From NCBI GenBank assembly GCA_944325155.1, contig CALUYY010000003.1:1-64000 (forward strand): a stretch of DNA of 64,000 nucleotides, written 5' to 3'. The notes under the pieces are model-generated. The model saw only the letters and a list, made by a program, of their open reading frames with translations. It had not been told where the DNA came from and searched no databases. Origin of the DNA: Candidatus Gastranaerophilales bacterium (GTDB lineage Bacteria; Cyanobacteriota; Vampirovibrionia; Gastranaerophilales; Gastranaerophilaceae). Below are positions 1 to 64,000 of this stretch, piece after piece (position 1 is the first letter of the stretch; each line of letters begins with the position of its first letter). The position numbers and the translations under genes were made by a program.

Positions 1-218
1 TCAAGTCTGACGAGAGGGAAGGTAGCGCACGCTAACAACAAGCCGCGGAAAATCATCGTAAATTGAAAGTATTATTGTAAATATGGGTCCGTGGCACTCT
101 GCCGAGGAAGAGTTGACTAAATGTCAAGTCTGACGAGAGGGAAGGTAGCGCACGCTAACAACAAGCCGCGGAAAATCATCGTAAATTGAAAGTATTATTG
201 CAAATATGGGTCCGTGGC
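1..218. repeat. 123-bp-period tandem repeat carrying a truncated tRNA 5' end
   Basis: Bases 1-95 and 124-218 are the same 95-base sequence with one difference (T at 78, C at 201). Both copies end with the first 11 bases of the Lys tRNA (GGGTCCGTGGC). Copy 1 then diverges into 96-123, while copy 2 continues into the complete tRNA. Each copy also has a reading frame ending in TGA (64-66 and 187-189), which could be the tail of a gene beyond the window edge; copy 2 gives a 22-codon ORF from ATG at 121. The repeat could be a real local duplication, or an assembly join at a contig end, because the window begins exactly inside it. Confidence 0.85.
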
Positions 219-280
219 GCAGTTGGTAGCGCAGGAGACTCTTAATCTTTTGGTCGTGGGTTCGAGTCCCACCGGACCCA
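208..280 (+). tRNA. tRNA-Lys (anticodon CTT)
   Basis: A full cloverleaf can be folded by eye. The acceptor stem is 208-214 with 273-279 (GGGTCCG/CGGACCC) and the discriminator is A280. The D arm is GCGC 217-220 with GCGC 229-232. The anticodon stem is 234-238 with 246-250, with loop CTCTTAA at 239-245 and anticodon CTT at 241-243, reading AAG. The T arm is GTGGG 256-260 with CCCAC 268-272 and loop TTCGAGT. CCA is not encoded. A TATTAT box at 193-198 lies where a -10 element would be expected. Confidence 0.95.
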
Positions 281-305
281 TATTTTTATAAAGGAGAAAA
301 GAAAT

Positions 306-974
306 ATGAAAAAATCATTATTGTTAGCTTCGCTTCTTATTTTATCAACACCCGCTTTTGCAGCGGACAATGCTGCGACGCCCGAACTTGTCGCACCGAT
401 TGCGCCGGCAAATGCAAGCATTCCCGCCCAAACAACGGTTCAAACCACAACCACAACAACAAAACAATTTGTTCCGATAACGGAAGCAATCGACAAAGCA
501 AAAATCAAACAAGAAGCCAAAAAAAGAGCTTATGAAGCAAAAAAACAGGAAACAAAACAGGCAATTGAACAAAAAAAATTAGACAGAAAACAAGCAATCG
601 AACAAAAGAAACTTGAAACAAAACAAATAATTGAACAAAAACAACAAGAAGTTCAAGACAAAATTAATCTTCAAAAAGAACAATATCAAAACGATCAGCA
701 AAGAGCCGCAAAACAATTTGAAGAATTAAAAAAACAAAACGAAGCTCAAAAACAGGAATTGCAAAACGAAATTAATGAAGCAAAACAAGAATTAAAAAAT
801 ACAATTGATGAAAACCAAAAACAAATTAAAAACACCGTTCAAACGCAAAAAGAAGGTGTCTACACTCTTCAAAGACAATTAGAAGAAGATATTGACCAAA
901 TCAAAAAAGAAACGGCGGAAGATTTCACCAACCTTAAAAAACAAACGGAACCAAATCAACCGGCTGAAGAATAA
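306..974 (+). CDS. Secreted glutamine/lysine-rich coiled-coil protein
   Basis: Function unknown. The 222-residue product begins with a clear signal peptide (MKKSLLLASLLILSTPAFA), followed by a short Ala/Pro/Thr-rich linker to about residue 55. The rest is a continuous highly charged helix rich in Lys, Gln and Glu (about 55-215). This helix contains near-repeats such as KQAIEQKKL, RKQAIEQKKL and TKQIIEQK, so a long parallel coiled coil is likely. There are no cysteines, lipobox or catalytic motif. AAGGAG 10 bases upstream supports the start. It stands alone between the tRNA and an intrinsic terminator. It is probably a periplasmic or surface structural protein; that localisation is inferred from the signal peptide only. 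Confidence 0.75.
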   Translation: MKKSLLLASLLILSTPAFAADNAATPELVAPIAPANASIPAQTTVQTTTTTTKQFVPITEAIDKAKIKQEAKKRAYEAKKQETKQAIEQKKLDRKQAIEQKKLETKQIIEQKQQEVQDKINLQKEQYQNDQQRAAKQFEELKKQNEAQKQELQNEINEAKQELKNTIDENQKQIKNTVQTQKEGVYTLQRQLEEDIDQIKKETAEDFTNLKKQTEPNQPAEE

Positions 975-982
975 ACATTTTA

Positions 983-1014
983 AAAGAACCTCTTAAAAAA
1001 GAGGTTCTTTTTTA
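983..1014. terminator. Intrinsic terminator, probably bidirectional
   Basis: A 12-bp stem, AAAGAACCTCTT (983-994) with AAGAGGTTCTTT (999-1010), has a 4-base loop and is followed by a T run on the plus strand. On the minus strand it is followed by TTTTAAAA. It sits between convergent genes and overlaps the stop codon of the minus-strand gene. Confidence 0.85.
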
Positions 1015-2643
1015 TTCATAAAACAATTCGCCGCACAGAAGATTAAATTTATAATTGATTTCCTTATCGGATTTTGACGAAACAACAATCCTGTACGCCG
1101 GCTCAATTGCCGCTTCAAGTTCTTTTATTGTCGTTAAATCATTCAATTCATACGCACGTTTTAATACGGCGGAATATAAATCTCTGTATTGGTTTGCCTG
1201 CATTTTTCCGCTCTGTACGGTAATTTTCCACGCATCAAAAACATCTTCACAAGAAGGCGCCTTGCTTTGACCTTTTGTATTTACGATATTTTTCAACCTT
1301 TTTAATGCAATGGGGAACATAAGCGCAAAAGTATTTGCCATCTCAACCGAAGCTTCGGGGTTTTCCCTGAAATATCTGCCTGAAATTTCTATTGCCTTCA
1401 ATTGTTTTTCATTTTGTTTATTTAACAATCTGTCCTCATTTGATGCAATTATTGCCCGCATATATTTTTTAATATCGGGAAGTTCGTCTTTTGCATAAAC
1501 CTCAAGGTCTCCCGCAATTTTATCAGGCATTGCTTTTGCAATATAAAAAGGTTCCCTTAACAGATTTAATTCGCCAAGATCTTTTTGTCTTTGCCAGGAT
1601 TTTTTCATTGCTTTTGAAAAAATATCTCTTGCCCATTTGTTTTTATCCCAGAACAATTTCATTTTTTGTTTTGTTTCTGCTGTCGGACTAAATACATCGG
1701 ATAATTCATTATCCTGCATTTGTCTTTTCATATGTTTTGATAATGCCTTTTTAACGGATTTTGTTTCTCTGTAACCCCAGGCTCTCAATAATACTTCTGA
1801 AAATATTTGTTTTTGTTCGGGGTTTTCTTCAAAATATTTTAACTGTCTTTCAGATAATTGAGTTAATCTCTCCGGGTGTTCGGAATAAAATTTAATTAAC
1901 CCTTTTGAAATATTTGCCTTATGCTCTTCGGTCAAAGGCCCTCTCGGAATATAAACGCCTTCTTTTCTCTCGATTTCTTTTCTTTTTACACCCTTCAATC
2001 TTTCAGACATCTGGGATGTAAATCTTTCATTGTAATCTCTGTCTGAAAGTTTAAGATATTGTCCGTAGATTCTGTCTGTTTTCGGTATATTTAATTTATT
2101 TAAAACACTGTCTATGTTTTTTCCGGCAAATTGGTTTTTAAGATCATTTAATGAAAATCCGTCGCCCCAATACATCTGCAATAATTGAACGGATAAATCC
2201 AAATCGGGGTCAAAATATTCTATCTTTCCTTCTTTAACATCATCAATAAATGAACCTTTCGGATATATTACTTCATTATCCGATAAAACCTGTTTAAATT
2301 CGGGATAAATTTCTTTAATATCATCAAGATTATCCAGTTGGTTAAGCCCGTCATATTTTGCCCTGTGGATATCAATCAGGGTTTTATTATCGGGGTTTCC
2401 TTTCGACAATTCAAATTCAATATCTTCTTTAATATCGGGAGGATAACTTCCGAATTTATCAATTTGGGCTTTTGTCTGCGCTAAATCAAGGCTTCTTCCG
2501 CCCGTGAAAGCAAGCATATATGAAGCGGAAACAAAAGGATAGTTGTCTTTTATTTCATTTTGATTAACACCGTTTTGATTTTTATTTAATTTATTATACG
2601 AAACACCGCAGCTGTTAAAATTTTGAAGGGGGGAAATTTTCAT
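1012..2643 (-). CDS. Unknown protein with NUMOD3-like helix repeats
   Basis: 543 residues with no family I can name. The N-terminus (MKISPLQNF... with AFTGG near residue 46) is low complexity and lacks a signal peptide. Around residues 240-300 there are segments such as GPLTEEHKANISKGL and the tryptophan-bearing AWGYRETKSVKKALSKH. A third similar helix near 320-350 (SPTAETKQKMKLFWDK) follows. These resemble the DNA-binding NUMOD3 helices of homing endonucleases, but no GIY-YIG, HNH or LAGLIDADG nuclease motif is visible. The C-terminal 200 residues are helical. AAGGATAA precedes ATG 2643. It lies 60 bases downstream of folC and could be the last gene of the mur operon or separately transcribed. 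It might instead be a host-interaction or scaffold protein. Confidence 0.6.
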   Translation of the reverse strand: MKISPLQNFNSCGVSYNKLNKNQNGVNQNEIKDNYPFVSASYMLAFTGGRSLDLAQTKAQIDKFGSYPPDIKEDIEFELSKGNPDNKTLIDIHRAKYDGLNQLDNLDDIKEIYPEFKQVLSDNEVIYPKGSFIDDVKEGKIEYFDPDLDLSVQLLQMYWGDGFSLNDLKNQFAGKNIDSVLNKLNIPKTDRIYGQYLKLSDRDYNERFTSQMSERLKGVKRKEIERKEGVYIPRGPLTEEHKANISKGLIKFYSEHPERLTQLSERQLKYFEENPEQKQIFSEVLLRAWGYRETKSVKKALSKHMKRQMQDNELSDVFSPTAETKQKMKLFWDKNKWARDIFSKAMKKSWQRQKDLGELNLLREPFYIAKAMPDKIAGDLEVYAKDELPDIKKYMRAIIASNEDRLLNKQNEKQLKAIEISGRYFRENPEASVEMANTFALMFPIALKRLKNIVNTKGQSKAPSCEDVFDAWKITVQSGKMQANQYRDLYSAVLKRAYELNDLTTIKELEAAIEPAYRIVVSSKSDKEINYKFNLLCGELFYE

Positions 2644-2703
2644 TTATTTATCCTTAAATTTTATTAACGATAATAAAAAACTAAAAAATATAAAAAATTG
2701 CCC

Positions 2704-3906
2704 CTATAAAACACCCTTAAATATCTGCCCCAGCATATAAATTGACCCCGCAACAACGCAAAGTTCATAATCCCCTTTTAAAATTTCATCCAAAGGATTT
2801 TTTATTTCCCTTAAACAAGATTTATATTTTACAAGTTCATCATATTTTAGAGCATTATTATAATTAAATTCGTAAAAACAAAAATCAAGGTTTTTATCGT
2901 ACAAAATGTCTAAAACCGCAGCATAATCTTTATTTTTTAGCGTTCCGTATATAAATTTTATTTTTTTATTTTTATGATATTTTTTTATATATTCATCTAA
3001 AACCCTTGCCCCGTCAGGGTTATGACAAGAATCAATCAAAAGATTATGCCCTTTAAAATTAATGTTTTCCATTCTAAACTTCCAATTTATATTTGAAAGC
3101 GCTTTTTTTACGGTATCAAACGGAATTTTATAGGGAAGGGCTTTAATTGCAAGAAGGGCGCACTTTAAATTTTCTTTTTGAAAATCGCCGTTTAGGGAAA
3201 AATAACATTTTTTTCCGTTTATTTTTGCAATATTGTTATCAAGTTCAAGCTCGATATCATCTTCAACAATTTTGGCATTCAACTCTTTTGACCTTTTTAA
3301 AAGCGTTTGATATCCTTTATTGTTTTTCAAAAAAACAACGTTGGCATTTTTCTTTATTATTCCCGCTTTTTCATAAGCGATTTTTTCAATCGTATCGCCC
3401 AATCTTTCCTTATGGTCGTATGAAATTGAAGTTATAACGGAACAAAGAGGATTTTCTATAACATTTGTCGCATCCAATCTTCCGCCCAAACCGGTTTCCA
3501 AAATTGCAATTTCAACATTATGGCGCTTAAAATAAAGAAAACATACAACCGTTAAAATTTCAAATTCGCTCAATCCGATTTTATATTCATCATCTTTTTT
3601 ATTAACAAGAAAAACAAGCTCTTCAAATTCTTCTTTTGTTATGTTAACACCGTTTATGCAAAATCTTTCCGTATAAGAAAATAAATGAGGGCTTGTATAT
3701 TTTCCTATAATTTTTCTTTTGTCCTCAATTAAAATTTTTTCTATAACAGAAGCACATGATCCTTTGCCGTTTGTGCCCGCTATATGAATAACTTCAAAAG
3801 ATTTTTCGGGGTTATTAAAAATTTTAAGCATTAATTCTACACGATTAAGCCCCAATTTAATTTTAAATTTGTCTTTTTTTGTTAATAATTCGGCTGCATT
3901 TATCAT
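2704..3906 (-). CDS. folC: Bifunctional dihydrofolate synthase / folylpolyglutamate synthase
   Basis: FolC ligates glutamate to dihydropteroate and extends folate polyglutamate tails using ATP in the cytoplasm. The 400-residue protein shows the Mur-ligase-superfamily P-loop GTNGKGS near residue 44, followed by the family TSPHL segment near 71. LETGLGGRLDATNV (about 136-150) and a C-terminal SCHNPDGA segment (about 293) are also typical of FolC. Length is normal. It follows murG after 5 bases, so it shares the wall-synthesis transcript. The link is evolutionary (same ligase fold) rather than the same pathway. No strong Shine-Dalgarno is visible, which suggests translational coupling to murG. 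Confidence 0.93.
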   Translation of the reverse strand: MINAAELLTKKDKFKIKLGLNRVELMLKIFNNPEKSFEVIHIAGTNGKGSCASVIEKILIEDKRKIIGKYTSPHLFSYTERFCINGVNITKEEFEELVFLVNKKDDEYKIGLSEFEILTVVCFLYFKRHNVEIAILETGLGGRLDATNVIENPLCSVITSISYDHKERLGDTIEKIAYEKAGIIKKNANVVFLKNNKGYQTLLKRSKELNAKIVEDDIELELDNNIAKINGKKCYFSLNGDFQKENLKCALLAIKALPYKIPFDTVKKALSNINWKFRMENINFKGHNLLIDSCHNPDGARVLDEYIKKYHKNKKIKFIYGTLKNKDYAAVLDILYDKNLDFCFYEFNYNNALKYDELVKYKSCLREIKNPLDEILKGDYELCVVAGSIYMLGQIFKGVL

Positions 3907-3911
3907 ACAAA

Positions 3912-5024
3912 CTATTTTATTGCATTAATTATAAGGTTCAATATTTTTTCGTTTGCAAATTTAAAATCTTTGCCTAAAATCTCCGCATTATTTTTTAAAT
4001 TGTTATATTTTTCCTTATCCGATATAAGATTTTGAACAATTTCAACCAGTTTGGAAGATTTTAAATCTTCATCTTCAAGATAAATTGCGGCATTTTTATC
4101 TTCAACCGCCCTTGCGTTAACCCTCTGATGATCAGATGCCGCATAAGGATACGGAACTAAAATCGAAGGATTTTTAGACGATAAAATTTCCGATATGCTG
4201 ATTGAACCCGCTCTTGATACAATCAGGTCGGATGCAAGTATCGGAATCGACATATTGTCAAAATAAGGTTCAATTCTTGTATTTGAAGGAATTATAAAAT
4301 CTTTTACCGTTTCGCTATAATTCTTCTTTCCGGTTTGTAAAATAATCTTAACGCTGTCATTATCCTTAAATTTTTCAATTAATTCTTTTGCCGCATTGTT
4401 TATGGATTTTGCCCCCTGGGACCCGCCCATGATTAAAATTAAAAATTTATCATCAATATTTAATTCTCTTCTTGCTTCTTCTTTTGTTTTTTCAAAAAAT
4501 AAACTTCTTACGGGATTATTAAAATTATAAATATTTTTTGATTTTATGAATTTATTTGCGTCATTAAATGCTAAATTTACCGCTTTTGCCCGAGGTGCAA
4601 AAGTTCTTGTAACAACCCCGGGGACACAATCGGAATCATGAAGAACATAGGGGATATTTAATATGCGCCCCGCAAATAATAAAGGGGCGCTTACGTATCC
4701 GCCCGTTGCAAAAATAACATCGGGCTTATATTTTAAAACATAAAATATTGCTTTTATTATTGAAAAAAATAAACAAAAACTCCATTTAAAAAATTTAAAG
4801 GTTAATTTTCTCGGCATGCCGGTAACTTCAACGGATAAAAATTGAAAATTGTTATCTTTTGAAATTTTATATTCGGGATTATTTTTATTTCCGATATAAA
4901 ATATATTTTTATTTTCAACACCCGATTTTAAAAGCTCGTTTATGATTGAAACGGCAGGATAGATATGTCCGCCGGTACCGCCTCCCGTTATAAAAAATTT
5001 TTTATTGCATATATCTTTGAACAT
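3912..5024 (-). CDS. murG: UDP-GlcNAc:lipid I N-acetylglucosaminyltransferase MurG
   Basis: MurG transfers GlcNAc to lipid I on the inner face of the membrane, making lipid II. The 370-residue GT-B protein has the N-terminal glycine-rich GGGTGGHIYPA motif (about 14-24). A second glycine loop, MGGSQGAKSIN, is near residue 199, and the C-terminal donor-site region holds SRAGSISISEI (about 270) and PYPYAASDHQ (about 292). The start at 5024 overlaps the 3' end of ftsW by 23 bases and has AGAGGATAAG upstream. It sits between ftsW and folC, consistent with the classical division and cell-wall order. Confidence 0.95.
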   Translation of the reverse strand: MFKDICNKKFFITGGGTGGHIYPAVSIINELLKSGVENKNIFYIGNKNNPEYKISKDNNFQFLSVEVTGMPRKLTFKFFKWSFCLFFSIIKAIFYVLKYKPDVIFATGGYVSAPLLFAGRILNIPYVLHDSDCVPGVVTRTFAPRAKAVNLAFNDANKFIKSKNIYNFNNPVRSLFFEKTKEEARRELNIDDKFLILIMGGSQGAKSINNAAKELIEKFKDNDSVKIILQTGKKNYSETVKDFIIPSNTRIEPYFDNMSIPILASDLIVSRAGSISISEILSSKNPSILVPYPYAASDHQRVNARAVEDKNAAIYLEDEDLKSSKLVEIVQNLISDKEKYNNLKNNAEILGKDFKFANEKILNLIINAIK

Positions 5025-6168
5025 TATACGGTCTTATCCTCTGCACTCTTTTTTTGGATATATTTAATAATACACCAAGCATACATAATGAAACCGCAAG
5101 CGAACTTCCGCCGTAGCTTATAAAAGGAAGCGGGATACCCGTAGCGGGAACGGCTGCGCTTGCAACAGCCATATTCATTAAAGCCTGAAAACCTATCGAA
5201 AAAGTTATTCCTATACTTAAAAGCTTACCGAACATATCGGGGCTTCTGAGCGCTATTACAAAACCCCTGTGAACAAACATAAAAAATAAACATATTATAA
5301 AAAAGCACCCCAAAAAACCGAATTCTTCCGCTATAACGGAAAAAATAAAATCCGTATGCCCCTCGGGAAGCCACTGAAGCTTTTGTTTTGAATTTCCGTA
5401 TCCGACGCCGAAAAACCCGCCGCCCGCAAATGCAACAAGAGATTGAATAATGTTATATCCGGCATTATGCGGATCCGTATTGGGGTTAAGCCAAACATGG
5501 ATTCTTTGCATTTGATAATCTTTCATAAAAGGCGCAATTGCAAAAGCACCCATAATATATAAAATTGTCATATTAATCGCTTTTATTCCGCCGGCCATAT
5601 AGAATATAACGCTTGAGGTTACAAACAATAAAATCACCATTGATAAATTCGGCTGTTTGTATACAAGAAGCAAAATAAAAAGAAACATTATAAAATAAGG
5701 CATTTTTTTAGGGTCAAAAATTTTGGTATCTTTTGAAAATAAATGTGCAAACATTAATATTGCGGCAGGTTTTGCAAATTCTGACGGCTGAAACTGCAAA
5801 GGCCCTATAACAAGCCATCTTTTTGCCGCATTTACCGTAAGTCCCAAAGGGGTGAACTGCACCAGCAAAAGCAGAATTAAAACAAAAAACACAAAAGACA
5901 TTGACCATTTTTCAAGTTTTTTATAATCGTGCCTTGTAAAAAAAACGGCGCCAATAACCCCTATAATAAGCCAGATAAACTGCCTTAACGTATAATGAAC
6001 CGGAGATAAGCCTTCAATAACCGCTTTTGAAGAACCTGCCGAAAATATAGCCATAATACCTATTACGACAAGAAAAATCGTAACGATAATAAGGGTTCTG
6101 TCGGGCGGAGATATTATATAACCGTTTTCTTCGGTAAAATTATTCGGAAGTTCTTTTCTGTAAGACAT
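5002..6168 (-). CDS. ftsW: Septal peptidoglycan polymerase FtsW
   Basis: SEDS-family glycosyltransferase that polymerises lipid II at the division septum together with a class B penicillin-binding protein. The 388-residue form starts at MSYRKEL. About ten hydrophobic segments follow, with family signatures KRWLVIGPLQFQPSE, HTDFIFSVIAEEFGFLG and ISYGGSSLAVSL near the C-terminus. A longer frame reaches 6288, but that would overlap murD by about 150 bases with residues unlike the family. The ATG at 6168 has AGAGGAGAGG 13 bases upstream and overlaps murD by 29 bases, so I chose it. Confidence 0.92.
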   Translation of the reverse strand: MSYRKELPNNFTEENGYIISPPDRTLIIVTIFLVVIGIMAIFSAGSSKAVIEGLSPVHYTLRQFIWLIIGVIGAVFFTRHDYKKLEKWSMSFVFFVLILLLLVQFTPLGLTVNAAKRWLVIGPLQFQPSEFAKPAAILMFAHLFSKDTKIFDPKKMPYFIMFLFILLLVYKQPNLSMVILLFVTSSVIFYMAGGIKAINMTILYIMGAFAIAPFMKDYQMQRIHVWLNPNTDPHNAGYNIIQSLVAFAGGGFFGVGYGNSKQKLQWLPEGHTDFIFSVIAEEFGFLGCFFIICLFFMFVHRGFVIALRSPDMFGKLLSIGITFSIGFQALMNMAVASAAVPATGIPLPFISYGGSSLAVSLCMLGVLLNISKKRVQRIRPYNVQRYMQ

Positions 6169-7498
6169 ATTTTCTGAATGCCTCTCCTCTTGCTTCAAAG
6201 TTGTCGAACATGTCAAAACTTGCACATGCGGGCGAAAATAAAACAATGTCGGGATTGTCTTTTCCCGCTTCATCAATTGCCTCTTCAAGCGTAGATTCTT
6301 CTTTTATATTGTTAAACCCTTGGTTTAAAAGCGCACATTTAAATCTTTCTTTTGCTTCGCCTATTAAAACAACTTTATTTATTCTTTTTTTAATATATGA
6401 AACAAATTCATCCAAAGGGGTGTTTTTATCCCTTCCGCCCGCAATTAACGAAACTTTTTTCCCTTCAAAAGCATTTATTGCAACATTGCTTGCCTCGGGG
6501 TTCGTTGCTTTTGAATCGTTATAATAGCTTGTGTTTTTTATCTTTGCAATAAATTCAAGACGGTGTGAAGGGCTTCTGAATTTTTTAATCGCATTTTTGA
6601 TTGTTTCATTATCAAGCCCGATTATTTTTGAAGCGGTAACGGCGCACATAACGTTTTGCATATTATGATTTCCCGCCATATTAATCTCATTTGTATTGAT
6701 TATTTTTTCATCTTTAAAATAAATTGCATTATCTTTTATGTAGCAGTTATTTTCATAATTAATTTTTGAGAGCGAAAAATAATATATTTTTGCTTTTATA
6801 TCGGATACAAAAGTTTTTGTATAAGGATCATCATAATTTAAAATTACATAACAATTTTCATCCGCCCTTTTTAAAATGTCGGTTTTATCTTTAATATACC
6901 CTTCCATTCCGTTATGCCACGAGATATGATCGGGAGTAATGTTGCATAAAATTGAAATCTTAGGCATTAATTTTGTCGAATAATGCAATTGATATGAACT
7001 TGCTTCAACACATAAATAATCGGGAAGATTATTATCATCTTCCATAACCGATAACGGCGGCACACCGACATTTCCCACATAAGGCGCATTATATTTTTCG
7101 CTTAAAATAAAAGATGTGAGCATTGTTGTTGTGGTTTTGCCGTTGGTTCCGGTTATCAAAATCATTTTATCCCGATAATTAAGGTTAATTCCCGTGTATT
7201 CAATGTCTGAATAAATCGGAATATTTAATGATTTAATTTTTTTAATAACGGGAGCATCATCTTTAATTGAAGGAGAAATAATAACAAACAAGCTTCCGTT
7301 GATAAATTTATCGCTATGCCCGCCAAATTCAACCTTTGCGCCGAGATTAATTAATTCCTTAACATCGTTTTCGTCTTTTGCATTCATCGGCGAAAATTCG
7401 GATATAAAAACATCATACCCTTTTTTTAAAAAATATTTTGCACTTGCTCTTCCCGTTAAGGAATATCCCAAAATTAAAACTTTTTTATTATCCGACAT
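6140..7498 (-). CDS. murD: UDP-N-acetylmuramoyl-L-alanine--D-glutamate ligase MurD
   Basis: Adds D-glutamate to UDP-MurNAc-L-alanine, the second step of the stem peptide. The 452-residue form starts MSDNKKVLILG and has an N-terminal Rossmann-like domain. The ATP loop ITGTNGKTTT is near residue 118, and central ligase motifs include NITPDHISWHNGMEGY. The C-terminal domain contains NDSKATNPEA and SLIAGGRDKN. A GTG at 7513 would give five more residues and overlap mraY by 11 bases. I prefer ATG 7498, which follows the mraY stop after four bases, but neither has a strong ribosome site. Confidence 0.95.
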   Translation of the reverse strand: MSDNKKVLILGYSLTGRASAKYFLKKGYDVFISEFSPMNAKDENDVKELINLGAKVEFGGHSDKFINGSLFVIISPSIKDDAPVIKKIKSLNIPIYSDIEYTGINLNYRDKMILITGTNGKTTTTMLTSFILSEKYNAPYVGNVGVPPLSVMEDDNNLPDYLCVEASSYQLHYSTKLMPKISILCNITPDHISWHNGMEGYIKDKTDILKRADENCYVILNYDDPYTKTFVSDIKAKIYYFSLSKINYENNCYIKDNAIYFKDEKIINTNEINMAGNHNMQNVMCAVTASKIIGLDNETIKNAIKKFRSPSHRLEFIAKIKNTSYYNDSKATNPEASNVAINAFEGKKVSLIAGGRDKNTPLDEFVSYIKKRINKVVLIGEAKERFKCALLNQGFNNIKEESTLEEAIDEAGKDNPDIVLFSPACASFDMFDNFEARGEAFRKYVLQKRTSE

Positions 7499-7502
7499 TT
7501 TT

Positions 7503-8480
7503 CTACATTTCACCCATAAGTTTTTGTATCAAAAATCCCCACACGGCAATAAGCCCGCCGATTGCAGAAATAATGCAAAAAACGGTTACTATTTTTTTCT
7601 CGCTCCATCCCGACAATTCAAAATGGTGATGTATGGGGCTCATTTTAAAAATTCTTTTGCCCGTTAATTTAAAACTTGCAACCTGAAGCATAACGGATAA
7701 TGTTTCCGATATAAAAATAATTGCAATCGGTATAAGCCAAAGTTCAAACTTGCCCATAATCGCAATTGTTGCAAGCATTCCCCCTAAAGCAAGAGAACCG
7801 GTATCTCCCATAAAAATTTTAGCGGGGTTTTTGTTAAAGTATAAAAACCCTAAAGAAGCAGCGGAAGCGGCAATTGAAATTATCGCCAAATCGTTATATC
7901 CGTTTATTTTACAAATCAATGAACACGCAAGAAACGCAAAAAACGAACATCCTGCGGCAAGCCCGTCCAAACCGTCGGTTAAATTAAGAGCGTTGGATGA
8001 ACCCACAATCATAAAAACGGCAAAGAAAGGATATAAATACCCCAGTTCTATGCTGAATCCGAAAAAGGTCAAATGCGCCTGCTGCTGAAAAATTATATAA
8101 AAAGCCGGAAGCATTGATACGGCAATTTGTAATGCCAGTTTTGCCCTCGGGCTTAAACCTTCGTTTTGTTTTCCTTTAATTTTTTTAATGTCGTCTTCAA
8201 AGCCCGTAAACATATAAAAAATTAAAGTCATAAGAACAATAATTGCCCTTGTTGTAAGCTGCTGCGCCATAAAAAGAGTGATTAAAGAACCTAAAATAAT
8301 TGATACGACAATAAAAACTCCGCCCGTTGTCGGGGTTTTGTTCTTAGAGGCATGGAGCTTTTGGACTTCTTCTTTAATATACTGCGCATACATTTTCTTT
8401 TTCATAAACGCCAAATAAGGAACACCCGATAAAAGCGTTAAGGTTAAAGTTATTAACAGTGCAACAGCAATCATTATCAT
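7503..8480 (-). CDS. mraY: Phospho-N-acetylmuramoyl-pentapeptide transferase MraY
   Basis: Integral membrane enzyme that moves phospho-MurNAc-pentapeptide from UDP to undecaprenyl phosphate, making lipid I. The 325-residue protein has about ten transmembrane segments. Diagnostic motifs are KTPTTGG near residue 48, the aspartate-rich NALNLTDGLDGLAAG near 163 and FMGDTGSLALGG near 223. MSPIHHHFE in the late cytoplasmic loop completes the MraY signature and separates it from the related WecA. Its ATG overlaps the murF stop by four bases (ATGA), so the two are translationally coupled. Confidence 0.96.
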   Translation of the reverse strand: MIMIAVALLITLTLTLLSGVPYLAFMKKKMYAQYIKEEVQKLHASKNKTPTTGGVFIVVSIILGSLITLFMAQQLTTRAIIVLMTLIFYMFTGFEDDIKKIKGKQNEGLSPRAKLALQIAVSMLPAFYIIFQQQAHLTFFGFSIELGYLYPFFAVFMIVGSSNALNLTDGLDGLAAGCSFFAFLACSLICKINGYNDLAIISIAASAASLGFLYFNKNPAKIFMGDTGSLALGGMLATIAIMGKFELWLIPIAIIFISETLSVMLQVASFKLTGKRIFKMSPIHHHFELSGWSEKKIVTVFCIISAIGGLIAVWGFLIQKLMGEM

Positions 8481-9811
8481 AAGTTTTTCACCGTTTCTAT
8501 AATCTCTTCAAACTTCATAAATCTTGAAGCCTTAAGGAGAATTGTAGTACCCTTTTTTAAATTATCATTTATATATTTTGCGCATTCATAATTTGTTTTG
8601 AAACTTTTCCCTTCAAAAAGACTTGCTTTTAAAATAAATTTTGAAAGCTCTCCCACCGTTAAAATTTCAATATCAAAATCTTTTTTATAATAAGAAGATA
8701 AAAATTCTCCGATTTGTTTATGGTACATAATGGAATCTTTGCCGAGTTCGCCCATATCTCCCAAAACAAGAGCAACCGGAGGCTTGTATACCGATAAAAA
8801 TGTTTTTATCGCAGCTTTCATGGATTCGGGGTTTGCGTTATAGCTGTCGTTTATAAAATTAAAACCTTTTATGTTTGAAATTTCCCATCTTTTTTCTATC
8901 GGTTTAAATTCAAAAAGACCTTTTTTAATATTATCAATTGAAACGTTTAATTTTTTTGCCGCCTCAACTGCAAGACTTGCATTCATTGCGTTATGTTCAC
9001 CGGAAACGGATAAAATATATTCTTCATTTTTATAATTAAAAATTGTTCTGTCTTTTTCGATTTTTATATTTTTAATTTCTTTGTTCGGTATAAATATTTT
9101 TTCACCGTCAAAATTTACGTTTTCTTTAATATTGGAACAATCGGGCGCAATAAAAACGCCGTCTTTTTTTAAATGTGTTGCAATTTCGCATTTTGCAACC
9201 GCAATATTTTTAATGTTGCCCAAAAGCTCAACATGCGCCGTACCTATATTTGTAATTATTCCGATATCCGGGTTTGAATATAAACTTAAAAGTTCAATTT
9301 CGCCTAAATTTCTCATCCCCATTTCCAAAACAAGAACATCCGTATCCAAAGGCATTTTAAAAAACGTTTCGCACAAACCTATCTCATTGTTATGGTTAAG
9401 GGCTGTTTTATGGGTTTTATAAGTTGTATTCAAAACCGAAAAAAGCATTTCTTTAACGGTAGTTTTACCCGAACTTCCCGTTATTGCGATAACTTTGGGA
9501 TTAATTTTTCTTCTTATGTAATTTGCAAGTTTTAAGTATGCGACAAGAGAATTTTCAACATAAATTATAAATTCCGCTTCGTTGTTTATTTTTGTTCCAT
9601 CCTGCGTAAAATATCCGATTGCGCCCCGTTTAACGGCATTATCTATAAAAGAGTGTCCGTCATAATTTTCGCCTCTTAAGGGAAGATAAAAATCGCCTTT
9701 ATTGATTTTTCTGGTGTCGGTAGAAATATCAAATTTAATATCGGAATTAATATCGCCTTTTAACAAAATTCCTTTTGTGTTATCAATAACTTCTCTAATG
9801 CTAAACTGCAT
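8477..9811 (-). CDS. murF: UDP-MurNAc-tripeptide--D-alanyl-D-alanine ligase MurF
   Basis: Adds the D-Ala-D-Ala dipeptide to complete the UDP-MurNAc pentapeptide. The 444-residue protein has the ATP loop ITGSSGKTTVKEM near residue 111. It continues with LEMGMRNLGEIELL near 163 and TNIGTAHVELLG near 188, and the C-terminal domain has NDSYNANPESMKAA near 325. It is the first gene of the minus-strand wall operon. GGGGGATAA directly precedes ATG 9811, and a well-formed promoter lies at 9844-9873. murC, murE and ddl are not in the window. Confidence 0.95.
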   Translation of the reverse strand: MQFSIREVIDNTKGILLKGDINSDIKFDISTDTRKINKGDFYLPLRGENYDGHSFIDNAVKRGAIGYFTQDGTKINNEAEFIIYVENSLVAYLKLANYIRRKINPKVIAITGSSGKTTVKEMLFSVLNTTYKTHKTALNHNNEIGLCETFFKMPLDTDVLVLEMGMRNLGEIELLSLYSNPDIGIITNIGTAHVELLGNIKNIAVAKCEIATHLKKDGVFIAPDCSNIKENVNFDGEKIFIPNKEIKNIKIEKDRTIFNYKNEEYILSVSGEHNAMNASLAVEAAKKLNVSIDNIKKGLFEFKPIEKRWEISNIKGFNFINDSYNANPESMKAAIKTFLSVYKPPVALVLGDMGELGKDSIMYHKQIGEFLSSYYKKDFDIEILTVGELSKFILKASLFEGKSFKTNYECAKYINDNLKKGTTILLKASRFMKFEEIIETVKNL

Positions 9812-9843
9812 TTATCCCCCGAAAAATAATCTCACTTTTCTTT

Positions 9844-9873
9844 ATGATAAAAAGTGCACAAAGTTATTGTAAA
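9844..9873 (-). promoter_or_regulatory. Promoter of the murF-folC operon
   Basis: Read on the minus strand, TTTACA (9868-9873), an 18-base spacer and TATCAT (9844-9849) match the sigma-70-type consensus at five of six positions each. The start would fall near 9837, giving a leader of about 26 bases that holds the GGGGG ribosome site of murF. The -35 box overlaps that of the divergent promoter. Confidence 0.65.
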
Positions 9874-9896
9874 TCAAACAGTGCTTGATGTAAAAT
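9867..9896 (+). promoter_or_regulatory. Promoter of the DUF4127-dapF pair, probably leaderless
   Basis: TTGTAA (9867-9872), an 18-base spacer and TAAAAT (9891-9896). Only seven bases separate the -10 box from ATG 9904, and no ribosome site is present, so transcription would start at or one base before the start codon. Confidence 0.6.
9873..9889. promoter_or_regulatory. Operator-like imperfect palindrome between -35 and -10
   Basis: ATCAAACAGTGCTTGAT is a 17-base palindrome with one mismatched pair per arm (ATCAAACA against ATCAAGCA). It fills the spacer of the DUF4127 promoter and touches the -35 box of the murF promoter. A dimeric regulator here could affect both directions. Confidence 0.45.
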
Positions 9897-9903
9897 AATT
9901 TTT

Positions 9904-11334
9904 ATGAAAAAGATTGCGCTTCTTCCGATTGATAACAGACCCGTATGCTATACGCTTTTAAAAGATATCGCATCCGTTAACAAAAATACGGAGCTTATAA
10001 TGCCTGAAAGAATTTATCTGGGCGGATTATTTGAAAAAGCAAATATAAAAGAGCTTGAAAACTGGCTTATAAATATTAATGAAACCGATTATATAATTTT
10101 ATCGGCAGACACCCTTGCATACGGCGGACTTGTTTCTTCAAGAAGAATAAAAGATTCTTATGAAGAAATAAAATCAAGACTTGATGTTATCAAAAATTCA
10201 ATTAAAGAAAAAAAGAAGAAAAATAAAAATTTAAAAGTTTATTTAACTTCAAGCATTATGAGAATTTCAAACAATAATGTTGCGGAAGAAGAAAAACCCT
10301 ATTGGGCGGATTTCGGAAAAGAAATATTTTCTTATTCGTATAATTCCCATAAAGCAAGAATAAATAATGAAAATGATAATATTAAACATAATATACCCTC
10401 CGACATTTTAGAAGATTACCTTTTAACAAGAAAAAGAAATTATGAAATAAATAAACTTTATCTGAACTGGCTTGAAGAAAACGTTGCGGACTTTTTAATA
10501 TTTTCTAAAGATGATACCGGTCTGTACGGTCTTAACGTTGAAGAAGCATACAATTTAAAAGAAGAAATAATAAAAAGAAAATTAAATGCAATCGTAAAAA
10601 CGGGGGCGGATGAAATACCTCTGCTTTTATTGTTAAGAGCAATAACGGAAAATGAAGAAATCAAAATAAAAGTTGAATATAAAAATAAAAATTCGGTTAA
10701 TTTAATTTCAAAATATGAAGATATACCGGTTAAAGAATGCGTAAAATCACAAATTGAAACGGGAATTAAAAATGCAATAATAACAAATTCAAATCCGGAT
10801 ATAATTTTTTATATAAATAACTTTGATAAAATTCAGGGAGATCTTGTTTTTAAAGATGTTGTAAATAATACCTTCGATTTTAATTTGAATTTTGACAAAC
10901 CCTGTATTATAGCCGACATCAATAACGCAAACGGCGCAGATTGGGAATTTGTCGAAAACCTTGTAAAAAATAATATTGATGATAACTTTTTATCATATTC
11001 AGGCTACAACACAAGTTCAAATGCCATAGGAAGTGCGCTTGCAATCGGGATAAGCGTATATCTTGCAAAAAAACAAAACACTTTTGATAAAAAAGCTTTT
11101 AATAAAATTGTAATAACAAGGCTTCTTGATGACTGGGCTTATCAGGCGGATATCAGAGATTATATAAAAGAAGCAAAAGACAGCAATTTTGTTTTGGAAT
11201 TAAACAAAAATATAGATAAATTTAAACCTTATGAAGATAAAATCAAAAACTTTCTTTCAGACGAATTTAAAGTTATTTATTCTCTTCCCTGGAAAAGAAG
11301 TTTTGAGGCGGAGTTTGACGTAATAGAAGAATAA
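9904..11334 (+). CDS. DUF4127 family protein
   Basis: Recognised as DUF4127 from its N-terminal LPIDNRPVCY motif and downstream ILSADTLAYGGLVSSR (about 75-92) and DDTGLYGLN (about 202) segments. NNANGADWE (about 340) and GYNTSSNAIGSALAIG (about 365-382) are also typical. The 476-residue product is cytoplasmic by sequence, with no signal peptide or membrane span. The family has no established biochemical role that I know. Conserved Asp, Arg, Asn and Thr clusters suggest an enzyme. It is followed by dapF after 14 bases and faces the wall operon across a shared promoter region, which hints at a link to envelope metabolism; that link is inference. Confidence 0.85.
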   Translation: MKKIALLPIDNRPVCYTLLKDIASVNKNTELIMPERIYLGGLFEKANIKELENWLININETDYIILSADTLAYGGLVSSRRIKDSYEEIKSRLDVIKNSIKEKKKKNKNLKVYLTSSIMRISNNNVAEEEKPYWADFGKEIFSYSYNSHKARINNENDNIKHNIPSDILEDYLLTRKRNYEINKLYLNWLEENVADFLIFSKDDTGLYGLNVEEAYNLKEEIIKRKLNAIVKTGADEIPLLLLLRAITENEEIKIKVEYKNKNSVNLISKYEDIPVKECVKSQIETGIKNAIITNSNPDIIFYINNFDKIQGDLVFKDVVNNTFDFNLNFDKPCIIADINNANGADWEFVENLVKNNIDDNFLSYSGYNTSSNAIGSALAIGISVYLAKKQNTFDKKAFNKIVITRLLDDWAYQADIRDYIKEAKDSNFVLELNKNIDKFKPYEDKIKNFLSDEFKVIYSLPWKRSFEAEFDVIEE

Positions 11335-11348
11335 TAAAGGAAAAATAA

Positions 11349-12149
11349 ATGGATAAAATAAAATTTCAAAAATGGCAGGGGCTTGGAAACGATTTTATAA
11401 TTTTGGAAGATAAAACCGCAACAAAAGAGCTTGCAATCAATATGTGCGACAGGAAATTCGGCATAGGTGCAGACGGGCTTATGAGCGTTAAAAAAAGCGA
11501 TAATGCGGATATTGCCTGGGAATTTTATAATTCTGACGGCACAAAACCCGAAATGTGCGGAAACGGAATAAGATGTTTTGCAAAATACGTTTTTGAAAAA
11601 GGCTTAATAAATAAAAAAACGTTTTCCGTTGAAACTTTAAGAGGAATAATAATTCCGGAAATTTTGGATGACGGAAAAGTAAAAGTTGATATGAATAAAC
11701 CCGTATTTAATCCCGAATTAATCCCTATAAACGTTAAAGACCCCATGGATTTTGAAATTGAAGGATACAGAGCCTCATCCGTCAGTATGGGAAACCCCCA
11801 CTGCCTTATATTTACCGATAAAGACGGGAAAGAACCCGCACTTAAAGACGGTTCAAAAATTGAAAATTCAATTCTTTTCCCCGAAAAAACAAACGTTGAA
11901 TTTATAAACGTAATAACAAGAACAAAAATTAAGGTAAACGTTTGGGAAAGAGGCTGCGGAATAACTCTTGCCTGCGGCACGGGCGCCTGTGCTTCCGTGG
12001 TTGCGGGAATTAAAAAGGGATTATTGGATAATAAGGTTGAAGTTTTGCTCCCCGGCGGCACTCTTTTTATTGAATACATTGAAGGAAATAATGTTTATAT
12101 GACGGGCGGCGCCGAAAAAGTCTTTGAGGGCGTATATTTTGATAAATAA
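11349..12149 (+). CDS. dapF: Diaminopimelate epimerase
   Basis: Interconverts LL- and meso-diaminopimelate without a cofactor, supplying lysine and the cross-linking residue of peptidoglycan. The 266-residue protein has both catalytic cysteines. One is in EMCGNGIRC near residue 70 and the other in LACGTGACA near 207, with the substrate-binding GLGNDF near residue 12 and FGIGADG near 39. Length is normal. AAAGGAAAAATAA precedes the ATG. It is cotranscribed with the DUF4127 gene. Confidence 0.96.
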   Translation: MDKIKFQKWQGLGNDFIILEDKTATKELAINMCDRKFGIGADGLMSVKKSDNADIAWEFYNSDGTKPEMCGNGIRCFAKYVFEKGLINKKTFSVETLRGIIIPEILDDGKVKVDMNKPVFNPELIPINVKDPMDFEIEGYRASSVSMGNPHCLIFTDKDGKEPALKDGSKIENSILFPEKTNVEFINVITRTKIKVNVWERGCGITLACGTGACASVVAGIKKGLLDNKVEVLLPGGTLFIEYIEGNNVYMTGGAEKVFEGVYFDK

Positions 12150-12252
12150 ATTTGGTTTTTTCCTATACAAAACTTTATTTGAGCTTGTATATAAATTTTG
12201 TTCATGCTAAGTTATCTCATGCAAAATATTAAAAACAAAAGGATTATAAAAA

Positions 12253-12543
12253 ATGGGAAAATACGAATTATTATCAGCTATAAAGCCCAACCTTGATAAT
12301 GATGAAGCGGATAAAGTCGTTGCTAAAATTGAAGAAGTTATTCAGGGTTTCGGCGGAAGCGTTATTGATACCGAAAAATTGGGAAGAAAAAAATCGGCAT
12401 ACGATATTCAAGGTTACAGAGACAGCTATTTTGTAGTTCAAAAAATGAACCTTCCCGAAGATAAGGTTATTGAATTTAAAAGACAATTAAGATTAAACGA
12501 AAACATAATCAGAACTATATTTACCAAACTTAAAAAGGCATAA
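12253..12543 (+). CDS. rpsF: 30S ribosomal protein S6
   Basis: Primary rRNA-binding partner of S18 on the platform of the small subunit. The 96-residue length and the elements YELLSAIKP, the lysine patch LGRKKSAYDIQ and the C-terminal NENIIRTIFTK are typical of S6. AAAGGATTA lies upstream of the ATG. The rpsF-ssb-rpsR order is the common bacterial arrangement; rplI is not next to it. Confidence 0.95.
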   Translation: MGKYELLSAIKPNLDNDEADKVVAKIEEVIQGFGGSVIDTEKLGRKKSAYDIQGYRDSYFVVQKMNLPEDKVIEFKRQLRLNENIIRTIFTKLKKA

Positions 12544-12547
12544 AAAT

Positions 12548-12961
12548 ATGACACTTGCAAAAATTGTCGTTACCGGCAAAGTTGTTAAAAATCCGGAAAA
12601 AAGATTTACACAAAACAATCTTGCAATCACAAGTTTAATTGTTGATATCAATCCGCAGGATGAAACATTGGTAAGAGTTTCGGCGCTCGGCGCCCTTGCC
12701 GACAGAACGGCGGAAACGGTCAAATTAAACGATACCGTTATAATTGACGGAAGATTACAGATGGAAAACGTTAAAACAACAAACGGCAAAGACAAAAAAG
12801 TGGCAACAATTACCGCCTCGAACATTGAAAAAATCGGTTCGTTAAGCGAAAGTGAAACAAAATCAAATGTTTCAACATCCGCAAAAAATGAACCCGTTGT
12901 TCAATTTTCAACGGAAGAAATCGCCGAAGATTTAATCGACCCCGATGAAATTCCGTTTTAA
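12548..12961 (+). CDS. ssb: Single-stranded DNA-binding protein
   Basis: Binds and protects single-stranded DNA during replication, repair and DNA uptake. The 137-residue product has an OB-fold domain over residues 1-100. A flexible linker follows, ending in the acidic tip DPDEIPF, the docking peptide for partner enzymes in the SSB family. The N-terminal OB fold lacks the usual tryptophan-rich pattern of E. coli SSB and resembles short cyanobacterial forms. It sits between rpsF and rpsR with four- and 34-base gaps, so it is made with ribosomal proteins. Confidence 0.92.
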   Translation: MTLAKIVVTGKVVKNPEKRFTQNNLAITSLIVDINPQDETLVRVSALGALADRTAETVKLNDTVIIDGRLQMENVKTTNGKDKKVATITASNIEKIGSLSESETKSNVSTSAKNEPVVQFSTEEIAEDLIDPDEIPF

Positions 12962-12995
12962 TAAGGTTTAAAAATAACAATAGAAGGAAAATAAA

Positions 12996-13229
12996 ATGGC
13001 AAAAGATTTAAAAGACAATAAAAAGAAAAAAACCTGCAGCTTCTGCGCTGACAAGGTTGAAGTTATTGACTATAAAGACACATCAAAATTAAAAAGATTT
13101 TTATCCGAAGCGGGTAAAATTCTCCCCAGAAGAATAACCGGCACCTGCGCACTTCATCAGAGAAAATTATCTTCGGCCGTTAAAAAAGCAAGAGAAGCTT
13201 CATTAATGGCATACGTTTTTGAAAATTAA
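12996..13229 (+). CDS. rpsR: 30S ribosomal protein S18, zinc-binding form
   Basis: Pairs with S6 on the small-subunit platform. The 77-residue protein has the conserved [17 protein letters not shown] block. The spaced cysteines in CSFC (about 16-19) and the Cys/His pair in TCALH suggest the zinc-binding (C+) version of S18 rather than the cysteine-free paralogue. AGAAGGAAAAT precedes the ATG. It ends the operon before a strong terminator. Confidence 0.95.
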
Positions 13230-13244
13230 TTTTATATTTATATA

Positions 13245-13276
13245 AAAATCGGGCGTAATCAACCGCCCGATTTTTT
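13245..13276. terminator. Intrinsic terminator between convergent genes
   Basis: Stem AAAATCGGGCG (13245-13255) pairs with CGCCCGATTTT (13264-13274) around an eight-base loop, and a T run continues to 13276. A T run also follows on the minus strand, so it can stop both rpsR and the opposing gene. Confidence 0.9.
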
Positions 13277-13280
13277 GAAT

Positions 13281-14003
13281 TTAATAAATATATAAATCCG
13301 TTGTAAATTTCAATCTTTGAGATTGTATCTGATTATTGTTATTCATAATGGTTGACGCCTGAACCCCGAATGCCGCACTGTCGTTAAAAATTCTCGGGCG
13401 GTAATTAACGCCTAATTCCTGTTCTATATTTTTTGTCGTTTGATTAAATCTTCCCGTATAATCAAGATAAAATCTGTCCGTTAAGTAAACTCTCGGGTTT
13501 ATATAGAATTTTTTTGAACCGATTGTAGCGTCGGGATTAACATACCAGGATTCATGCCCCGCTTTCAGGCTTAAATTATCATTAAAATCATATTTTGCAT
13601 TAAATGAAGATTTTAAATTGTGTGTCATATAGCTGCTTAATTCTTTTGTGCTGTCTGAAAAAATTGAGAATTTATCCGTTTGAACTATATTATGTTTTGC
13701 GGTTTCCTGTTCATATTCTTTTGTGTAAGTATCAAAAAACCCCGTTTTTTCTATATTTATTTTTAAGGGTTCTCCCAGTTCAATTCCTATAACATCTTCC
13801 CCTTCCAAATCAATTTTTTCTTTTAATTGGGGTTTAAAAGGCTCTTCTTTTTCTTCGGCTGCTTTTTCTTCATCAATCACGCCCAGTTCAAAAAATCTGC
13901 TGTATTCATCCAAAGACATATAACTTGTATCATCTATGGCAAATAAAGGCACATTTGCGCTCATTAAAACAGTTATTAAAATTAGCAGCAGTTTATTTTT
14001 CAT
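13281..14003 (-). CDS. Putative outer-membrane beta-barrel protein
   Basis: Unknown family, 240 residues. A signal peptide (MKNKLLLILITVLMSANVPLFA) is followed by an acidic periplasmic region to about residue 75. The C-terminal half, about residues 120-240, has alternating polar and aromatic strands (for example RFYLDYTGRF and INPRVYLTDRFY) ending in Tyr. This pattern is typical of small outer-membrane barrels, though the final residue is not Phe. It starts five bases after aroE and ends at the shared terminator. Barrel topology is inferred from the strand pattern only. Confidence 0.65.
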   Translation of the reverse strand: MKNKLLLILITVLMSANVPLFAIDDTSYMSLDEYSRFFELGVIDEEKAAEEKEEPFKPQLKEKIDLEGEDVIGIELGEPLKINIEKTGFFDTYTKEYEQETAKHNIVQTDKFSIFSDSTKELSSYMTHNLKSSFNAKYDFNDNLSLKAGHESWYVNPDATIGSKKFYINPRVYLTDRFYLDYTGRFNQTTKNIEQELGVNYRPRIFNDSAAFGVQASTIMNNNNQIQSQRLKFTTDLYIY

Positions 14004-14008
14004 AAATC

Positions 14009-14851
14009 TTATAAAAGCGCTTCTAGAGCGGCGATTTTCATTTTATCAACGTTGGGCTTTTGCCCCGTCCAAATTTCAAAGGCTTTTGCTCCCTGATAAA
14101 CAAGCATATCTATCCCCGTTTTATACTGTTTATTATATTTTATTGCTTTATTTATCAATTCCGTTTTAATCGGATTATACACTATATCATAAACTATGGC
14201 ATCATCGGGCAGTGTCTGTATAATTTCATCCGATAAAGGCGATATTCCCTGTCTGAAATTTTTCATACCCAAAGGCGTTGTATTTACGACAATATCAACA
14301 TCTTTCAAGCTTGATAAAATTTCATATTGCAATAATTTAATTTCAATATCTTTAAATCTTTCTTTAAGAGTATTTACGGCATTTGATGAATTAATCACGT
14401 TTCTTGAAAACATATCGATTTTTGAAATTCCCTTTAAGGATAACCCGCAGACAACCGCTCTTGAAGCGCCGCCCGTGCCTAAAACTGCGGCTTTTTTGCC
14501 GTTAAGGTCAATATCATCTATCGGTTTCATAAAACCGTAAACATCGGTGTTAAACCCTTTTAAGGTTTTATCTTCATTAATTAATACGGTATTAACGGAA
14601 CCTGCCATATTTGCAACATCATCCACCTCCGATAAAAACACGGTAATCGGCACCTTATGCGGAATTGTTACGTTAAAACCGTCATAATTATTTGTTTTTA
14701 AAAATTTTATCCTTTGAATTAAATCTTCGCTTTTTGTTTCAAGTACATCATAGCTCCCCTGAAGGTCCAAAGACTTAAATGCCGCTTCCTGCATAACTTT
14801 GCTTAATGAATGAGAAAGAGGATTTCCTATAATTCCAAACTTATATACCAT
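14009..14851 (-). CDS. aroE: Shikimate dehydrogenase
   Basis: Reduces 3-dehydroshikimate with NADPH in aromatic amino acid synthesis. The 280-residue form starting MVYKFGIIG carries the substrate site NPLSHSLS (about 10) and catalytic Lys in NVTIPHK (about 65-71). The NADP loop LGTGGASRAV is near residue 126, and YNPIKTEL and YQGAKAFEIWTG complete the signature. A longer frame to 14875 exists, but ATG 14851 follows the topA stop as TAAAATG and has GAAGGAGAAG upstream, so I chose it. Confidence 0.95.
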   Translation of the reverse strand: MVYKFGIIGNPLSHSLSKVMQEAAFKSLDLQGSYDVLETKSEDLIQRIKFLKTNNYDGFNVTIPHKVPITVFLSEVDDVANMAGSVNTVLINEDKTLKGFNTDVYGFMKPIDDIDLNGKKAAVLGTGGASRAVVCGLSLKGISKIDMFSRNVINSSNAVNTLKERFKDIEIKLLQYEILSSLKDVDIVVNTTPLGMKNFRQGISPLSDEIIQTLPDDAIVYDIVYNPIKTELINKAIKYNKQYKTGIDMLVYQGAKAFEIWTGQKPNVDKMKIAALEALL

Positions 14852-14852
14852 T

Positions 14853-17126
14853 TTATTCTTCTCCTTCTTCTTCAAGAGGTCTTGAATATTTACAGGTTTT
14901 AGATGAACAAGCGATTTTATTTCCCGATTTTAAGAATTTTTTAACAAGAAGCTCTCCGCAAACGGGACATTTTTCATTAACGGGTTCATTCCAAACCGCA
15001 TAATCGCAATCGGGGTATTTTGAACATCCGAAAAATGTTTTTCCGTATCTGGAGCGCCTTTGGATTAATTCTCCGTCCCTTCCTTCTTTTTGACACTTGG
15101 GACATTTAACGCCCGATGATATTACGATTGCCTTTCTTGCTTTGCAGTTATCGTTTAAGCACTGGTAATATTTTCCGTACGGACCCGTTTTAATAACCGT
15201 TTCAGACCCGCATTTTTCGCATTTGTAATCGGTTTTTTCTTCTTCGGCATTTGATTTCGGAAGCTCCCCGTCCAAACTCATCATTGTTTTGCATTCCGGA
15301 TACCCCGAGCACCCTAAAAACTGTTTTCCGAATCTTGAAGTTTTAACAACCATCTTCTTCCCGCAATTAGGGCAGATTTTATCGGATTCGATAACCACTC
15401 TTCCCATATTATTCTTGGCATCTTCCACCGTTTTTTCAAAGGGCGAATAAAAATCTTTTAAAATTTTAACCGGATCAGCCTTATCTTCCGCTATTTCATC
15501 CAGTTTCAATTCCATATCCGCCGTAAATTCATAATTCATAATGTCTTTAAAATATTCACACAATTGCTTTGAAACGGTTCTTCCCAAAAGTGTGGGCTTA
15601 AGCGCTTTATCAAGCTTTTCAACATATCCTCTCTGCTGAATTTTTGTAATAATCGGAGCATATGTTGAAGGACGCCCGATTCCGTACTCTTCCAGCTGTT
15701 TAACAAGAGAAGCTTCGGAAAACCTTGCAGGCGGCTGGGTAAAATGTTGTTCGGAAATTAATTTTTTAAATTCCAAAATCTCGCCTTCTTTTAATTCGGG
15801 AATTTTCAGCGGATTTTCTTCTTTATCATCTTCATAAACTTTTAAAAATCCGTCAAAATCAACTTTTGAAGAACCCGCTTTAAAAATATATCCGTTGGCT
15901 TCAATATCAACGCTCAAATTTTTAATTCTTGCAGCCTCCATCTGCGATGCCATAAATCTTGTCCAGATTAATTTATAGAGCCTGTATTGTTCGTTTGTTA
16001 AATATTTTTTTATGCTCTCCGGCGTTCTTTCAATATACGACGGGCGGATTGCTTCATGTGCGTCCTGTACGTTTTTTTTCTTGCCTTTATTGTAATCATT
16101 CGGGGTTTTGGGATAATAATTTTCACCAAAATTATTTAATATATATTCTTTGGCGCTCAATTTGGCGTCATCGGAAATTCTGACGGAATCCGTTCTCATA
16201 TATGTTATAAGACCGACAGCGCCGTCTGAACCGAGTTCTATTCCTTCATAGAGTTTTTGCGCCACCTGCATTGTTTTTGAAACCCCGAAACCCAGTTTGG
16301 AACTTGCTTCTCTTTGAAGGGTTGATGTTATAAAAGGCGCCTGCGGATTTCTTTTTGTATCACGGGGAGTAATTTTTGAAACTTTATATTGAGCGTCTTT
16401 TAAATCTTCTAAAATTTTATCCGCTTCTTCTTTATTTTTGATTTCCGTTTTTTTGTCTTTATATTTTGAAAGTTCCGCCTCAAAATCGTATCCGTTTTTG
16501 GAAAGCATTGCACCGATTGTCCAATATTCAACGGGAACAAACGCTTCAATTTCTTCTTCTCTTTCAACTATCATCCTTAATGCAACGGATTGTACTCTTC
16601 CTGCGGATAATCTGTAATTTCTTAATTTTTCCCATAAAATGGGGCTTATTTTAAACCCGACAAGCCTGTCTAAAATTTGTCTTGTCTGCTGGGCTTTAAC
16701 TTTAAGCATATCAATTTGTCTGAAATTTTGAACCGCTTCTTTAATTGCTTTGGGTGTGATTTCGTTAAATTCGATTCTGAAAATTTTATCTTCAGGCACT
16801 TTTAAAACTTCTTTAACATGCCATGCAATAGCTTCCCCTTCACGGTCGGGGTCAGACGCCAGATAAATTTTATCTGCGGATTTTGCAATTTTATTTAAAG
16901 TATCTACCACTTTTTGTTTTTCGGGGATTACGGCAAAAGTCGGCTTAAAATTATTTTCAATATCAAACCCGAGCCCCTTCGGGGGAAGATCTCTTATATG
17001 TCCGTAGCTTGCTTCAATTATATAGTCATTGCCCAAAATCTTTTTTATCGTTTTGGATTTTGCCGGAGATTCGACTATAACAAGCGTTTTTCCGTTATCA
17101 GTAGTTGTTTTTGCTGATTTTGCCAT
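14853..17126 (-). CDS. topA: DNA topoisomerase I with four C-terminal zinc ribbons
   Basis: Relaxes negative supercoils by single-strand passage. The 757-residue form begins MAKSAKTTTDNG. The TOPRIM domain has LVIVESPAKSKTI (about 15-28) and the metal site DPDREGEAIAWH near residue 112. The active-site Tyr lies in LITYMRTDSVRIS near 300. Four cysteine modules follow from about residue 580 (starting CPNCG, CEKCG, CPKCQ and CPVCG), each shaped like the TopA C-terminal zinc finger. The start follows the dprA stop as TAAAATG; the longer frame to 17168 is rejected because it runs inside dprA. Confidence 0.95.
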   Translation of the reverse strand: MAKSAKTTTDNGKTLVIVESPAKSKTIKKILGNDYIIEASYGHIRDLPPKGLGFDIENNFKPTFAVIPEKQKVVDTLNKIAKSADKIYLASDPDREGEAIAWHVKEVLKVPEDKIFRIEFNEITPKAIKEAVQNFRQIDMLKVKAQQTRQILDRLVGFKISPILWEKLRNYRLSAGRVQSVALRMIVEREEEIEAFVPVEYWTIGAMLSKNGYDFEAELSKYKDKKTEIKNKEEADKILEDLKDAQYKVSKITPRDTKRNPQAPFITSTLQREASSKLGFGVSKTMQVAQKLYEGIELGSDGAVGLITYMRTDSVRISDDAKLSAKEYILNNFGENYYPKTPNDYNKGKKKNVQDAHEAIRPSYIERTPESIKKYLTNEQYRLYKLIWTRFMASQMEAARIKNLSVDIEANGYIFKAGSSKVDFDGFLKVYEDDKEENPLKIPELKEGEILEFKKLISEQHFTQPPARFSEASLVKQLEEYGIGRPSTYAPIITKIQQRGYVEKLDKALKPTLLGRTVSKQLCEYFKDIMNYEFTADMELKLDEIAEDKADPVKILKDFYSPFEKTVEDAKNNMGRVVIESDKICPNCGKKMVVKTSRFGKQFLGCSGYPECKTMMSLDGELPKSNAEEEKTDYKCEKCGSETVIKTGPYGKYYQCLNDNCKARKAIVISSGVKCPKCQKEGRDGELIQRRSRYGKTFFGCSKYPDCDYAVWNEPVNEKCPVCGELLVKKFLKSGNKIACSSKTCKYSRPLEEEGEE

Positions 17127-17127
17127 T

Positions 17128-18246
17128 TTAAATTCCTGCGATATAATAAAGTCCGTTTTTTTGAACAATCAACCCGTTTAATTCCATCTGAGTTAATTTT
17201 ATCATAAGCTCATTTATACCAACATCAAACTTTTGTTGCAACCCCTCAATTGAAATTTCCCCGCACGATATTATTTCATAAATTTCTTTTTCGATTGCCG
17301 TTAACTTAATTTCTTCTTTTTTATAAGATTGAATATCCCAGTTTAAAATATTTAAAATATCTTTGGTATTTGTAACAACGCCCGCACCGTTTTTAATTAA
17401 GTGATAAATCCCTTCGCAATTCGGGTTTGTAATTAACCCGGGGATACACATCAATTCTCTTCCCTGTTCAAGCGCAAATCTTGCACTTATCATAGCGCCC
17501 GATTTCATTCTTGCTTCGGCAATTAAAACTCCTTTTGATAATCCCGTTACAATTCTGTTTCTTTGGGGAAAATTAACGGGAACGGGTCTTAATTCAAAAG
17601 GATATTCGCTTAATATAAGCCCCTTGTTTTCAATTTCTTCATATAAGCTTTTATTTTGCGAAGGATATATAAATTTAAACCCCGAACCTATAACGGCTAT
17701 TGTTTTTAAATCGTTTTTCAGAGCGCTTATATGGGATATGGTGTCAATCCCTGAAGCTAAACCCGATACGATTACAACATCCGTATTTTTAAACCCTGAA
17801 ATTATATGACAAACGTTTTGCCTTGCGCTCTCGGTTGCGTTTCTTGAACCGACACAGGCAAGAGTTCTGTCAAAATTTATATCTTCAAAACTTCCCCTGT
17901 AATATAAAAGCAAGGGGTAATCTTCCGTTGTTTTTAAAATATCCGGATATAATTCATTATCGTAAGTTATATATTTTATTCCGGATGAAATTATATCGTT
18001 ATAAATTTTATCAATATCAATTTTATCTATCTCGGATAAAAATTTTTTGGGAACGGAAACATTATCGTAAATTTCCCTGAATTCTTTAATATCGTCGGAA
18101 TTTGCGCTAAAAACTCTTTTTATATCGTAATTAAAAAATTCAAAAATCTTTGTTTTAAAAAAGGGCTGATTAATAAACAAATTATTAAGCGCTATATAAT
18201 ATTTATCTTTTTCTTTCGTATCATCCAAATCTAATTTACCCTGCAT
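17128..18246 (-). CDS. dprA: DNA-processing protein DprA
   Basis: Loads RecA on incoming single-stranded DNA during natural transformation. The 372-residue protein has an extended N-terminal helical region. The Rossmann-like core carries CVGSRNATESAR (about 130), SGLASGIDTISH (about 160) and the signature EARMKSGAMISARFALEQGRE near 240, ending in CIPG. A winged-helix-like tail (about 305-372) is present, as in many DprA proteins. It overlaps the TPR gene by 11 bases and precedes topA, the common dprA-topA order. Together with the pilus genes it suggests competence. Confidence 0.93.
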   Translation of the reverse strand: MQGKLDLDDTKEKDKYYIALNNLFINQPFFKTKIFEFFNYDIKRVFSANSDDIKEFREIYDNVSVPKKFLSEIDKIDIDKIYNDIISSGIKYITYDNELYPDILKTTEDYPLLLYYRGSFEDINFDRTLACVGSRNATESARQNVCHIISGFKNTDVVIVSGLASGIDTISHISALKNDLKTIAVIGSGFKFIYPSQNKSLYEEIENKGLILSEYPFELRPVPVNFPQRNRIVTGLSKGVLIAEARMKSGAMISARFALEQGRELMCIPGLITNPNCEGIYHLIKNGAGVVTNTKDILNILNWDIQSYKKEEIKLTAIEKEIYEIISCGEISIEGLQQKFDVGINELMIKLTQMELNGLIVQKNGLYYIAGI

Positions 18247-19159
18247 TTTTTAATTCGCCTAAAACCGCATTATAGTCAAACGTTAAACTTTCTTTGTTTG
18301 CAATTGCATTTTCAAGATTATCTTTATATTTTAATAAATTGTTATCATGTTTTGCAATAACGGCTTCAAGGTAATACCTGTCGCCGTTTTGAATTGATTG
18401 AGCCTCCATCTCGTCAAGCGTGTCTTTTGCGCCGTTATAGTCGTTTGTTTTTATATAAAGCTGACACAATAATTTATAGGCTTCCGAATCTTTTTTATTT
18501 TTTTCTAACGTCATATTAAGCATAATAATTGCGTTTTTATAATCTTCTTTTTCATAAAAAATCTGCGCCAGATTAAAATATGCCCAGGAATAATCAGGCG
18601 ATAAATCAATAACTTTTCTGTATTCTTTTATCGCTTCATCCGTATTTTTTATTTTGTGATACATATTTGCAAGGTGAAAATGCGCAAAATAATCGCTGTC
18701 GTTTAATGAAATTGCTTTTTTAAAACATTTTATCGCATTTTCCGTTTCGTTTTTTTTAGAATATATACACCCGAGGCAAAAAAACGAATTTGAATCGTTA
18801 TTCTCCAAACAAATTACCTTTTTAAACTCTTTTATCGCTTCATCATTTTTATTCAGGGCTTCATAGCATAATGCAAGATTATATATAAAATCCCCTTCAT
18901 CGGGTTTTAATTGCGCCGCCTTTTTATAAGCAATAAGCGCAAATTCAAACTCTTTTAATTTTTCCCAGCATATTCCTATATTAAAATATAAATTGGCATC
19001 TTCGGGAAATATCTTTGATAAATAATTAAGATGTTTAATTGCAGCCTCGTTAAAACCCATATCGGAACAAAGCATTGCATACTCACGCCTTGCCTGAAAA
19101 TTTGTAGGGTCATTTTCAATGTTTTTCTTTAACTGCTCAAACCGTGTTAAATCACTCAT
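18236..19159 (-). CDS. TPR-repeat protein
   Basis: The 307-residue protein consists of about seven tetratricopeptide repeats (about 10-265). Typical cores are NLALCYEALNKNDEAIKEFKK and AYFNLAQIFYEKEDYKNAI, each followed by a Pro- or Asp-containing turn. There is no signal peptide, so it should act in the cytoplasm as a protein-protein adaptor. Its start overlaps the preceding gene by eight bases and its end overlaps dprA by 11 bases. The partner is unknown. Confidence 0.85.
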   Translation of the reverse strand: MSDLTRFEQLKKNIENDPTNFQARREYAMLCSDMGFNEAAIKHLNYLSKIFPEDANLYFNIGICWEKLKEFEFALIAYKKAAQLKPDEGDFIYNLALCYEALNKNDEAIKEFKKVICLENNDSNSFFCLGCIYSKKNETENAIKCFKKAISLNDSDYFAHFHLANMYHKIKNTDEAIKEYRKVIDLSPDYSWAYFNLAQIFYEKEDYKNAIIMLNMTLEKNKKDSEAYKLLCQLYIKTNDYNGAKDTLDEMEAQSIQNGDRYYLEAVIAKHDNNLLKYKDNLENAIANKESLTFDYNAVLGELKNAG

Positions 19160-19610
19160 CTTTTTGCTGTTGTTCTTGTTCGTTTAATTTATCAAGGTCT
19201 AAAACAGTGGTTTCGCCCGATAAATCAATAATGTTAATTTGGCTGTCCGTTTCATCGTCTTCATTGTCTTTATCCATAACAATGTTTTCAATTACAATTT
19301 GCGCCATATCAAGAGCAACTTTTTGTCTTGTTTCGGGGGAGCATTTTTCTAACATCTGTATTGCGGTTCTTACCGTCTTTTCAAGGTCATACCAGCGGTT
19401 AACACCCCTTTGTATAACACCGTCTTCAACCGCACTCATAATATCTTCAACATTTTTAAACTCATGGGATTTAATGTTATGTTCAATTATAACTTTAATT
19501 AAATTAAGAGCAACTTGTATCTGGCTTGCATCATCCGAATTTGCAAGCGTTCGCATAGACATGGATAATACAGGATCTTTATCATACCATCTTGAATAAT
19601 ACTCTTTCAT
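19152..19610 (-). CDS. Conserved-looking unknown protein, acidic tail
   Basis: Family not recognised. The 152-residue product is mainly helical over residues 1-110, with motifs such as WYDKDPVLS, VIIEHNIKSHEF and RWYDLEKTVRTAIQML. The tail after residue 118 is Asp/Glu/Gln-rich. There are no cysteines, membrane spans or signal peptide. AAAGGATCAAC precedes ATG 19610. It begins 20 bases after fixX and overlaps the TPR gene, so the two probably act or are expressed together. Confidence 0.65.
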   Translation of the reverse strand: MKEYYSRWYDKDPVLSMSMRTLANSDDASQIQVALNLIKVIIEHNIKSHEFKNVEDIMSAVEDGVIQRGVNRWYDLEKTVRTAIQMLEKCSPETRQKVALDMAQIVIENIVMDKDNEDDETDSQINIIDLSGETTVLDLDKLNEQEQQQKDE

Positions 19611-19630
19611 TGTTGATCCTTTTTACCTCC

Positions 19631-19924
19631 CTATCCGAATCGATACTCTACACCGGATGAATCTTTGGGATATTCCCATTCTATCGCATTGTACGGACAG
19701 CATATTCTGCATGTGCCGCATTCCAAACAATTTTCAAACTCAACGTCCAATGTATCGTTTTCATATTTATAAACGTTAGCGGGGCAAAAATACAGGCAGT
19801 TTTTATTTTCGCATTTTTTGCACAGTTCAACGTTTAGCTTAAGATGCCTATTATTATTGCAAATAAACCTTAAAGTGGCAAGTCTTTCATCAATTTCAGG
19901 GTTTAGATTATCCATATCAGCCAT
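19631..19924 (-). CDS. fixX: FixX-type ferredoxin-like protein
   Basis: Small iron-sulfur partner of FixC, which passes electrons from an electron-transfer-flavoprotein route to quinone or other acceptors. The 97-residue form has eight or more cysteines. CKKCENKNC and YFCPANVY make the first cluster region and CLECGTCRICCP followed by AIEWEYP is the FixX signature. The frame reaches 19954, but ATG 19924 lies six bases after the fixC stop. The nearest good ribosome site (GGAGG in the end of fixC) is 16 bases away, so coupling to fixC is likely. Confidence 0.88.
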   Translation of the reverse strand: MADMDNLNPEIDERLATLRFICNNNRHLKLNVELCKKCENKNCLYFCPANVYKYENDTLDVEFENCLECGTCRICCPYNAIEWEYPKDSSGVEYRFG

Positions 19925-19929
19925 TTTAT

Positions 19930-21237
19930 CTATATTACAGCCTCCAGTATACATTTAACAAAACTTATTACATCCGCCGTTAAGTCTTTTAATTTTCTTT
20001 CTTTTATGAAAGAAAACAGGAAATTTCTGTACTTATCTTTTTTGGGTATGTTATCGGGTGTTGTAAATATATTAAAAAATTCAATGATTTTTTTAGGATA
20101 ATAAGAAAATACGGATTCCCTTCTTTTAAACAGCGTTTCAATAACGCTTTTATAAGTTTTTAAATCCCTGATTACAAAACTTTTATATAATTCTTTTTTA
20201 TAATTTTTTAAAACCTTTTCGCTGAAATCATTTTTATTCAGTGCAATAACCGCAGTCTTTCCCGCCAGAATACCGCTTTTTATTGCAAGGTTTGTTCCTT
20301 CAAAATGAATTGAATCCACAAGATTTGCACAGTCGCCGACAAGCATACAGCCGTTATGATATAATTTGGGGATTTTTTTATATCCGCCCTCGGGAATTGA
20401 ATGCGCCCCGTATTCAAGAAGTTCTCCGCCTTCGATTAAAGGTTTTATAAATTCGTTGTTTTTTAATCTGTCAAGATATTCATACGGGGTTATTTTATTG
20501 TTCTTTAAATTTTCCATACTAACCCCGACGCCGATTGAAACGTTGTTTTTAAAAGTGTATAAAAACCCCATCGCTAAAGGCACATCTTCATTTTCTTTAT
20601 TCAATCCGCCGAAAAATTCATACATTGCACCTTCATTATCTTTTAAATTAAATCTTTTATTAATTTCATCGCTTTGTAATTTTATAACCTCTCTGACGCC
20701 TAAAATCGCATCCTTTGGTTCGGTCGCTTCTTTTAAACCCGCTTTATTCAAAAGAAGCGAATTAAACCCCTCCGCAACAATTACAATCGGAGCATAAATT
20801 TCTTCATATTCCGTTTTAACCCCGATTATTTTTTTATCCTTAATTATTAAATCAACAACCAAAGTGTCAATTGCAAAACAAACGCCTTCTTTTTTTGCTT
20901 CATCGGCAAGCCGGGAATCAAAATTTCTTCTGTATATACTTATCGTATTTTCATCATTTTTTTTATATGAAACCGATAACGACTCATCTTTATTAAAAAT
21001 TACATAGTTATGTTTTTTAATTATCCTCTCATAAGGAAAATTTTTATAAGTATCGGGGAACAGTTCTTTGATTGATTCAAGATAAACTGCCCCCCCGAAC
21101 AAATTTTTAACCCCGATGTGAGAAGATTTTTCAATCACAACAGGATTATACCCTCCTCTTTTAATCGTAAGTGCGCAGGCAATACCTGAAGGACCCGCAC
21201 CTACGATTATTGCATCAATTTTTTTATCATTCTCCAT
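19930..21237 (-). CDS. fixC: FixC-type electron transfer flavoprotein:quinone oxidoreductase
   Basis: FAD-dependent dehydrogenase of the ETF-QO/FixC family, which receives electrons from FixAB-type flavoproteins. The 435-residue form beginning MENDKKIDAII has the dinucleotide loop VGAGPSGIACAL (about 11-22). GGYKKIPKLYHNGCMLVGDCANLVD is split across about 285-310, and FEGTNLAIKSGILAG follows. The longer frame to 21273 contains the promoter itself, so I chose ATG 21237. No ribosome site is present and the promoter -10 box ends seven bases upstream, implying a leaderless message. fixA and fixB are not in this window. Confidence 0.88.
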   Translation of the reverse strand: MENDKKIDAIIVGAGPSGIACALTIKRGGYNPVVIEKSSHIGVKNLFGGAVYLESIKELFPDTYKNFPYERIIKKHNYVIFNKDESLSVSYKKNDENTISIYRRNFDSRLADEAKKEGVCFAIDTLVVDLIIKDKKIIGVKTEYEEIYAPIVIVAEGFNSLLLNKAGLKEATEPKDAILGVREVIKLQSDEINKRFNLKDNEGAMYEFFGGLNKENEDVPLAMGFLYTFKNNVSIGVGVSMENLKNNKITPYEYLDRLKNNEFIKPLIEGGELLEYGAHSIPEGGYKKIPKLYHNGCMLVGDCANLVDSIHFEGTNLAIKSGILAGKTAVIALNKNDFSEKVLKNYKKELYKSFVIRDLKTYKSVIETLFKRRESVFSYYPKKIIEFFNIFTTPDNIPKKDKYRNFLFSFIKERKLKDLTADVISFVKCILEAVI

Positions 21238-21243
21238 AATTAA

Positions 21244-21273
21244 ATTATACAATGGTGCTTTTACAATTAACAA
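21244..21273 (-). promoter_or_regulatory. fixCX promoter, probably leaderless
   Basis: On the minus strand, TTGTTA (21268-21273), an 18-base spacer and a perfect TATAAT (21244-21249). ATG 21237 begins seven bases after the -10 box, where transcription itself should start. Confidence 0.7.
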
Positions 21274-21284
21274 ATTTGTTAATT
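21265..21284. promoter_or_regulatory. Perfect 20-bp palindrome over the fixC -35 box
   Basis: AATTAACAAATTTGTTAATT is a perfect palindrome that covers the whole -35 box of the fixCX promoter and the stop codon of the upstream gene. It has no following T run, so it is more likely a regulator site than a terminator. Confidence 0.6.
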
Positions 21285-21620
21285 TTTATCGGGAATTTTA
21301 AATATAATTCCGCCCAAAAATGCCAGTAACAGCGACCCTAAAAGTGCGGGCAGAAATCCTTCAATTGTAACTCCCGGCGCAAAATATCCCGCAAGCATAA
21401 ATAAAAGCGCATTTATAACAAGCCCTAAAATCCCCAGTGTCAAAATATTAACGGGAAGCGTTATAATCATTAAAAACGGCTTTATGGAAGCATTTATAAG
21501 CCCCATTATAAAAGAAACCAAAAGCGCGCTTTGAAAATTTTCAACACTGATCCCCGGGATTATCCACGCAGCAAGCATTACACAAAGTGCAAACAAAATC
21601 CATCTTAAAATTAAAATCAT
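21279..21620 (-). CDS. Small four-helix membrane protein, YvlD/phage-holin-like family
   Basis: Inner-membrane protein of 113 residues with four hydrophobic helices. Family-like motifs are LRWILFALCVMLAAWIIPGI at the N-terminus, INASIKPFL near residue 53 and NILTLGILGLVINALLF near 70. The resemblance is to the PF04020 group, sometimes called phage holin family IV; there is no phage context here. The longer frame to 21653 is rejected because AAGGAGAAAAAT directly precedes ATG 21620. Function unknown. Confidence 0.8.
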   Translation of the reverse strand: MILILRWILFALCVMLAAWIIPGISVENFQSALLVSFIMGLINASIKPFLMIITLPVNILTLGILGLVINALLFMLAGYFAPGVTIEGFLPALLGSLLLAFLGGIIFKIPDKN

Positions 21621-21681
21621 ATTTTTCTCCTTTTTTATTGATTTTAATTTCAATTTAAAATTTTTAAATTAACTTACGGGA

Positions 21682-21957
21682 TTATATGCCTGATTTAATT
21701 TTTGAATTATTTTTTATATATTCAATAAGCGCTAAAGATAATTGATCGGGGCAGCTTGTCTGTTTTGAACCGCATTTAATGCCGTTTAATTTTAAAATAA
21801 CATCATTTATGTTCATTCCTCTTACAAGAGATGAAATTCCTTTTAAATTACCGTTGCAGCCGCCATGGAAATAAACATCTTTTATAATATTATCTTCAAG
21901 CTGAATTTCAATATACTCTGAACATGTTCCTTTTGTTTTATATCTTATAATATCCAT
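21682..21957 (-). CDS. TSCPD domain protein
   Basis: A 91-residue stand-alone TSCPD domain, named from the motif TSCPDQLSLAL near residue 67. CGSKQTSCPD and HGGCNGNLKGISSLVRG (about 31-47) are characteristic. In larger proteins this domain occurs at the C-terminus of adenosylcobalamin-dependent ribonucleotide reductases. The short stand-alone family has no proven role. It starts six bases after the PilC gene, so it is probably a passenger in the pilus operon. Confidence 0.85.
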   Translation of the reverse strand: MDIIRYKTKGTCSEYIEIQLEDNIIKDVYFHGGCNGNLKGISSLVRGMNINDVILKLNGIKCGSKQTSCPDQLSLALIEYIKNNSKIKSGI

Positions 21958-21963
21958 ATTTTC

Positions 21964-23184
21964 CTACATCTGGTTGTATGCGCCGAACAGAGGCATATAT
22001 AAAGCAAGTGCCAAAAACAGTACGATAGCGCCGATTACAATCAACATAAAAGGTTCAACCAATTTTGTAAATGTATCTATAATATCGTCAAGCTTTTTAT
22101 CGATATAAACCGTACAATTATATAACATCTCCCCTAAACGTCCCGATTGTTCGCCGGTTGCCACCATAAATAACATCATATTGGGTATCTGACCGGTAGA
22201 TTTCAGCGCCGCAGAGAGGTTTGTACCCTGTTGAACCCTTATTGCGGCAGCCGATATTGCTTCTCTTAAAACTGCGTTATCAAGCGTTAAATTTGCAAGA
22301 TATAAACAGTTAACAACGGGAATACCTGCATCGTATGCAACCTGCAGAACGGCAAGAAAGTTTGAATAATTTGAAAATCTCATCAAGCCGTTTAAAAGAG
22401 GAATCCTTAAAACAATTCTGTCTACTATTTTCTTTGTAACTTCATTCTTAAATATAAAGATAATGGAACCTATAATAACAAAAATTGAAATTATAATAAC
22501 CCACCAGAATTCCTGTATAAAGTGTCCTGCGTCAATACAAAATCTTGTAACGGCGGGAAGTTTACCCCCCAAACTGTCAAACATGGATTCAAAAGCGGGG
22601 AATACAAACGCAAGCATAATTAAAACAACAACGCATGCAAGCAAAATAACAAACACGGGATATACAAGAGCACCTATAACTCTTCCTTTAATTGATGCTT
22701 GTTTTTTTAACAATTCAAGCATACGTCCCAATGTTACATCCAATTCACCGGCGTCTTCCCCTGCTCTTGTAAGCCCCGAATACACCCTTCCGAATGCTTT
22801 TCTGTTTCTCTCCAAAGTTTCAGCCAGAGTTGAACCGTTTACGATTTGTTGTTTTAAAACATGACAAACTTTTTTAACATTGTTTGTCTCGGCGTTTTCT
22901 TCCATAAACGCCAATGTCTCGATAATGGGAATACCCGTTTGGGTTAAAATTTGAAGAGTGGACGTAAAATCTATTTTATCTTTCAAAGGCAATGCCGGAA
23001 GCTCGTTTTTCTTTGCTCTGGCGCGCTTTTCTCTTTCGGCAAAATTTGTATCTTCGGTAATTTTAACAGGATTTAAGCCCATTTTTCTTATAAGCATTCT
23101 TGCCGTTTTGACGTCAATGGCTTCAATGTTGCCTTTAACCGTATTTTTATTATTTTTCATTGCAATATAGTTAAAGTTGGGCAT
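21964..23184 (-). CDS. pilC: Type IV pilus / type II secretion platform protein PilC/GspF
   Basis: Inner-membrane platform protein that couples the PilB motor to pilin assembly. The 406-residue protein has two repeated cytoplasmic GspF domains (about 68-190 and 275-395). Three long hydrophobic segments lie near 165-195, 218-240 and 375-400. Diagnostic sequences are SRAGEDAGELDVTLGRML-like (RAGEDAGELD near 135), ATGEQSGRLGEML near 335 and GVYTPLFG-like YMPLFGAYNQM at the end. Its ATG overlaps the pilB stop by one base (TAATG). Confidence 0.93.
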   Translation of the reverse strand: MPNFNYIAMKNNKNTVKGNIEAIDVKTARMLIRKMGLNPVKITEDTNFAEREKRARAKKNELPALPLKDKIDFTSTLQILTQTGIPIIETLAFMEENAETNNVKKVCHVLKQQIVNGSTLAETLERNRKAFGRVYSGLTRAGEDAGELDVTLGRMLELLKKQASIKGRVIGALVYPVFVILLACVVVLIMLAFVFPAFESMFDSLGGKLPAVTRFCIDAGHFIQEFWWVIIISIFVIIGSIIFIFKNEVTKKIVDRIVLRIPLLNGLMRFSNYSNFLAVLQVAYDAGIPVVNCLYLANLTLDNAVLREAISAAAIRVQQGTNLSAALKSTGQIPNMMLFMVATGEQSGRLGEMLYNCTVYIDKKLDDIIDTFTKLVEPFMLIVIGAIVLFLALALYMPLFGAYNQM

Positions 23185-25355
23185 TATTCACCTACCAATC
23201 CTAAGATTCTGACAAATTCATCAATTGTGGTTTCGCCTTCCACGATATGCTTGATACAAGATTCAACAAGCGTTCTCATACCTGCTTTAACGGCATGTTC
23301 TTCAATTTCAATATCATGCGCATGCTGCGCTATAAGTTTTTTAATTTCTTTTGTTACAACAAGAATCTCTAATACGGCAAGCCTTCCCTTATAACCCGTG
23401 CCGCCGCATGCGGGACAGCCGACGGCTTTATATATTGTGGTTTCCTGCATTTTTTTAATACGCTCGGGGTCGGTTAAAATTTTTCTTGCCTCTTCTTCCG
23501 AAGGCTTATATGCTTCTTTGCATTCGGGACAAAGCCTTTTAACAAGCCTTTGGGCCAAAACGCCGTTTAGGGTTGAAGATATAAGATAATCTTTTGCGCC
23601 CATCTCAATAAGCCTTGTAACGGTGGCGGCAGCCGAGTTGGTGTGGATTGTGGACAATACAAAGTGCCCCGTGAGTGAAGCTGAAATTGCAACTTCAAGT
23701 GTTTCATAATCACGGATTTCACCAACCAGTATAACATCGGGGTCCTGCCTCAAAATCGCCCTCATACAATTTGCAAAAGTAATTCCCGCTTTCGGGTTAA
23801 CGGCAGACTGGTTAACCCCGTCCAGCCTGATTTCAACAGGGTCTTCAATGGTTGTAATGTTGGTATCGGGGGAATTCATTGTTTTTAAAAGGGCATACAA
23901 AGTCGTTGTTTTGCCTGACCCTGTAGGTCCGGAGGTTAAAACAATGCCGTTTGGAGCAGAGATTAAATATTTTATTTTTTCAATATCATCGGGAAACGCC
24001 CCGACAATTTTAATATCTTTTGTGTAGCTTGCTTCCGCCCTCATTGAAGGAGCAAGAATTCTTATAACGATTTTTTCCTTTCCGTTAACGGGAAGCGTAT
24101 TTATACGAAAGTCATAAGACTGCTGGTTATATTTAATCGTAAAGTTACCGTCCTGAGGACGTCTGTGTTCGGCAATATTCATTTTTGCAAGAACTTTAAA
24201 CCTTGATACTATTGAACTTTCCAAATGCGCCGGAATTTTAACAACCTCAACAAGGGTGCCGTCAATACGGTATCTTGTAATATACCCGTCCAGCCTCGGT
24301 TCAATATGAATATCGGATGCCCTTGAATCAATGGCCTGGGTTACAATCATATTTGCGTATTTAGCGGCGTCCGATGAAATATCATCTATATCGTTTTGAA
24401 CTTTTTGCCACAGCGTTTGTTCCGCCGCACCCTGCGCATCGCCCGATGCCGCAAATTCTTCGGTCAGAGCTTCAAGAGCGGTTTTTTCTTTTTTATACGG
24501 AGTTTGCGATTTCTTTTGTTCTTTTGATTCTTCTTCTTTGTTGCCGTAATATTGCTCGACATATCTTTCATATTCTAAAGACGTAACCATTAAAACCGCA
24601 GGCTTTAGCCCTGTCATTCCTATTATCTGGTTTATGGTATCCGTATCTTTAGGGTTAACCATGCCGACGGTAAGAGTTTTTGAGTTATATGAAAGAGGAA
24701 TAACCTTATGTTCTTTAACAAAATCATCGGACAAACACGCAATTGAATCCGGCAGCGATGCCAGCTGATCTTCGGATGCAACATTTACCTGCATTTGTGC
24801 CGCAAGCGCATCTTTTAGCTGCTTAATTGTTACAAGGCCCATTTTAACAAGAGTAGAACCCAAGGGAAGACCGGTTTTTTTGGATTCTAAAAGCGCCTTA
24901 TCAACCTGTTCCTGGGTTATCAGTTTTTCTTCTACAAGAATTTGCCCTATCTTTTTGGTTTCGGGAGATTTTACTTTTGAAATATCACCCATAACTTTTG
25001 CAGGGGGACTATCCGGATTATCGATAATTTGAATATCCTGTGTTTGTATATTGGAAGCAGAACTTAAAGGTTCTTTTGGCTGCTTGGGTTCGGTTTTTTT
25101 TAAAATATTTTCTAAAAGCAGGGTAAAATTGGAAGATGATATTGAAATAAATTCAACCGAATTTATTTTTTCTTTTTGTTTTACAAAGTCAGATACCGAA
25201 GGCTTATTTCCGTCTTGAGATATAACAACATAGATAGAGCTGTTTTGAATAACAACGGGAACAAAATGCAGTTCCTCAAATTTATTATGTTCAAATCGCT
25301 TTACCAGTTCAAAGTCAATTTTATGTAGTAATTTTGATAAGTATTCATTATTCAT
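23184..25355 (-). CDS. pilB: Type IV pilus assembly ATPase PilB/GspE
   Basis: Hexameric cytoplasmic ATPase that drives pilus extension. The 723-residue protein has an unusual 120-residue N-terminal extension, then an MshEN-type domain (about 135-270, starting KIGQILVEEKLI). The motor domain includes Walker A GPTGSGKTT (476-484), the Asp box near 505 and Walker B DVILVGEIRD near 545. A zinc motif with CPECKEAY and CPACGGTGYKG lies near 630-670. It follows the secretin after 28 bases and overlaps pilC by one base. Confidence 0.95.
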   Translation of the reverse strand: MNNEYLSKLLHKIDFELVKRFEHNKFEELHFVPVVIQNSSIYVVISQDGNKPSVSDFVKQKEKINSVEFISISSSNFTLLLENILKKTEPKQPKEPLSSASNIQTQDIQIIDNPDSPPAKVMGDISKVKSPETKKIGQILVEEKLITQEQVDKALLESKKTGLPLGSTLVKMGLVTIKQLKDALAAQMQVNVASEDQLASLPDSIACLSDDFVKEHKVIPLSYNSKTLTVGMVNPKDTDTINQIIGMTGLKPAVLMVTSLEYERYVEQYYGNKEEESKEQKKSQTPYKKEKTALEALTEEFAASGDAQGAAEQTLWQKVQNDIDDISSDAAKYANMIVTQAIDSRASDIHIEPRLDGYITRYRIDGTLVEVVKIPAHLESSIVSRFKVLAKMNIAEHRRPQDGNFTIKYNQQSYDFRINTLPVNGKEKIVIRILAPSMRAEASYTKDIKIVGAFPDDIEKIKYLISAPNGIVLTSGPTGSGKTTTLYALLKTMNSPDTNITTIEDPVEIRLDGVNQSAVNPKAGITFANCMRAILRQDPDVILVGEIRDYETLEVAISASLTGHFVLSTIHTNSAAATVTRLIEMGAKDYLISSTLNGVLAQRLVKRLCPECKEAYKPSEEEARKILTDPERIKKMQETTIYKAVGCPACGGTGYKGRLAVLEILVVTKEIKKLIAQHAHDIEIEEHAVKAGMRTLVESCIKHIVEGETTIDEFVRILGLVGE

Positions 25356-25383
25356 TTTTTGTTATATCACTGCAAACGAAGAA

Positions 25384-27309
25384 TTAAAGATTTTCCGCTG
25401 CCGACTCTGCTTTGATTTTGTCAATTTGTTCTTTTGAATAAACAATATGCGGTGTGATTAATATAACTAATTCTTCTTTGGAAATAGTATTTTGAGATTG
25501 TCTGAAGAAAGCGCCCACTAAAGGAAGGTCGCCTAAAATAGGAACTTTGGTAACGGTTTGTCTTTCATCTTCCTGAATTAATCCGGCAAGAACAAGTGTT
25601 TCGCCGTCTTTAACTCTGACATTGCTTAATTCAAGGTTTCTTCTGGTTAAAAGTGTATATTCACCGCCGGCTGCCTGTTCTCTGATAGTTGAATAATCAG
25701 GCTTTAAGTTCATAACAACATATCCGTCAGGCGAGATAAAAGGTGTTATTTCAACTTTTATACCCTGATCGCTTGCAATTTCATATACCCTGTTTGTAAT
25801 AGGCGATAAACCGGAGTTGTTAAATTCGGTTCTTATCGATTTAACATAATCCGAAGTTAAATCTATTACTGATTTCTTACCGTTTGTAACCATAACTTTC
25901 GGGCTTGCAAGAACTTTTCCTTTGCCGTTTTGAATTAAATAGCTTAATTCCAACACAATAGGACCCCACCCGTGGTGTTTTTCAATCGTATATTGAGGCT
26001 GACCGTTGTCATCAAGAATAACATAGGAATCATCTTTAAAGAAAGTAGGATGCCACGGGTTTGTTTGAAAACCTGCCGCATCAAACTGGAAGCTGCCTGC
26101 GGGAGTCCAGATTTTCCAATCATTGTTAAATTGTTTGGAGCCTGTTTCCGATAATTGAATCATAGATAATTCAATATATGCCATGGGTTGTTTTTTATCA
26201 TGAAGTTTAATAAAGGATTCAATCATTTTAACCTGTTCTCTTGAGCCGCCGTATGTTGCAACGGTGCCAAGCTCAGGGAAAAATGCAACGGTTAAGGGGT
26301 TTGAAACGTAGTTTTCAAGATCACCTTCAAGGGTTTCATTTTTTTCTATGGTGCCGTTTTGTTCACCGACAACACAAACCGCATAGCCGCCGCCGAGCCT
26401 GATTTCATCATCGCTGCCGCCCGAGCTTCTCTGGTCGGTGTTAATTGAAACACCCTGGTCGGAACCGCCTTCGGATTTATTGGAAAGAATGGTATCGCAA
26501 ATTGTTGAAGCCATTTCCTGCGGAGAAATGTGGTTAACGGGGAATACATTCATCATAGGTTTAACATCAAGTTTTTCCAATATCTTGTTTGCAAGTGCTT
26601 CATCCTGATCGGTACCGAATATCATAAGTTCGTTTTTATTTGCATTAACCGCAACGATGGGCTCCGAGGCAACGCCCTGATATTTTCCGTTAAATACGTT
26701 TGCGTTTAAAAAGTCTGCAATATATTGAGCGTTAACATATTTAACGGGAAGCGTAATAAAGTTTTGTCTTGCATAACTTAATTCTTTTGCGCCGTCTTTT
26801 GAAGCAACGATAATGTTATTGTCCTGTTTAACATAAGTTAATTCGCACGCATCCAAAACAAATTCAAGTGCGGTATTAATTGAAACATCTTTTAAATCAA
26901 GAGTTACATATCCTCTTGCGGAGTTATGAAAAATGATATTCAAATTCGCTTTATCGGCAAACATTCTTAAAACCTGAATTACATCGGCATTTCTTAAAGA
27001 AAGGGAAACTTTTTTACCGTTTTTTGCAATCTGGATATTGCCCGTTAATCTTGTTGACGAAGGAACGCTTACTGCCTCGGGGCTTGAAGCGTCTATTATA
27101 TATGTTTCATCAGCTGCATTCTGTTCAAAAGAATTATAATCATTGCCGTTATTATTTTGTTCATCAACAACAGAAATACCGTTGGCATCAAGCGCCAGCT
27201 TATTATAATCTTGTTGACCGAACTCTGCCCATGCACACTGCGCAATCGATACCGCAAGCGCAACCGTCATTGCAACGTGTAATATACCTTTCTTTCTGTT
27301 TGTCTGCAT
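25384..27309 (-). CDS. pilQ: Type IV pilus secretin PilQ/GspD
   Basis: Outer-membrane gated channel for the pilus or secreted substrates. The 641-residue precursor has an N-terminal signal sequence ending near AQCAWA. An STN/N0-like domain (about 95-170, SLSLRNADVIQVLRMFADK) is followed by an N1-type domain near 180-245. The secretin domain from about 395 to 630 has ASPKVMVTNGKKS, VRVKDGETLVLAGLI and VPILGDLPLVGAFFR. A serine/glycine insert lies at about 275-305. AGGAG precedes the ATG. Confidence 0.92.
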   Translation of the reverse strand: MQTNRKKGILHVAMTVALAVSIAQCAWAEFGQQDYNKLALDANGISVVDEQNNNGNDYNSFEQNAADETYIIDASSPEAVSVPSSTRLTGNIQIAKNGKKVSLSLRNADVIQVLRMFADKANLNIIFHNSARGYVTLDLKDVSINTALEFVLDACELTYVKQDNNIIVASKDGAKELSYARQNFITLPVKYVNAQYIADFLNANVFNGKYQGVASEPIVAVNANKNELMIFGTDQDEALANKILEKLDVKPMMNVFPVNHISPQEMASTICDTILSNKSEGGSDQGVSINTDQRSSGGSDDEIRLGGGYAVCVVGEQNGTIEKNETLEGDLENYVSNPLTVAFFPELGTVATYGGSREQVKMIESFIKLHDKKQPMAYIELSMIQLSETGSKQFNNDWKIWTPAGSFQFDAAGFQTNPWHPTFFKDDSYVILDDNGQPQYTIEKHHGWGPIVLELSYLIQNGKGKVLASPKVMVTNGKKSVIDLTSDYVKSIRTEFNNSGLSPITNRVYEIASDQGIKVEITPFISPDGYVVMNLKPDYSTIREQAAGGEYTLLTRRNLELSNVRVKDGETLVLAGLIQEDERQTVTKVPILGDLPLVGAFFRQSQNTISKEELVILITPHIVYSKEQIDKIKAESAAENL

Positions 27310-27333
27310 TTTTATAAACTCCTGATTATAATC

Positions 27334-28860
27334 TTATTTAGTACTGATTTGAATATCGTTTGCGGAAATATATTGTCTTGAATTTCCGTTTATATACATC
27401 TGTTTATCTTTGGGAATGCTCTCATTTGTTTTGAAAGCTTCTCCGACATATGCTTTATATACATTTGCCCCGTTTTGAATGGAAACATAATCTCTTGTAA
27501 TTTTAAGCACCGTATAATCGTCAATTCTGTCGCCCGCCTGAACAAAATAATCCATATCTCCGAATTTTAAAATTGCGGAAGGATCTTCAGGGTCATACAT
27601 AATCCCCGATACCATAATGCTCATTAATTTTCTTGCGGCAGCCGCCTCGGGCGAATCAATCGAGCTGTCGGGAGGAACGGATAAATCCGCACCGAAACTT
27701 GCAAAACCGTTTTCATCAAACAAAGCGGAAGGCACAAACGGATTAATTCTGCCGCCTTGCTGAACATCAACCACTATTTTATTTTCTTTGTTTTCTTCTT
27801 CTTTTTTGATTTTTTCTTTGTTTGTTTTATCTTCCATTTTGGCTAAAAGTGCTTCGGTTTCCGCCTGAAGCTTATCTGCGTCGGGGTCTGCGGGTGTATT
27901 ATTTTGCACCGCATTTTCATTATCCATATTATACGCAGGATTTTCCACTGTCTGAAGATTATCATTCTGAGCCGTTGTAACATTGGAACCCTTCAGCATT
28001 AAAAACGCACCCGCAAACGCAAGTACGGCAATAAGCCCCACTATTACGGCAATCAAAAGAACGGGAGAAGATTTTTTCTTTTCCTCTTCTTCAATGTATT
28101 CGCCGTCCGTATCATCTTGTTTGGGTTCTTCTTCGGCAGCAGCATGCACCCCTGCAATTATACCGTTATTTTCAAGAGGCTCATCGTTATCGGTCAGAAG
28201 GTCTAAATCGCTTAATAAATCAATATCATCATTTTCTTCGGGCGATTTTTCTTCTTTTATATCAGATGAAGCGGATTTTATAATTTCGTCTTTATCTCCT
28301 TTGGCATCCAGAAGTTCAAGAAGCTCTTCATCCACGATATCCGATAAATCTTCTTTTTTTGTCGTATCGCCTTCATCATCGGGGATTGAATTTAAAATAT
28401 CATCCATATCAATCTCATCGGAATTACCGGATTCTTTTTCAATTGATACGTCCTCCTTCATTGAAGATTCTATCCCCATATCATTGGGTTCAATGCTGTT
28501 TACGTAGTTTTCAGCGGCGGAGCTTAAATCAAAATCTTTATTTGCTTCTTCTTTTAGTGTTTTATTTGTATCATCCGATTTAACTTCAATTTCTTTTATA
28601 TCTTCTTCAATAACATCATTTTTTTGCAAAATTGTATCATCATCGGATAATGACGAAATATCAAAATCGGCTATACTTGATGTTTCTTTCTTTTCTTTAA
28701 CATCGGCTTTATCGTCATCGGGGTTTGATTTAATTAAATCCTCAAGACTGACATCACCGTCAGAACTTAATAAATCATCCCAGGATATAGCATTTGAATC
28801 TTCATCTATTGAAAATTCTTCATTATTATCTTTTTCAAAATCTTTTTCATCAAATTGCAT
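27334..28860 (-). CDS. PilP/GspC-like pilus protein with a long acidic cytoplasmic N-terminus
   Basis: First gene of the pilus operon, 508 residues. Residues 1-262 are extremely Asp/Glu/Ser-rich with repeated short amphipathic pieces (WDDLLSS, MDDILNSI, LLSDLDLL). One membrane helix follows (about 265-291). A Gln/Asn-rich linker leads to a C-terminal periplasmic domain (about 375-490) with GRINPFVPSALF, VSGIMYDPEDPSAILK and DRIDDYTVLKI, which resembles the homology region of PilP/GspC that contacts the secretin. PilP is usually a lipoprotein; here anchoring is by a membrane helix. pilM, pilN and pilO are not adjacent. Confidence 0.72.
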   Translation of the reverse strand: MQFDEKDFEKDNNEEFSIDEDSNAISWDDLLSSDGDVSLEDLIKSNPDDDKADVKEKKETSSIADFDISSLSDDDTILQKNDVIEEDIKEIEVKSDDTNKTLKEEANKDFDLSSAAENYVNSIEPNDMGIESSMKEDVSIEKESGNSDEIDMDDILNSIPDDEGDTTKKEDLSDIVDEELLELLDAKGDKDEIIKSASSDIKEEKSPEENDDIDLLSDLDLLTDNDEPLENNGIIAGVHAAAEEEPKQDDTDGEYIEEEEKKKSSPVLLIAVIVGLIAVLAFAGAFLMLKGSNVTTAQNDNLQTVENPAYNMDNENAVQNNTPADPDADKLQAETEALLAKMEDKTNKEKIKKEEENKENKIVVDVQQGGRINPFVPSALFDENGFASFGADLSVPPDSSIDSPEAAAARKLMSIMVSGIMYDPEDPSAILKFGDMDYFVQAGDRIDDYTVLKITRDYVSIQNGANVYKAYVGEAFKTNESIPKDKQMYINGNSRQYISANDIQISTK

Positions 28861-28913
28861 TGTGATTTTCTTTCAATACCTATTGCCGTATGGATATTTT
28901 TTTACACAAAACA

Positions 28914-28947
28914 GATAATTTATAATAACAGTATCTTATAATTTATC
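28914..28947. promoter_or_regulatory. AT-rich inverted repeat upstream of the pilus operon
   Basis: GATAATTTATAA (28914-28925) and TTATAATTTATC (28936-28947) are inverted copies matching at 11 of 12 positions around a ten-base centre. They lie between obg and the pilus operon. No T run follows, so a regulator site is more plausible than a terminator, but AT-rich chance pairing cannot be excluded. Confidence 0.35.
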
Positions 28948-29004
28948 CTATTTTTCATCACTAAATGCAAAAATCAACCAAATATATTAGCCGTTATGCG
29001 GGCA

Positions 29005-30285
29005 TCAGTCATACTCGCCTGTATAGACCATCTCTAAATGCGAAACATAAATTGTATCGCCTTCATTTAACCCCATTTTTTTTAATTCAACAAAAACTCC
29101 CATTGAATCAAGTATATTTGTCAATCTCCGCACTTGCTGGGTATTTTTTATATCAACTACGCTGACCAGCCTTCTTATTTTACCACCATCGACGGAATAT
29201 GTGTTTTTGTTAAGTTTAACAACCTCAAATTCGCTGTCGTCGTTATCGTCAAAACCCGTATCCTCCGTAATATTCAGCTCAAATTTAACGGGCGGAATTT
29301 CATCGATTTTTTTGTAAACATAGTTTAATAATTCCTGCACCCCAAAGCCCGTTACGGTCGATACAACAAAGACATTTTTATTTAATTTAAGGAATTTTTC
29401 CCTTAATTCTTCGATTTTTTCTTTTTGCATAATATCTGCTTTATTGAGCATGACAATCTGAAATCTTTCGCTTAATTCTTTTGAATATTTTTCAAGCTCA
29501 AGATTAATTTTTTTATAATTTAAAAGAGGGTCAACTTCATTCATATCAACAACATGGATAAAAAATCTGCACCTTTCGACATGCCTTAAAAATTCATACC
29601 CGAGCCCCACTCCCTGATGAGCGCCTTCAATTAACCCCGGAATATCGGCAACGGTAAAATTGTTTCCGTCGGGGTTTTTAACGACGCCCAAATTAGGCAC
29701 GAGCGTTGTAAAAGGATAGTCGGCAATTTTTGGTCTTGCCGATGAAATTCTTGATATAAAACTTGATTTTCCGGCATTAGGCATACCGAGAAGCCCGATA
29801 TCGGCTATCAGTTTTAATTCAAGCTCTAATTCCCTTTCAACATTTGCTTCACCGGGTTCCGAAAATTGCGGGGCTCTTTTTTGCGGAGTTGCAAATTTTG
29901 CGTTTCCTCTTCCGCCCCTGCCGCCTTTTGCAATTAAAACGGTTTTTTCATTTTCATCCATATCGGCAATAATATTATTTGTTTTTAAATCTCTTATGAT
30001 TGTTCCGGTCGGAACTTTTATATAAATATCTTTTCCGTCTTTGCCGTACTGGTTTTTGTTTCTGCCGTTCTCGCCGTCGGGCGCCGAATAAATTGATTTA
30101 TAGGTAAAATCCAATAATGTTGTCATATTATCATCGGCAACAAAATAAACGCTTCCGCCGTCGCCCCCGTCGCCCCCCATCGGGCCGCCTTTATCGACAA
30201 ATTTTTCTCTTCTCCATGCAACGGCGCCGTTTCCGCCTTTTCCGGATTCGACTTTTATTTTTACTTTATCTATAAATTGCGCCAA
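29005..30285 (-). CDS. obg: GTPase Obg/CgtA
   Basis: Essential GTPase that acts in late assembly of the 50S ribosomal subunit and in stress control. The 426-residue protein has the glycine-rich Obg fold (about 1-158, with GGDGGDGGSV). The G domain includes G1 GMPNAGKSS near residue 165, G3 DIPGLIEGA near 211 and G4 NKAD near 281. A C-terminal OCT-type domain (about 340-426) is present. It is divergent from umuD and upstream of the pilus operon. Confidence 0.96.
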   Translation of the reverse strand: MAQFIDKVKIKVESGKGGNGAVAWRREKFVDKGGPMGGDGGDGGSVYFVADDNMTTLLDFTYKSIYSAPDGENGRNKNQYGKDGKDIYIKVPTGTIIRDLKTNNIIADMDENEKTVLIAKGGRGGRGNAKFATPQKRAPQFSEPGEANVERELELELKLIADIGLLGMPNAGKSSFISRISSARPKIADYPFTTLVPNLGVVKNPDGNNFTVADIPGLIEGAHQGVGLGYEFLRHVERCRFFIHVVDMNEVDPLLNYKKINLELEKYSKELSERFQIVMLNKADIMQKEKIEELREKFLKLNKNVFVVSTVTGFGVQELLNYVYKKIDEIPPVKFELNITEDTGFDDNDDSEFEVVKLNKNTYSVDGGKIRRLVSVVDIKNTQQVRRLTNILDSMGVFVELKKMGLNEGDTIYVSHLEMVYTGEYD

Positions 30286-30377
30286 AATACACCTTAAATT
30301 AAGCTTATATTCACCTATACAAGTTTACCATAAAATTTTTAATCAAAGCTTTTTATTTGCTTTTTGGGAGCAATTGA

Positions 30378-30821
30378 TTGAAAATACAAATTATGAGAAA
30401 ACTCCTTTTGAAAAACATAAAAAAATATAAAAATTTACATAAAGGCGCCCCTCTTTTTTCAACTTCAATAAGAGCGGGGTTTCAAAATTTAATTGAAGAT
30501 GACATTGAAAAAAGAATTTCTCTTGACAGAGAATTTGAAATTCAAAGCCCTTCAACTTTTGTTTTTCATATATCCGGCGATTCAATGGTAAATCTCGGCA
30601 TTTACGAAGGAGACCTGGCCGTTGTCAAAAAAACAACCGATATTAATGATAAAGATATAGTAATTGCAAACATTGACGGCACATATACAATTAAAATATA
30701 CAGAATAAAAAACGATAAAATCTGGCTTGAGGCGGCAAATCCCGATTATAAAAACATATATCCGAAATTTAAACTGGATATCTTCGGAAAAGTAACCGGA
30801 ATAACAAGAAAAATAAAATAA
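30378..30821 (+). CDS. umuD: UmuD-type self-cleaving protein
   Basis: Subunit of translesion polymerase V that is processed with RecA help. The 147-residue protein has the catalytic Ser in SGDSMV (about 73) and Lys in TYTIKIY (about 111), the LexA/S24 dyad. A cleavage site is visible as IRAG near residue 33, after PLFSTS, matching the position of the Cys-Gly site of E. coli UmuD. TTG 30378 has GGGAG seven bases upstream. ATG 30393 is an alternative but lacks a ribosome site. umuC follows after one base. No convincing LexA box is visible. Confidence 0.9.
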   Translation: MKIQIMRKLLLKNIKKYKNLHKGAPLFSTSIRAGFQNLIEDDIEKRISLDREFEIQSPSTFVFHISGDSMVNLGIYEGDLAVVKKTTDINDKDIVIANIDGTYTIKIYRIKNDKIWLEAANPDYKNIYPKFKLDIFGKVTGITRKIK

Positions 30822-30822
30822 T

Positions 30823-32007
30823 ATGACAAGAATTCTTTTGGTTGACTGTAACAATTTTTTTGTATCATGCGAAGAGCTTTTTAACCCGTCGCTAAAGGGA
30901 AAGGCGGTTTGCGTTTTAAGCAATAACGACGGCTGCATTGTCTCAAGGTCAAATAAAGCGAAAGATATGGGAATTCCCATGGGTATGCCTTATTTTATGG
31001 CAAAAAGAAAATTTAAAAATGTTGAATATATCTCGGGCAACATAAGCAAATATTCTGAAATTTCAAAAAGAATAATGCAAAAATTATCGGATTACACCCC
31101 ATCTGTTGAAATTTATTCGATTGATGAAGCCTTTTTGGATATTGAAGGCACACAAAAGCTTCATAAAATGACCCCGGGGGAATTAGCGGATAAAATCAGA
31201 AAAGATATTAAAGAACAAATAGGAATAGAAGTTTCAATCGGAGTTTCCAAAACAAAAACTTTATCCAAAATCGCAAGCGAAATTGCAAAAAACAATACAA
31301 GAAAAAATATCTCATCAGAATATGAAGGGGTTTTTGAAATAAATGAAAATAACATTGATGAAATTTTATTTTCCATGCCTGTTGAAGAAATATGGGGTGT
31401 AGGGAAAAATCTGCATAAATTTTTCAGAAAGCATAATATAATAAGCGCAAAAGATTATATAAATTCGGACGATGATTTCATTAAAAGAAATTTGGGGAAA
31501 AAAGGAGTTGAACTAAAAGAAGAATTAAAAGGAATAATAAAATATCCCGTATCACAAAACAACGAACCCCCCAAAAGCATTTCAAAAAGCGCATCATTCA
31601 GGGAATTTACAACCGATGAAGATTTTATAAAAAATTCTCTTAATTATCATCTGCACAGAATCTGTATAAAATTAAGAAAATATAACCTCGGCGCCTGTTC
31701 AATGTCTGTAATGCTGAGAACAAAAGATTTTAGGGTCATAAAAGAAAAGATTTCCTTTAAAACGCCTAAAATAAGTGAATTTGAATTGTATAAAACAATG
31801 CATGAATTGTTTGAAAAAATTTATGATAAAAATATTATCTACCGCTCATCGGGCGTTTGCGTTTACAATCTTTCTTCAATTGATGATGTTCAGCTTATGC
31901 TTTTTGAAAGCGAAACAACAAAAAAGAAAAGAAAATTATCTGACGCCTGGGATAAAATAGAACGAAAATTCGGATACGGAATTTTAAATATCGGAATGAA
32001 AAAATAA
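30823..32007 (+). CDS. umuC: DNA polymerase V catalytic subunit UmuC
   Basis: Y-family translesion polymerase working with processed UmuD. The 394-residue protein has the palm metal site DCNNFFVSCEE (about 7-17) and the second carboxylate set YSIDEAFLDIEG near 97. VSIGVSKTKTLSKIASEIAK is near 137, and the finger and little-finger regions follow. The C-terminal DAWDKIERKFG resembles the end of UmuC proteins (DUF4113-like), slightly shortened. It ends four bases before the opposing bioY gene. Confidence 0.95.
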   Translation: MTRILLVDCNNFFVSCEELFNPSLKGKAVCVLSNNDGCIVSRSNKAKDMGIPMGMPYFMAKRKFKNVEYISGNISKYSEISKRIMQKLSDYTPSVEIYSIDEAFLDIEGTQKLHKMTPGELADKIRKDIKEQIGIEVSIGVSKTKTLSKIASEIAKNNTRKNISSEYEGVFEINENNIDEILFSMPVEEIWGVGKNLHKFFRKHNIISAKDYINSDDDFIKRNLGKKGVELKEELKGIIKYPVSQNNEPPKSISKSASFREFTTDEDFIKNSLNYHLHRICIKLRKYNLGACSMSVMLRTKDFRVIKEKISFKTPKISEFELYKTMHELFEKIYDKNIIYRSSGVCVYNLSSIDDVQLMLFESETTKKKRKLSDAWDKIERKFGYGILNIGMKK

Positions 32008-32011
32008 ATTT

Positions 32012-32686
32012 TTATTTTGCCGCCTGTTTTATTTGTTTTGATTTTTTGGGCTCATTTTTCATTGCAATCCAAAATATATATTTAACGGGTCTTGCAATTA
32101 AAACGGCAATAAAAGAAAAAATAATATCGTATATAATCTGCGACATTGTTAATTTAAAATTAAGACTGTATGTTGAAAAATTAAAAAGGCTCAAAATAAA
32201 AGAATAAAAAATTCCGCAGATATGAATTGATAAAACTCCGATTATAGAGGCATAAAGCATATTTTTAATATCATATCTGTGATATAAAATTCTTCCCGCA
32301 AAAAGAACGGCGGCAAAAAAACCTAATATATATCCGAAAAAATAACTTTTAACATATTCTATTCCGCCGCCAAGCGCAAAAACCGGCCAGATAAAAAAAC
32401 CCGTTATTAAATAAAACAAAATAACAACCGTCCCCCATCTGACGCCTAAAATTGCGGCGATAAAGATGACGGCGGGAACCTGCGGAATAAATTCAAATTT
32501 TTTTATGATTAAATGAAATCCGCCAGAAAATTCGGGAAAATAATGTGCAATATCAAGCTTTGTAAAAGTTGCAACAATTAATAATACGGTGCAAAAAGCA
32601 ACAACCGCAAGCGTTCCCAAAGTAAACGGGGTTTTTTCGCCTTTATATATAAATTCTCTGTATTCGCCTATCAGCCTTTTATTCAT
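32012..32686 (-). CDS. bioY: BioY-family biotin transporter substrate-binding subunit
   Basis: Membrane S-component that captures biotin, working alone or with a shared energy-coupling module. The 224-residue protein has six hydrophobic helices. Conserved regions are IPQVPAVIFIAAILGVRWGT (about 67-86) and GFFIWPVFALGGG followed by FGYILGF (about 95-125). A long aromatic N-terminal loop precedes these, as in cyanobacterial BioY proteins. No ECF ATPase genes are in the window. It overlaps rimI by eight bases. Confidence 0.8.
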   Translation of the reverse strand: MNKRLIGEYREFIYKGEKTPFTLGTLAVVAFCTVLLIVATFTKLDIAHYFPEFSGGFHLIIKKFEFIPQVPAVIFIAAILGVRWGTVVILFYLITGFFIWPVFALGGGIEYVKSYFFGYILGFFAAVLFAGRILYHRYDIKNMLYASIIGVLSIHICGIFYSFILSLFNFSTYSLNFKLTMSQIIYDIIFSFIAVLIARPVKYIFWIAMKNEPKKSKQIKQAAK

Positions 32687-33203
32687 TTATTCCAATTTTC
32701 CCGGATAAAAATTGTTTATTTTTTTCATAAATTTCTTTATATTTGTCTGAAAAAATATTCTCGGTCCACATTATAATGGCATCTTCTCCGTTATCCTGAT
32801 AATATTTTTTTCTTAAACCCAAAGACTTAAACCCGAAACCTTCATAAACTTTCAATGCTCTTTCATTTGATTTTCTGACTTCTAAAGTAACGTATTTAAT
32901 TTTGTCTTTATAACACATATCAAGAGAAGAAAGGATTAAAAGATGGGCAATTCCTCTTCCCTGAAAATTAGGATGCACCGCAAGGTTTGTAACGTGCGCT
33001 TCGTCAAATATGCGCCAGACACCCATATACCCGACACATTTATTATTTTCGCCGACCGCCGTTATATACCTTGCGCATTGATTATTTAATTCCGAAGCAA
33101 AAGACTCCCTGCTCCAGTGGTGTTTTCCGTAGCACAACGCCTCGATTTCCATAATGTCATCGAGATGAGAAAGAGCCATATTTTCAACAGAATAGTTATT
33201 CAT
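32679..33203 (-). CDS. rimI: GNAT N-acetyltransferase RimI-like
   Basis: Probable N-terminal alanine acetyltransferase (ribosomal protein S18 in E. coli). The 174-residue GNAT protein has the acetyl-CoA pyrophosphate loop HPNFQGRGIAHLL (about 77-90). TNLAV precedes it, and LEVRKSNERALKVYEGFGF (about 111-130) completes the RimI signature. The C-terminal tail after 150 is longer than usual and charged. It is followed by bioY with an eight-base overlap. Confidence 0.88.
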   Translation of the reverse strand: MNNYSVENMALSHLDDIMEIEALCYGKHHWSRESFASELNNQCARYITAVGENNKCVGYMGVWRIFDEAHVTNLAVHPNFQGRGIAHLLILSSLDMCYKDKIKYVTLEVRKSNERALKVYEGFGFKSLGLRKKYYQDNGEDAIIMWTENIFSDKYKEIYEKNKQFLSGKIGINE

Positions 33204-33242
33204 TTATGAAAATATTACCATAAAAAACGATATTTAATCTTT

Positions 33243-33695
33243 TTAATTTTGAGCGCTGATATAAAACGGCGTATGTTCAACGGATAAATTTTTACCGTCC
33301 AAAATGCCTCTGTTTAACTGGGAATATGAAGCATTTTTTGAATCAAAACATTTTTTCAAAAAGTCATACGCAACTTTAGGATCGCATTTATCACCGCATG
33401 TAAAAAGATCAACAGCCGCATAGCCAAGCTCCGGCCAGGTATGAATTGCAAGGTGGCTTTCGGATATTATAATGACGCCTGAAACTCCGTACGGATTAAA
33501 CATGTGGAAACATTTTTCTACAATTGTTGCACCACATTCCAAAGCGGCATCTGTCATAAATTTTTCTATAAGTTTGGGGTTATTTAAAATATTGGGGTCG
33601 CATTCAAAAAATTCAGCCAATACATGTCTTCCGAGATATTGCTGCGGCTTTGTTTCCGCTTCGCTTTTAAAACCTAAAGGTGTCATTATCGCCAA
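33243..33695 (-). CDS. speD: S-adenosylmethionine decarboxylase proenzyme
   Basis: Decarboxylates S-adenosylmethionine to supply aminopropyl groups for spermidine. The 150-residue small prokaryotic form self-cleaves to make its pyruvoyl cofactor; the site is Glu79-Ser80 in IISESHLAIHTWPE. His-83-region residues, CGDKCDP (about 99-105) and the downstream fold are intact. AGGAGGAAT precedes ATG 33695. It has its own consensus promoter with a palindrome at the start site. speE is not in the window. Confidence 0.95.
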   Translation of the reverse strand: MAIMTPLGFKSEAETKPQQYLGRHVLAEFFECDPNILNNPKLIEKFMTDAALECGATIVEKCFHMFNPYGVSGVIIISESHLAIHTWPELGYAAVDLFTCGDKCDPKVAYDFLKKCFDSKNASYSQLNRGILDGKNLSVEHTPFYISAQN

Positions 33696-33738
33696 TTCAT
33701 ATTCCTCCTAAAAAGTTTATGTGATAGTACATTTTCCC

Positions 33739-33753
33739 GTCAAAAATTTTGAC
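33739..33753. promoter_or_regulatory. 15-bp palindrome at the speD start site
   Basis: GTCAAAAATTTTGAC is a perfect palindrome around a central A. It lies just downstream of the speD -10 box, across the expected transcription start. A related half-site, GTCAAAATTTT, overlaps the -35 box at 33785-33795. Confidence 0.5.
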
Positions 33754-33760
33754 ATTTTAC

Positions 33761-33789
33761 ACTATATGCAAAAAACAAAAACATGTCAA
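33761..33789 (-). promoter_or_regulatory. speD promoter
   Basis: Read on the minus strand, a perfect TTGACA (33784-33789), 17 bases and TATAGT (33761-33766). The predicted start near 33754 gives a leader of about 60 bases before ATG 33695. Confidence 0.8.
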
Positions 33790-33823
33790 AATTTTATAAA
33801 GGATTTATTAATTTTAACATTAT

Positions 33824-33853
33824 TTAACAAAATTTTAATAATACCATTATGCT
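33824..33853 (+). promoter_or_regulatory. Promoter of the response regulator-protease pair
   Basis: TTAACA (33824-33829), an 18-base spacer and TATGCT (33848-33853). The leader would be about 16 bases. A second TATAAA at 33861-33866 makes the exact -10 uncertain. Confidence 0.4.
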
Positions 33854-33875
33854 ATTTTGTTATAAAATTTAGTTT

Positions 33876-34601
33876 ATGATAAAGATTTTAGCAATAGATG
33901 ACGAGCCTTCAATTTTGGAGCTTATAAAAGTTAACCTTGAATTAATGGGCTATACCTGTATTATATCAACCGACCCTGTCAGGGGGTTTGCAATATTAAA
34001 ACAGGAAGATATCTCGCTTGTTATTTTGGATGTTATGATGCCTGAAGTTGACGGATATTCGCTCGCAATGAAAATAAGACAAAATAAAGACACAAAAGAC
34101 ATCCCGATTATAATGCTCACGGCATTAAACAGGCTTGATGACAAATTAAAAGGCTTTAATTCGGGTGTCGATGATTATTTAACAAAACCTTTTGAAATTG
34201 AAGAATTAAAAGCAAGAGTTCTTGCACTTTTAAACAGGGCAAAAAAAATCCCCGAATCAACAAGAGTAAAAGAACTTCTGCAGGCCGGCGACATTACTTT
34301 AATCCCCGAAAGCTATACGGTAAAAATTCTTGATAAAACAACAAAATTAACCCCGATAGAATTTGAAATTTTAAGCGTTTTAATGCAGCATCATTCAAAT
34401 ATGGTTTCATCCAAAACTCTTTTAAAAGAAGTATGGGGATATTCGGATAATGAAGATGTTGATACTATCAGGGTGCATATAAGACACTTAAGAGCAAAAG
34501 TCGATAAAATTTCTACTCATAAAAATAAATACATCGAAACAATATACGGCGGCGGATACAGATTAATGCCGTTTGGCATTAATGTTAAAACAAAAAAATA
34601 G
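33876..34601 (+). CDS. OmpR-family response regulator
   Basis: Two-component transcription regulator. The receiver domain (about 1-120) has the acidic pair at 8-9 (AIDDEPS), phospho-acceptor Asp52 in LDVMMPEVDG, and Lys in YLTKPFE near 105. The winged-helix DNA-binding domain (about 135-235) has KLTPIEFEIL, VWGYSDNEDVDTIRVHIRHLR and YGGGYRL. No histidine kinase is adjacent, so it is an orphan. It is followed after six bases by a CtpA-type protease, which suggests an envelope-related regulon. Confidence 0.92.
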   Translation: MIKILAIDDEPSILELIKVNLELMGYTCIISTDPVRGFAILKQEDISLVILDVMMPEVDGYSLAMKIRQNKDTKDIPIIMLTALNRLDDKLKGFNSGVDDYLTKPFEIEELKARVLALLNRAKKIPESTRVKELLQAGDITLIPESYTVKILDKTTKLTPIEFEILSVLMQHHSNMVSSKTLLKEVWGYSDNEDVDTIRVHIRHLRAKVDKISTHKNKYIETIYGGGYRLMPFGINVKTKK

Positions 34602-34607
34602 AAAATT

Positions 34608-35867
34608 ATGATTTCAAAAACAACAAAAAAACAGTATCTGTCATTAATATTGGTATTATTTTTTCTTTTTCTTGCAAAGGAAAACATTAATTTTATAAAA
34701 GAAGAAAAAATAACCCCTGATTCCATAAGCCAAAAAAGGGAAATTTCGCCCGAAGAACTTTTTTTGGAATCCTATAAAGTAATAAAAAATAATTACTGGG
34801 ATAAAAACTTATGCGGAAATAACCTTTCAAAGTGGAAAAAAAGATATGAAAACAAAATTAAAGATGAAGACGATGCAAAAGTTGCAATAAATTCGATTCT
34901 TGCAAGTCTTGATGACCCTTATTCAAAATTTTTGGATAAAAAAGAATTTATTGAACAATCAACAAGCATAGATTCCAAAATATACGGTATCGGCATAAAT
35001 ATTATAACCGAAGCGGGAAAAATCGTTATTATGAATGTAATTCAAGGAACACCTGCCGATTATGCCGATCTCAGGGCAGGAGATTTAATTTTAAAGGTAA
35101 ACGGTGAAAATGCGGCAGGAAAAAGTATTTTTCAAATTGCGGCATACATAAAAAACCCTGAAATTGAAACCGTGAACCTTGAAATTTTAAGACAGGGAAA
35201 AAAGCTCACCAAGCAGGTCAAAAAAGCGGAGATTAAAATAAAAACGGTAAAATCGGAAATTCTGGATAAGCAAATAGGCTATATAAGAATTTCAAGTTTC
35301 ATAAGCGCCAATACCCCGATAGAATTTATTGATGCCATGAATAAAGTAAAAGACACAAATGCTCTTATTCTTGACCTCAGGGGTAATACGGGCGGACTGT
35401 TTCAAAATGCGCTTTTTGTTGCCGATATATTTTTGGATAATAAAAATATAGTATCCGTTTTGGGAAGAGGCGGGCACAAAAGCTTATACAAAACACACTC
35501 CAAAAGCTATATCTACGATAAACCCATGGCGGTTCTTGTGGACAGTGAATCCGCAAGCGCATCCGAGATTGTATCAGGCGCTCTGAAAGATAATGACCGT
35601 GCAATAATTATAGGAACAAAAACATTCGGCAAGGGTCTTGTGCAGAAAGTCTTCACTCTGCCCAATTCAACGGGGATGAACCTTACGATTGCAAGATATT
35701 TAACACCCGATAACATTGATATAAATAAAAAAGGAATAACCCCCGATTATCAAATTTTATTAACCAATGACGATATTGTAAATAATAATGACAGACAATT
35801 AAATTTTGCAAGAAAAACCCTGTTATCGGAAATTGAAAGAAATAAACTCGTTAAAAATCAATTTTAA
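34608..35867 (+). CDS. S41-family carboxyl-terminal processing protease
   Basis: Periplasmic CtpA/Prc-type serine protease of 419 residues. A single N-terminal membrane anchor (about 10-27) is followed by a PDZ domain (about 115-200, with YGIGINI and LRAGDLILKVNGENA). The protease core carries LRGNTGG near 265, the catalytic Ser in DSESASASEI near 313 and the Lys in TFGKGLVQ near 339. It is probably cotranscribed with the response regulator and ends in a strong terminator. The substrate is unknown. Confidence 0.92.
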   Translation: MISKTTKKQYLSLILVLFFLFLAKENINFIKEEKITPDSISQKREISPEELFLESYKVIKNNYWDKNLCGNNLSKWKKRYENKIKDEDDAKVAINSILASLDDPYSKFLDKKEFIEQSTSIDSKIYGIGINIITEAGKIVIMNVIQGTPADYADLRAGDLILKVNGENAAGKSIFQIAAYIKNPEIETVNLEILRQGKKLTKQVKKAEIKIKTVKSEILDKQIGYIRISSFISANTPIEFIDAMNKVKDTNALILDLRGNTGGLFQNALFVADIFLDNKNIVSVLGRGGHKSLYKTHSKSYIYDKPMAVLVDSESASASEIVSGALKDNDRAIIIGTKTFGKGLVQKVFTLPNSTGMNLTIARYLTPDNIDINKKGITPDYQILLTNDDIVNNNDRQLNFARKTLLSEIERNKLVKNQF

Positions 35868-35898
35868 AAAGAGCTTCTATATTTTAGAAGCTCTTTTT
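35866..35898. terminator. Bidirectional intrinsic terminator
   Basis: Stem AAAAAGAGCTTCTA (35866-35879) pairs perfectly with TAGAAGCTCTTTTT (35885-35898) around a five-base loop, with T runs on both strands. It separates the protease gene from infC. Confidence 0.9.
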
Positions 35899-35903
35899 AA
35901 TTA

Positions 35904-36437
35904 TTATTTACCGCTTGAAGGTGCCAAAACCGCAACAACATTTTTTCCTTCAAGCATGGGTTTTTTTTCAACAACGGGGTTAGCGTCTTCAATATCGGCT
36001 AAAAATTTATTCGCCAAATCAAACGCAAGTTTATTGTGCTGCATTTCCCTTCCTCTGAGCATTACGACAAGTTTAACTTTGTTTTGCTGGGATAAAAATT
36101 TTCTTGCGCTTTTCAATCTTACTTCATAATCATGGGTATCAATTTTATAGCGCATTTTTACTTCTTTAACTTCGACAACGTGTTGTTTTTTTCTTGCTTC
36201 TTTTGCGCGTTTTTCGGTTTCATATTTATATTTGCCCCAATCAATAATTTTTGCCACGGGGGGTGATTGATTAGGGGAAACAACAACCAAATCCAAATCT
36301 TTTTCTCTTGCTAATTCAAGTGCTTTTGATGTAGGTATTGTACCGTGATTTACGCCTTCATCATCTATTAATCTTACCTCACGGGCCCTTATGCCCTCAT
36401 TTACAAGCTCACGGGTCTTGATGTCTTCTTTTACGAT
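35904..36437 (-). CDS. infC: Translation initiation factor IF-3, AUC start
   Basis: IF-3 checks start-codon pairing in the 30S complex. The usual starts give only a 130-residue fragment beginning at an internal TTG, which lacks the N-terminal domain. The same frame continues upstream through IF-3 sequence (NEGIRAREVRLIDDEG, KALELAREKDLDLV) to a TAG at 36456. No ATG, GTG or TTG occurs there. An ATC at 36435-36437 lies six bases after AAAGGAGAG, giving a 177-residue protein of normal length. infC is known to start with AUU in E. coli and AUC in Myxococcus xanthus, allowing self-control. rpmI and rplT do not follow. Confidence 0.93.
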   Translation of the reverse strand: MVKEDIKTRELVNEGIRAREVRLIDDEGVNHGTIPTSKALELAREKDLDLVVVSPNQSPPVAKIIDWGKYKYETEKRAKEARKKQHVVEVKEVKMRYKIDTHDYEVRLKSARKFLSQQNKVKLVVMLRGREMQHNKLAFDLANKFLADIEDANPVVEKKPMLEGKNVVAVLAPSSGK

Positions 36438-36452
36438 TTTTTTCTCTCCTTT
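36435..36452 (-). promoter_or_regulatory. infC ribosome site and rare AUC start codon
   Basis: On the minus strand AAAGGAGAG, six A bases, then ATC. The strong site at ideal spacing and the in-frame TAG just upstream (36456-36458) leave ATC as the only sensible start. Confidence 0.85.
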
Positions 36453-36514
36453 AAACTACAAAACTTAGTTTATCATTAAAAACTCTATTGGGCAATACCA
36501 ACGGGCTTTATAAG

Positions 36515-36550
36515 AATAAAAAAAGAGCCTCTTAAACTGAGAGGCTCTTT
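36515..36550 (-). terminator. Intrinsic terminator of the SLH protein gene
   Basis: AAAGAGCCTCT (36540-36550, read on the minus strand) pairs with AGAGGCTCTTT (36522-36532) around a seven-base loop, followed by a run of seven T on the minus strand. It isolates infC from the SLH gene. Confidence 0.9.
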
Positions 36551-36572
36551 CAATTTTTTCAAATTCCTTAAA

Positions 36573-38012
36573 TTAGAACACAATTGTAAGTTCTTCGTTG
36601 GGGTTCAAGCTTGACGAATTTGAAAGCGAAGGAACGATAACGTAAACGATTTCGTCGCCCACTTCATAAACTACGCCAAAAATACCTGATACTGCAACTT
36701 TTGTAACGTCAAATGCGCCTTTAAGAATTGTAACTGCCGAGTTGCCAAGGCTTGCAACACCACGGCCGGGATGAAGCGTGAATGTTTCAACAAGGAAATT
36801 CGAAAGTTCATCGCCAACTTCTTCAACGCCGTTGCCCGCAACATTGCAGATTGCTCCGCCCGTTCTGCCGACAACACCCGCTGCACGTCCTACGATTGTT
36901 AAAGGAGCGCCTACAAGTCTTGCCAAGATGTTCGGGTTTTTAAGGTCTTCAACCGAAGCTGAAGCAACCTGTTTCGGTAAGCATTTTTTGCAATCGCCGT
37001 TTTTAATATATTTGAATTGAACTTTAATATAACCGGGTTCTTTAATTCCGGGTCTTTGAACGGCAATAACGTTACCTCTTACGATTGAGCCTTCGGGGAA
37101 TGAAACGCCGTCAACAACAACTTCTTCGGTTGTTTTAGCCGTAAACCATTCGCCTACGTTTGAAGTTTTAGCGGACAATCTGTCTAAGAGTTTAACTTTA
37201 ACGGTTGTAATACCGCAAGCTGCTTTTCCGTCAGCGGAAATAGCGGAGCCGGATTGAAGAGAAGCAAGGTTCTTTCTTAAGGAAGCAACAAGGTATGCAA
37301 CCTGTTCTTTTGATAAATATTCGTTTTCAATAACGCCTTTTGAATCGGGAACCGCATCTAAAAGGTTAGAAGCGATAACTTCATTTGTGGCGCTGTAAGC
37401 CCAAGCGGGGATATATTGCATTGTTTCGTTTTTATAAACGGGAACTGCAGTTGCGGAGTGGTTAATATTGATTAATTTTGCAACCGTAGCAAATACTTCC
37501 GCTTTTGTAATGGGCTGGTCGGGTTTAAATACACCTGAAGGGTAACCTATCATAATGTCTTTTTCGGTTACTTTGTAAATCCAGTCTTTTGCCCAGTAAT
37601 TTGCATCGATGTCGGAATAAGGTTTGTAGTTTTCGGGTGTTTCAACATTCAAACCTTCCGCAAGGATTGTTGCAACTTCTGAACGAAGAGTGGGGGCTTT
37701 GGGGTTAAACGAGGTGGCATGACCGGATTTTAACTGGCTGTCTTTGATAATATCCAAGACATCCTTAGCCCAAGATTTAACATAAACATTGTCTTTGTTT
37801 CCAACGGTAATTTTGTTTTTTGTTTTTAAAATTTTACCGCCGGTAACATAAACGGATTTTGCATCAACAAGCGTTTGTGCTTGTGATTTGAACAGTGTCG
37901 GGTGTGCATAGCTTTGTGTTTTGGCTTCCAATGCACAGGGTTTAGCCAAAGCAACAGAAGAAATAGCGCACATTGCAACCGTTACTGCAAGAAGCTTTTT
38001 CATCACTTTCAT
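36573..38012 (-). CDS. SLH-domain surface protein
   Basis: Secreted protein of 479 residues starting MKVMKKLLAV with a signal peptide ending near ALA. Two to three S-layer homology modules (about 75-260) show WAKDWIYKVTEKDIMIGYPSG and ITKAEVFATVAKL-type repeats, which bind cell-wall polymers and anchor outer-membrane proteins in Cyanobacteria and relatives. The C-terminal half, about 290-479, has a short strand-rich domain (EGSIVRGNVIAVQRP) and glycine-rich helices; I cannot name it. The frame runs to 38114, but GGAGAAAAC precedes ATG 38012 and the promoter lies upstream of that, so the shorter start is used. Confidence 0.85.
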   Translation of the reverse strand: MKVMKKLLAVTVAMCAISSVALAKPCALEAKTQSYAHPTLFKSQAQTLVDAKSVYVTGGKILKTKNKITVGNKDNVYVKSWAKDVLDIIKDSQLKSGHATSFNPKAPTLRSEVATILAEGLNVETPENYKPYSDIDANYWAKDWIYKVTEKDIMIGYPSGVFKPDQPITKAEVFATVAKLININHSATAVPVYKNETMQYIPAWAYSATNEVIASNLLDAVPDSKGVIENEYLSKEQVAYLVASLRKNLASLQSGSAISADGKAACGITTVKVKLLDRLSAKTSNVGEWFTAKTTEEVVVDGVSFPEGSIVRGNVIAVQRPGIKEPGYIKVQFKYIKNGDCKKCLPKQVASASVEDLKNPNILARLVGAPLTIVGRAAGVVGRTGGAICNVAGNGVEEVGDELSNFLVETFTLHPGRGVASLGNSAVTILKGAFDVTKVAVSGIFGVVYEVGDEIVYVIVPSLSNSSSLNPNEELTIVF

Positions 38013-38033
38013 GTTTTCTCCTATCCTATTCTC

Positions 38034-38058
38034 AAGTAAAGCATTTATTACTTTACTT
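38034..38058 (-). promoter_or_regulatory. Hairpin in the SLH mRNA leader
   Basis: AAGTAAAG (38034-38041) and CTTTACTT (38051-38058) form an eight-base-pair stem with a nine-base loop, about 17 bases after the predicted start and 22 bases before the start codon. It could stabilise the message. Confidence 0.45.
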
Positions 38059-38081
38059 ACTATTTCCCTTACTTTAGAATA

Positions 38082-38110
38082 AGGATAGTAAAAAATTGCC
38101 AAAATGTCAA
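38082..38110 (-). promoter_or_regulatory. Promoter of the SLH protein gene
   Basis: On the minus strand a perfect TTGACA (38105-38110), 17 bases and TATCCT (38082-38087). The start near 38075 gives a leader of about 63 bases. Confidence 0.75.
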
Positions 38111-38142
38111 TCAAATCATGCGCTTAAAGGCATTTAAAAAAT

Positions 38143-38829
38143 TTAAAAAACTCTCGTTTTGCTTCTTTTGGGTTTAAGCGTAACGGTATTTATATTGTTT
38201 CCTCTTTTATAAGTTAATGTCAGGGTATCGTTTATGCTTTTTGCGAATAACGCTTTTGAATATTCATCAACAGGCATATCTTTAATTGAAACATTATTTA
38301 TTGAAATAATTTTATCTCCCGCCATAAGTCCTTTTGATTTGGCGTCATAATTAACCGCCGTAAGAACAATTCCCGTTTCTTTTCCTTTCGGGGCTTTTAT
38401 TTTTTCGCCGTTAAAATCATACAGATCATATTCAAACCCGAGCCCGTATAAAAATTTTCCCGTCATTGAGGCTTTTATGCCGTTTAAAACCGATGTTTCA
38501 TCAGATAAACTTACCGTTTGGGGTTCATCGTTTGCGCTTGCTTTCATCATGACAAGTTCAAGCTTTGTTCCCTTTTCAACGGGAATGAAATTAACGTTAT
38601 AATAATAAGTAACGGAACCGTATGCCCCTTGCGGTTTTTTTTCAACAGCTTGAAAATTATTGGCTTCATAAGAATTTATATGGTGAACGTTTGCACCTTT
38701 AATCATAAAATATTTGGCCGCACCCGCTTTCAATTCGTTAACATCCGAACCTATAAAAACTTCTTCAACTTTAGCATAAACGGAATTAACACCGAATAAA
38801 ACACAAATTAAAAATAATATCTTTTTCAT
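38143..38829 (-). CDS. Secreted PDZ-domain protein
   Basis: 228 residues with a signal peptide (MKKILFLICVLFGVNSVYA). The middle (about 20-135) is a strand-rich region of unknown type. A C-terminal PDZ domain (about 140-215) has YDAKSKGLMAGDKIISINNV and TLTLTYKRG. No protease residues are present, so it is probably a periplasmic or outer-membrane adaptor. It begins three bases after the uracil-DNA glycosylase gene and is the last gene of the nrdDG-glycosyltransferase string. Confidence 0.78.
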   Translation of the reverse strand: MKKILFLICVLFGVNSVYAKVEEVFIGSDVNELKAGAAKYFMIKGANVHHINSYEANNFQAVEKKPQGAYGSVTYYYNVNFIPVEKGTKLELVMMKASANDEPQTVSLSDETSVLNGIKASMTGKFLYGLGFEYDLYDFNGEKIKAPKGKETGIVLTAVNYDAKSKGLMAGDKIISINNVSIKDMPVDEYSKALFAKSINDTLTLTYKRGNNINTVTLKPKRSKTRVF

Positions 38830-38832
38830 TAC

Positions 38833-39414
38833 CTACCCTTTAATTTCATCGTACATTCTTTTTACTTCTTTTATATCCTGCCACATCTGCCACTTCGGAG
38901 AACCTTTTTCTCTTGAGTCATTTCTTAAAAGATATGAAGGGTGATAAATGGGCATCATCTTTGAACCGTACGGTCCGTCAAACCACTTTCCTCTTACTTT
39001 TGTTATTCCGAATCCGGTATCTAAAAGGCTTTTCAGCGCAACATTTCCGCATATTAAAATAATTTTGGGCTTTAAAATTTCAAGCTGCGCATCCATATAT
39101 TCTCTGCATGCTTCTTTTTCAGAGGGCAGAGGATCTCTGTTATCGGGCGGACGGCATTTTATCGTATTCATTATATAAACATCTTTTTTTCTGGATAAGC
39201 CGACGCATTCAAAAATTTTATCCAATAACTGCCCCGCTTTTCCGACAAAAGGAACGCCCGTCTTATCTTCATAATACCCCGGAGCCTCTCCCACCAAAAC
39301 AAGGTTACGGTTCGCAACTCCGTCAGAAAAAACAACATTGTGTCTTGTTTTTGAAAGAGCACATTTTGTGCATTTTAAACATTTTTCTTTTAATAATAAA
39401 AGTTCCCGTTCCAT
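38833..39414 (-). CDS. Family 4 uracil-DNA glycosylase with an iron-sulfur cluster
   Basis: Removes uracil from DNA. The 193-residue protein has the cluster cysteines at 12 and 15 (KCLKCTKC) and two more in IKCRPPDNRDP and EKEACREY (about 85-102). The catalytic motif is GEAPGYYEDKTGVPFVG (about 42-58), and HPSYLLR lies near 157. Family 4 enzymes are common in thermophiles and anaerobes. It is 22 bases downstream of a glycosyltransferase gene, so its operon mates are unrelated in function. Confidence 0.9.
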   Translation of the reverse strand: MERELLLLKEKCLKCTKCALSKTRHNVVFSDGVANRNLVLVGEAPGYYEDKTGVPFVGKAGQLLDKIFECVGLSRKKDVYIMNTIKCRPPDNRDPLPSEKEACREYMDAQLEILKPKIILICGNVALKSLLDTGFGITKVRGKWFDGPYGSKMMPIYHPSYLLRNDSREKGSPKWQMWQDIKEVKRMYDEIKG

Positions 39415-39436
39415 AACAAATAATTATAAACTTTTT

Positions 39437-41461
39437 TTATCTCTTTACAATCCTTGCAATCAAGATATCTTTATCGGTTCTTATAACGGAAACATCATAA
39501 ATTTGAGAGCATGTTGAAACAAACTCCTTAAACGTTTTATATTCCAGCCTTAAATATATTAAATCGGATTTTGCTTCGGTTATCTTTTTTATTAATGTTT
39601 CCGTATCCGAGGGATATTTATACATAATAATTTCATCATCGTTATTTAAATATGAACGATACTGTCTTTTGTATTTTTCAAAATCATGCATCATGATTCC
39701 TTTTTTATATTTCTTAAATTCGGGCAATTTCGAATCATAATATGCATATTTAAAAAGGTTTTCAAATAACGTTAAAGAGGTTCTGTTTTTTTCGATATAA
39801 TCGCTGCCCCCGAAATAAAAAATAATAACAATAACCGCAAATATAATATTTATTATATTTTTCTTAAAAACGGCAAATATAGCCATAGCAATCGTTATTA
39901 CAATAAAAGGCAAAACGTTTATAAAGTAATATTCTCTTATAACGGGTCGAATTTGGGATATCAGATAAGAAGCGGCAAATAAAAATAAAATTGAATAAAC
40001 AGAATAAAGATAAATATTAAAATAATTTTTATCTTCCCTGAATAACAATGCTTTTATCTTCGGAATAAAAATACAAAATGCAATCAATAATATCAAAAAC
40101 GCCAAAATTTTACCCGCATAAAATTTTGAAAATATATTAATAATATCTTTAATTTCGGGTTTAACAAGAACATTAAAGCTGTTATCCAATAAAGCTTTAT
40201 TAAATGCGGTCATTAAAAAATAAGGAATAAAAGAAAATGCAGCCAAAAGATTGCAGATAAAAAATTTGATTCTTGATTTATTATCAAGCTTAAAAATTGC
40301 ATAAATAAAATTGCAGGTTAAAATAAGTATCTGGAAATAATGGGTATTTGCCATCAATATTGCAATAAATGCATAAATTATAAAGTCTTTATTTTGTTTA
40401 TTTTTAATTATTTTAAATAAATAATATGCGCTTAAAATTGAAAACAGTGCGCAGAGAGAATAAGCTCTGAATTCCCGAGCGGAATAAATTGAATAAATAT
40501 TTATCGCAAATAAAAACGAAGTCAAAAGCGCAGTTTTTTTATCAAGGTTTTCTTTTAAAAATATATAAATAATCCCGACGGTTAAAATTGAAAATATGCA
40601 GGGCAAAATTCTGCAAACGCCTTCATTATTGCCGAATATCATCATCCAGATTTTTGCAAGAATAAAGAATAAAGGCGGATTTCCGGGGTCAGAAAACGTC
40701 ATTAAAAAAGAATCATTTATATATGAAGCACACGTTGCCGTATACAATTCATCCGTCCAAAAAGTAAAATTATTGTCAGACAGTCTTAAAATAAGCGCCG
40801 ATAGCATAACCCACCATATAGCGTATGTTTTAAACATATTAAAACCGAGGGTTATTTTATCTTTGTTATTTATATAAATCAGAAAAGACGCAATAAGCCC
40901 CAAAAGAGGCAGCATATAAAATTTTGAATTATAAAATATTGAAAGAAAATAGATAAAAAAGTGTTTAAGGGGTCCTTTATCGGTTATATATCCCGAATTT
41001 TTATAATATTTGATATCGTTCGGAAATTTATAATATCCGTTTTTATCTTTATCGAATTTTAAAATGTCATCGCCCGTATAATAATAAAAACCGCGCCCGA
41101 CCGTAATTACCATATTTTTTATGTTTTTAATTTTTTCTTCTTTATTGTCTCCGTCAATTTTAAGCGCCATATTATAAATTTTTCTGTTATTAACGTCATA
41201 TCCCGTATAAGAATTTTTTGTTTTCATAATATAAGGCTTCAGTTCAATTCCGTTTAACAAAATATGAATATCCGGTATTAAACTTTTCGGCATTTCAATA
41301 TTAATTCTTATATCTGCGTCAATTTTTCCGAAAACGGGAATATTAAACTCTTTTGATTGAGTCATAAACGTTTTGCCGAATGAAAAAATGACAAAAATAA
41401 CAAGAATGAAAAATACGGCATTTATAAAATTTTTATTTTGTAAAAAAGATTTTACGGGCAT
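39437..41461 (-). CDS. GT39-like membrane glycosyltransferase (copy B)
   Basis: Polytopic inner-membrane glycosyltransferase of 674 residues in the ArnT/PMT fold class. These enzymes use polyprenyl-phosphate sugars on the outer face of the membrane. One N-terminal membrane helix is followed by an unusual soluble segment of about 150 residues. Some 11 hydrophobic helices come next, with the acidic motif FWTDELYTA near 235 and DPGNPPLFF near 257. A small C-terminal domain follows. It is clearly paralogous to the gene immediately upstream (copy A). Substrate unknown; lipid A, glycan or protein are possible. Confidence 0.8.
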   Translation of the reverse strand: MPVKSFLQNKNFINAVFFILVIFVIFSFGKTFMTQSKEFNIPVFGKIDADIRINIEMPKSLIPDIHILLNGIELKPYIMKTKNSYTGYDVNNRKIYNMALKIDGDNKEEKIKNIKNMVITVGRGFYYYTGDDILKFDKDKNGYYKFPNDIKYYKNSGYITDKGPLKHFFIYFLSIFYNSKFYMLPLLGLIASFLIYINNKDKITLGFNMFKTYAIWWVMLSALILRLSDNNFTFWTDELYTATCASYINDSFLMTFSDPGNPPLFFILAKIWMMIFGNNEGVCRILPCIFSILTVGIIYIFLKENLDKKTALLTSFLFAINIYSIYSAREFRAYSLCALFSILSAYYLFKIIKNKQNKDFIIYAFIAILMANTHYFQILILTCNFIYAIFKLDNKSRIKFFICNLLAAFSFIPYFLMTAFNKALLDNSFNVLVKPEIKDIINIFSKFYAGKILAFLILLIAFCIFIPKIKALLFREDKNYFNIYLYSVYSILFLFAASYLISQIRPVIREYYFINVLPFIVITIAMAIFAVFKKNIINIIFAVIVIIFYFGGSDYIEKNRTSLTLFENLFKYAYYDSKLPEFKKYKKGIMMHDFEKYKRQYRSYLNNDDEIIMYKYPSDTETLIKKITEAKSDLIYLRLEYKTFKEFVSTCSQIYDVSVIRTDKDILIARIVKR

Positions 41462-41463
41462 TT

Positions 41464-43446
41464 TTATTTCCTTTTAATAATTTTTGCGATTAACACGTCT
41501 TTATCCGTTCTTATGATTTCCCAACCATATCTGTCTGCAACCGTTTTAAAAAATTCATTCAAAATATTATATTCAAGTTTAAGATAAAAGCCGGTATTTT
41601 TTGAATTTTCAATTTCGTTTATTAATTTCTCAATATTTAAAGGCGGAGGTATAACGATAATTTCATCATTTTTATTCAAATAAGAAGGAAAAGCTTTTAT
41701 TATCATATTTTTTGAATGCGGGACAATTAATGCTCCTTTATTATCCTGTTTTGAATCACAATAATAAAATTTAACAAGCCTTTTAAAATCCAATAATCTT
41801 GATTTATCTCTGTTTATATAATTTGAATAAGAAAAATAAGAAAAGATAATTAAAATTGAAAGAAAATATGCCAAAACTTTTTTCCTTATGATAAAAATGC
41901 TGAAAACCGCCAAAATTACAAAATAAGGCAGTAAAATAACAAAATAATAAGTTCTTGCAATCGGTTTTATCAAAGAAAAAAGATAAGAAAATATAAATAA
42001 GGAAAAAATCATATAAAAGCAATAATAATAAATATTAAAAAAGCTTTTGTTATCAATAAATATTTTTTTTCTTAAAAAAAGAATAAAAGAAAGAATAAAT
42101 AAAATTAAAACAATAAAAAATGCCGTCTCCCCCTGAATAAATTTTATAAAAACATCAATATAAAATTTAATATCGGGCATTAAAAATTTATTGAATTCTT
42201 TATCCAAAAGCGCATTATTCAATGCTGTCAATAAAAAATAAGGAAGAAAAGACAAAAAAGCAATAAAATGAATTATAAAAAATTTTATCCTGTTTTTATT
42301 ATCCAAAAACACCATGCCTGAAATAAAATTTGAAATTAAAACAAGAATTTCAAAATAATGAAGATTAAAAGCAAGAATTGAAAAGATAAGATATAAAATA
42401 AAGTCTTTTGTTTTTTTATATTTTATTATTTTAAATATCAAATATGAAAATATTATTGAAAATAAAATACAGAGAGAATAACTCCTTAATTCCTGGGCGG
42501 AACAAATCGAATAAATATTAATCGAATATAAAAAACAAACAATATTTATAATTAAATTTTTATTTTCAATTTCAAGATTTTCTTTTAAAAATAAATAAAT
42601 AAAATAAATTGAAAAAAGAGAAAAACAAACGGAAAGAAGCCTTATATAACAGGGTTCAAATCCGAACATAAAAGAAAAAAATCTGACAAAAATAAAAAAT
42701 AAGGGCGGATTTCCGGGATCTGAAAATGTTTTCATAAAAGGCGAATTGATATTCCCCGCTTCATACAAGCTGTATAATTCATCCGTCCAATAAAAATGCG
42801 ACAAATCGGACAATCTTAAAATTAAGGCTAAAATTAAAATCCAAATTATCGGGTTTTTCTTTAAAAAAGAAAAACCTAAATTAATTTTATCTTTGTTATG
42901 AACATAAGTTATTACCGATAAAAAAAGAAAAAATAAGGGGATAATATAAAATTTGGAATTATAAAATATTGATAAAAAGAAAGTAAAAAATTTTTTTATA
43001 ATTCCTCTGTCCGTTATATATTTTGAATTTTTATTATATTTAACGTAATCGGGAAAAAGATATCTTCCGTTTTTATCTTTTTTAAAATTTTTTATATCGG
43101 CATTTGTAAAATAAAATAATTCCCCGCCGATTGATACAACCGCTTTTTCAAACCCGTTTAAAAAAGAAATTTTATAAACTGGATAATTGTTTAATTCATA
43201 AAAATCATACTTATTATTTTTAAAATTGTTTGTTTTATTTAATTCAATATCGTTAATAAAAATTTTCGCATTTTTTGACTGCATATTTATTCTTATATCG
43301 GCATTATCACCGTTAAATAACGGAATATTTAATTTTTGTTCGTTTATGTAAAACGAAAATAAAAATGCAAAAAATGAAACAATAAGGCATAAATAAAAAA
43401 TAAAGTTTATAAAAATTTTATTTTGAAAAGCGGATTTTAACAACAT
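41464..43446 (-). CDS. GT39-like membrane glycosyltransferase (copy A)
   Basis: 660-residue paralogue of copy B with the same plan: N-terminal helix, soluble domain with RINMQSKN and YVKYNKNSKYITDRG, then many membrane helices. It keeps the acidic motif FYWTDELYSLYEA near 220 and SDPGNPPLFF near 242, and ends with a matching tail (IIRTDKDVLIAKIIKRK). Similarity runs over the whole length, so the pair arose by tandem duplication. It overlaps the GT2 gene by 29 bases and ends two bases before copy B. Confidence 0.8.
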   Translation of the reverse strand: MLLKSAFQNKIFINFIFYLCLIVSFFAFLFSFYINEQKLNIPLFNGDNADIRINMQSKNAKIFINDIELNKTNNFKNNKYDFYELNNYPVYKISFLNGFEKAVVSIGGELFYFTNADIKNFKKDKNGRYLFPDYVKYNKNSKYITDRGIIKKFFTFFLSIFYNSKFYIIPLFFLFLSVITYVHNKDKINLGFSFLKKNPIIWILILALILRLSDLSHFYWTDELYSLYEAGNINSPFMKTFSDPGNPPLFFIFVRFFSFMFGFEPCYIRLLSVCFSLFSIYFIYLFLKENLEIENKNLIINIVCFLYSINIYSICSAQELRSYSLCILFSIIFSYLIFKIIKYKKTKDFILYLIFSILAFNLHYFEILVLISNFISGMVFLDNKNRIKFFIIHFIAFLSFLPYFLLTALNNALLDKEFNKFLMPDIKFYIDVFIKFIQGETAFFIVLILFILSFILFLRKKIFIDNKSFFNIYYYCFYMIFSLFIFSYLFSLIKPIARTYYFVILLPYFVILAVFSIFIIRKKVLAYFLSILIIFSYFSYSNYINRDKSRLLDFKRLVKFYYCDSKQDNKGALIVPHSKNMIIKAFPSYLNKNDEIIVIPPPLNIEKLINEIENSKNTGFYLKLEYNILNEFFKTVADRYGWEIIRTDKDVLIAKIIKRK

Positions 43447-44119
43447 TTTTTAATGCCTCAAAAAATATATCTTTGCTCATTTTTGATTCGCCGTATTTTC
43501 TGTCGGGAAATATTATCGGAAACTCAATATATTTAAACCCTTTTTTATAAGCTTTATATTTTAATTCAATTTGAAACGAATACCCTAAAGATATTATATT
43601 ATTAAGATTAATACCTTCTAAAACTTCTTTTCTCCAGCCGTTAAAACCGCCCGTTAAATCGTTAATCGGGCAAAATAAAATAACTTTTGAATATAGTGAG
43701 CCTGCTTTTGAAATTAAATTTCTAAAAAAGCTCCAGTTTTGAACCCCGCCGCCTTTAATATTTCTTGAGCCGATAACAAAATCATATTTTTTTAAATTTT
43801 CAAGCATTAAAGGAAGATACTCCGGCTTATGGGAAAAATCCGCATCCATTTGGATAAAACGGTTAAACCCCAAATCAATTCCTTTTTTAAATCCTTCAAT
43901 ATATGCGCTTGCAAGCCCCTGTTTTTTTGTCCTTTTTAAAATATAAATTCTTTTATCCAGCATTTGATGAACAATCTCCGCCGTGCCGTCCGGGGAATTA
44001 TCATCGACGATTAAAATGTTTATATCGGGACATGTTTTAAAAATTTCATTTATTATAAATTTGATGTTTAATGCTTCGTTGTATGTAGGAATTATAACTA
44101 AAGGCTTAAAATCTTCCAT
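43418..44119 (-). CDS. GT2 polyprenyl-phosphate sugar synthase (Dpm1-like)
   Basis: Probably makes a polyprenyl-phosphate-linked hexose (mannose or glucose) on the cytoplasmic face, the donor for the two membrane glycosyltransferases that follow. The 233-residue GT2 protein has PTYNEALNI (about 11), DDNSPDGTAEIV (about 39) and the metal DxD in QMDADFSHKPEYL (about 91). The family sequence DLTGGFNGWRKEVL is near 155. It has no C-terminal membrane helices. It starts one base after nrdG and overlaps the next gene. Confidence 0.87.
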   Translation of the reverse strand: MEDFKPLVIIPTYNEALNIKFIINEIFKTCPDINILIVDDNSPDGTAEIVHQMLDKRIYILKRTKKQGLASAYIEGFKKGIDLGFNRFIQMDADFSHKPEYLPLMLENLKKYDFVIGSRNIKGGGVQNWSFFRNLISKAGSLYSKVILFCPINDLTGGFNGWRKEVLEGINLNNIISLGYSFQIELKYKAYKKGFKYIEFPIIFPDRKYGESKMSKDIFFEALKNVVKIRFSK

Positions 44120-44815
44120 TTATCTCACCATAAAAAATTCAACCGTATCACTAAATAATTTTTCCAGTTTTAAAAATTCTTCATCCTCAAATGTGGTTCT
44201 GTTTTCATAAGATTCATCCAGATGTTTTGATTTTTGAAACTTTTGAAGATAATATCTTTTGATTTTTTTCATCTCTTTAAAACTATCATTTATTTTAACA
44301 AAAGAATCAAATGTTAAAAGACCCTTAACAACCGTTGTTCTGAATTCATAGTCCGCAAACCCCCGATTTATAATGTTTAGGGATTCTTTTATATTATCGG
44401 TGTTTACCTTTCTTCTTGTAACCGTTTCATATTCATCAAACGGCGCTTTTATATCCATTGCGATATAATCAAGCATTTTATCTTTTATAAGCTTTTTTAA
44501 AATTTCGGGGTTTGTTCCGTTTGTATCAAGCTTAATTAAAAATCCCATATCTTTTATTTTTTTTATAAATTCATATAAATCTTTATGTATCGTTGGCTCT
44601 CCCCCTGAAATTACAACACCGTCAAGCTTATTTATTCTGTTTTTTAAAAACGAAAAAAATTCTTCCTCGCTAAAAGGTTTAAATACAACGGGATTTACAA
44701 TCTCGGGGTTATGACAATAAGGGCATGAGAAATTGCAGCCTTGCAAAAATACAACGGCTGCAATTTTTTTGGGATAATCTATTAAAGAACTTTTAACCAA
44801 CCCCCCGACTAACAT
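44120..44815 (-). CDS. nrdG: Anaerobic ribonucleotide reductase activating protein
   Basis: Radical-SAM enzyme that installs the glycyl radical in NrdD. The 231-residue protein has the cluster motif CNFSCPYCH (about 27-35), preceded by SLIDYPKKIAAVVFLQG. GGEPTIH (about 66) and KLDTNGTNPE near 95 are also typical. It overlaps the 3' end of nrdD by seven bases and runs directly into the GT2 gene. Confidence 0.93.
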   Translation of the reverse strand: MLVGGLVKSSLIDYPKKIAAVVFLQGCNFSCPYCHNPEIVNPVVFKPFSEEEFFSFLKNRINKLDGVVISGGEPTIHKDLYEFIKKIKDMGFLIKLDTNGTNPEILKKLIKDKMLDYIAMDIKAPFDEYETVTRRKVNTDNIKESLNIINRGFADYEFRTTVVKGLLTFDSFVKINDSFKEMKKIKRYYLQKFQKSKHLDESYENRTTFEDEEFLKLEKLFSDTVEFFMVR

Positions 44816-46956
44816 TTAATGCAATCTGTTTCCTTAATATCGGATGTTTTATGTTCAACGTCAAAATTCTTTCTGATTTCATATTCTGCGGCTTTGCCTT
44901 CGTTCCATTGTCTTACGGGTCTTATATACCCTACTATTCTTGTGAACACTTCGCAGTCTTTACCGCATTTGGGGCATTTAAAATGTTCGCCCGCAAGATA
45001 TCCGTGCTCGGGGCAGGTTGAAAATGTCGGAGAGAATGTGAAATAAGGCAGTCTGTAATTGTTGCAGATTTTTTTAACCAGATTTTTCATCGTATCAATG
45101 TCATAAATTCTCTCGCCCGCATAAATATGCAAAACCGTGCCGCCCGTATATTTTGTTTGAAGCTCATCCTGATGGTCCAAAACTTCAAAAATGTCATCGG
45201 AATAATTGACGGGCAGATGAGTTGAATTTGTATAGAAAGGTTTTGCGCCCTTTTCATAATATTCTTTATCGTTTGCAACCTTAATCGATATTAAATTCTT
45301 CTTATCGTTTTTGGCCAGTCTGTAACTTGTGCCTTCGGCGGGAGATGCTTCAAGGTTATAATTATTGCCCGTTTCTTTTTGATATTCTTTTATAACATCT
45401 CTCATATAATCCATAACTTTTATTGCAAAGGCTTTTCCTTTTTCATCTGCAATGCCGACGCCAAGAAGGTTTAAGCAGGCTTCATTCATGCCGACAAGCC
45501 CGATTGTCGAAAAATGGTTTTTCCAATAAACGCCGAAACGTTTTTTGATATCTCTTAAATAATATTTTGTATAAGGATAAAGGTCTTTATCCGTTAATTG
45601 TTCTATTATTTTTCTTTTTTCTTCAAGGCTTGTTTTTGCAATGTCCATTCTTTGCCTTAAAATTTTAAAGAATTCTTCTTCATTGTTTGCAATAAACCCT
45701 ATTTTAGGAAGGTTAACCGTAACAACGCCGATTGAACCCGTTAAGGGGTTAGACCCGAAAAGCCCGCCGCCTCTGTATTCAAGTTCCCTGTTATCTATTC
45801 TTAAACGACAGCACATGCTCCTTGCATCCTCAGGCTTCATATCGGAATTAATAAAGTTTGAAAAATAAGGAATGCCGTATTTTGCGGTCATTTCCCACAA
45901 ACCGTCCAAATCGGGATTATCCCAGTCAAAGTCTTTTGTGATGTTATATGTAGGAATAGGGAATGTAAATACCTGCCCTTGGGCGTCCCCTTCCATCATA
46001 ACTTCAAAAAAGGCTTTATTTATCATATTCATTTCTTTTTGAAATTCGCCGTAAGTTTCGTCTTTAATATCTCCGCCGACGATAACCCCTTCATTTTTAT
46101 AATAAGAAGGAACGGTTAAATCCATTGTAATATTTGTAAATGGCGTCTGGAACCCGACACGGGTCGGAACATTTAAGTTAAAAATAAATTCCTGTATTGC
46201 CTGTTTAACCTGTTCATAATTTAAGTTATCGTATCTTACAAACGGCGCAAGCAATGTGTCAAAGTTTGAAAATGCCTGTGCACCTGCGGCTTCTCCCTGC
46301 ATAGTATATAAAAAGTTTACCATCTGGCCGAGTGCGGTTCTGAAATGTTTGGCGGGTTTTGATTGAACTTTACCCTGGACACCCGTAAAGCCCTGCATTA
46401 AAAGGTCTTTTAAGTCCCACCCGACGCAATAACTTGCAACGATATTTAGGTCATGAATATGGATATCGCCGTTTAAATGAGCCTGTTTAACGTCATTTGT
46501 ATAAATTTTATTCAGCCAGTAGCTTTTTGAAACGTTTGAAGCGATGTAATTATTAAGCCCCTGGATTGAATAGCTCATATTGGAATTTTCATTAACCTGC
46601 CAATCCAGTTTTTTTAAATATTCATCAACCATATCAACGTTTGCCGATTGAACGAATTCTCTTAATTTGGAATGCTGTTCTCTGTATAAAACGTAATTTT
46701 TGGCGGTTTTTTTGTAATCCGAAGATAAAAGTACGTATTCGACAATGTCTTGAATTTCTTCAATGGAAGGAGCTCTGAAATTGCCTTGTTTTTTTTCGAC
46801 CATTTTACGGGTAATGTCTATTACCTGTCTTGTCAATTGTCTTGCGGTTTGTGCGCTAAATTCATTTGTCGTGCTTGCCGCCCTTTGGATTGCGTTTGTA
46901 ATCTTTTCGCTGTTAAAATCAACGATTTTTCCGTCTCTTTTTACTACCTGCTGCAT
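44809..46956 (-). CDS. nrdD: Anaerobic ribonucleoside-triphosphate reductase
   Basis: Oxygen-sensitive class III enzyme that reduces ribonucleotides to deoxyribonucleotides. The 715-residue protein has an N-terminal ATP-cone (about 3-95, VVKRDGKIVDFNSEKI). A catalytic core includes HIHDLNIVASYCVGWDL and FTNITMDL. The C-terminal zinc site has CPEHG and CPKCGKDCE, and the glycyl-radical loop is RIVGYIRPVRQWNEGK near 680. AAGGAGTAAAA precedes the ATG. It is the first gene after a leader of about 240 bases. Confidence 0.95.
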   Translation of the reverse strand: MQQVVKRDGKIVDFNSEKITNAIQRAASTTNEFSAQTARQLTRQVIDITRKMVEKKQGNFRAPSIEEIQDIVEYVLLSSDYKKTAKNYVLYREQHSKLREFVQSANVDMVDEYLKKLDWQVNENSNMSYSIQGLNNYIASNVSKSYWLNKIYTNDVKQAHLNGDIHIHDLNIVASYCVGWDLKDLLMQGFTGVQGKVQSKPAKHFRTALGQMVNFLYTMQGEAAGAQAFSNFDTLLAPFVRYDNLNYEQVKQAIQEFIFNLNVPTRVGFQTPFTNITMDLTVPSYYKNEGVIVGGDIKDETYGEFQKEMNMINKAFFEVMMEGDAQGQVFTFPIPTYNITKDFDWDNPDLDGLWEMTAKYGIPYFSNFINSDMKPEDARSMCCRLRIDNRELEYRGGGLFGSNPLTGSIGVVTVNLPKIGFIANNEEEFFKILRQRMDIAKTSLEEKRKIIEQLTDKDLYPYTKYYLRDIKKRFGVYWKNHFSTIGLVGMNEACLNLLGVGIADEKGKAFAIKVMDYMRDVIKEYQKETGNNYNLEASPAEGTSYRLAKNDKKNLISIKVANDKEYYEKGAKPFYTNSTHLPVNYSDDIFEVLDHQDELQTKYTGGTVLHIYAGERIYDIDTMKNLVKKICNNYRLPYFTFSPTFSTCPEHGYLAGEHFKCPKCGKDCEVFTRIVGYIRPVRQWNEGKAAEYEIRKNFDVEHKTSDIKETDCIKC

Positions 46957-47193
46957 TTTTACTCCTTACCGTACTTTTATTTTAAACTTCTCTTTGCTTT
47001 GCCGCTTTTATATGATAAAACCCCTGAATAAATTGATTTAACGGCAAAATAAAGAACTTTTAACCGTTAAACGAAATGTCTTCGGTATAGTTTTTTAAGT
47101 TATTTAATTTTTCTCAAGCAATTAATCCGTAAAATTCGGGCAATATATGTCTAAATTCAACTGTGATAAGTGTTTGACACCTTTGTGTGATTA
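46957..47193 (-). promoter_or_regulatory. Structured leader of nrdDG
   Basis: From the predicted start near 47193 to ATG 46956 no gene fits. Two perfect inverted repeats exclude each other. In one, 47064-47071 pairs with 47037-47044 (TTTAACGG/CCGTTAAA). In the other, 47042-47048 pairs with 46998-47004 (TTTGCCG/CGGCAAA). They share 47042-47044, so only one can form at a time. This is the design of a regulatory leader, but I do not recognise a known riboswitch. Confidence 0.45.
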
Positions 47194-47194
47194 G
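47162..47194. repeat. Direct repeats at the nrdDG start site
   Basis: TGTGATAAG (47162-47170) and TGTGATTAG (47186-47194) are 24 bases apart and flank ACACCTTTGTGT (47177-47188), an imperfect palindrome. They lie just downstream of the -10 box and could bind a repressor. They do not match the NrdR box as I know it. Confidence 0.4.
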
Positions 47195-47199
47195 CATTA

Positions 47200-47229
47200 A
47201 TTGTAACCCCCGTAACATATTTATGTCAA
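47200..47229 (-). promoter_or_regulatory. nrdDG promoter
   Basis: On the minus strand a perfect TTGACA (47224-47229), 18 bases and TACAAT (47200-47205). Confidence 0.7.
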
Positions 47230-47578
47230 TAAAATAAAAAATAAATACACCTTTTAAATGATACGTTTAGTTTGATATTATGGGATAATCACTTGTTTTA
47301 ATATTTCTTCATTCCGTTAAAATTGTTAAAAGCAAAAAACCTTATATATACTTATTATATAGACCTCTAAAACCCCTTTTGTTGTTACCCGTTTTTGTTT
47401 TAATCATAATTTTTAATCCTGAATAAAAAGCTTAAATTTGCTTTTAAAAGTAATAGTTTTAAAGTATTTTTTAACAAAACTTATTCTTTTATTGTTTTAT
47501 ATCTTTTTTATATGTCAGAAACGCTCTTGTTGTAAATAATTGTTTAAAAAGAATTTCTTTTTTTTATTAAGTGATAAA
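47230..47578. other. AT-rich intergenic region without a gene
   Basis: About 350 bases between the nrdDG promoter and the oxidoreductase operon. I see no ORF, RNA gene or strong hairpin. It contains a short TATATA-type inverted repeat near 47343-47361. The promoter of the plus-strand operon must be here but no box pair stands out. Confidence 0.6.
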
Positions 47579-47797
47579 ATGTTAGTTATGCCAAGAATAA
47601 TTATAGACAGTGAAAAGTGTAAAAGCTGCGGCATTTGCATGGCAACATGCCCGAATAAGCTTATAAAATTTTCATCCCAAACAAACAAACAGGGGATGAT
47701 ATATGCGGAATTTAAAGACGAAGAAAATAAATGCACGGGCTGTGCGCTTTGCGCAATATCATGCCCCGAAATTGCAATTAAAGAGGTTATAAGGTAA
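47579..47797 (+). CDS. Ferredoxin subunit of 2-oxoacid:ferredoxin oxidoreductase
   Basis: Delta-type subunit with two [4Fe-4S] clusters, carrying electrons from the pyruvate- or branched-chain-type oxidoreductase. The 72-residue form starts MLVMPRIIIDSEKC and has CKSCGICMATCP and CTGCALCAISCP. The frame extends to 47540, but that adds hydrophobic residues unlike a ferredoxin. ATG 47588 is an alternative; neither has a strong ribosome site. Its stop abuts the GTG of the next gene. Confidence 0.88.
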   Translation: MLVMPRIIIDSEKCKSCGICMATCPNKLIKFSSQTNKQGMIYAEFKDEENKCTGCALCAISCPEIAIKEVIR

Positions 47798-48871
47798 GTG
47801 GGAGAAAAAGTTTTAATAAAAGGTAATCTTGCTATTGCCAGAGCGGCGATTGATGCGGGGCTTGAGTGCTACTTTGCATATCCGATAACGCCGCAGAATG
47901 AAATCGGCGAATTTATGAGCGATAAAATGCCTTCGCTCGGCAAAACCTATATTAACGCCGAATCCGAACTTGCCGCAATTAATATGGTAATCGGAGCATG
48001 CTCAACCGGAACAAAAGCGATGACAAGTTCATCATCATGTGCCATTGCACTTATGCAGGAAGCAATTTCGGCTATGGCAACGGCAGAAATTCCGGGCGTC
48101 ATAATATCCGTTATGAGATCCGGCCCCGGACTCGGCAACATCACCCCCTCTCAGGGCGATTATTTTCAAGCGACAAAAGGCGGCGGAAACGGAGATTACA
48201 GAACAATTGTTCTTGCGCCTTCAACAATAGATGAAGCGGTCGAATATACCCACAGAGTTTTTCATCTTGCCTGGAAATACAGAAACCCTGCTATGCTTTT
48301 AGCGGACGGTATTTTAGGGCAGATGATGGAACCGGTTGAATTTAAACACTATGATTTCGGAAAAATTGATTCTAAAGACTGGGAATTAGACGGAGTCGGC
48401 GAAAAAGAAAACAAACGCCCGCCGAGAAAGCTTGTATCTCTGCATATGGGCGGAGATGATTTAATCGTTTTAAACGGAAAACTTCAGAAAAAATATGACG
48501 AAATAGAAAAAAATGAAGTTTTATACGAAGAATTTATGCTTGATGATGCGGAGATTATGATAACCGCCTTCGGCACGGTTGCAAGAGTTGCAAAAAGCGC
48601 CATTACGGCACTAAGAGAACAAGGCATTAAAATAGGATTATTAAGACCGATTACTCTCTGGCCCTTCCCTAAAGAAGCGGTAAACAAAAGGGCAAAACAG
48701 GTCAAATATATTCTTGATGTCGAGATGAACGAAGGACAAATGGCGGAAGATGTCCTTGCAAGCATAAACTGCGAAGTAGAATTTGACAAATTAACAAAAC
48801 TCGGCGGAGAATTTGTTAAAGCAAACGATATAATAAAAAAAGTTACGGAAAAAGTTCTATGCCTGAATTAA
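47798..48871 (+). CDS. 2-oxoacid:ferredoxin oxidoreductase alpha subunit (VorB/KorA-like)
   Basis: Carries the pyrimidine-binding and transketolase-C-like domains of the enzyme that oxidises a 2-oxoacid to acyl-CoA with ferredoxin. The 357-residue protein starts at GTG 47798 directly after the ferredoxin stop. Conserved features are YPITPQNEI (about 29), AESELAAINMVIGA (about 54) and SGPGLGNITPSQGDYFQA (about 108), with RPITLWPFP near 285. The pattern resembles VorB (branched-chain) more than pyruvate enzymes, but substrate cannot be fixed from sequence alone. Confidence 0.9.
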   Translation: MGEKVLIKGNLAIARAAIDAGLECYFAYPITPQNEIGEFMSDKMPSLGKTYINAESELAAINMVIGACSTGTKAMTSSSSCAIALMQEAISAMATAEIPGVIISVMRSGPGLGNITPSQGDYFQATKGGGNGDYRTIVLAPSTIDEAVEYTHRVFHLAWKYRNPAMLLADGILGQMMEPVEFKHYDFGKIDSKDWELDGVGEKENKRPPRKLVSLHMGGDDLIVLNGKLQKKYDEIEKNEVLYEEFMLDDAEIMITAFGTVARVAKSAITALREQGIKIGLLRPITLWPFPKEAVNKRAKQVKYILDVEMNEGQMAEDVLASINCEVEFDKLTKLGGEFVKANDIIKKVTEKVLCLN

Positions 48872-49629
48872 CGGAAGAAAAGGCCGTGTTTAAACGGCCC
48901 GACACAATAAAAAAAGATTATGAATATACATTTTGCCCGGGCTGCGGCCATGGTATCGTGTTAAGACTTATAGCGGAATGTATTGACGAACTTAATGTTC
49001 AAAAAGATACAATAGCCGTTGCATCCGTCGGGTGTTCAATTTGTCTTGAAAAATATTTCGATCTTGATGTTGTAGGCTCTTCCCACGGCAGAGCCCCATG
49101 TGTTGCAACGGGGGTAAAGCGTGCAAAACCGAATAAAGTTGTTTTCACTTATCAGGGCGACGGCGATGCGGCGACAATCGGCATGAACGAAACAATTCAC
49201 ACAGCATGCAGAGGCGAAAATATTACCGTTATTTGTATAAATAATGCAAATTTCGGCATGACGGGCGGTCAGGCAAGCGCAACAAGTATTTTAGGGCAAA
49301 AAACAACAACGACGCCCCACGGCAGAGACCCAAAAATGTTCGGATATCCGCTTAAAATATCCGAAATGGTTGCTTTATGCGACGGTGCGGCATATGTTAC
49401 AAGGCAGGGAATATACAGCCCCAAAAGCATAATAAAAACAAAAAAAGCAATAAAAAGAGCTTTTGAAAACCAGATTTTAAAACTCGGGCTCAGTTTTGTC
49501 GAAGTTTTATGCACATGCCCCACGGGCTGGAAAATGACACCCGTTAATGCCATGAAATATATTGAAGAAGAAATTACAAAAACACACAAGCTGGGAGTTT
49601 TTAAGGATATCAGGGGAGATGAAAAATAA
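48859..49629 (+). CDS. 2-oxoacid:ferredoxin oxidoreductase beta subunit
   Basis: Thiamine-diphosphate-binding subunit of 256 residues. Motifs include FCPGCGHGI (about 25-33) and GRAPCVATGVKRA (about 76). The TPP/Mg site is TYQGDGDAATIG (about 95) with NNANFGMTGGQASATS near 128, and CPTGWKMTP lies near 216. It overlaps the alpha gene by 13 bases and the gamma gene by 11, so the subunits are made in a fixed ratio. Confidence 0.93.
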   Translation: MPELTEEKAVFKRPDTIKKDYEYTFCPGCGHGIVLRLIAECIDELNVQKDTIAVASVGCSICLEKYFDLDVVGSSHGRAPCVATGVKRAKPNKVVFTYQGDGDAATIGMNETIHTACRGENITVICINNANFGMTGGQASATSILGQKTTTTPHGRDPKMFGYPLKISEMVALCDGAAYVTRQGIYSPKSIIKTKKAIKRAFENQILKLGLSFVEVLCTCPTGWKMTPVNAMKYIEEEITKTHKLGVFKDIRGDEK

Positions 49630-50161
49630 ACAGCACAACATTATAGTATCAGGTTTCGGCGGACAGGGGGTTTTGTTTTTGGGAACAATTCTATGTCATG
49701 CCGCCATTATCGAAGGTAAAAATACAACCTGGATACCGAGCTACGGCGCCGAAATGAGAGGCGGAAGCGCAAACTGCTATGTTATAGTATCTGAAGATGA
49801 AATTGCTTCTCCCATATTTGATACGGCAGATTACGGCATTTTCTTAAGCAAACAGGCAATGAACAAATTTGAAACCGTTTTGAATAAAAAAGGTCTTATA
49901 ATTGCCGATTCATCCTTCACGGGAACAAATAAAAAAAGAATTGATATTGAATATTTATTCAAACCCTTTAACGATTTAATCCATGAAAAAAATTCAAAAC
50001 TGCTTTTAAATATTGTGGTGCTGGGTGCAATGATTAAAAAAACGGGTTTATTTATGAAAGAAAGCGTAATAAAAGCGCTTAAACAGGTTTCATCAATGAA
50101 GCGCCCCGAATTTTTGGATTTAAACATACAATCTTTTGAATACGGATATTCTCTTTTATAA
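49619..50161 (+). CDS. 2-oxoacid:ferredoxin oxidoreductase gamma subunit
   Basis: Gamma subunit of 180 residues, with the typical GFGGQGVLFLG near residue 12. PSYGAEMRGGSANCYVIVS lies near 40 and a C-terminal helical region follows. The frame reaches 49562 inside the beta gene, but ATG 49619 overlaps the beta stop neatly and gives the family N-terminus. It is the last gene of the operon. Confidence 0.9.
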   Translation: MKNKQHNIIVSGFGGQGVLFLGTILCHAAIIEGKNTTWIPSYGAEMRGGSANCYVIVSEDEIASPIFDTADYGIFLSKQAMNKFETVLNKKGLIIADSSFTGTNKKRIDIEYLFKPFNDLIHEKNSKLLLNIVVLGAMIKKTGLFMKESVIKALKQVSSMKRPEFLDLNIQSFEYGYSLL

Positions 50162-50192
50162 AAAATAGCGGCACAAAATTTGTGCCGCTATT
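50161..50192 (-). terminator. Intrinsic terminator for the minus-strand unknown gene
   Basis: AATAGCGGCACAAA (50164-50177) and TTTGTGCCGCTATT (50179-50192) form a long stem. A run of T follows only on the minus strand, so it mainly ends the gene at 50240-50995. Confidence 0.8.
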
Positions 50193-50239
50193 AAAAGGAT
50201 TAGTAATTTTATTTATATCGGTTTAGTTGTATTTAAAAA

Positions 50240-50995
50240 TTAGTCTTTATTTGATAATTTGCTTCCGACATAGGTTAAAATTGAAGCACCGGCTGCAACT
50301 ATACCTGCCACGATTGCACCTTTACTTTTGCCCGTGAATGCATTTTTTAAACCTGTTAAAACGCCTGATAAGCCGCCGCTTTTAGCGCCTGCAATTATAC
50401 CGACGCCCGCTGTTGCAACTGCTGCCGATAATGCCGAAGTTGTTGCAACGCCTGCACCCGCTTTAACCTGCGACCACCCGGAAACCGGAGTATCCGTTGC
50501 TTCGGCTATAAAGTCATCTGCCGAATTATTATTTTGTAATAAACCTATAATGGGAACGGCGCTTTCCATGCCTGCTTCAAAAGATGAATTTGCATTTAAA
50601 CTGATATCATTTACAATCGTTGTTCCCGTTGCATTTAAATATGCATCTTGAAGCAATGTTTTAATTTCGTTTTCCGTATACCCCTGATAATAAGAATTTG
50701 AAGCCATATCTTCATATAAATCTTTATATGCCGCCATAGCATCATCCGTTCTGCCCTTTTGAAGCATATATTCTATAGCCTGGCATTGTTGTGCAAAGCT
50801 TGAAGATGAAACCGACGCTTTATTTGCGTAAGAATTTGAAGTTGCACTTACTTCATAACCGTTTGCAATGCTGTCTTTTGCATTGTCAACATAAGAATCG
50901 GAATACATTGAATATGCACCCGTCCCGTAAACACCGCCATACCCGGCAAGACCGTTAAGTCCGTTGTACTGGCTGTTAATTGCTGCTAAACTCAT
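50240..50995 (-). CDS. Unknown protein with hydrophobic Gly/Ala C-terminus
   Basis: No family recognised. The 251-residue protein has no signal peptide. It starts with a Gly/Tyr/Ser/Asn-rich region (about 1-65) and continues with a helical domain (about 66-130, with IEYMLQKGRTDDAMAAYKDLYEDM). Two hydrophobic Gly/Ala segments near 180-205 and 225-247 are separated by a basic stretch. Such a hairpin occurs in membrane-inserting toxins, translocators and holins, but here it is only a resemblance. It is single and divergent from pilT, with a terminator behind it. Confidence 0.65.
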   Translation of the reverse strand: MSLAAINSQYNGLNGLAGYGGVYGTGAYSMYSDSYVDNAKDSIANGYEVSATSNSYANKASVSSSSFAQQCQAIEYMLQKGRTDDAMAAYKDLYEDMASNSYYQGYTENEIKTLLQDAYLNATGTTIVNDISLNANSSFEAGMESAVPIIGLLQNNNSADDFIAEATDTPVSGWSQVKAGAGVATTSALSAAVATAGVGIIAGAKSGGLSGVLTGLKNAFTGKSKGAIVAGIVAAGASILTYVGSKLSNKD

Positions 50996-51130
50996 ACAAA
51001 ACTTCCTTCCGATAATTACTAATTACTAACCTTACAATTTAATAAAAACTTTTTATCGTGAATTATTGCCTGATGTATTTTTTATTCTTAACATTTGTTA
51101 ATAAAATATCAAAAAGTTTGTAACAAAAAA

Positions 51131-51159
51131 TGCACAAACATCAAACAATGCGCTATGAT
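51131..51159 (+). promoter_or_regulatory. pilT promoter
   Basis: TGCACA (51131-51136), 17 bases and TATGAT (51154-51159). The -10 is strong and the -35 is weak. The leader would be about 34 bases, with AGAGGATA before ATG 51200. Confidence 0.55.
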
Positions 51160-51199
51160 GTAGTTTAGAAAAAAGTTTACAGAGGATAAAAATTTAATA

Positions 51200-52297
51200 A
51201 TGTTCAGCATAAACGAGTTTTTAAGCAAAATTTCAAAAGTAAAAGCATCTGATGTTCACCTTATGCTTGGCAAACAGCCTTCTTTAAGAGTATCGGGGGA
51301 AGTGGTCAGAATTGATCTGCCCGCACTCAGTGAAGATGATTTTGATAACATTCTTCAAACGGTCCTTCATAAAGATATGCAGGAAAAAATCAAAGACACG
51401 ACAGACCTTGATTTTACATACGAACTTAAAGGCGTTTCGAGGTACAGGGTAAATTACTGTAAAGATTTAGGTATGCCGAAACTCACAATGAGGCTTATTC
51501 CTTATGAAATTCCCACCTTTGAAGATTTAATGCTTCCGCCTTCAATTCAAAGTTTTACCGAATTCAATAACGGCATTCTTTTAATAACGGGCGCAACGGG
51601 TTCAGGGAAATCGACAACAATTGCTTCGATGCTTGAAAACATTAATAAATCGCAAAGAAAACATATTATCACGATTGAAGACCCTATTGAATTTTTATAC
51701 TCGGATAAAAACTGCCTTATAACACAAAGGGGCTTAGGGCTTGATGTTGAAAGCTTCCCCACGGGGATTAAATACGCCTTAAGACAGGATCCCGATATTA
51801 TAGTTATAGGCGAAATCAGGGACAGAGAAACGGTTGAAGCGGCAATTGCCGCAGCGGAAACGGGACACTTTGTATTGTCCACAATCCACACAAATTCCGC
51901 CACCCAGACAATAAACAGAATCATAGGTCTTTTTGAAACGGATCAAAAAGAATTTATAAGAAAAAGGCTCTCCGTTACCCTCAAAGGAACGATAGCGCAG
52001 AAGCTTCTTCCCAAAACCGAAGGCGGGCTTGTTCCGGCGCTTGAAATTATGACAAGCACACCCGCCATCGCAGACTACATTGCAAAAGATAAAATGAGCG
52101 ATATGGAACAGTTAATTGCAAAATCAAACAGCCCCGCGATGTGTACAATGAACTCATCAATTTATAACCTGTATAAACTGAATTTAATCACCAAAGAAAC
52201 CGCAATAGAATCCAGCGATAACCCGACGGAACTCTATCAAATGATGAGAGGTATCTACCACGGCTTATCCGATCCCAATTCAACGGATTTAATTTAA
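51200..52297 (+). CDS. pilT: Pilus retraction ATPase PilT
   Basis: Hexameric ATPase that pulls type IV pili back, giving twitching motion and DNA uptake. The 365-residue protein has an N-terminal PAS-like domain (about 1-100, KASDVHLMLGKQPSLR). The motor has Walker A GATGSGKST (about 131), Walker B DIIVIGEIRDRETVE near 195, and the AIRNLIRE-like region replaced by RKRLSVTLKGTIAQKLL near 255. It lies far from pilBCQ, as in many bacteria, and is followed by an unknown gene after 17 bases. Confidence 0.95.
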   Translation: MFSINEFLSKISKVKASDVHLMLGKQPSLRVSGEVVRIDLPALSEDDFDNILQTVLHKDMQEKIKDTTDLDFTYELKGVSRYRVNYCKDLGMPKLTMRLIPYEIPTFEDLMLPPSIQSFTEFNNGILLITGATGSGKSTTIASMLENINKSQRKHIITIEDPIEFLYSDKNCLITQRGLGLDVESFPTGIKYALRQDPDIIVIGEIRDRETVEAAIAAAETGHFVLSTIHTNSATQTINRIIGLFETDQKEFIRKRLSVTLKGTIAQKLLPKTEGGLVPALEIMTSTPAIADYIAKDKMSDMEQLIAKSNSPAMCTMNSSIYNLYKLNLITKETAIESSDNPTELYQMMRGIYHGLSDPNSTDLI

Positions 52298-52314
52298 GAT
52301 AAGGAGAATCTGAT

Positions 52315-53709
52315 ATGACGCCATTCCCGGAAGCAGAAGATATGACCGTAAAAAGGTTATATGTTGCCCTTAAAAGAAGCGATATGCAGCTTTTACAAAT
52401 GGGCGCACACAAACTGCATGAAAAATTTTACACCGGATACAAATTTGAGCTTCTTGATGATTTAAGACAAATTTTATCCTATGTCGAAGAGCAGCAAATC
52501 CCCTCCGACATTAAAGAACTTTTAACAACAACAATAAATAATATTTTATCCGGAAAAGAACCTGAAATTCCTGATGTTATCGAAGAAAAAGAAATTGAAC
52601 AAAAAGAACTTCCCCTAAATTTTGAAGAAAAAAATAATGCGATACAATCTCAAATTGAACCTTCCGTTGAAGAAAAAAAGGAAGAAACACCCGTTAAAGA
52701 AACTCTTCAAACGGAAAATACGGATATAAAAGAAGATAATTCTTTTATTCAGGATGAAGCAAATGAAAAAAAAGAAACGGATGTAAACCCCGTCATCTTT
52801 ACGCCCAAAGAATATATAACCGAAACCGTTTGCAATAACGAACCCGTTTTCAACGAAGAAAAAACGGAAGAACCCTGTCTGAAAGAAGAACCAAAATTAA
52901 TAACAAAAAAAGAATCTTCTCTTAAAGATGTTATGGTTTTTTATGACGATAAAGCACCTCTGGGGGATTTTGAAAAAAATAAATTATACAGAAATTCAAT
53001 AGAATCAAATAAAATCGAACCGGATTTATCCGCTCTTATTTCAGACATTAAAAATTCATACGATGTTCAAACGGATGAAATTGCGGAAATTTTAAAAATG
53101 CTGAATACAATTAAGGGTAAAGTCAATTTTATAACGACATCAAAAAGCGAAAATATAATAAAAGCTTTTGTTGAAAATAATATTAATTTTGAAATTCCCT
53201 TAATTCAAAAAGAAGAAGAATATAAAAAATCAATGACCCTTATTCCTTTATTCGGGCTTACAAATCTTTTTTGGTGCCCCAAATGCGGTAAAAAAGAATA
53301 TATAACAAACTTTGACAACAAAGTTTTAAATATCCAGTGCAGACAATGTTTATCCGTTATGCACCCCGATATTTACGAAACAAATAATCTTAATTCAAAT
53401 TCAAGCCCTTATTTTTGGATAAAAGCAATAAGCCTTATGAAACAATCATCTGTCTGGGTTTTAATTAATCCGCCCCTTGATTCAACAAAGGCGCTTATTG
53501 TCGGACTTATAAAAACGGGCTTTGAAGTTGCAAGACCCGAAAAAGTTTATATTTTATCGAAAGAAACAACCAAAAAAGAATATTTCAAACAATCTTTCAG
53601 AGAAATTAATCCGGATTGTCAAATAATATCGGATTTTACATCTTCGATGGAATTGTGCGAAGAATTTATAAATAACGAAATGACGGCACCGCTTCAATTA
53701 AGTGTATAA
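52315..53709 (+). CDS. Unknown protein with zinc ribbon and sirtuin-like C-terminal layout
   Basis: 464 residues, no family assigned. An N-terminal helical domain (about 1-85) is followed by an acidic, disordered-looking linker (about 85-215). The C-terminal half begins near 235 and holds CPKC and CRQC pairs (about 321-344). MHPDIYETN follows, then a helix and SSVWVLINPPLD (about 378). The order zinc ribbon, HPD/E-type loop, helix and hydrophobic strand recalls Sir2 deacetylases. The N-terminal GAGxS motif of Sir2 is absent, so it would be inactive or a false likeness. AAGGAGAATCTG precedes the ATG; it overlaps recO by eight bases. Confidence 0.6.
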   Translation: MTPFPEAEDMTVKRLYVALKRSDMQLLQMGAHKLHEKFYTGYKFELLDDLRQILSYVEEQQIPSDIKELLTTTINNILSGKEPEIPDVIEEKEIEQKELPLNFEEKNNAIQSQIEPSVEEKKEETPVKETLQTENTDIKEDNSFIQDEANEKKETDVNPVIFTPKEYITETVCNNEPVFNEEKTEEPCLKEEPKLITKKESSLKDVMVFYDDKAPLGDFEKNKLYRNSIESNKIEPDLSALISDIKNSYDVQTDEIAEILKMLNTIKGKVNFITTSKSENIIKAFVENNINFEIPLIQKEEEYKKSMTLIPLFGLTNLFWCPKCGKKEYITNFDNKVLNIQCRQCLSVMHPDIYETNNLNSNSSPYFWIKAISLMKQSSVWVLINPPLDSTKALIVGLIKTGFEVARPEKVYILSKETTKKEYFKQSFREINPDCQIISDFTSSMELCEEFINNEMTAPLQLSV

Positions 53710-54487
53710 AAGCATGGAAACATTCACGACAGACGCAATAAACATAAAAACATACCCTATAAGCGAAAATGACAGCATTGTTGTTATGTTTTCAAAAGAA
53801 ATGGGTTTAATAAGAGGAATAGCAAAAGGGGCAAAAAGCCCCAAAAGTAAGCTTGGCGCAAGAATGCAGTCTTTGGTTGCAAACAAGCTTATGCTGAATA
53901 AAAAAAAGAATCTTGATATTATAAAAGAAGCAAGCGCAATAAACCCTTTTAATAAATTAAGATACGACCTTGATAAACTCACGATGGCATTTTATACGCT
54001 TGAGGTTATAAACACGTTCTGCAAAGACGAAGATAAAGACGAAGAAGAAAATTCTCTTATATATGACCTTTTGTATAAGACGCTTGAAAATATTCAAAAT
54101 GCGGAAAGCAAACCGAAAATAATCTTGGCCGTCATTAAATTCCAGCTTATATTTATGCAGCTTATGGGGCTTGGCTTAGAGCTTGAAAGATGTCTTAAAT
54201 GTTCCAAAATCGTCAAGGATGATGCCCTGTTTTCAATTCAGACGGGCGGAATTATCTGCCCCGATTGCGAAATTGAAAATGTTCAATACGTAAAACTGCA
54301 CAAAAAAATAAGAGAGTTTTTAATTGCGCTGTTAAAAACACCCGTCGACAAAAAAACAATGTATGATGATTTAGTTAATGATAAAATTACAAACGGTTGC
54401 TTTAATCTTTTAAAGAAGTATATTGAAATAACGGGCAATAAAAAAAGTAAAAGCTTAAAAGTAATGGAAGCGGCAAAAGTAAGCTAG
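53702..54487 (+). CDS. recO: DNA repair protein RecO
   Basis: Helps RecA load on SSB-coated gaps. The 261-residue protein has an N-terminal OB fold (about 5-85; MFSKEMGLIRGIAKGAK and LGARMQSL) and a helical C-terminal domain. Zinc cysteines lie in CLKCSKI and CPDCEI (about 164-198). GTG 53702 overlaps the previous gene and ATG 53714 would remove four residues. Neither ribosome site is strong, so the start is uncertain by four residues. Confidence 0.92.
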   Translation: MYKSMETFTTDAINIKTYPISENDSIVVMFSKEMGLIRGIAKGAKSPKSKLGARMQSLVANKLMLNKKKNLDIIKEASAINPFNKLRYDLDKLTMAFYTLEVINTFCKDEDKDEEENSLIYDLLYKTLENIQNAESKPKIILAVIKFQLIFMQLMGLGLELERCLKCSKIVKDDALFSIQTGGIICPDCEIENVQYVKLHKKIREFLIALLKTPVDKKTMYDDLVNDKITNGCFNLLKKYIEITGNKKSKSLKVMEAAKVS

Positions 54488-54501
54488 AGGAGAGAAAATT
54501 A

Positions 54502-56526
54502 ATGAAAAAAACAAATAATATTAAGGTCCTTTTTCTTATTTTATTATGCTGTTTTATAACACCTTCATACGCCAAAATGTCAAAAGAAGCAAATCTTCTT
54601 TATAATGAAGCAATCCGTTTTGAAGAAGGCATGAGATTTTCAGATGCCATTGATTTAATTTTAAAAGCCCTGAATAATTCAAAAGACGATATAACGCTTA
54701 CGACAAAACTTGCAGGTCTGTATGCAAGAAACGGCGAAGCGGATAAAGCAATAGAAGCTTATAATAAAGCAATTGAATTAAACCCCGAAGATGCTTTTTT
54801 ATATATAAGTTTAGGTAACATCTATCAGCAGGAAGGCGATTATGAGAATGCTTTTATAACATACACAAAAGCTCAATCTCTTATGCCCGATTACAGATAT
54901 AATTATTTAAATCTTGCAAATGCAAAATTCTATGATGAAAAATATAATGATGCAATTCCTTATTATCAAAAATTTATCTCCGCATATCCTTATAATACCG
55001 AAGCGGGAAATCTTCTTGCAAACAGCTATTTAAGCTTAAAAGATTATAAAAATGCAATTGAGGAATATGAAAAAGTAAAAGCCAAAAACCCGAATAATTT
55101 TAAAGAATATTCGGAACTGGGCATTGCATACTTAAGAGATAAACAATACGAAAAAGCAAAAGAGAACTTTCAAAAAGCAATTGAATTAAACGAAAAAGAT
55201 TATATATCAATCGGAAATCTTGCGGTTGTCCAGTCTTACTTAAAAGAAAACTCTGAAGCTTACGCAAATTTCAATAAAGCTTTCTATATTAACCCCGATT
55301 TAAACGAATTAAAATTTGATTATGCAAAGTTGTTGGAAAATATGGGGAAATATGATGAAGCGGCAGTTGCTTATCAGGAATATATCGAAGCAAAACCATC
55401 GGATAAAGGCGCTTATATGAACCTGGGTATTTTATATCAAAAACAAAATAACCCGAATTATGCAATAAGCGTTCTTCAAAAAGGGGTTAAAATTTCCGAT
55501 GATTTTGACATTAAAAACGAACTTGCAAAAAGCTATTTCCAAAACGGCGAATTTGATAAAGCGCTTGAAATATACGAAACGGAACTGAATGAAAATTCCA
55601 AAAATTTAAGAGCCGCATATAATAAAGGACTCTGTTTGGAAGCCATGAAACAATATAAAGATGCGGATAATATGTTCAGAAAATTATCCTATTTTGAAGA
55701 CGGCGATTTAAGAGAATTCGGAATTAAAAAAGAAGAAATATTAAACAGCGTTTATTCCAATTCAATAAGCTGGGCAAATGATTTGGTCAAACAAAAAGAA
55801 TATAAAAAAGCAAAAGAAATCTACACAAACGCAATTGCCCAAAACCCCGAAAATTCAAAAGGCTACATAGGCCTTGCAAAAACATATGAGGGGCTTGGCG
55901 TTAAAAATAAAGTTGTTGAATCTTATGAAAAAGCAATTGAAGTTTCACCGGATGACAATAAAATTTATATGGAATACGGCAAATCTTTAAGCAAAATGAA
56001 CGAAGAGCAAACGGCACAGGGTGCATTTAAAAAAGCATACGATATGAACAATAAAGATATTGAAGCGCTTGAACTTCTGGCAGACAGCTATACAAAAACG
56101 GGAAATTTTGAAGGTGCGCTTGAATTATATCAAAAAAGCCTTGAAGATGACCCCGATAACGATAATTTATACGTTAAAATAGGAAGCATGTATAAATATC
56201 TTAAAGATGATAACAACGCAATTGCAAACTACAATAAAGCATTATCAATCAACCCCGATAATGCAAACGCATATTTTAACTTAGGTTTGTGCGCTTTTGA
56301 TAACAACGATTTTGACGGCGCAATCAAACAGTTTGAGAAAGCAATCGAAATTAACCAAAAATATTCTTTTGCCCTCTGGGGTCTTGCAAAATGTTTTGAG
56401 AAAAAAGAAAATAACGACACCGCAATTTATTATTACGAAAAATTTCTTGAAACCTCAAACAATGAAGAATTAAATAAACAGGCAAAATTAAAAATCGATT
56501 CATTGTATAAGGGTTTAGTCGAATAA
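54502..56526 (+). CDS. Secreted TPR-repeat protein
   Basis: 674 residues with an N-terminal signal peptide (about 1-24, ending PSYA). The rest is a chain of about 17 tetratricopeptide repeats, typically NLGLCAFDNNDFDGAIKQFEKAIEIN and AYISLGNIYQQEGDYENAF-like units, so it forms a long superhelix. After the signal peptide it should be periplasmic or surface-exposed, acting as a scaffold for envelope complexes. AGAGGAGAG precedes the ATG. The next gene starts one base after its stop. Confidence 0.85.
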   Translation: MKKTNNIKVLFLILLCCFITPSYAKMSKEANLLYNEAIRFEEGMRFSDAIDLILKALNNSKDDITLTTKLAGLYARNGEADKAIEAYNKAIELNPEDAFLYISLGNIYQQEGDYENAFITYTKAQSLMPDYRYNYLNLANAKFYDEKYNDAIPYYQKFISAYPYNTEAGNLLANSYLSLKDYKNAIEEYEKVKAKNPNNFKEYSELGIAYLRDKQYEKAKENFQKAIELNEKDYISIGNLAVVQSYLKENSEAYANFNKAFYINPDLNELKFDYAKLLENMGKYDEAAVAYQEYIEAKPSDKGAYMNLGILYQKQNNPNYAISVLQKGVKISDDFDIKNELAKSYFQNGEFDKALEIYETELNENSKNLRAAYNKGLCLEAMKQYKDADNMFRKLSYFEDGDLREFGIKKEEILNSVYSNSISWANDLVKQKEYKKAKEIYTNAIAQNPENSKGYIGLAKTYEGLGVKNKVVESYEKAIEVSPDDNKIYMEYGKSLSKMNEEQTAQGAFKKAYDMNNKDIEALELLADSYTKTGNFEGALELYQKSLEDDPDNDNLYVKIGSMYKYLKDDNNAIANYNKALSINPDNANAYFNLGLCAFDNNDFDGAIKQFEKAIEINQKYSFALWGLAKCFEKKENNDTAIYYYEKFLETSNNEELNKQAKLKIDSLYKGLVE

Positions 56527-56934
56527 ATGAAAAAAATAATTCTTGTTATTTTTATTTTTCTTTTTTCAATAACGCTTTCGGGCTGCAATAAAGATAAACC
56601 CGCCATAATTTTTTCAACAAAACCCTTTAATAATGAAACAATGTATAAACCGCAGAATATTTTCCATAAAGGAGAGAGAATTTATTATGCCGTCTATAAC
56701 CCCGATAATTTTAAAACAAGATTATTAAAACTTCAGGTATTTAAAAAAGAAAGCGAAAAATCCGAACACTGGGGATATGAATATTTATACAACAGAACGC
56801 TTGAATTAAAAAACAAAAAAACTTTTGCCGATTACATCGTTATAAATAATACGGGCATTTATGTTTTTCAGATTTTTGATTTTACCGACTTTCAGGAACC
56901 CGTTGTTATAGGAATAATTAAAGTTGTCGAATAA
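56527..56934 (+). CDS. Putative lipoprotein
   Basis: 135 residues with a signal peptide and a lipobox LSGC (about 16-19), so Cys19 should be lipidated. The mature part has strand-like segments (ERIYYAVYNPDNFKTRLLKLQVF) and no recognisable domain. It directly follows the TPR gene (TAA then ATG), which suggests the two act at the same membrane. Function unknown. Confidence 0.75.
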   Translation: MKKIILVIFIFLFSITLSGCNKDKPAIIFSTKPFNNETMYKPQNIFHKGERIYYAVYNPDNFKTRLLKLQVFKKESEKSEHWGYEYLYNRTLELKNKKTFADYIVINNTGIYVFQIFDFTDFQEPVVIGIIKVVE

Positions 56935-57370
56935 ATTTTTAAAAATTAAAAATTTTATTGAAGATATAATTTTATCCGTTAAAAATAAATTTCAATCTTC
57001 AAAATACGTGGTTAAAGGCAAATGCAGACAATGCGGAAAGTGCTGCTCAAATATACTGTTTTCAAATGAAAACGGCTATGTAAAAGACATTGAAACTTTT
57101 AAGGAAATGCAAAAAAAGCATTTTATCTATAACTTTTTCTATGAAAACGGAAAAATAACAAATGAAGAAAAAGAGCTGGAAGGCGTTATTTTGTTTAAAT
57201 GCAAACATTTAAACAGAAACAACAAATGTAATATCTATTTTATAAGACCGTTTTTCTGCAGAGATTACCCTTCAATTAACCCCGATTTTATAAAAATGGG
57301 CGGAACAACTCTTGATGATTGCGGATTCAAATTTGCACCCGATAAAGCATTTATAGAATATTTAAAATAA
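56924..57370 (+). CDS. YkgJ-family cysteine-cluster protein
   Basis: 148 residues with the zinc/iron-chelating cysteine pattern of the YkgJ family. CRQCGKCC (about 34-41), CKHL and CNIYFIRPFFCRDYP (about 94-117) and a final DDCGF are present. The family's biochemical role is not settled. TTG 56924 is the only reasonable start. It overlaps the lipoprotein gene by 11 bases. Its stop lies one base from the stop of the opposing lptD gene. Confidence 0.82.
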   Translation: MSNKFLKIKNFIEDIILSVKNKFQSSKYVVKGKCRQCGKCCSNILFSNENGYVKDIETFKEMQKKHFIYNFFYENGKITNEEKELEGVILFKCKHLNRNNKCNIYFIRPFFCRDYPSINPDFIKMGGTTLDDCGFKFAPDKAFIEYLK

Positions 57371-57371
57371 A

Positions 57372-59318
57372 TCAGAGATTCTCCGGAACCTTAACTCTGT
57401 ATAATTCTCTGTCGGATAATTTTCTCTGGTGCTTGCCCAGTTTGTCCGGATGCTCGATATTTAATTTTTCATACCTTAAATCAAGGTTATCGGACCCCAA
57501 TAAAAATAAAAAGTCAAAATGCATATTTTGTCTTATTGTGTCATATGAAAAAGCAACCTTAAAATCTTCAGGCCCCACAACCGCATAAATTCTGTTTTCC
57601 GTAACAAGGTCGCCTTTTCTGTTATCTTTAAGAGGGGTAAGAGTTCCTCTGTATCCGACGGATAAAAATCTGTTTAAAATTAAGCTTTCGTCAAACGAAA
57701 TTGTCTGGCGCCCGTATCTGTATTCATCAAAATAATAAGGAGTATGCCCGTGAACACCGCCCACCGTATACATAATTCTTGAATTCCAGCGTTTTAACCT
57801 TGATTCGATACTGGGCCCCACCCTTACCATACCGAACGTATCGCCGGTTTCCGAATATACCGTTGCCATACCTTGTGCAACGGCGCTTATTGTTAAATAC
57901 ATATCCTGTTCTTTTGAACCGAATGTTTTAAGAGCTTTGCTTAATTGAGCCATATAACGGTAACGCATGCCGTCTCGCATATTATCTTCCTGATGTTCTC
58001 TTCTGTAATCGGCTACATAACCCGCTGAAATTCTGTGCCTGAAAACGGTATTTCCCAAATCTTCCATAAGATAAGAATCATCATAGATTAATTCGGCAAT
58101 GTATCCGGCTCTGTTACCGCCGTTGAACCATTCGCCCTTATACGCATGGCGTCCTATACTTAAATCAAATTTGTCTGTCAGTTTATATTCACCGTTTAAA
58201 ATTAAATCAGTTGTGCTTGTTGACCAGCCGCCTTCCAATTTCATTCTGTCGGATTTTAAAATACCCATAATACCGACGCCAAGCTCATCTTCACCGTAAG
58301 TTATTGCGGGAGTTGCTCTGAATGTATAGGTTTTTGGAAGTTTAAACGTATACCCGAGACCCGCATACATACCAAAACCTTTCAGGGAGCCAAACTCGGG
58401 CGGAAAATTCATCTCGGTATAAGTTACTTCTTTATCCGAAAAAATTTCCATGGAAGGAACGTTTGCAATTTTTCTGTTGTGATAATAAACATCAACATCC
58501 TGCATTAAAATAGAATCATGGTCCCTTTCGGGTCTTATTATTATTTCTTTTGTTCTTAATTTATAGGGTTTTGATCTTTCTTTTTTTAAGCTGAAATCAA
58601 CAAGTCTGGTATCGGGAACCGCCCTTCCGTATTTTAAAAACCCTTGCGAATGCAGTTCCATCTCAACTCTTTGGTTTAATTCAATGTTGCCGTTAATCTC
58701 TTCAATTCTGTCGGAATACGCATATCCTTCTTTTGCGTTTATTCTTAATGTTCCAAGATTTGTAACGGGTTCATCCATAAGGGCGTTTTCTTCGTTTAAA
58801 TCTATCATCATATAATCGCCCTCGACTTTTGTGGAGTCTTTAACCATAACAACTTTATCATAGAGTCTTATTGTATTATTTTCTTTGTTATAAATTGCCT
58901 TATCGGCATTAACCTTAACGCCGTCAGGTGTTGTAATTACAACGTTTCCTCTTGCTTCAAGCTCGCTTCTGTCTTCAAAATATTCCATTTCGTCGCAATC
59001 AATGGTGAGTCCGTCATCTTTCTTTTGGGATTGGACAAATGCAGCATTTGCGGCTTTTTGTTCCTTTTGTCTTTTTTCCCTCATATAATCAAAGGGGTTT
59101 TTAATATGCATCTCCGGTCTTCCGGCTTCAACTCTGGTTAGGTGGTAATCAGACCCTAAGGGATTATCAAGGTTTACATAAACCGCATTTTTTTCTTCTT
59201 TTTTGGGTTCGGAATCTTCAGCACTCACGGTATCTGCCGCATATGCACTTTTAGTGCAGATACTTAAAAATACAAAGAATAATATATATAAAATTTTATT
59301 TATTTTTTTCTGAACCAT
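57372..59318 (-). CDS. lptD: LPS-assembly protein LptD, cyanobacteria-like
   Basis: Outer-membrane barrel that inserts lipopolysaccharide, with an N-terminal periplasmic OstA jellyroll. The 648-residue precursor has a signal peptide (to about 28). A charged linker leads to the OstA domain (about 100-235; DDGLTIDCDEMEYFEDRSELEARGN split across strands). The barrel from about 300 contains many aromatic strands, such as RHRISAGYVADYRR. The domain order and short barrel resemble the LptD homologues of Cyanobacteria. It follows the M23 peptidase gene and presumably handles the organism's outer glycolipid. Confidence 0.8.
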   Translation of the reverse strand: MVQKKINKILYILFFVFLSICTKSAYAADTVSAEDSEPKKEEKNAVYVNLDNPLGSDYHLTRVEAGRPEMHIKNPFDYMREKRQKEQKAANAAFVQSQKKDDGLTIDCDEMEYFEDRSELEARGNVVITTPDGVKVNADKAIYNKENNTIRLYDKVVMVKDSTKVEGDYMMIDLNEENALMDEPVTNLGTLRINAKEGYAYSDRIEEINGNIELNQRVEMELHSQGFLKYGRAVPDTRLVDFSLKKERSKPYKLRTKEIIIRPERDHDSILMQDVDVYYHNRKIANVPSMEIFSDKEVTYTEMNFPPEFGSLKGFGMYAGLGYTFKLPKTYTFRATPAITYGEDELGVGIMGILKSDRMKLEGGWSTSTTDLILNGEYKLTDKFDLSIGRHAYKGEWFNGGNRAGYIAELIYDDSYLMEDLGNTVFRHRISAGYVADYRREHQEDNMRDGMRYRYMAQLSKALKTFGSKEQDMYLTISAVAQGMATVYSETGDTFGMVRVGPSIESRLKRWNSRIMYTVGGVHGHTPYYFDEYRYGRQTISFDESLILNRFLSVGYRGTLTPLKDNRKGDLVTENRIYAVVGPEDFKVAFSYDTIRQNMHFDFLFLLGSDNLDLRYEKLNIEHPDKLGKHQRKLSDRELYRVKVPENL

Positions 59319-59365
59319 GATTTTATTTTTATATTTTACAATTCAAATAATTGAATGGCAAAATA

Positions 59366-60508
59366 TTATATCGGTGCATATTTAGAGGGATTTACGGGCT
59401 TTCCGTTCTCGCGCATTTCAAAATGCAAATGCGGACCCGTTGCATAACCCGTTGCACCGACATTTCCTATTATTTGTCCCTTATAAACCGAACTTCCGTT
59501 TGATACGCAATAGCTTGATAAGTGAGCATACAAGCTTGTAACGGGAACACCGTTAACTTTGCCGTGATCTATAATAACAACTTTGCCGTATCCGCCGTAC
59601 CAGCCGACATAAATAACTTTTCCCGAATTTGAAGCTTTAACTTTTGCCCCCATCGGCATGCCAAGGTCAACACCCGTATGGAAAATCGTTCTTTTAAATA
59701 TGGGGTGGACTCTTGTACCGAAAGGCGAAGTAATACGCCCCGAAACGGGTCTTAAGAAACCGCCCGAAGTTTTTACCGTTGTTGTTTTGGGCTCGTCTTT
59801 TACGGTTTTTTTGATAAATTTACCCAATTGTTCGGATTGCTTTGCAAGTTCTCTTTCTGATTTTTCCCATGCGGCTCTGTCTGTTTTTAAGCGGTCAATC
59901 ATTCTTTCGTTGCGCTCAATTGCACTTTGGATAATTTTTTGTTCTTTATCCATTGTTTTTATGGTGGAGGCAAGATAGGCTTTTTGTTCTTCCATCTGCT
60001 GTTTTAATTTTTTTATGTTTAATGCTCTTTGTCTGGCGTCCGCCATTTTTTTATCATCAATTCTCATTATTATGTTTTCATAATAAATTCTGTCCAGAAA
60101 GTCGTTTAAATCGCCCGATGACATTAAAAATTCAACATATCCCGAGCGTTTTTGTTTATAAATCTGGACTATTCTTTTGCCGACTTCTTTTTGGTATTGG
60201 TTATATTCGGTTATCTGGTTATTTAATTCTTCTCTTAATCTTTCAAGCTCGTTTTGTGCTTTTTCATATTTAATTTTATTTGCGCTTAAACTGTTTTCGG
60301 TTTTTTCAAGTTTTTTCTGATTGTTATATAATTTTCCGGTTTCAATTCTCTCTAACAGTCTTAATTTTTTAATTTGTTTTTTTGCCTGTTCTCTTTTTTC
60401 CTGAATTTGAATTGCTTTTTGTTCGTTTGCAAAAGAAGGCGCACTTGTTTCCATACATAAAAACAGCGCCAGAAAAGCTATTAATAATGTTTTGACCGTT
60501 TTATTCAT
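59366..60508 (-). CDS. EnvC-like M23 peptidase (murein hydrolase activator)
   Basis: 380-residue periplasmic protein with a signal peptide (to about 27). A long coiled coil (about 30-230) is followed by a C-terminal LytM domain (about 255-378). The zinc ligands appear intact: the HTGVD His and Asp (about 282-286) and HLHFE near 364. That suggests a true endopeptidase rather than the inactive activator form of E. coli EnvC. It acts on peptidoglycan during cell separation. No ribosome site precedes ATG 60508, which lies six bases after a 35-residue ORF. Confidence 0.9.
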   Translation of the reverse strand: MNKTVKTLLIAFLALFLCMETSAPSFANEQKAIQIQEKREQAKKQIKKLRLLERIETGKLYNNQKKLEKTENSLSANKIKYEKAQNELERLREELNNQITEYNQYQKEVGKRIVQIYKQKRSGYVEFLMSSGDLNDFLDRIYYENIIMRIDDKKMADARQRALNIKKLKQQMEEQKAYLASTIKTMDKEQKIIQSAIERNERMIDRLKTDRAAWEKSERELAKQSEQLGKFIKKTVKDEPKTTTVKTSGGFLRPVSGRITSPFGTRVHPIFKRTIFHTGVDLGMPMGAKVKASNSGKVIYVGWYGGYGKVVIIDHGKVNGVPVTSLYAHLSSYCVSNGSSVYKGQIIGNVGATGYATGPHLHFEMRENGKPVNPSKYAPI

Positions 60509-60514
60509 AAAAAA

Positions 60515-60622
60515 TTATCTTGTTAATATAGGAATGAGTATGGTAAAACCAAAAAACCAAAGCGCTACGGCAACAAACAAAAACCCCACTATAACCTGTC
60601 TGTATTTTCTGAAAAATTCCAT
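60515..60622 (-). CDS. Small 35-residue membrane peptide
   Basis: An ORF from ATG 60622 to TAA 60515 encodes a short basic N-terminus (MEFFRKYRQ) followed by one hydrophobic helix (VIVGFLFVAVALWFFGF) and a short tail. This is the normal topology of a small inner-membrane protein. It ends six bases before the EnvC-like gene, which has no ribosome site of its own, so coupled translation would explain both. The upstream site (CGGGAATTA) is weak. A 62-residue frame in another phase covers the same DNA and looks random. Confidence 0.55.
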   Translation of the reverse strand: MEFFRKYRQVIVGFLFVAVALWFFGFTILIPILTR

Positions 60623-60754
60623 ATTTTATATAATTCCCGTACCTTGTATATGTTAATAATATTCTAACCAAAAAAAAGCGCCCGTGCAAATTTTATCAAA
60701 GGTTTTGTTAACTCATCTACACATCTTTTTTAATAAAATTTTGTTACAAAGTAC

Positions 60755-60783
60755 TTGAATATTAAAAACTTTTAAGTTAGCAT
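60755..60783 (+). promoter_or_regulatory. rplS promoter
   Basis: TTGAAT (60755-60760), 17 bases and TAGCAT (60778-60783). AAAGAAGG lies about 10 bases before ATG 60822. The match is moderate. Confidence 0.4.
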
Positions 60784-60821
60784 AAAAATTGCGAAAAAAA
60801 TAACAGTAAAGAAGGTATAAA

Positions 60822-61178
60822 ATGAACCCGATTATCAATGAAATAGAAAAAGAATATACACAAAAAGAAATGCCCGACATGAATCCCGGCGACACGGTTA
60901 AAGTTTTCGTAAGAATCATTGAAGGCAACAAAGAACGTATTCAGGCTTTTGAAGGAACCGTTATCAAAAAACACGGCTCCGGCATCAATAAAACCGTTAC
61001 GGTAAGAAAAGTTTTCCAGGGTATCGGTGTTGAACGTGTATTTGCGATTTATTCTCCCAGAATTGAAAAAATTCAGGTATTAAGAAAAGGTGATGTAAGA
61101 CGTTCAAAACTTTACTATTTAAGGGAACGCTCCGGCAAAGCCACACGTATCAGAGAAAAAATGGAAAAAAGAGTTTAA
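60822..61178 (+). CDS. rplS: 50S ribosomal protein L19
   Basis: 118-residue L19, located at the 30S-50S interface. It has the conserved NPGDTVKVFVRIIEG, RIQAFEGTVI and GIGVERVFAIYSPRIEKI-type segments, and ends in LRERSGKATRIREK. Length and charge are normal. It is usually grouped with trmD and rpsP, which are absent here. It is followed by a terminator. Confidence 0.96.
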   Translation: MNPIINEIEKEYTQKEMPDMNPGDTVKVFVRIIEGNKERIQAFEGTVIKKHGSGINKTVTVRKVFQGIGVERVFAIYSPRIEKIQVLRKGDVRRSKLYYLRERSGKATRIREKMEKRV

Positions 61179-61203
61179 TTTTAAACTTAAAAACAAGAAT
61201 TAT

Positions 61204-61238
61204 AAAGCGCCGAATGACTTTTATTTAGGCGCTTTTTT
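61204..61238 (+). terminator. Intrinsic terminator after rplS
   Basis: AAAGCGCC (61204-61211) pairs with GGCGCTTT (61228-61235) around a 16-base loop, followed by a T run. Confidence 0.75.
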
Positions 61239-61255
61239 AATAAGAAAGGATAACT

Positions 61256-62107
61256 TTGAACAACCATATCCACTGGTACCCGGGGCACATTGCAAAAGCC
61301 GAAAGGGAACTTAAAGAAAAGCTTAAACAGGTAGATTTAATTCTTGAAATTTATGACGCAAGAATACCTTATTCGGGCGCCTATCAAAATTCGGACAAGC
61401 TGACAAACAATAAAACAAAAATTATTCTTATGAATAAATCGGATTTGGCAGATGACATTAAAACAAAAATCTGGGTTAAAAAAATTGAGGACAAATTCAA
61501 CTGTCCCTGCATTTTAACAACAACAAAAAATCAAAAAGATACAAAAATAATAATAGATAAAATCCTGGACCAATCAAAGCCTTTATTTGAAAAATTAAAA
61601 TCAAAAGGGCTTCTTGAGCGCCCCGTGAGGGTTATGGTAATCGGAATGCCGAATGTGGGAAAATCAAGCGTAATAAACAAATTAACAAAAACATCAAAAA
61701 CAAAAACCGGCGCAAAAGCGGGTGTTACAAGAAACCAGCAGTGGGTAAGAGTTCATCCCAAAATTGAGCTTTTGGATACCCCGGGGATTATCCCCTCAAT
61801 TCAAGATGACCAATTAAAAGCGCTGAAGCTTGCAATGGTAAATTCAATATCGGAAAATGCATACGATAACGAATATACGGCAGAACATCTGCTTAAAATT
61901 CTTGATAAATATTACGGAATTCAAACAAGAGCTTATTATAACCTGGAAAAAGATGAGCCCTTAACCATAGAAAACATTGCATATAAAAGAAACTGGATAA
62001 TAAAAGGGCAAAAACCCGATATCGTAAGATGTTCGCAATTTATTCTGACCAATTTCAGGGACGGCAAAATAGGAAAAATTACACTGGATGAACCCGAAGA
62101 TTTTTGA
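61256..62107 (+). CDS. rbgA: Ribosome biogenesis GTPase RbgA (YlqF)
   Basis: Circularly permuted GTPase needed for a late step of 50S assembly. The 283-residue protein has G4 NKSD (about 61), G1 GMPNVGKSS (about 129) and G3 DTPG (about 175), plus the RbgA N-terminal HWYPGHIAKA. The start is TTG 61256 with GAAAGGA seven bases upstream. It overlaps rnhB by 20 bases. Confidence 0.94.
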   Translation: MNNHIHWYPGHIAKAERELKEKLKQVDLILEIYDARIPYSGAYQNSDKLTNNKTKIILMNKSDLADDIKTKIWVKKIEDKFNCPCILTTTKNQKDTKIIIDKILDQSKPLFEKLKSKGLLERPVRVMVIGMPNVGKSSVINKLTKTSKTKTGAKAGVTRNQQWVRVHPKIELLDTPGIIPSIQDDQLKALKLAMVNSISENAYDNEYTAEHLLKILDKYYGIQTRAYYNLEKDEPLTIENIAYKRNWIIKGQKPDIVRCSQFILTNFRDGKIGKITLDEPEDF

Positions 62108-62738
62108 ATTTGATTTAAACGAAAAAATAAATAAAACAAACCTTTTTAATTTTGAATACGATTATATTATAGGAACGGATGAAGCGGGCAGGGGCCCCGG
62201 GGCAGGTCCCGTTTATGCGTCTGCGGTTTGTTTTAAAAATTATGACGGCCTGTATAAAATTTTATCCGATTTGGATGATTCAAAAAAATTATCGGAAAAA
62301 AAGCGCCTTGAACTTTTTCCCCTGATAAAAGAAAATGCAATTTATTCGATTAAAAAAGCGGACGTTGAAACAATTGAAAAAATAAATATCTTAAATGCGT
62401 CATTATATACAATGAAACTTGCAATTGAAGATATTATAAAACAATTAAATTCATCAAATGTTTTAATTTTAATTGACGGAAATAAAAAAATCAAAGATTT
62501 AAAATATAATCAAAAAACAATAATAAAAGGTGATTCAACCTCTGCTTCAATTGCCGCCGCAAGCATTTTATCAAAGGTTTCAAGAGATAATTTTATGTAT
62601 GAACTTGATAAAAAATATCCTTCCTATAATTTTAAAAAAAATAAAGGCTACCTTACAAAAGAACATATCGAAGCAATTAAAAAATTCGGAATAACAGACA
62701 TCCACAGAAAAAGTTTTTTAAAAAATATTTTAAAATAG
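62088..62738 (+). CDS. rnhB: Ribonuclease HII
   Basis: Cuts RNA in RNA-DNA hybrids and single ribonucleotides in DNA. The 216-residue protein has the catalytic GTDEAGRGPGAGPV (Asp and Glu near 29-30). The third acidic residue is in LILIDGNKKI near 125, and the fourth in SKVSRDNFM near 165. KNKGYLTKEH and DIHRKSF complete the signature. It overlaps rbgA, the common rbgA-rnhB pair. Confidence 0.95.
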   Translation: MNPKIFEFDLNEKINKTNLFNFEYDYIIGTDEAGRGPGAGPVYASAVCFKNYDGLYKILSDLDDSKKLSEKKRLELFPLIKENAIYSIKKADVETIEKINILNASLYTMKLAIEDIIKQLNSSNVLILIDGNKKIKDLKYNQKTIIKGDSTSASIAAASILSKVSRDNFMYELDKKYPSYNFKKNKGYLTKEHIEAIKKFGITDIHRKSFLKNILK

Positions 62739-62807
62739 ATGTCAATTTTTAACTTTATAATGCCTTTATAATTTTATAAGCACAAAAATTTATTTTGAAG
62801 GTAAGTT

Positions 62808-63758
62808 ATGGGAATTATCTCAAATATAACAGGCATTTTTCATCATCCTGATACCGGAATCAATGCAAAAGACAAAAAAGAACCCGAAAAAGATTCTGAA
62901 TTAAAAACCGGTGATGTCGTATCAAAAGAAGCTTCAAGCGCAATTGAAGCACGGGCAAAAGGCGGAATTGAAGCGGATAAGCATATAGGTATAAAACCCT
63001 GTTCAACAAAAAAATTAACGGGTACAATATTTCCCGACGTTGATACTCTTGAAATTTGCAAAAGATATATTGATACAAAAAAAGAAGCAAAAGATTTGGC
63101 ATATCAAACAACAAGAAAAATAATAAAAGCCTTTAAAACGGGTGAAATGGAAACCGTATACGATGATAAAGGAAATATAAAAGCAATATTTTCTAAAGGC
63201 GAATCAACAAACGATGATAATTATACAAATCAGGACAATTTTTGTTCATATAAAATGGCGGAATATGACCCCGATACAAAAGAATTAAAAGCAATAACAA
63301 GAATTTACAACCATAATGCCCCGGGGTTTGACTGGAATAAACACTCATCCCCCTATATGGAAAGATTTGAATTTTCACGCAACCCGAAAGAAAATACATA
63401 TCTTAGAGTCGGTTTTTCCAAAAAATTAAATCAAAAAGGCACAACGGGTCTTGTACCTAATGTTGAAATATATGCTAAAGGTTATAAAACGGACGGAAAA
63501 CTTTTCGGTTTAAGAAAGGCTGATACCTATCTTTCAACAATTTTATATAAAGGATACGATTCATACAGAGAAAATTATTCATCACCTGATAGAATTTTTA
63601 ACGGAAGCATAAATTATGAATCTCCTTCAGTAACAGAGCAAGGCGGTCTTGAAGAAGAAAACTTTACCGGTGCAATTGAATATCCGACGGAACAGATGAA
63701 ATTCGGGGATGAAATTATGTTTATTAATTTTCCTTACGTATTTGAAAAGAAAGATTAA
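62808..63758 (+). CDS. Unknown protein next to flhA
   Basis: 316 residues, no family recognised. Residues 1-60 are charged and low complexity, with no signal peptide. The remainder (about 70-316) is strand-rich with Tyr, Phe, Asn and Lys, for example YDDKGNIKAIFSKGE and YKGYDSYRENYSSPD, and DPDTKELKAITRIYNH repeats the same style. GAAGGTAAGTT precedes the ATG. It meets flhA tail to tail with a shared TTAA at the stop codons. It might be an effector or a surface component; this cannot be settled here. Confidence 0.6.
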   Translation: MGIISNITGIFHHPDTGINAKDKKEPEKDSELKTGDVVSKEASSAIEARAKGGIEADKHIGIKPCSTKKLTGTIFPDVDTLEICKRYIDTKKEAKDLAYQTTRKIIKAFKTGEMETVYDDKGNIKAIFSKGESTNDDNYTNQDNFCSYKMAEYDPDTKELKAITRIYNHNAPGFDWNKHSSPYMERFEFSRNPKENTYLRVGFSKKLNQKGTTGLVPNVEIYAKGYKTDGKLFGLRKADTYLSTILYKGYDSYRENYSSPDRIFNGSINYESPSVTEQGGLEEENFTGAIEYPTEQMKFGDEIMFINFPYVFEKKD

Positions 63759-64000
63759 TACCCTTCACCTATTGTATCAATCGCTTCAACTCTGATATCC
63801 GTTATAAGCTCCGAATAAGATATAACGACAATGGTCGGAATATGTCTTTCAAGCATTTGATATAAAGGAAGCCTGATTCTTGGCGAACATAATATAACGG
63901 GCTGGACACCCACCGCCTGATGTGCTTTCATTAATGTATTTGCGGTTGTTTCAATTAATTCCTGAACCTGCATGGGGTTTAACAGAAACATTGTACCCAA
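63755..64000 (-). CDS. flhA: Flagellar export protein FlhA, C-terminal end (partial)
   Basis: Only the last 81 residues are inside the window; the gene continues past 64000. ILCSPRIRLPLYQMLERHIP followed by IVVISYSEL is the conserved end of the FlhA/SctV cytoplasmic ring domain. FlhA rather than a virulence export homologue is favoured by the C-terminal wording, but the distinction is not firm. Its presence implies a flagellar or related type III export apparatus. Confidence 0.85.
   Translation of the reverse strand: MGTMFLLNPMQVQELIETTANTLMKAHQAVGVQPVILCSPRIRLPLYQMLERHIPTIVVISYSELITDIRVEAIDTIGEGY

Follow-up and report, generated by a model that had tools for sequence, protein, structure and literature searches.

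The fixC-like gene of this Gastranaerophilales genome is very probably transcribed as a leaderless message, which starts directly at its start codon. The window, that is the whole stretch of 64,000 nucleotides analysed, carries the gene on the minus strand behind what appears to be an ordinary sigma-70-type promoter, and a perfect 20-bp palindrome over this promoter most likely takes no part in the mechanism. We give this joint reading, which is based on sequence comparison, a probability of about 0.8. The -10 box TATAAT of the putative sigma-70-type promoter ends six bases before the ATG, and from the position of this box polymerase would start at the A of the ATG or one or two bases away. 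The fixC message would then begin with AUG, having neither a leader nor a ribosome-binding site, and initiation on this 5′-terminal AUG would probably be by an intact 70S ribosome. The palindrome would be most likely a bystander, and presumably no operator is involved.

The gene itself (positions 19930-21237, minus strand) encodes an FAD oxidoreductase of 435 aa, which matched PF21162 with 34.3 bits (cut-off 27.7). Its best NCBIfam matches were PRK10015 and PRK10157 (FixC), both under the cut-off (for PRK10157, 229 bits versus 610). An ORF for a ferredoxin overlaps the end of fixC on the same strand (19631-19954, true start uncertain); it matched PF05187 with 32.4 bits (cut-off 24) and the NCBIfam FixX model PRK15449 with 48.9 bits at a cut-off of 166. 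Because the NCBIfam FixC and FixX models remained under their cut-offs, the names are used here only in the sense of FixC-like and FixX-like. The marks of the FixC/ETF-quinone oxidoreductase type were found, namely the FAD-binding N-terminus, the ETF-QO quinone-binding domain, the adjoining FixX-type ferredoxin, and ETF genes in the genome, which encodes two ETF (FixAB-type) domains at a separate locus, G000:C4:12718-13954. The original prediction spoke of a common fixCX message, and of this only the overlap of two ORFs on the same strand could be retained. Inside the end of fixC (19910-19960, minus strand) a GGAGG word stands about 16 nt, which is a long spacing, before the likeliest ATG of fixX. 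On the upstream side, 41 nt separate the fixC ATG from a gene for a PF04020 membrane protein (21279-21653, minus strand).

Farther along the window (39437-43446, minus strand) two adjacent genes encode membrane proteins (674 and 660 aa) that visibly resemble each other. The A+T content of the window is highest here (GC 0.252 at 40001-44000), and a glycosyltransferase-like ORF at 43418-44119 adjoins them.

The ATG of fixC (21235-21237, minus strand) is the only in-frame ATG, GTG, or TTG before the conserved N-terminal stretch, and in the relatives L007-L011 the reading frame is closed by a stop two codons ahead of the corresponding ATG; for both reasons we regard it as a sound start codon. The -10 box TATAAT occupies 21244-21249 (minus strand), so that its first T lies 12 nt before the ATG. 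At 18 nt from it stands a -35-like box, TTGTTA (21268-21273, minus strand), with four of the six consensus bases. Since the scanned region held 6 promoter-like sites versus 4.2 in shuffles, the -35 match by itself is weak. The arrangement TTGTTA-18-TATAAT had been predicted correctly, on the minus strand, and the start codon said to follow seven bases later does so if the A of the ATG is counted as the seventh, six bases lying between. The predicted lack of a ribosome site was confirmed as well, as the scan of the region before the ATG found no SD-type word. SD words would be usable in this genome, as its 16S 3′ end carries CCTCCT. The leaderless nature of the gene, also predicted, now draws support from a spacing peak over the genome, from the promoters of the genus, and from a two-way pattern among 73 orthologues.

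The genome sample comprised 464 kb (the window plus 400 kb) with 370 genes having a usable first ATG; genes were called mechanically, as long ORFs beginning at their first ATG, which leaves the true numbers uncertain. TATAAT stood exactly 6 nt before the first ATG in 12 of these 370 genes, versus a mean of 1.14 and a maximum of 5 at distances of 10-59 nt (Poisson P 3.5e-9), and this is not chance. The form TAnnAT was found at the same distance in 26 genes (mean 6.2, P 2.3e-9), and the looser TANNNT gave a weaker peak (30 versus 15.2, P 5e-4). No such spacing peak was seen at 1631 internal ATGs. SD-like words precede 148 of the 370 first ATGs: 2 of the 38 starts having TAnnAT at 6 or 7 nt possess one, versus 146 of the other 332. 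The leaderless share would thus be roughly 5-10% of starts, the 38/370 including chance matches. Do these genes have a common function? Ten proteins, picked from 51 box-bearing starts, were scanned for domains, among them guanylate kinase, DAHP synthase, a poly-A-polymerase head-domain protein, PdxJ, IspD, and a response regulator. With such a mixture the class is not a redox regulon. As judged from these comparisons, fixC is one case of a leaderless gene class in the genome and in the family.

In the genus, fixC is present in all nine genomes, and the FixC identity between the window and its nearest relatives does not exceed 67%. Eight of the nine have TATAAT before the fixC ATG without SD, at 6 nt in seven genomes and at 7 nt in L012; the MAFFT alignment of the nine promoters misplaced L012 and was not used for these counts. 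L013 (G003) is the sole genus genome without a -10 box before fixC, and here the gene may depend on read-through.

The comparison was extended to 73 fixC loci, 9 belonging to the genus and 64 to the rest of the family. FixC matches weaker than E 1e-80 were left out as other flavoproteins, and G063:C9:4-936 (a FixC match) and the pieces L015 (G002) and G063:C29 were also left out of the count. A leaderless-type promoter, with a TATAAT-like box (two of them TAAAAT) 6-8 nt before the ATG and no SD word, was found at 24 loci, the distance being 6 nt in 19, 7 nt in three, and 8 nt in two. At 36 loci the box lies 15 nt or more from the ATG and is accompanied by SD; at 10 it lies equally far without an SD word, and three loci have neither box nor SD. 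A near box together with SD was found at none of the 73. This exclusion is weak evidence, because a near -10 box occupies the place of the SD and the matter is partly one of space; the fixed distance is strong evidence.

The leaderless type of fixC occurs in 11 genera and the type with leader and SD in 21. In the phylogeny of FixC, a branch supported by SH-aLRT 99 separates 19 rows from six genera, which are 18 of the leaderless type plus L013, and the tree needs at least 5 changes between the leaderless and leadered states. The closest contrast was found in genus g38, where the promoters of G045 and G074 are identical up to TTTAGTGTATAAT; after this point 6 nt remain to the ATG in one genome versus 19 nt carrying GGGAG in the other. 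This pair represents a natural experiment, one promoter before the same gene with or without 13 nt of SD-bearing leader. The gene itself is not universal in the family: a FixC match is missing in 8 of 78 genomes and is only weak in two more from one genus (G047 and G076), so that some genera have lost fixC or have something else in its place. A scan of genome contigs with FixC matched one distant archaeal locus.

Two other explanations of the start region dispense with the promoter. In one of them transcription enters fixC from the PF04020 gene upstream, translation relies on reinitiation or an SD-less start, and TATAAT is a relic. The same-strand gene does end 41 nt upstream, no terminator-like site was found at 21150-22050, and L013 exists without the box. 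However, the box and its distance of 6-7 nt are kept in eight of nine genus genomes while the surrounding sequence drifts, and they are kept also in other genera with different upstream DNA, for example in L027 and L050, so that we regard this explanation as very unlikely. Read-through may still place fixC on a second message besides its own. The other explanation, with the promoter elsewhere, sets the translation start at an upstream in-frame TTG (21252 or 21273). The frame is open back to the TTG at 21273, but in L007-L011 an in-frame stop stands two codons before the ATG and neither TTG is preceded by an SD word, which makes such a start extremely improbable.

The palindrome (21265-21284) is exact over 20 bp and contains the -35 box TTGTTA, as had been described, and its left arm includes the stop codon of the PF04020 gene (21281-21279). 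The original prediction saw in it the site of a dimeric, possibly redox-responsive regulator, which blocks polymerase directly. A real operator of this kind, bound by a dimeric repressor private to the species or strain group and acting at the -35 of leaderless fixC, seems to us very unlikely. Within 65 nt upstream of fixC no dyad scores higher than its perfect 10-bp arms over the -35 box, with 10 pairs, and none of 300 local mononucleotide shuffles was as good; a Rex-type DNA-binding domain is encoded in the genome; in the same genome the promoter of a DtxR/MntR-type repressor gene, also of the leaderless type, carries a comparable palindrome; and the 67% identity of the nearest relatives in FixC leaves room for a species-specific site. 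Yet the 20-mer is single-copy in the genome (5 places with up to 3 mismatches, versus 6 for the reversed control), and its 16-mer core with up to 2 mismatches gave a summed count of 114 places over the nine genus genomes versus 132 for the reversed-pattern control. In the other eight fixC promoters of the genus the operator-like dyad is absent, the best dyad in 65 nt having 4-6 pairs and being equalled by 149 to 300 of 300 shuffles. Over the 464 kb, 3 palindromes had arms of exactly 10, versus about 1.8 in block shuffles, and therefore one such palindrome somewhere is unremarkable. With arms of 10 or more there were 11 versus 2.4, the excess sitting in arms of 12 or more (7 versus 0.0).

Rex and FNR/CRP operators are A+T-rich dyads over promoters, and in this respect the palindrome resembles them. 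In contrast to the Rex site, the half-sites here, TTAACAA-AT-TTGTTAA, stand in reverse order. A cNMP-binding (CRP/FNR-type) domain was not found in the genome, and no Rex-like or FNR-like site was present at 21000-21500 within the allowed mismatches to the consensus words. A redox operator is expected to recur in other promoters and to be conserved in relatives, and the palindrome does neither. Search of the genome and its relatives for further copies, which the original prediction had proposed while naming a solitary, unconserved palindrome as grounds for giving up the operator, found it only here and not conserved. As a regulon motif it is ruled out by the genome, genus, and fixC-promoter comparisons. 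Its role as a terminator was also rejected, in view of the 0 terminator-like sites in the region and of the missing U run after it on the minus strand; the 20-mer alone folds into an 8-bp hairpin of -3.8 kcal/mol. Most likely the dyad is a product of the junction between the last codons of the PF04020 gene (AAT TAA) and the TTGTTA box, and it is probably a coincidence. A perfect 20-bp dyad in A+T-rich DNA should therefore be viewed with caution, as it can be coincidental.

Two longer palindromes were observed elsewhere in the same genome. One, perfect over 24 bp (L066:6183-6206, G000:C5), overlaps the -10 box of the leaderless-type gene L066:5641-6177 (minus strand), which encodes the DtxR/MntR-type repressor (PF01325, PF02742). 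It resembles a site through which the repressor would regulate its own promoter of leaderless type, the kind of arrangement that had been proposed for fixC. The other, perfect over 38 bp (L065:9585-9622, G000:C4), lies near the MarR-type gene L065:9093-9413 (minus strand), whose true start is probably further upstream, and may be an autoregulatory site or a terminator.

How far does the leaderless class, of which fixC appears to be a member, reach across Cyanobacteriota? We took raw counts of TATAAT-N6-ATG versus TATAAT-N12-ATG in 117 genomes of the phylum: 48 of the window's family, 48 with PsaA/PsaB, and 21 others. The PsaA/PsaB genes in 48 of the 117 point to Cyanobacteriota as the phylum, and the search for them matched Synechococcus elongatus alone of 14 control genomes. 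In the window's family N6 exceeded N12 in all 48 genomes (5878 versus 2447 in total), in the PsaA/PsaB genomes in 22 of 48 (1353 versus 1321), and in the remaining 21 genomes in 18 (718 versus 442), the family f16 among these last showing no excess (251 versus 249). Gene starts in two further members of the window's family were also inspected. TATAAT stood at 6 nt in 5 of 154 starts of G083 (background 0.84, P 1.7e-3), and more weakly in 3 of 147 of G039 (background 0.56, P 0.02; for TAnnAT, P 0.09). In the PsaA-bearing genomes G124 and G085 it was found at none of 116 and none of 145 starts, respectively, which are small samples, and in large photosynthetic genomes the background can mask a few leaderless genes. 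We consider it likely that leaderless starts with a -10 box beside the ATG are a standing class in the non-photosynthetic relatives and are missing or very rare in the photosynthetic members, and that related species have replaced a leaderless fixC message with an SD-led one behind almost the same promoter. If so, a phylum said to use few leaderless genes is divided, with leaderless starts in use in the non-photosynthetic branches. For this group, gene callers should then accept SD-less starts where TATAAT sits 6-7 nt upstream.

A literature search for leaderless genes in Melainabacteria, Gastranaerophilales, or Vampirovibrio found nothing, most subscription papers lying outside its reach. Leaderless genes of the TA-led type are an established bacterial class, as set out in the relevant passages of Zheng et al. 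2011 (PMC3160421). These describe a TANNNT box whose first T lies about 12 nt before the start codon, the absence of SD, positional clustering over the genome, and orthologues that switch between the SD-led and leaderless states. By its sequence fixC agrees in each point: the first T is at 12 nt, SD is absent, boxes cluster over the genome at one distance, and its orthologues are of both kinds. The same passages state that in many Cyanobacteria genomes neither SD-led nor leaderless genes are in use; in contrast, the class described here occurs in non-photosynthetic members of the same phylum, alongside SD-like words at 148 of 370 starts. Another parallel is offered by the -10-motif genes of Deinococcus-Thermus, as outlined in PMC12340547, where the motif lies about 6-7 bp before the ORF, the message is leaderless (as is predicted here), and 70S ribosomes are said to take such messages. 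According to that paper, nearly one third of genes belong to the class there, whereas here the share is roughly 5-10% of starts, and the box here is usually fuller, TATAAT or TAAAAT. The probably leaderless fixC thus adds another case to a known gene class, and its orthologues offer an evolutionary contrast of some use.
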